Shown here piece after piece: positions 1 to 7,363 of a DNA stretch of 7,363 nucleotides. Position 1 is the first letter of the stretch; each line of letters begins with the position of its first letter. Both the position numbers and the translations under genes were made by a program. Origin of the DNA: Candidatus Heimdallarchaeota archaeon (lineage in GTDB: Archaea; Asgardarchaeota; Heimdallarchaeia; Heimdallarchaeales; Heimdallarchaeaceae); contig JAUVXQ010000057.1 in the NCBI GenBank assembly GCA_030603505.1, positions 1 to 7,363 of the forward strand, given 5' to 3'. A model generated the notes under the pieces. That model searched no databases. It saw only the letters and a list, made by a program, of their open reading frames with translations, and was not told the origin of the DNA.

Positions 1-595
1 ATCTTTGTAACTCTCCTCCTGAAGTAAATGTAGCAATAATTCCTTCCAGAAAACTGGAGTATTTAGGAGAAGGAGATCGAAGCGAAGCTTCACTAAGAGC
101 ATGTACTATATCGTAACCGAATACATGAATGTCTCTAGATATTTTTTTAGCATCTTTAACTATTGCCTCACCAATTTTTTCCCTTGATAGAGAAAGAAAA
201 ATCTTATCCGGTGTTACACCTGCAGATGCCATTGCAGTCATATAACTTGCAGCAGTAGGTAATGCTGCTTCTAGTTTTCTTTTTCTTTCACCTACCAAAT
301 AACTTGGGTAGACCCAAGTGAACACAAACATTGTTACTAAAATCAATATTGGAAGCATTATGACTAAAATCCATGAGAACGTAGTAACAGCGATTTTAAT
401 TGCTATAAGAAAAACAAGTGATACAATTGATAGAATTACAGCCCAAAATAACCTCACGCTTAAGTACATTCTAAGGCTTTGATCAATACCAGCTTTCCTT
501 AAAGTGGTCTTTAATCCTTCAAATTCCGCGAGATAAGGTTCTATAAGTCTACCAATATAAGAGTATGAAATTGATTCAATTATCTTTGAGCTCAT
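1..595 (-). CDS. Type II secretion system F / TadC / ArlJ-family membrane protein (N-terminal part, cut by window edge)
   Basis: Only the first 198 residues are in the window; the frame is open to the left edge. Two strong hydrophobic segments (about residues 48-68 and 73-99) are followed by a conserved-looking cytoplasmic stretch that begins ERKRKLEAALPTAASYMTA (103-121). That stretch continues with AGVTPDKIFLSLS (125-137) and an F..G......GGEL pattern near 182-196, which is the typical shape of the T2SF domain. Family members form the inner-membrane platform on which a secretion ATPase (GspE/TadA/ArlI type) drives assembly of type IV pilus-like filaments, archaella or adhesion pili. The ATG at 595 is preceded by AGAGGA (602-607, reverse strand), a fair Shine-Dalgarno, and a TATA-like element about 60 bases upstream. 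The partner ATPase would be expected outside the window. Whether it serves an archaellum or another pilus cannot be told from this fragment. Confidence 0.8.
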   Translation of the reverse strand, partial: MSSKIIESISYSYIGRLIEPYLAEFEGLKTTLRKAGIDQSLRMYLSVRLFWAVILSIVSLVFLIAIKIAVTTFSWILVIMLPILILVTMFVFTWVYPSYLVGERKRKLEAALPTAASYMTAMASAGVTPDKIFLSLSREKIGEAIVKDAKKISRDIHVFGYDIVHALSEASLRSPSPKYSSFLEGIIATFTSGGELQR

Positions 596-601
596 GAATA
601 T

Positions 602-607
602 TCCTCT
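602..607 (-). promoter_or_regulatory. Ribosome binding site of the T2SF-family gene
   Basis: On the reverse strand AGAGGA lies six bases before the ATG at 595. It complements the archaeal 16S rRNA tail (ACCUCCU) and supports this start for a leadered transcript. Confidence 0.5.
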
Positions 608-651
608 TGAATAAACTATGTAACTTTCTACAAAACATATTAAGATTAATA

Positions 652-669
652 CTATATAATACTTTTCTC
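652..669 (-). promoter_or_regulatory. Archaeal promoter (BRE/TATA) of the T2SF-family gene
   Basis: On the reverse strand the order is a purine-rich, BRE-like GAGAAAAGT followed by ATTATATAG. Transcription would start about 25 bases downstream (near 631), giving a leader of roughly 35 bases that contains the Shine-Dalgarno. This is inferred from archaeal promoter consensus only. Confidence 0.5.
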
Positions 670-719
670 GTTAAGGCTATTCACCGATAAAACCAATTAG
701 CGTTGAATCTATCAATCTA

Positions 720-728
720 TTTATATAA
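720..728 (+). promoter_or_regulatory. TATA box of the gelsolin-like gene
   Basis: TTTATATAA is a near-perfect archaeal TATA box. Its centre is 26 bases before the ATG at 750, so the mRNA is expected to begin at that ATG. An in-frame ATG at 735 would lie upstream of the predicted transcription start, which argues against it as the initiator. Confidence 0.6.
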
Positions 729-749
729 GATATTATGGTTTGTACTTTG

Positions 750-1430
750 ATGATTTTATTTATAATTATACCTTCAGGTGAACTAGAAGAGACTACAAAT
801 AAGGAGATAGCCATAGATCCAAATAATGTTCTGTTAGTGATTTCACACGTACAGAAGAGAATTTTTACTTGGATGGGAGCTAAAGCCAAACCTCAGTCAA
901 AATTCGCATATGCTAGAGAAACCTCAAGAGTAAGGATGGAAATCGGTTATCGTATTACAAGTTTAGATGATTCTGAAACTACACCTGATTTTCTTGATGC
1001 AATTGATGAAGCATGTAAAATTACTTCATCTCAACAAAAGTATACTAAACCCCCCTCAACAGTAACTAAAGGCGAAAAAGAAAAAAATGCACAACTTAAA
1101 GAAGAAAAAGCTACTCAAGAACTTACTAAAAAGAAACAAGTTAAGGAAACGAGTTCTAAGAAGCCATCTCTTGTTCAAAAAAGGAAAACATTAATCGATA
1201 TTAAACAAACCTTAATATCCTTATCAACATTGCCAGCTGTTCAAGGTTCTACACGAGACTATATCATTTTTAAGAATAAGTTGTATATTGCTCCAGACGG
1301 CGCAACAGAGGTTGACAGTGATTCTGTAGTCAGTCTTGCTGATGGATCGTTTATTGCAGATGAATATACTCCACGTTTATATTTAGAAAAAGGAGAAATT
1401 ATTGCAATAGAACTATGGACAAAAAGTTAG
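750..1430 (+). CDS. Gelsolin-like domain protein with C-terminal beta-rich extension
   Basis: Encodes 226 residues from ATG 750; an in-frame ATG at 735 would add five residues but precedes the likely transcription start. Residues about 20-87 look like a single gelsolin/severin/villin-type domain. A strand with DPNNVLLV is followed by the hallmark RIFTWMGAKA pattern (compare I-F-x-W-x-G-x-x-A), an amphipathic helix with alternating K/A/R, a strand, and a terminal TPDFLDAI helix. Residues about 103-147 are a Lys/Glu-rich low-complexity linker. The last ~70 residues look like a compact beta domain (YIIFKNKLYI, GSFIADEYTPRLYLEKG). Gelsolin-fold proteins bind actin, and Asgard archaea are known to encode gelsolin-like actin regulators, so a role in actin dynamics is a reasonable inference. 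The Sec23/24-type gelsolin subfamily is an alternative. The hydrophobic first residues are read as a beta strand rather than a signal peptide. The gene converges on a Rab-like GTPase gene. Confidence 0.6.
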   Translation: MILFIIIPSGELEETTNKEIAIDPNNVLLVISHVQKRIFTWMGAKAKPQSKFAYARETSRVRMEIGYRITSLDDSETTPDFLDAIDEACKITSSQQKYTKPPSTVTKGEKEKNAQLKEEKATQELTKKKQVKETSSKKPSLVQKRKTLIDIKQTLISLSTLPAVQGSTRDYIIFKNKLYIAPDGATEVDSDSVVSLADGSFIADEYTPRLYLEKGEIIAIELWTKS

Positions 1431-1966
1431 ATACTGTTTAACATTTTTCTAGTGACTTCTTTAGCAATCATTTTGTATATATCATCTACTCCTTCCCCAA
1501 GTTTAGCAGAAGATTCCAAAACAGTATATCCTTTTTCTAACCATTGGTCTTCTGCCTCTTTCTTTATTACTTCTCGCTTTTCATCTAAATCTGTTTTATT
1601 ACCAACTATGATAAAAGGTATATCTTTACATTTTTCACTAATCTCATCGATCCAATTTTGTATATGTTCAAAAGATTCTCTTCTAGTTATATCATAAACG
1701 ATTATTGCTCCATGAGCTCCTGTATAATACCTTTTTCTTAGACTAACAAGCTTAGATTGTCCTACAGTATCAAAAACAACTACTTTGATTTTTGAATCTT
1801 CTCCTACAGATACAACTTTACTGTAAAAATCAACACCTAGGGTTGGCAAATAGCTGGATTCAAAACGATTTTGAGTATATCGAATAGCTAAACTTGTTTT
1901 ACCTACCCCATAATCACCAGCATTGATTACTTTGATGATATAAGTAACATTACTAGAAAGATTCAT
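1427..1966 (-). CDS. Rab/Ras-like small GTPase
   Basis: A 179-residue single-domain GTPase with all five G motifs: P-loop GDYGVGKTS (17-25), switch I Thr42 in PTLGVDF, DTVGQ (66-70, with the Ras Gln61 equivalent at Gln70), NKTD (123-126) and ESSAK (151-155). The stretches LGVDF, RYYTGA and VYDIT are Rab-like. Differences from standard Rabs are Val instead of Ala in the DxxGQ motif, and SKL instead of ERF immediately after it, which alters switch II. The protein ends in MLNSI without cysteines, so it cannot be prenylated in the Rab manner. Length matches a bare G domain. Eukaryote-like small GTPases are abundant in Asgard genomes and are the main taxonomic clue here; regulators and effectors cannot be told from the sequence. 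The stop codon overlaps that of the convergent gelsolin-like gene. A TATA box about 27 bases upstream indicates a leaderless or nearly leaderless mRNA. Confidence 0.93.
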   Translation of the reverse strand: MNLSSNVTYIIKVINAGDYGVGKTSLAIRYTQNRFESSYLPTLGVDFYSKVVSVGEDSKIKVVVFDTVGQSKLVSLRKRYYTGAHGAIIVYDITRRESFEHIQNWIDEISEKCKDIPFIIVGNKTDLDEKREVIKKEAEDQWLEKGYTVLESSAKLGEGVDDIYKMIAKEVTRKMLNSI

Positions 1967-1988
1967 TAGTATGTTAATAGAGATAAGA

Positions 1989-1998
1989 GTATATTTAA
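1989..1998 (-). promoter_or_regulatory. TATA box of the small GTPase gene
   Basis: The reverse strand reads TTAAATATAC. Its centre is about 27 bases before the ATG at 1966, which predicts transcription starting within a few bases of the start codon. No Shine-Dalgarno is seen, in line with leaderless expression. Confidence 0.5.
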
Positions 1999-2026
1999 CA
2001 CTTTGTTTTGTGATAATGATGCTCTA

Positions 2027-2042
2027 TTTATAATTTATAAAT
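2027..2042 (+). promoter_or_regulatory. Candidate TATA region of the glycosyltransferase gene
   Basis: TTTATAATTTATAAAT contains two overlapping TATA-like elements. Either would start transcription near 2056-2064 and leave a leader of 30-40 bases, but no convincing Shine-Dalgarno is present. A weaker AAAAATAAG near 2066-2074 could instead give a leaderless start at 2095. The choice is unresolved. Confidence 0.35.
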
Positions 2043-2094
2043 CACCAATAGTTAATTGGAAAAGTAAAAATAAGAGAACTTGTAAAACAGATTG

Positions 2095-2808
2095 ATGAGC
2101 GAGAATCAACGAAATTTCTCTGATTTAACAATTATAATCCCAACATTGAATGAAGAGCAGACGATAGGATTATTACTAGAAAAACTTGAAAAAGACGTCC
2201 CACAATCAACGGTTATCGTATCTGACGACGGATCCAAAGACAAAACAAAAGAAACTGTGGAGAATCATAAAGGATCTATACAAACAAAATTTCTAGATCG
2301 TTCTACAAAAGAAATTCATGGATTAACAATTAGTGTATTGGATGCGATAGAAAGCTGTGACACAGAGTTTTTTGTAGTAATGGATGGGGATTTACAACAT
2401 CCTTCTGAAGTTGTACCTAAATTTCACAAAGTTTTAAGGGAAGGTTATGATTTAGCAGCAGGAAAGAGAATCGAAGTTATTGGAAAATGGCCTCTCCACA
2501 GGAAGATTATGTCTTATGGAGCAATCATGCTAGGGCGCTTTTCACTCATCTTAAGAGGGAGAAATAGAGTAAAGGATGTTATGAGTGGCCTATATGCATC
2601 TAGAACTGAAATATGGAAAAAAGTAATTAAAGAAAAGAAAGGAAGGTTCGCTTTAGAAGGATATAAGGTACTCTTTGATTTCCTACGAATATACAAAACA
2701 AAACTAAAAATCACGCATGTGGATTACGTCTTTGGGACTAGAGATTATGGAGAATCAAAAATAAGTAAAAAAGTTCTCTGGGTATACTTCAAATCCCTTT
2801 TCAAATAG
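2095..2808 (+). CDS. Family 2 glycosyltransferase, dolichol-phosphate mannosyltransferase (Dpm1)-like
   Basis: A 237-residue soluble GT-A glycosyltransferase. It opens with IIIPTLNE (13-20), followed by SDDGSKD (43-49; usually VDDGS), the metal/nucleotide-binding DGDLQHP (97-103), and the late RDYGESKI (216-223) typical of polyprenyl-phosphate sugar synthases. These enzymes transfer mannose or glucose from a nucleotide sugar to dolichyl phosphate on the cytosolic membrane face, feeding N-glycosylation or glycolipid synthesis. No membrane helices are predicted, so this is the short Dpm1-like form without the C-terminal TM pair or GtrA domain. The exact sugar and acceptor cannot be assigned. 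An in-frame TTG directly precedes the ATG and an in-frame stop lies at 2083, so the start is confined to 2092-2095; ATG is preferred. The 3' end overlaps the convergent TrpF-like gene by eight bases. Confidence 0.85.
   Translation: MSENQRNFSDLTIIIPTLNEEQTIGLLLEKLEKDVPQSTVIVSDDGSKDKTKETVENHKGSIQTKFLDRSTKEIHGLTISVLDAIESCDTEFFVVMDGDLQHPSEVVPKFHKVLREGYDLAAGKRIEVIGKWPLHRKIMSYGAIMLGRFSLILRGRNRVKDVMSGLYASRTEIWKKVIKEKKGRFALEGYKVLFDFLRIYKTKLKITHVDYVFGTRDYGESKISKKVLWVYFKSLFK
2760..2773 (-). terminator. Candidate poly-T terminator of the TrpF-like gene
   Basis: Reading the reverse strand beyond the stop at 2801, runs of T6 and T5 occur within about 30-40 bases, inside the 3' end of the opposing glycosyltransferase gene. 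Archaeal RNA polymerase terminates at oligo-T tracts, so this is plausible but unproven. Confidence 0.35.
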
Positions 2809-3508
2809 TAGTGACATCCACTCCGGATAGTGATTCTTTAAAATCATACACGGTTTGAAGGAATTCTTGCATCATAGCAGAATCTTTTATTCCAGTAATT
2901 CTTTCAACGCCTGAAGAAACGTCTACAGCATCTGGTAAGAGATCATGAATGATTTTCCCAACGTTGATAGTTTTAAAACCTCCACCTATAACTAGTGGTT
3001 TTGTAATTTTGCTACGAATATCCCGTATTAATTGAGTGATTCTTTTCTTCTTTTTTATATCTCTCCAACTCTCATCCAATGGTAAATTAAGATTAATAAT
3101 TGAAACAAACTGATCAAGAGTTTCAGCAGCTTTTATTGGGTCTGGATCCAAAATATTTGATTTTAGTGTTTGCTTATCTATGAAGATAGAACCAATTATT
3201 GGAATTGTTATTATAGACTGTAGTTCAATTAGGTTATTTATATCATCAAAGAAATCCCCATTAATTTGAACTATTTGGGGATAACATGTATCAATAGTAT
3301 CAAAAATCTCATTTATTGAGGCAGGTTTTATTTCAGCAACGGTTACACAATTTTTAATATTAGCAAAAATTCTTCTAGCATCAAATTTGCTTACATGTCT
3401 TATTTCATCGAAATCTTCTACAATTACACCAATTGCAAAATCTGAAGAAACATCTACTGATACCGCAGCATCAAAATTTGTTATACCAGATATCTTTGCA
3501 ATCCACAT
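2801..3508 (-). CDS. TrpF-like (phosphoribosylanthranilate isomerase fold) protein, catalytic residues replaced
   Basis: A 235-residue (beta/alpha)8-barrel protein with a clear TrpF outline. AKISGITN (4-11) matches the canonical KICGITN strand, IRHVSKFDARRI (36-47) matches the RY(I/V)SPEDARRI helix start, and VQINGD (80-85) matches VQLHGE. LVIGGGFKTINV (172-183) matches LAGGLxPxNV, and DVSSGVE (196-202) plus GIKD (206-209) is the phosphate-binding region. The general-base Cys of KICGIT is Ser7. The LLD motif carrying the general-acid Asp appears as IIN (138-140), with Asn at the Asp position. The GGTGxxFDW loop is missing. Known TrpF enzymes need both the Cys and the Asp, so ordinary isomerase activity in tryptophan synthesis is doubtful. 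The protein may be a paralogue with another substrate or a non-catalytic binder. No other trp gene is visible nearby. The ATG at 3508 is the only sensible start and sits just before the barrel's first strand. Confidence 0.75.
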   Translation of the reverse strand: MWIAKISGITNFDAAVSVDVSSDFAIGVIVEDFDEIRHVSKFDARRIFANIKNCVTVAEIKPASINEIFDTIDTCYPQIVQINGDFFDDINNLIELQSIITIPIIGSIFIDKQTLKSNILDPDPIKAAETLDQFVSIINLNLPLDESWRDIKKKKRITQLIRDIRSKITKPLVIGGGFKTINVGKIIHDLLPDAVDVSSGVERITGIKDSAMMQEFLQTVYDFKESLSGVDVTTI

Positions 3509-3717
3509 TGTGGGTTCCTTACAAGACTATTCGCTCCACCTTTTTTAATTCTTTTCTAGACTTAACATTTTGGTTACAAATTATTCATCTTTGAATTAAA
3601 TAGTTTGTTAAAATCAAGCTGAATAACATCCAGAGTTTATCTGAAAATGTTCACATATGTTCTTTGGATATTACAAAAACACTTATTCAAATTATCAAAA
3701 TGTACATGGTTATAAAT
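3509..3717. promoter_or_regulatory. Divergent promoter region between the TrpF-like and Cys-rich genes
   Basis: This gap of about 200 bases carries AT-rich candidates in both directions: GAATTAAAAAA on the reverse strand (about 3542-3552), and TTGAATTAAATAG (3591-3603) and TTATAAAT (3710-3717) on the forward strand. None has clean spacing to a start codon. The palindrome ATGTACAT lies just upstream of the chosen start at 3718. No RNA gene is recognised. Confidence 0.3.
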
Positions 3718-4062
3718 ATGGTAACAAAAGAATCCTATTTGGACTTTAAACTTGAGAAAGCAATAGCGAGGATAAGTACAAGTAGATCTTACAATGATTC
3801 ACCTGTCTATCTAGAAATTTGTAATTGTACATCAAAGGGTGGATGTTTAATCTATGATACTAGAAAGCAATCATATCATGCAAAAGGATCATGTAATCGC
3901 GGTCTTTTGTGTGCGATGTTACAAGAAGATAAACATCATATTAGAATTAAAAGAACAAACCTTCTTAAATTACAAACTTTTGAAAACCTAAAGAATTTAA
4001 CCAATAATGATTCACATGAAGATGACTCTTATAGAAGTTCAACGATCAAGATAGGCGCGTAA
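3718..4062 (+). CDS. Small Cys/His-rich protein of unknown function
   Basis: I do not recognise a family. From ATG 3718 the product has 114 residues. In-frame starts also exist at TTG 3664, ATG 3700 and ATG 3706, and the true start is not settled because no Shine-Dalgarno or well-spaced TATA box supports any of them. The centre holds five cysteines and a histidine in a compact pattern, C-x-C-x5-C-x10-H-x4-C-x5-C (Cys35, 37, 43, 59, 65; His54). A second pair of histidines is at 73-74. This arrangement could bind zinc or another metal. The N-terminal 30 residues are helical and charged; the C-terminal 25 are polar and probably disordered (NNDSHEDDSYRSS). No signal peptide or membrane segment is seen. 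It is followed by a T6 tract and then the promoter of the glutamyl-tRNA synthetase gene, so it is probably a single-gene transcript. Confidence 0.6.
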   Translation: MVTKESYLDFKLEKAIARISTSRSYNDSPVYLEICNCTSKGGCLIYDTRKQSYHAKGSCNRGLLCAMLQEDKHHIRIKRTNLLKLQTFENLKNLTNNDSHEDDSYRSSTIKIGA

Positions 4063-4081
4063 TTAAGAAATTAAACACATC

Positions 4082-4087
4082 TTTTTT
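4082..4087 (+). terminator. Oligo-T terminator after the Cys-rich gene
   Basis: A run of six T begins about 20 bases after the stop codon at 4062, before the next promoter. It fits archaeal intrinsic termination; no stable hairpin precedes it. Confidence 0.4.
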
Positions 4088-4105
4088 GTACATTCAAGTA
4101 CATTC
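4088..4105 (+). repeat. Direct repeat GTACATTC x2
   Basis: Two copies of GTACATTC (4088-4095 and 4098-4105) are spaced ten bases start to start, about one helical turn. They lie some 40-60 bases upstream of the gltX TATA box. The same GTACATT core forms an inverted repeat upstream of the dUTPase promoter. A regulator-binding role is speculative. Confidence 0.35.
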
Positions 4106-4145
4106 TAATTTTACATTGAGAGGAAATCTAGTTAACAATTACCCA

Positions 4146-4156
4146 AATATTTAAAC
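4146..4156 (+). promoter_or_regulatory. TATA box of the gltX operon
   Basis: AATATTTAAAC is centred about 28-29 bases before the ATG at 4180, which predicts an mRNA beginning within a few bases of the start codon. No Shine-Dalgarno precedes the ATG (the preceding bases are T/C-rich), in keeping with leaderless translation. Confidence 0.5.
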
Positions 4157-4179
4157 AATGGTTTCAAGCTTTTTCTCTT

Positions 4180-5901
4180 ATGAGCTATGATTCTGAAGAA
4201 GTTATTTTTAAAGAAACGATACTTAACGCTTATAAATACAAAAAAGCTAATACCAAAATTGTCACACAAAAAATCTTCGCATATTATCCAGAGCTTCGAA
4301 AAGAAGCAAAAAGTCTTCTTCCAAAGATTCAAGAAAAAGTAGAGGAAATTAACTCATACTCTTGGGAAAAAATCGAAGAAATAGTAACAAATAACTATTT
4401 AGAAGATATTGAAATTGAAGAAAAAAAGCGAGATTATCTCCCTGAAATGAAAGATGCTGTCAAGGGAGAGGTGAAAGTTCGTTACCCTCCTGAACCCTCT
4501 AAAGCACCTCATATAGGACAGATGTTATCTTTTTGTATTAATCACTTAGTCGCTGAAAGATATGAAGGTAAAAGAGTGCTAAGGTTTGATGATACTAATC
4601 CTGACACTGTGAAAAGCGAATTTTATGAACAATTCAGAGATGCTATATCATGGCTTGGTTTACCAATTGATGAAGAAATTATTGCATCTAATCATATGAA
4701 TACATATTACACTAAAGCGAGAGAAATGCTGGAAAGTGAGCAAGCTTATGTTTGTAAATGCGACAGGGAAACAATGACAAAACTTAGATCGGAACAAAAA
4801 CGCTGCTCTTGTCATATAAATCATTCAACCGAAAAAAATATAGAGTTATATGAGGAAATTCTTGAAAATAATTTTTCCCCAGGAGAGGTTGTAATAAGAT
4901 TAAAAGGGGATATGGAATCGCAGAATTCTGCTTTGAAAGACCCTGTGTTACTGCGTATATCAGACACGCCTCACTGTTTACAAGGAGACAAATATATTCT
5001 TTGGCCAATGTATGATTTCGAGTCACCAATAATGGAACATATAACAAAAGTAACACATATTTTTAGAAGTATAGAATTTGGTAAAATGCGAGAAGAGTTA
5101 CAACAAACCATAGCAAAAAGACTAGGGTTAAATATTCCAAAAATCTATGAATATAGTCGTTTCAATATTATTGGTGCTCCTACAAAGGGAAGAGTGATAC
5201 GCGAGTTAGTGGAAAAAGGAATAGTTTCTGGATGGGATGATATAAGACTGGTAACCTACCAAGCACTGAAGAAAAGAGGAATACAACCACAAACAATAAC
5301 AGAGATTATAAAAAAAGTAGGTACAACAAAATCTACAACAACAATAGATTGGACGCTAATTAATGCAATAAACAGGAAGATAATTGAACCCACAACCAAG
5401 CATTTCTTCTTTGTTCGTAATCCAATCAAGATAGATATTATTAACCCAGAAAAAATAACTAAACAAATATCAGTTCATCCTTACAATAGTTCACTAGGAA
5501 CAAGAGAAATAAACATTTACAGCAGATTATATTTGGATGGAGATGATAGTCAACTCATCCAACCAGGAAAGATATTAAGAATGAAAGATCTTTACAATAT
5601 TAAAATAATAGAACAAAAAGGACCTGGAGAATTTGAAGCTGAAGTATTAGGATATGAAATGCTTAATGATGTTCAGAAAATTCAATGGGTGTCTGAACCT
5701 GTTAATGTGTATGTAAAAAAAGCTGATATGTTATATTTAAATAATGGAATAAACAAAGATAGCTTGAAATTTATCCAAGGATATGGAGAAAAACATTTAA
5801 TGGAACTAGAAGTAGGTTCAATAGTTCAATTGGAACGTTTTGGATATGTAATAATAACAGATAAGAATTATAAAATAAGCATGAACTACATTCATGGGTG
5901 A
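4180..5901 (+). CDS. gltX: Glutamyl-tRNA synthetase, archaeal/eukaryotic type
   Basis: The 573 residues match the usual ~550-570 of archaeal GluRS. The enzyme charges tRNA-Glu and, in archaea without GlnRS, the archaeal non-discriminating form also mischarges tRNA-Gln for the GatDE amidotransferase. The order is the archaeal N-terminal helical domain (1-~95, with YYPELRKEA), then a class I catalytic core with VRYPPEPSKAPHIGQ (100-114) and FDDTNP (136-141). Next are a CKC...CSC cysteine set (192, 194, 209, 211) that probably binds zinc, DPVLLR (254-259), THIFRSIE (292-299) and GWDDIRL (351-357). The C-terminal beta-barrel anticodon domain includes IDWTLINAINRKIIEP (389-404) and a late IQWVSEP. 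The two class I signatures are degenerate: HIGH reads HIGQ, and the KMSKS loop reads APTKG (333-337), keeping only its second Lys. Everything else looks intact, so an active enzyme is likely. It is the first gene of an operon with the RING-like gene starting five bases later. Confidence 0.9.
   Translation: MSYDSEEVIFKETILNAYKYKKANTKIVTQKIFAYYPELRKEAKSLLPKIQEKVEEINSYSWEKIEEIVTNNYLEDIEIEEKKRDYLPEMKDAVKGEVKVRYPPEPSKAPHIGQMLSFCINHLVAERYEGKRVLRFDDTNPDTVKSEFYEQFRDAISWLGLPIDEEIIASNHMNTYYTKAREMLESEQAYVCKCDRETMTKLRSEQKRCSCHINHSTEKNIELYEEILENNFSPGEVVIRLKGDMESQNSALKDPVLLRISDTPHCLQGDKYILWPMYDFESPIMEHITKVTHIFRSIEFGKMREELQQTIAKRLGLNIPKIYEYSRFNIIGAPTKGRVIRELVEKGIVSGWDDIRLVTYQALKKRGIQPQTITEIIKKVGTTKSTTTIDWTLINAINRKIIEPTTKHFFFVRNPIKIDIINPEKITKQISVHPYNSSLGTREINIYSRLYLDGDDSQLIQPGKILRMKDLYNIKIIEQKGPGEFEAEVLGYEMLNDVQKIQWVSEPVNVYVKKADMLYLNNGINKDSLKFIQGYGEKHLMELEVGSIVQLERFGYVIITDKNYKISMNYIHG
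5897..5901 (+). promoter_or_regulatory. Shine-Dalgarno of the solenoid-RING gene
   Basis: GGTGA overlaps the gltX stop codon and lies five bases before ATG 5907. It matches the archaeal anti-SD, so ATG 5907 is favoured over the in-frame GTG at 5898, which falls inside the SD itself. It implies translation from a shared mRNA. Confidence 0.55.
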
Positions 5902-5906
5902 ACAAT

Positions 5907-6863
5907 ATGGCAACAGAACCAGCATTAGTGATTTTTTTAATATTTGTTGCTGTAGCTTTAATAATAGCTGCAAGAACAGCAATAAAGAGTCAAAAGAAAC
6001 AAAGAGCACCTAAAAGAATGTATAGACCTTATATGCCAGTTTCTCCTCCAAATCAGCAACAAAGTTCAACAAGACCTACATCGCCTACAATCACAACTCC
6101 ACCAAGAAGGCAACAAGCATCTGTTGCAAGACCTTCTACTTCTAGCAGTTCACAATCAAGAGCAGATTACGCTTCTGCTGACGAGTATTTTAGAGCAGGA
6201 TTGTATGATAGAGCGAAGGATGAATATTTGAAAACTGGTCGTATTTTTGGAGCTGCAAAGTCTATTGCAGCTAAAGGCAAAGATTCAACCCAAGATGCTA
6301 TAGCAATCATCTCACGTTATGCTCCTGAAAGGGAAGATGAGATGGTTAGGAACCTTTCTCGATATTTCTTTGATAGTGGTGATATCGAAGTTTCAGCTTT
6401 AATTCTATTTGAATATGGTAAAAAAGATGAAGCTGAAGCCGTTTTAGCAGCTATTGGGAAAACTCTTGATGACATCACAGAAGGGAAAGTCGTTGAAGTT
6501 AGTCAAATTCCACCGAGTTCTACTTCATCTGTAGATGAACTATCAACTTCTCAAACCTTTGATGAGTTATCAAAAATAGTAGAAGGAGATACTGATAAAG
6601 TTGTAGAAGTAGAAAAATTTGATGCTGATACTAAAACAAAAAAGAAAGTAAAAGCACGTCAGCCACTAAAAGTTGCAACCTCGGATTTGGATGAAAGGTG
6701 TAGCGTTTGTATGTCTCATATTAAAGCAGGCGATAATTTTATCAGATGTCCATTCTGTGACACACCATCACATTATTCACATATTATAGAGTGGATAAAA
6801 GTTAAACCACAATGTCCAAATTGTAAACAAAAGCTAATAGCCAGAATGTTTGAAGGACAATAA
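5907..6863 (+). CDS. Membrane-anchored TPR-like solenoid protein with C-terminal RING-type zinc finger
   Basis: 318 residues. One hydrophobic helix at 5-22 is followed by a basic stretch (SQKKQRAPKR), which predicts an external N-terminus and a cytoplasmic body. Residues 40-86 are a Pro/Gln/Ser/Thr-rich disordered linker. Residues about 87-185 are helical with a TPR-like signature (ADEYFRAGLYDRAKDEY, then RYFFDSGDIEVSALILFEYG and KDEAEAVLAAIG). An acidic, Ser-rich linker follows (about 190-258). The end is a zinc finger with ligands C265, C268, C281, C284, H289, H292, C303, C306 and RING-like hydrophobic spacing (GDNFIRCPFC, HIIEWI, QCPNC). RING domains recruit E2 enzymes in ubiquitin transfer, and Asgard archaea are known to have ubiquitin systems. 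An E3-like or protein-protein adaptor role at the membrane is an inference. The solenoid-plus-RING order recalls Vps/HOPS-type subunits, but no beta-propeller is present. It lies in an operon with gltX. Confidence 0.75.
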   Translation: MATEPALVIFLIFVAVALIIAARTAIKSQKKQRAPKRMYRPYMPVSPPNQQQSSTRPTSPTITTPPRRQQASVARPSTSSSSQSRADYASADEYFRAGLYDRAKDEYLKTGRIFGAAKSIAAKGKDSTQDAIAIISRYAPEREDEMVRNLSRYFFDSGDIEVSALILFEYGKKDEAEAVLAAIGKTLDDITEGKVVEVSQIPPSSTSSVDELSTSQTFDELSKIVEGDTDKVVEVEKFDADTKTKKKVKARQPLKVATSDLDERCSVCMSHIKAGDNFIRCPFCDTPSHYSHIIEWIKVKPQCPNCKQKLIARMFEGQ

Positions 6864-6875
6864 TTAAAACTAGTG

Positions 6876-6912
6876 GTACATTTTTGATTGAAATGTACAG
6901 AATTTCTTTTTC
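6876..6912 (+). terminator. Hairpin plus T-rich tract after the gltX operon
   Basis: The inverted repeat GTACATTT (6876-6883) / AAATGTAC (6891-6898) forms an eight-base-pair stem with a seven-base loop. It is followed by a T-rich stretch (6903-6912). Its place, just after the solenoid-RING stop, suits a terminator. Because it also sits about 20-45 bases upstream of the dUTPase TATA box, it could alternatively be an operator. Confidence 0.45.
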
Positions 6913-6918
6913 TAAAAT

Positions 6919-6928
6919 CTTTAAATAC
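6919..6928 (+). promoter_or_regulatory. TATA box of the dUTPase gene
   Basis: CTTTAAATAC is centred 25-26 bases before ATG 6949, the classic spacing for a leaderless archaeal transcript. There is no Shine-Dalgarno before the start. Confidence 0.6.
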
Positions 6929-6948
6929 ACTATTAGTAATTTAGTCAT

Positions 6949-7363
6949 ATGGTTTTTCTCCCTCCGTTTTCAGAAGAGATTTTTAGTGAATATATAAATG
7001 AAGAAATACAAACACAAATCGCAGGATTTGATCTTACTACAAAAGAAGTTATGAAACTTAAGAAAGGAGGGATTCTAGATTTTGATAATAATAAAAGACA
7101 TATTCCAGAATATAAAAATATTAATTCCAAAGGAAATAAATGGATTTTGAAACCTGGAGGATATTTAATTCGATATAATGAGATTATACAAATACCTAGA
7201 AATTCTATAGGTCTAGTCCTTCCACGTTCTAGTTTGATGCGTTGTGGAGCTACTCTTTGTTCAGCTGTATGGGATCCAGGATATAAAGGAAGAGGAATTG
7301 GTTTGTTGATCGTTACAACTAAAATCACATTATATGAAAATACGAGAATAGCTCAAATTATCC
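6949..7363 (+). CDS. dut: Archaeal dUTPase / dCTP deaminase family protein (3' end outside the window)
   Basis: 138 residues are visible, probably all but the last 15-30. The protein resembles the archaeal dUTPase group typified by Methanocaldococcus MJ1102. It has an early IAGFDLTTKEV (24-34), ILDFDNNKRHIPEY (42-55), a KPGGYLIRYNE strand (68-78), LPRSSLMRCGATLCSAVWDPGY (91-112) and a closing RIAQII. The RSS and DPGY motifs form the nucleotide-binding active site of the trimeric fold. The enzyme hydrolyses dUTP to dUMP and diphosphate, keeping uracil out of DNA and supplying dUMP for thymidylate synthesis. Some relatives are dCTP deaminases or bifunctional. The short form and likeness to MJ1102 favour dUTPase, but the deciding C-terminus is cut off. 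It has its own promoter and is probably not part of the gltX transcript. Confidence 0.85.
   Translation, partial: MVFLPPFSEEIFSEYINEEIQTQIAGFDLTTKEVMKLKKGGILDFDNNKRHIPEYKNINSKGNKWILKPGGYLIRYNEIIQIPRNSIGLVLPRSSLMRCGATLCSAVWDPGYKGRGIGLLIVTTKITLYENTRIAQII

Follow-up and report, generated by a model that had tools for sequence, protein, structure and literature searches.

The window, by which we mean the whole stretch of 7,363 nucleotides analysed here, carries a gene whose product joins a membrane helix, helical repeats and a cysteine- and histidine-rich finger in a single chain. What such a protein does in an archaeon is the question raised by this locus. A preliminary description of the sequence had suggested either a membrane E3-like factor or a primitive trafficking adaptor. 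The evidence below leads us to propose that this protein of Heimdallarchaeia is probably a RING E3 ubiquitin ligase tethered to the membrane.

Direct reading of the frame, open from the ATG at 5907 to the stop codon at 6861-6863, gives a protein of 318 residues (Table 1). Its AF2 model, built on an alignment of 53 sequences, agreed with three parts of the preliminary description. These are an N-terminal TM helix (residues 5-32), a disordered Pro/Ser/Gln-rich linker in which residues 46-81 have a pLDDT below 50, and a TPR-like solenoid with helices at 91-96, 100-121, 125-138, 140-157, 160-170 and 173-181 and mean pLDDT of 90-97 over the ten-residue blocks of 91-190. The model also revealed a second linker, not named before, with pLDDT below 50 over much of 194-248, followed by a confidently modelled finger (pLDDT 93-95 over blocks 261-310). 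The hydrophobic N-terminus is kept in distant short forms as well as in the long forms of the protein, and the K/R-rich stretch behind the helix fits, by the positive-inside rule, a cytoplasmic location of both solenoid and finger.

Table 1. Features of the gene for the TM-solenoid-RING protein and its conserved neighbours in the window
Feature	Positions	Strand	Basis
Whole gene, 318 aa, coordinates including stop codon	5907..6863	+	ORF reading; 60 homologs
TM helix, residues 5-32, followed by K/R-rich residues	5919..6002	+	AF2 helix, sequence
Linker 1, residues 33-81, Pro/Ser/Gln-rich, mostly disordered	6003..6149	+	AF2
TPR-like alpha-solenoid, residues 82-191	6150..6479	+	AF2; solenoid profile matches
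Linker 2, residues 192-260, largely disordered	6480..6686	+	AF2
RING-like finger, residues 261-312	6687..6842	+	Sequence, AF2, structure searches
gltX, conserved upstream neighbour	4180..5901	+	Pfam; synteny
dcd-like gene, conserved downstream neighbour, runs off the window	6949..7362	+	Pfam DCD; synteny

A homolog search with the window protein returned 60 protein clusters at E <= 1e-3, with identities of 43-98%, so this architecture is more than a chance combination. Eight genes of the window recur in the same order, with proteins 92-99% identical, in a contig of 'Candidatus Heimdallarchaeota archaeon 8H_bin2' (L001). Among the 35 genomes of the order to which L001 belongs, the full-length profile matches 34 at E <= 1e-3, some via the finger alone, and the solenoid profile finds the solenoid in 29. 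Eight divergent short forms, only 28-35% identical (L027, L028, L029, L031-L034, L036), retain a hydrophobic N-terminus, linker, solenoid and finger. The architecture, whose absence from all close relatives would have spoken against the preliminary description, is present across Heimdallarchaeia. This distribution is taken from searches over the genome set; a single-sequence contig scan had returned one locus.

The gene begins 5 bases after the gltX stop codon, and this position is widely conserved. We compared the flanks of 29 short-form loci, one per genome (L001, L008-L034, L036; about 1.5 kb or less except for L001), with the window's own neighbour genes. The order gltX - gene - dcd - radA occurs in 18 of them, and part of it in six more, several of which reach a contig end. 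One locus is rearranged (L025), another keeps radA alone, on the other strand (L034), and the remaining three have neither gltX, dcd nor radA as a neighbour. No ubiquitin operon surrounds the gene in the window, where its neighbours are gltX and dcd.

The eight ordered ligands of the finger have the spacing reported before, C265-x2-C268-x12-C281-x2-C284-x4-H289-x2-H292-x10-C303-x2-C306. In the 53-sequence alignment, which joins the window protein to 52 of its 60 homologs and omits eight fragments or near-duplicates, seven ligand columns are invariant and C306 is present in 52 sequences; one omitted homolog (P0054) is without the first CxxC. We further gathered 132 distinct fingers, many of them close kin, with a regular expression that itself fixes the ligands other than the HH pair and the third Cys. 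HH was found in all 132, the third Cys in 131 and the 12/4 spacing in 129, a P and a W position were near-invariant, and the position of K307 was mostly K/R. The finger of L004 has Asp as its third ligand.

RING-CH, RING-HC and RING-H2 domains have the ligand orders C4HC3, C3HC4 and C3H2C3, respectively. The order read here, C4H2C2, departs from RING-HC and RING-H2, as had been noted, and with its constant HH pair excludes RING-CH as well. The closeness to RING-CH suggested earlier was therefore abandoned; the CCCCHHCC layout is that of archaeal srfp-type and GATOR2 RINGs.

The finger models as a RING fold and would bind zinc through these ligands. Sequence and structure searches alike group it with RINGs, which top the Foldseek and VIA results of the short-form model; the best Foldseek E-value is 6.5e-3 and no match reaches 0.001, for a domain of about 50 residues within a 318-residue query. 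In Pfam, the window protein (P0001) scores below the curated cut-offs of zf-RING_2 (20.8 against 27.3 bits) and Prok-RING_1 (22.1 against 29.1 bits), and two of nine relatives scanned pass that of zf-RING_2 (P0056 with 27.8 and P0138 with 28.3). By the preliminary description, a finger that modelled as an unrelated zinc ribbon would have refuted it. A double ribbon that binds proteins or nucleic acids would account for the weak Pfam matches to Zn_ribbon_6 and DZR and for the C2H2 zinc-finger arrays that head the raw E-value list of the finger profile by repeated partial matches. It fits poorly with the RING folds that come first in the short-form structure searches, with the constancy of P, W and K/R and with the occurrence of the same finger next to E2 genes, and we consider it very unlikely.

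The archaeal RING E3 with which the finger can best be compared is srfp of Candidatus Caldiarchaeum subterraneum, a small protein encoded in a ubiquitin operon and, in the literature that we found, the sole archaeal RING E3 whose activity has been reconstituted; the available passages of that study describe a shifted C3/H4 plus an extra Cys and show that residues I30, W58 and R69 matter (PMC5654768). By motif position, as opposed to alignment with the srfp sequence, these correspond to V267, W296 and K307, which together with P304 are our candidate E2 contacts. All 53 aligned sequences have V at 267 and W at 296, and position 307 is R in 37 and K in 16. The E2-facing surface that an E3 would need is thus suggested by its contact residues, as judged from the residues and not from a complex. 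Among the 132 fingers, W296 is replaced by Y or M in six divergent short forms, which sit in the L031-L036 group, and by F in one long form (L091). These forms may have lost or changed their ligase function, if W is needed for E2.

The same finger is found within ubiquitin loci. In the window finger the ligands are ordered and spaced as they are in the operon fingers (CxxC-x12-CxxC-x4-HxxH-x10-CxxC), and among the matches listed a finger lies less than 1 kb from an E2 gene in at least 18 genomes of the Asgard set. Five such loci that we read out (L099-L103) each contain an E2, an E1-like gene and a small finger ORF, the one in L103 being cut by the contig end and placed by its finger profile match; L102 and L103 also contain a ubiquitin-like gene. 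Across 227 Asgard genomes, which are related by kinship and do not count as independent, finger (E <= 1e-6) and E2 (E <= 1e-12) occur together in 160 and are both absent from 58. The finger occurs without E2 in six genomes (G002, G094, G096, G128, G141, G151), of which G002 has a weaker E2 match (1.4e-9), and E2 occurs without the finger in three (G085, G098, G107). Some of the weaker E2 matches may be ESCRT UEV domains. In the order of L001, E2 was detected in 35 of 35 genomes and ubiquitin in 33, so that the case for a ubiquitin system is drawn from relatives of the window's archaeon.

The RING model, the operon-type layout, the retained E2-contact residues and the E2 and ubiquitin genes of the order support the membrane E3-like factor of the preliminary description. 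In the mechanism that we propose, the TM helix would anchor the protein at the cytoplasmic face of the membrane and the two linkers would allow the folded parts to swing. The solenoid would bind or select a substrate or partner, the RING would bind an archaeal E2~ubiquitin via V267, W296 and P304, and K/R307 would prime ubiquitin transfer, so that membrane-located proteins become ubiquitylated. Several points speak against an E3. The gene lies outside the ubiquitin operon, among gltX, dcd and radA; the protein falls below the Pfam cut-offs; W296 is replaced in some fingers; and in the SEA complex, according to the available passages of PMC9646525, RINGs built on this plan have a structural role.

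Outside the order of L001, the architecture takes a longer form. The solenoid profile matches one place per genome in 46 of the 227 Asgard genomes, 29 within this order and 17 outside. Of the latter, 15 sit in open frames of 423-446 residues, each accompanied on its contig by a finger match in an equally long frame, and two are partial. The partial match of G062 is a gene split over two contigs, with TM helix and solenoid on one and the solenoid end and finger on the other. In all eleven long forms that we read out, a hydrophobic helix at the N-terminus precedes a long solenoid of about 320 residues and the finger of the short form. The long-form model (mean pLDDT 86.6) consists of a helix at 3-38 and solenoid helices at 42-359, which a short disordered segment joins to the finger.

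Two lineages carry this form, one of which the source records call Hodarchaeales. The named homologs of one long form (L082) are mostly labelled Hodarchaeales, Hodarchaeota or Heimdallarchaeota, and a few carry the broader labels Promethearchaeota and Thorarchaeota. The second lineage comprises six genomes (G056, G057, G059, G061, G062, G063), and gltX lies directly upstream of the gene in all six. Because this long form and the short form occupy the same locus after gltX, we argue that they are orthologs. Beside the Hodarchaeales-type long form, gltX was not found in about 4 kb of flank on either side of four loci (L142-L145), nor in the shorter flanks of three more. The gltX link has no bearing on kinship with coat proteins.

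The long forms bring in the most serious alternative, a scaffold comparable to those of IFT-A, SEA/GATOR2 and HOPS/CORVET, in which RINGs pair with each other within a membrane complex that has no ligase activity. IFT-A chains take the first 11 places among the Foldseek matches of the long form (E 1.2e-6 to 2.9e-5), the solenoid profile matches IFT140 (3.3e-6) and IFT144 (4.5e-5), and the finger profile matches WDR24 (7.8e-5) and WDR59 (1.1e-4); GATOR2 chains also rank high in Foldseek with the short form. The alternative is real, because the plan can be structural in the SEA complex, whose RINGs heterodimerise in the portions of PMC9646525 available, and because kinship among coat RINGs has been suggested. 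In its accessible passages, a study of alpha-COP suggests that the coat RINGs of COPI are kin to those of CORVET, HOPS and SEA; in HHpred, its authors matched the alpha-COP finger to Prok-RING_1 with E 0.046 (PMC4678705). Homologues of HOPS/CORVET and COPI type are described in Asgard archaea by Eme et al. 2023, in whose main text, as far as it was available, we found no mention of RING (PMC10307638); in the available part of Hatano et al. 2022, RING occurs only within a reference title (PMC9192718). Generic TPR proteins match the long-form models nearly as well as the IFT-A solenoids do, and the VIA Z of the long form is within the noise range for helical repeats. We rate a scaffold without ligase activity as unlikely, though deserving of serious consideration, and retain the membrane E3.

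The proposal that the plan is that of Vps11/18/41 held in part. A C-terminal RING after a solenoid is indeed a likeness to eukaryotic coat and tether subunits. The chains most similar in structure, however, come from IFT-A and GATOR2 and not from Vps11/18/41, and support for common descent is weak. In the models of both forms the N-terminal beta-propeller is missing and the TM helix stands in its place. No Vps11/18/41 titles occur among the VIA matches listed, an absence that excludes nothing. One long form (P0136) exceeds the curated cut-off of the IFT family TPR_IF140-IFT172 (PF24762; 34.8 against 26.8 bits). The other long forms scanned miss it, and family-wide membership is not supported. 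A PF24762 search gave matches in seven of the 227 genomes and in M. jannaschii among the controls. Two of the seven were read out: the match G062:C55 is the C-terminal half of the split TM-solenoid-RING gene, which speaks for coat kinship but leaves our weighting as it is, and that of G037 is a plain TPR protein without finger. Misses in this search are weak evidence, because it missed the long form L083 of G059, whose hmmscan score is 26.3 against 26.8 bits.

The finger belongs to a much wider family, detected at E <= 1e-6 in 166 of the 227 Asgard genomes. The richest genome has at least 28 matches, and at least 30 were counted for G070 in a second search; strong E2 matches number 1-5 per genome, where there are any. 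In G070 (L104-L133), many finger hosts are proteins with an ectodomain, a TM helix and a C-terminal finger, and two tandem finger proteins of L128 resemble, by eye, HEAT repeats joined to a finger. These hosts may reflect a radiation of membrane RING proteins within archaea. The finger also ends other proteins of the L001 genome (L003, L004, L005, L007), which by eye resemble a winged-helix array, a membrane protein whose outer part is Ig-like, a multi-TM protein and a UPF1-like helicase (L005). In six genomes a finger occurs in a frame of ~1000 residues, like that of the L005 helicase, ~19-22 kb from an E2-like gene of about 220 residues on the same contig (G006:C1, G010:C94, G012:C184, G017:C40, G021:C67, G023:C132).

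Other genes of the window include a Ras-family small GTPase (1427-1966, minus strand; Pfam Ras 1.7e-48), found at the same place in L001. Two ORFs on the plus strand (735-1430 and 3664-4062) have no Pfam match over the cut-off, and both are conserved in L001. The second also has a weak relative close to three long forms of the Hodarchaeales type (L084, L086, L087; E 3e-5 to 7e-5). A PRAI-like protein (2801-3508, minus strand), whose Pfam match covers residues 161-218 of 235 (1.4e-12), may be a divergent barrel and not a functional TrpF. The T2SSF/TadC-like membrane protein at 2-595 (minus strand; Pfam 1.1e-3, below cut-off) is the start of a gene row that in L001 looks, by eye, like one for an archaellum or pilus.

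RING E3s are already known in archaea, and annotation as an E3 ligase is not new, because labels such as 'E3 ubiquitin protein ligase' and 'RING finger protein' are already attached to some members in source records. As far as our searches show, the new elements are the TM-solenoid-RING plan across Heimdallarchaeia in a short and a long form, the position of the gene after gltX, and membership in a large Asgard finger family. Among the open-licence PMC matches listed we found no Asgard TM-solenoid-RING protein, and nothing on such proteins in the available parts of PMC12993045 and PMC10936438. If the proposed function is true, membrane-directed ubiquitylation would predate eukaryotes, in archaea that have been proposed as close to them. 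Should the fingers prove to be ligases, a system with few E2s but many E3s is likewise older than eukaryotes.

Four known systems can be set beside the window protein. It shares with srfp the RING-type finger with shifted C3/H4 and an additional Cys, the candidate E2-contact positions and, to judge from the E2 and ubiquitin genes of its relatives, the archaeal E1/E2/ubiquitin setting. Whereas srfp is a small product of the ubiquitin operon, the window protein carries its finger in one chain with a TM helix and a solenoid, and its gene lies beside gltX. Because the gene is outside the ubiquitin operon, we would call its product an E3 with an srfp-type RING and not an srfp.

LapB (YciM) of bacteria has the same order of TM helix, TPR and zinc domain, the last being of the four-Cys rubredoxin type with a single zinc site. 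A LapB-like adaptor would deliver substrates to a protease instead of an E2. LapB structures are among the long-form Foldseek matches (9up5_A, 2.3e-4), and NCBIfam gives a weak LapB match of the window protein (E 1e-4), at 21.8 bits against a cut-off of 430. The eight ligands and modelled RING fold of the finger, unlike the rubredoxin type, and its co-occurrence with E2 make such an adaptor very unlikely.

Among eukaryotic systems, the subunits of SEA/GATOR2 (Sea2/3/4; WDR24, WDR59, MIOS) likewise place a C-terminal RING after an alpha-solenoid, and the alignment with 9dx0_D shows an ungapped CxxC...HxxH layout common to the GATOR2 RING and the finger. They differ in their N-terminal beta-propeller and, in the available passages of PMC9646525, structural RINGs, while the window protein has a TM helix and no propeller. 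The TPR solenoids of IFT-A (IFT144, IFT140, IFT122, IFT121) are the first matches of the long form; these chains are far larger (996-1367 residues in the best 11 matches). We speculate, as a rather improbable scenario, that the TM-solenoid-RING proteins of Heimdallarchaeia, and the long forms in particular, are cousins, lacking a propeller, of the ancestral protein from which the eukaryotic solenoid-RING coat and tether subunits (IFT-A, SEA/GATOR2, HOPS/CORVET) descend. The RING of those coats would once have served as a membrane E3 and given up ligase activity when the chain acquired a beta-propeller. The long forms make such an origin of coat subunits testable.
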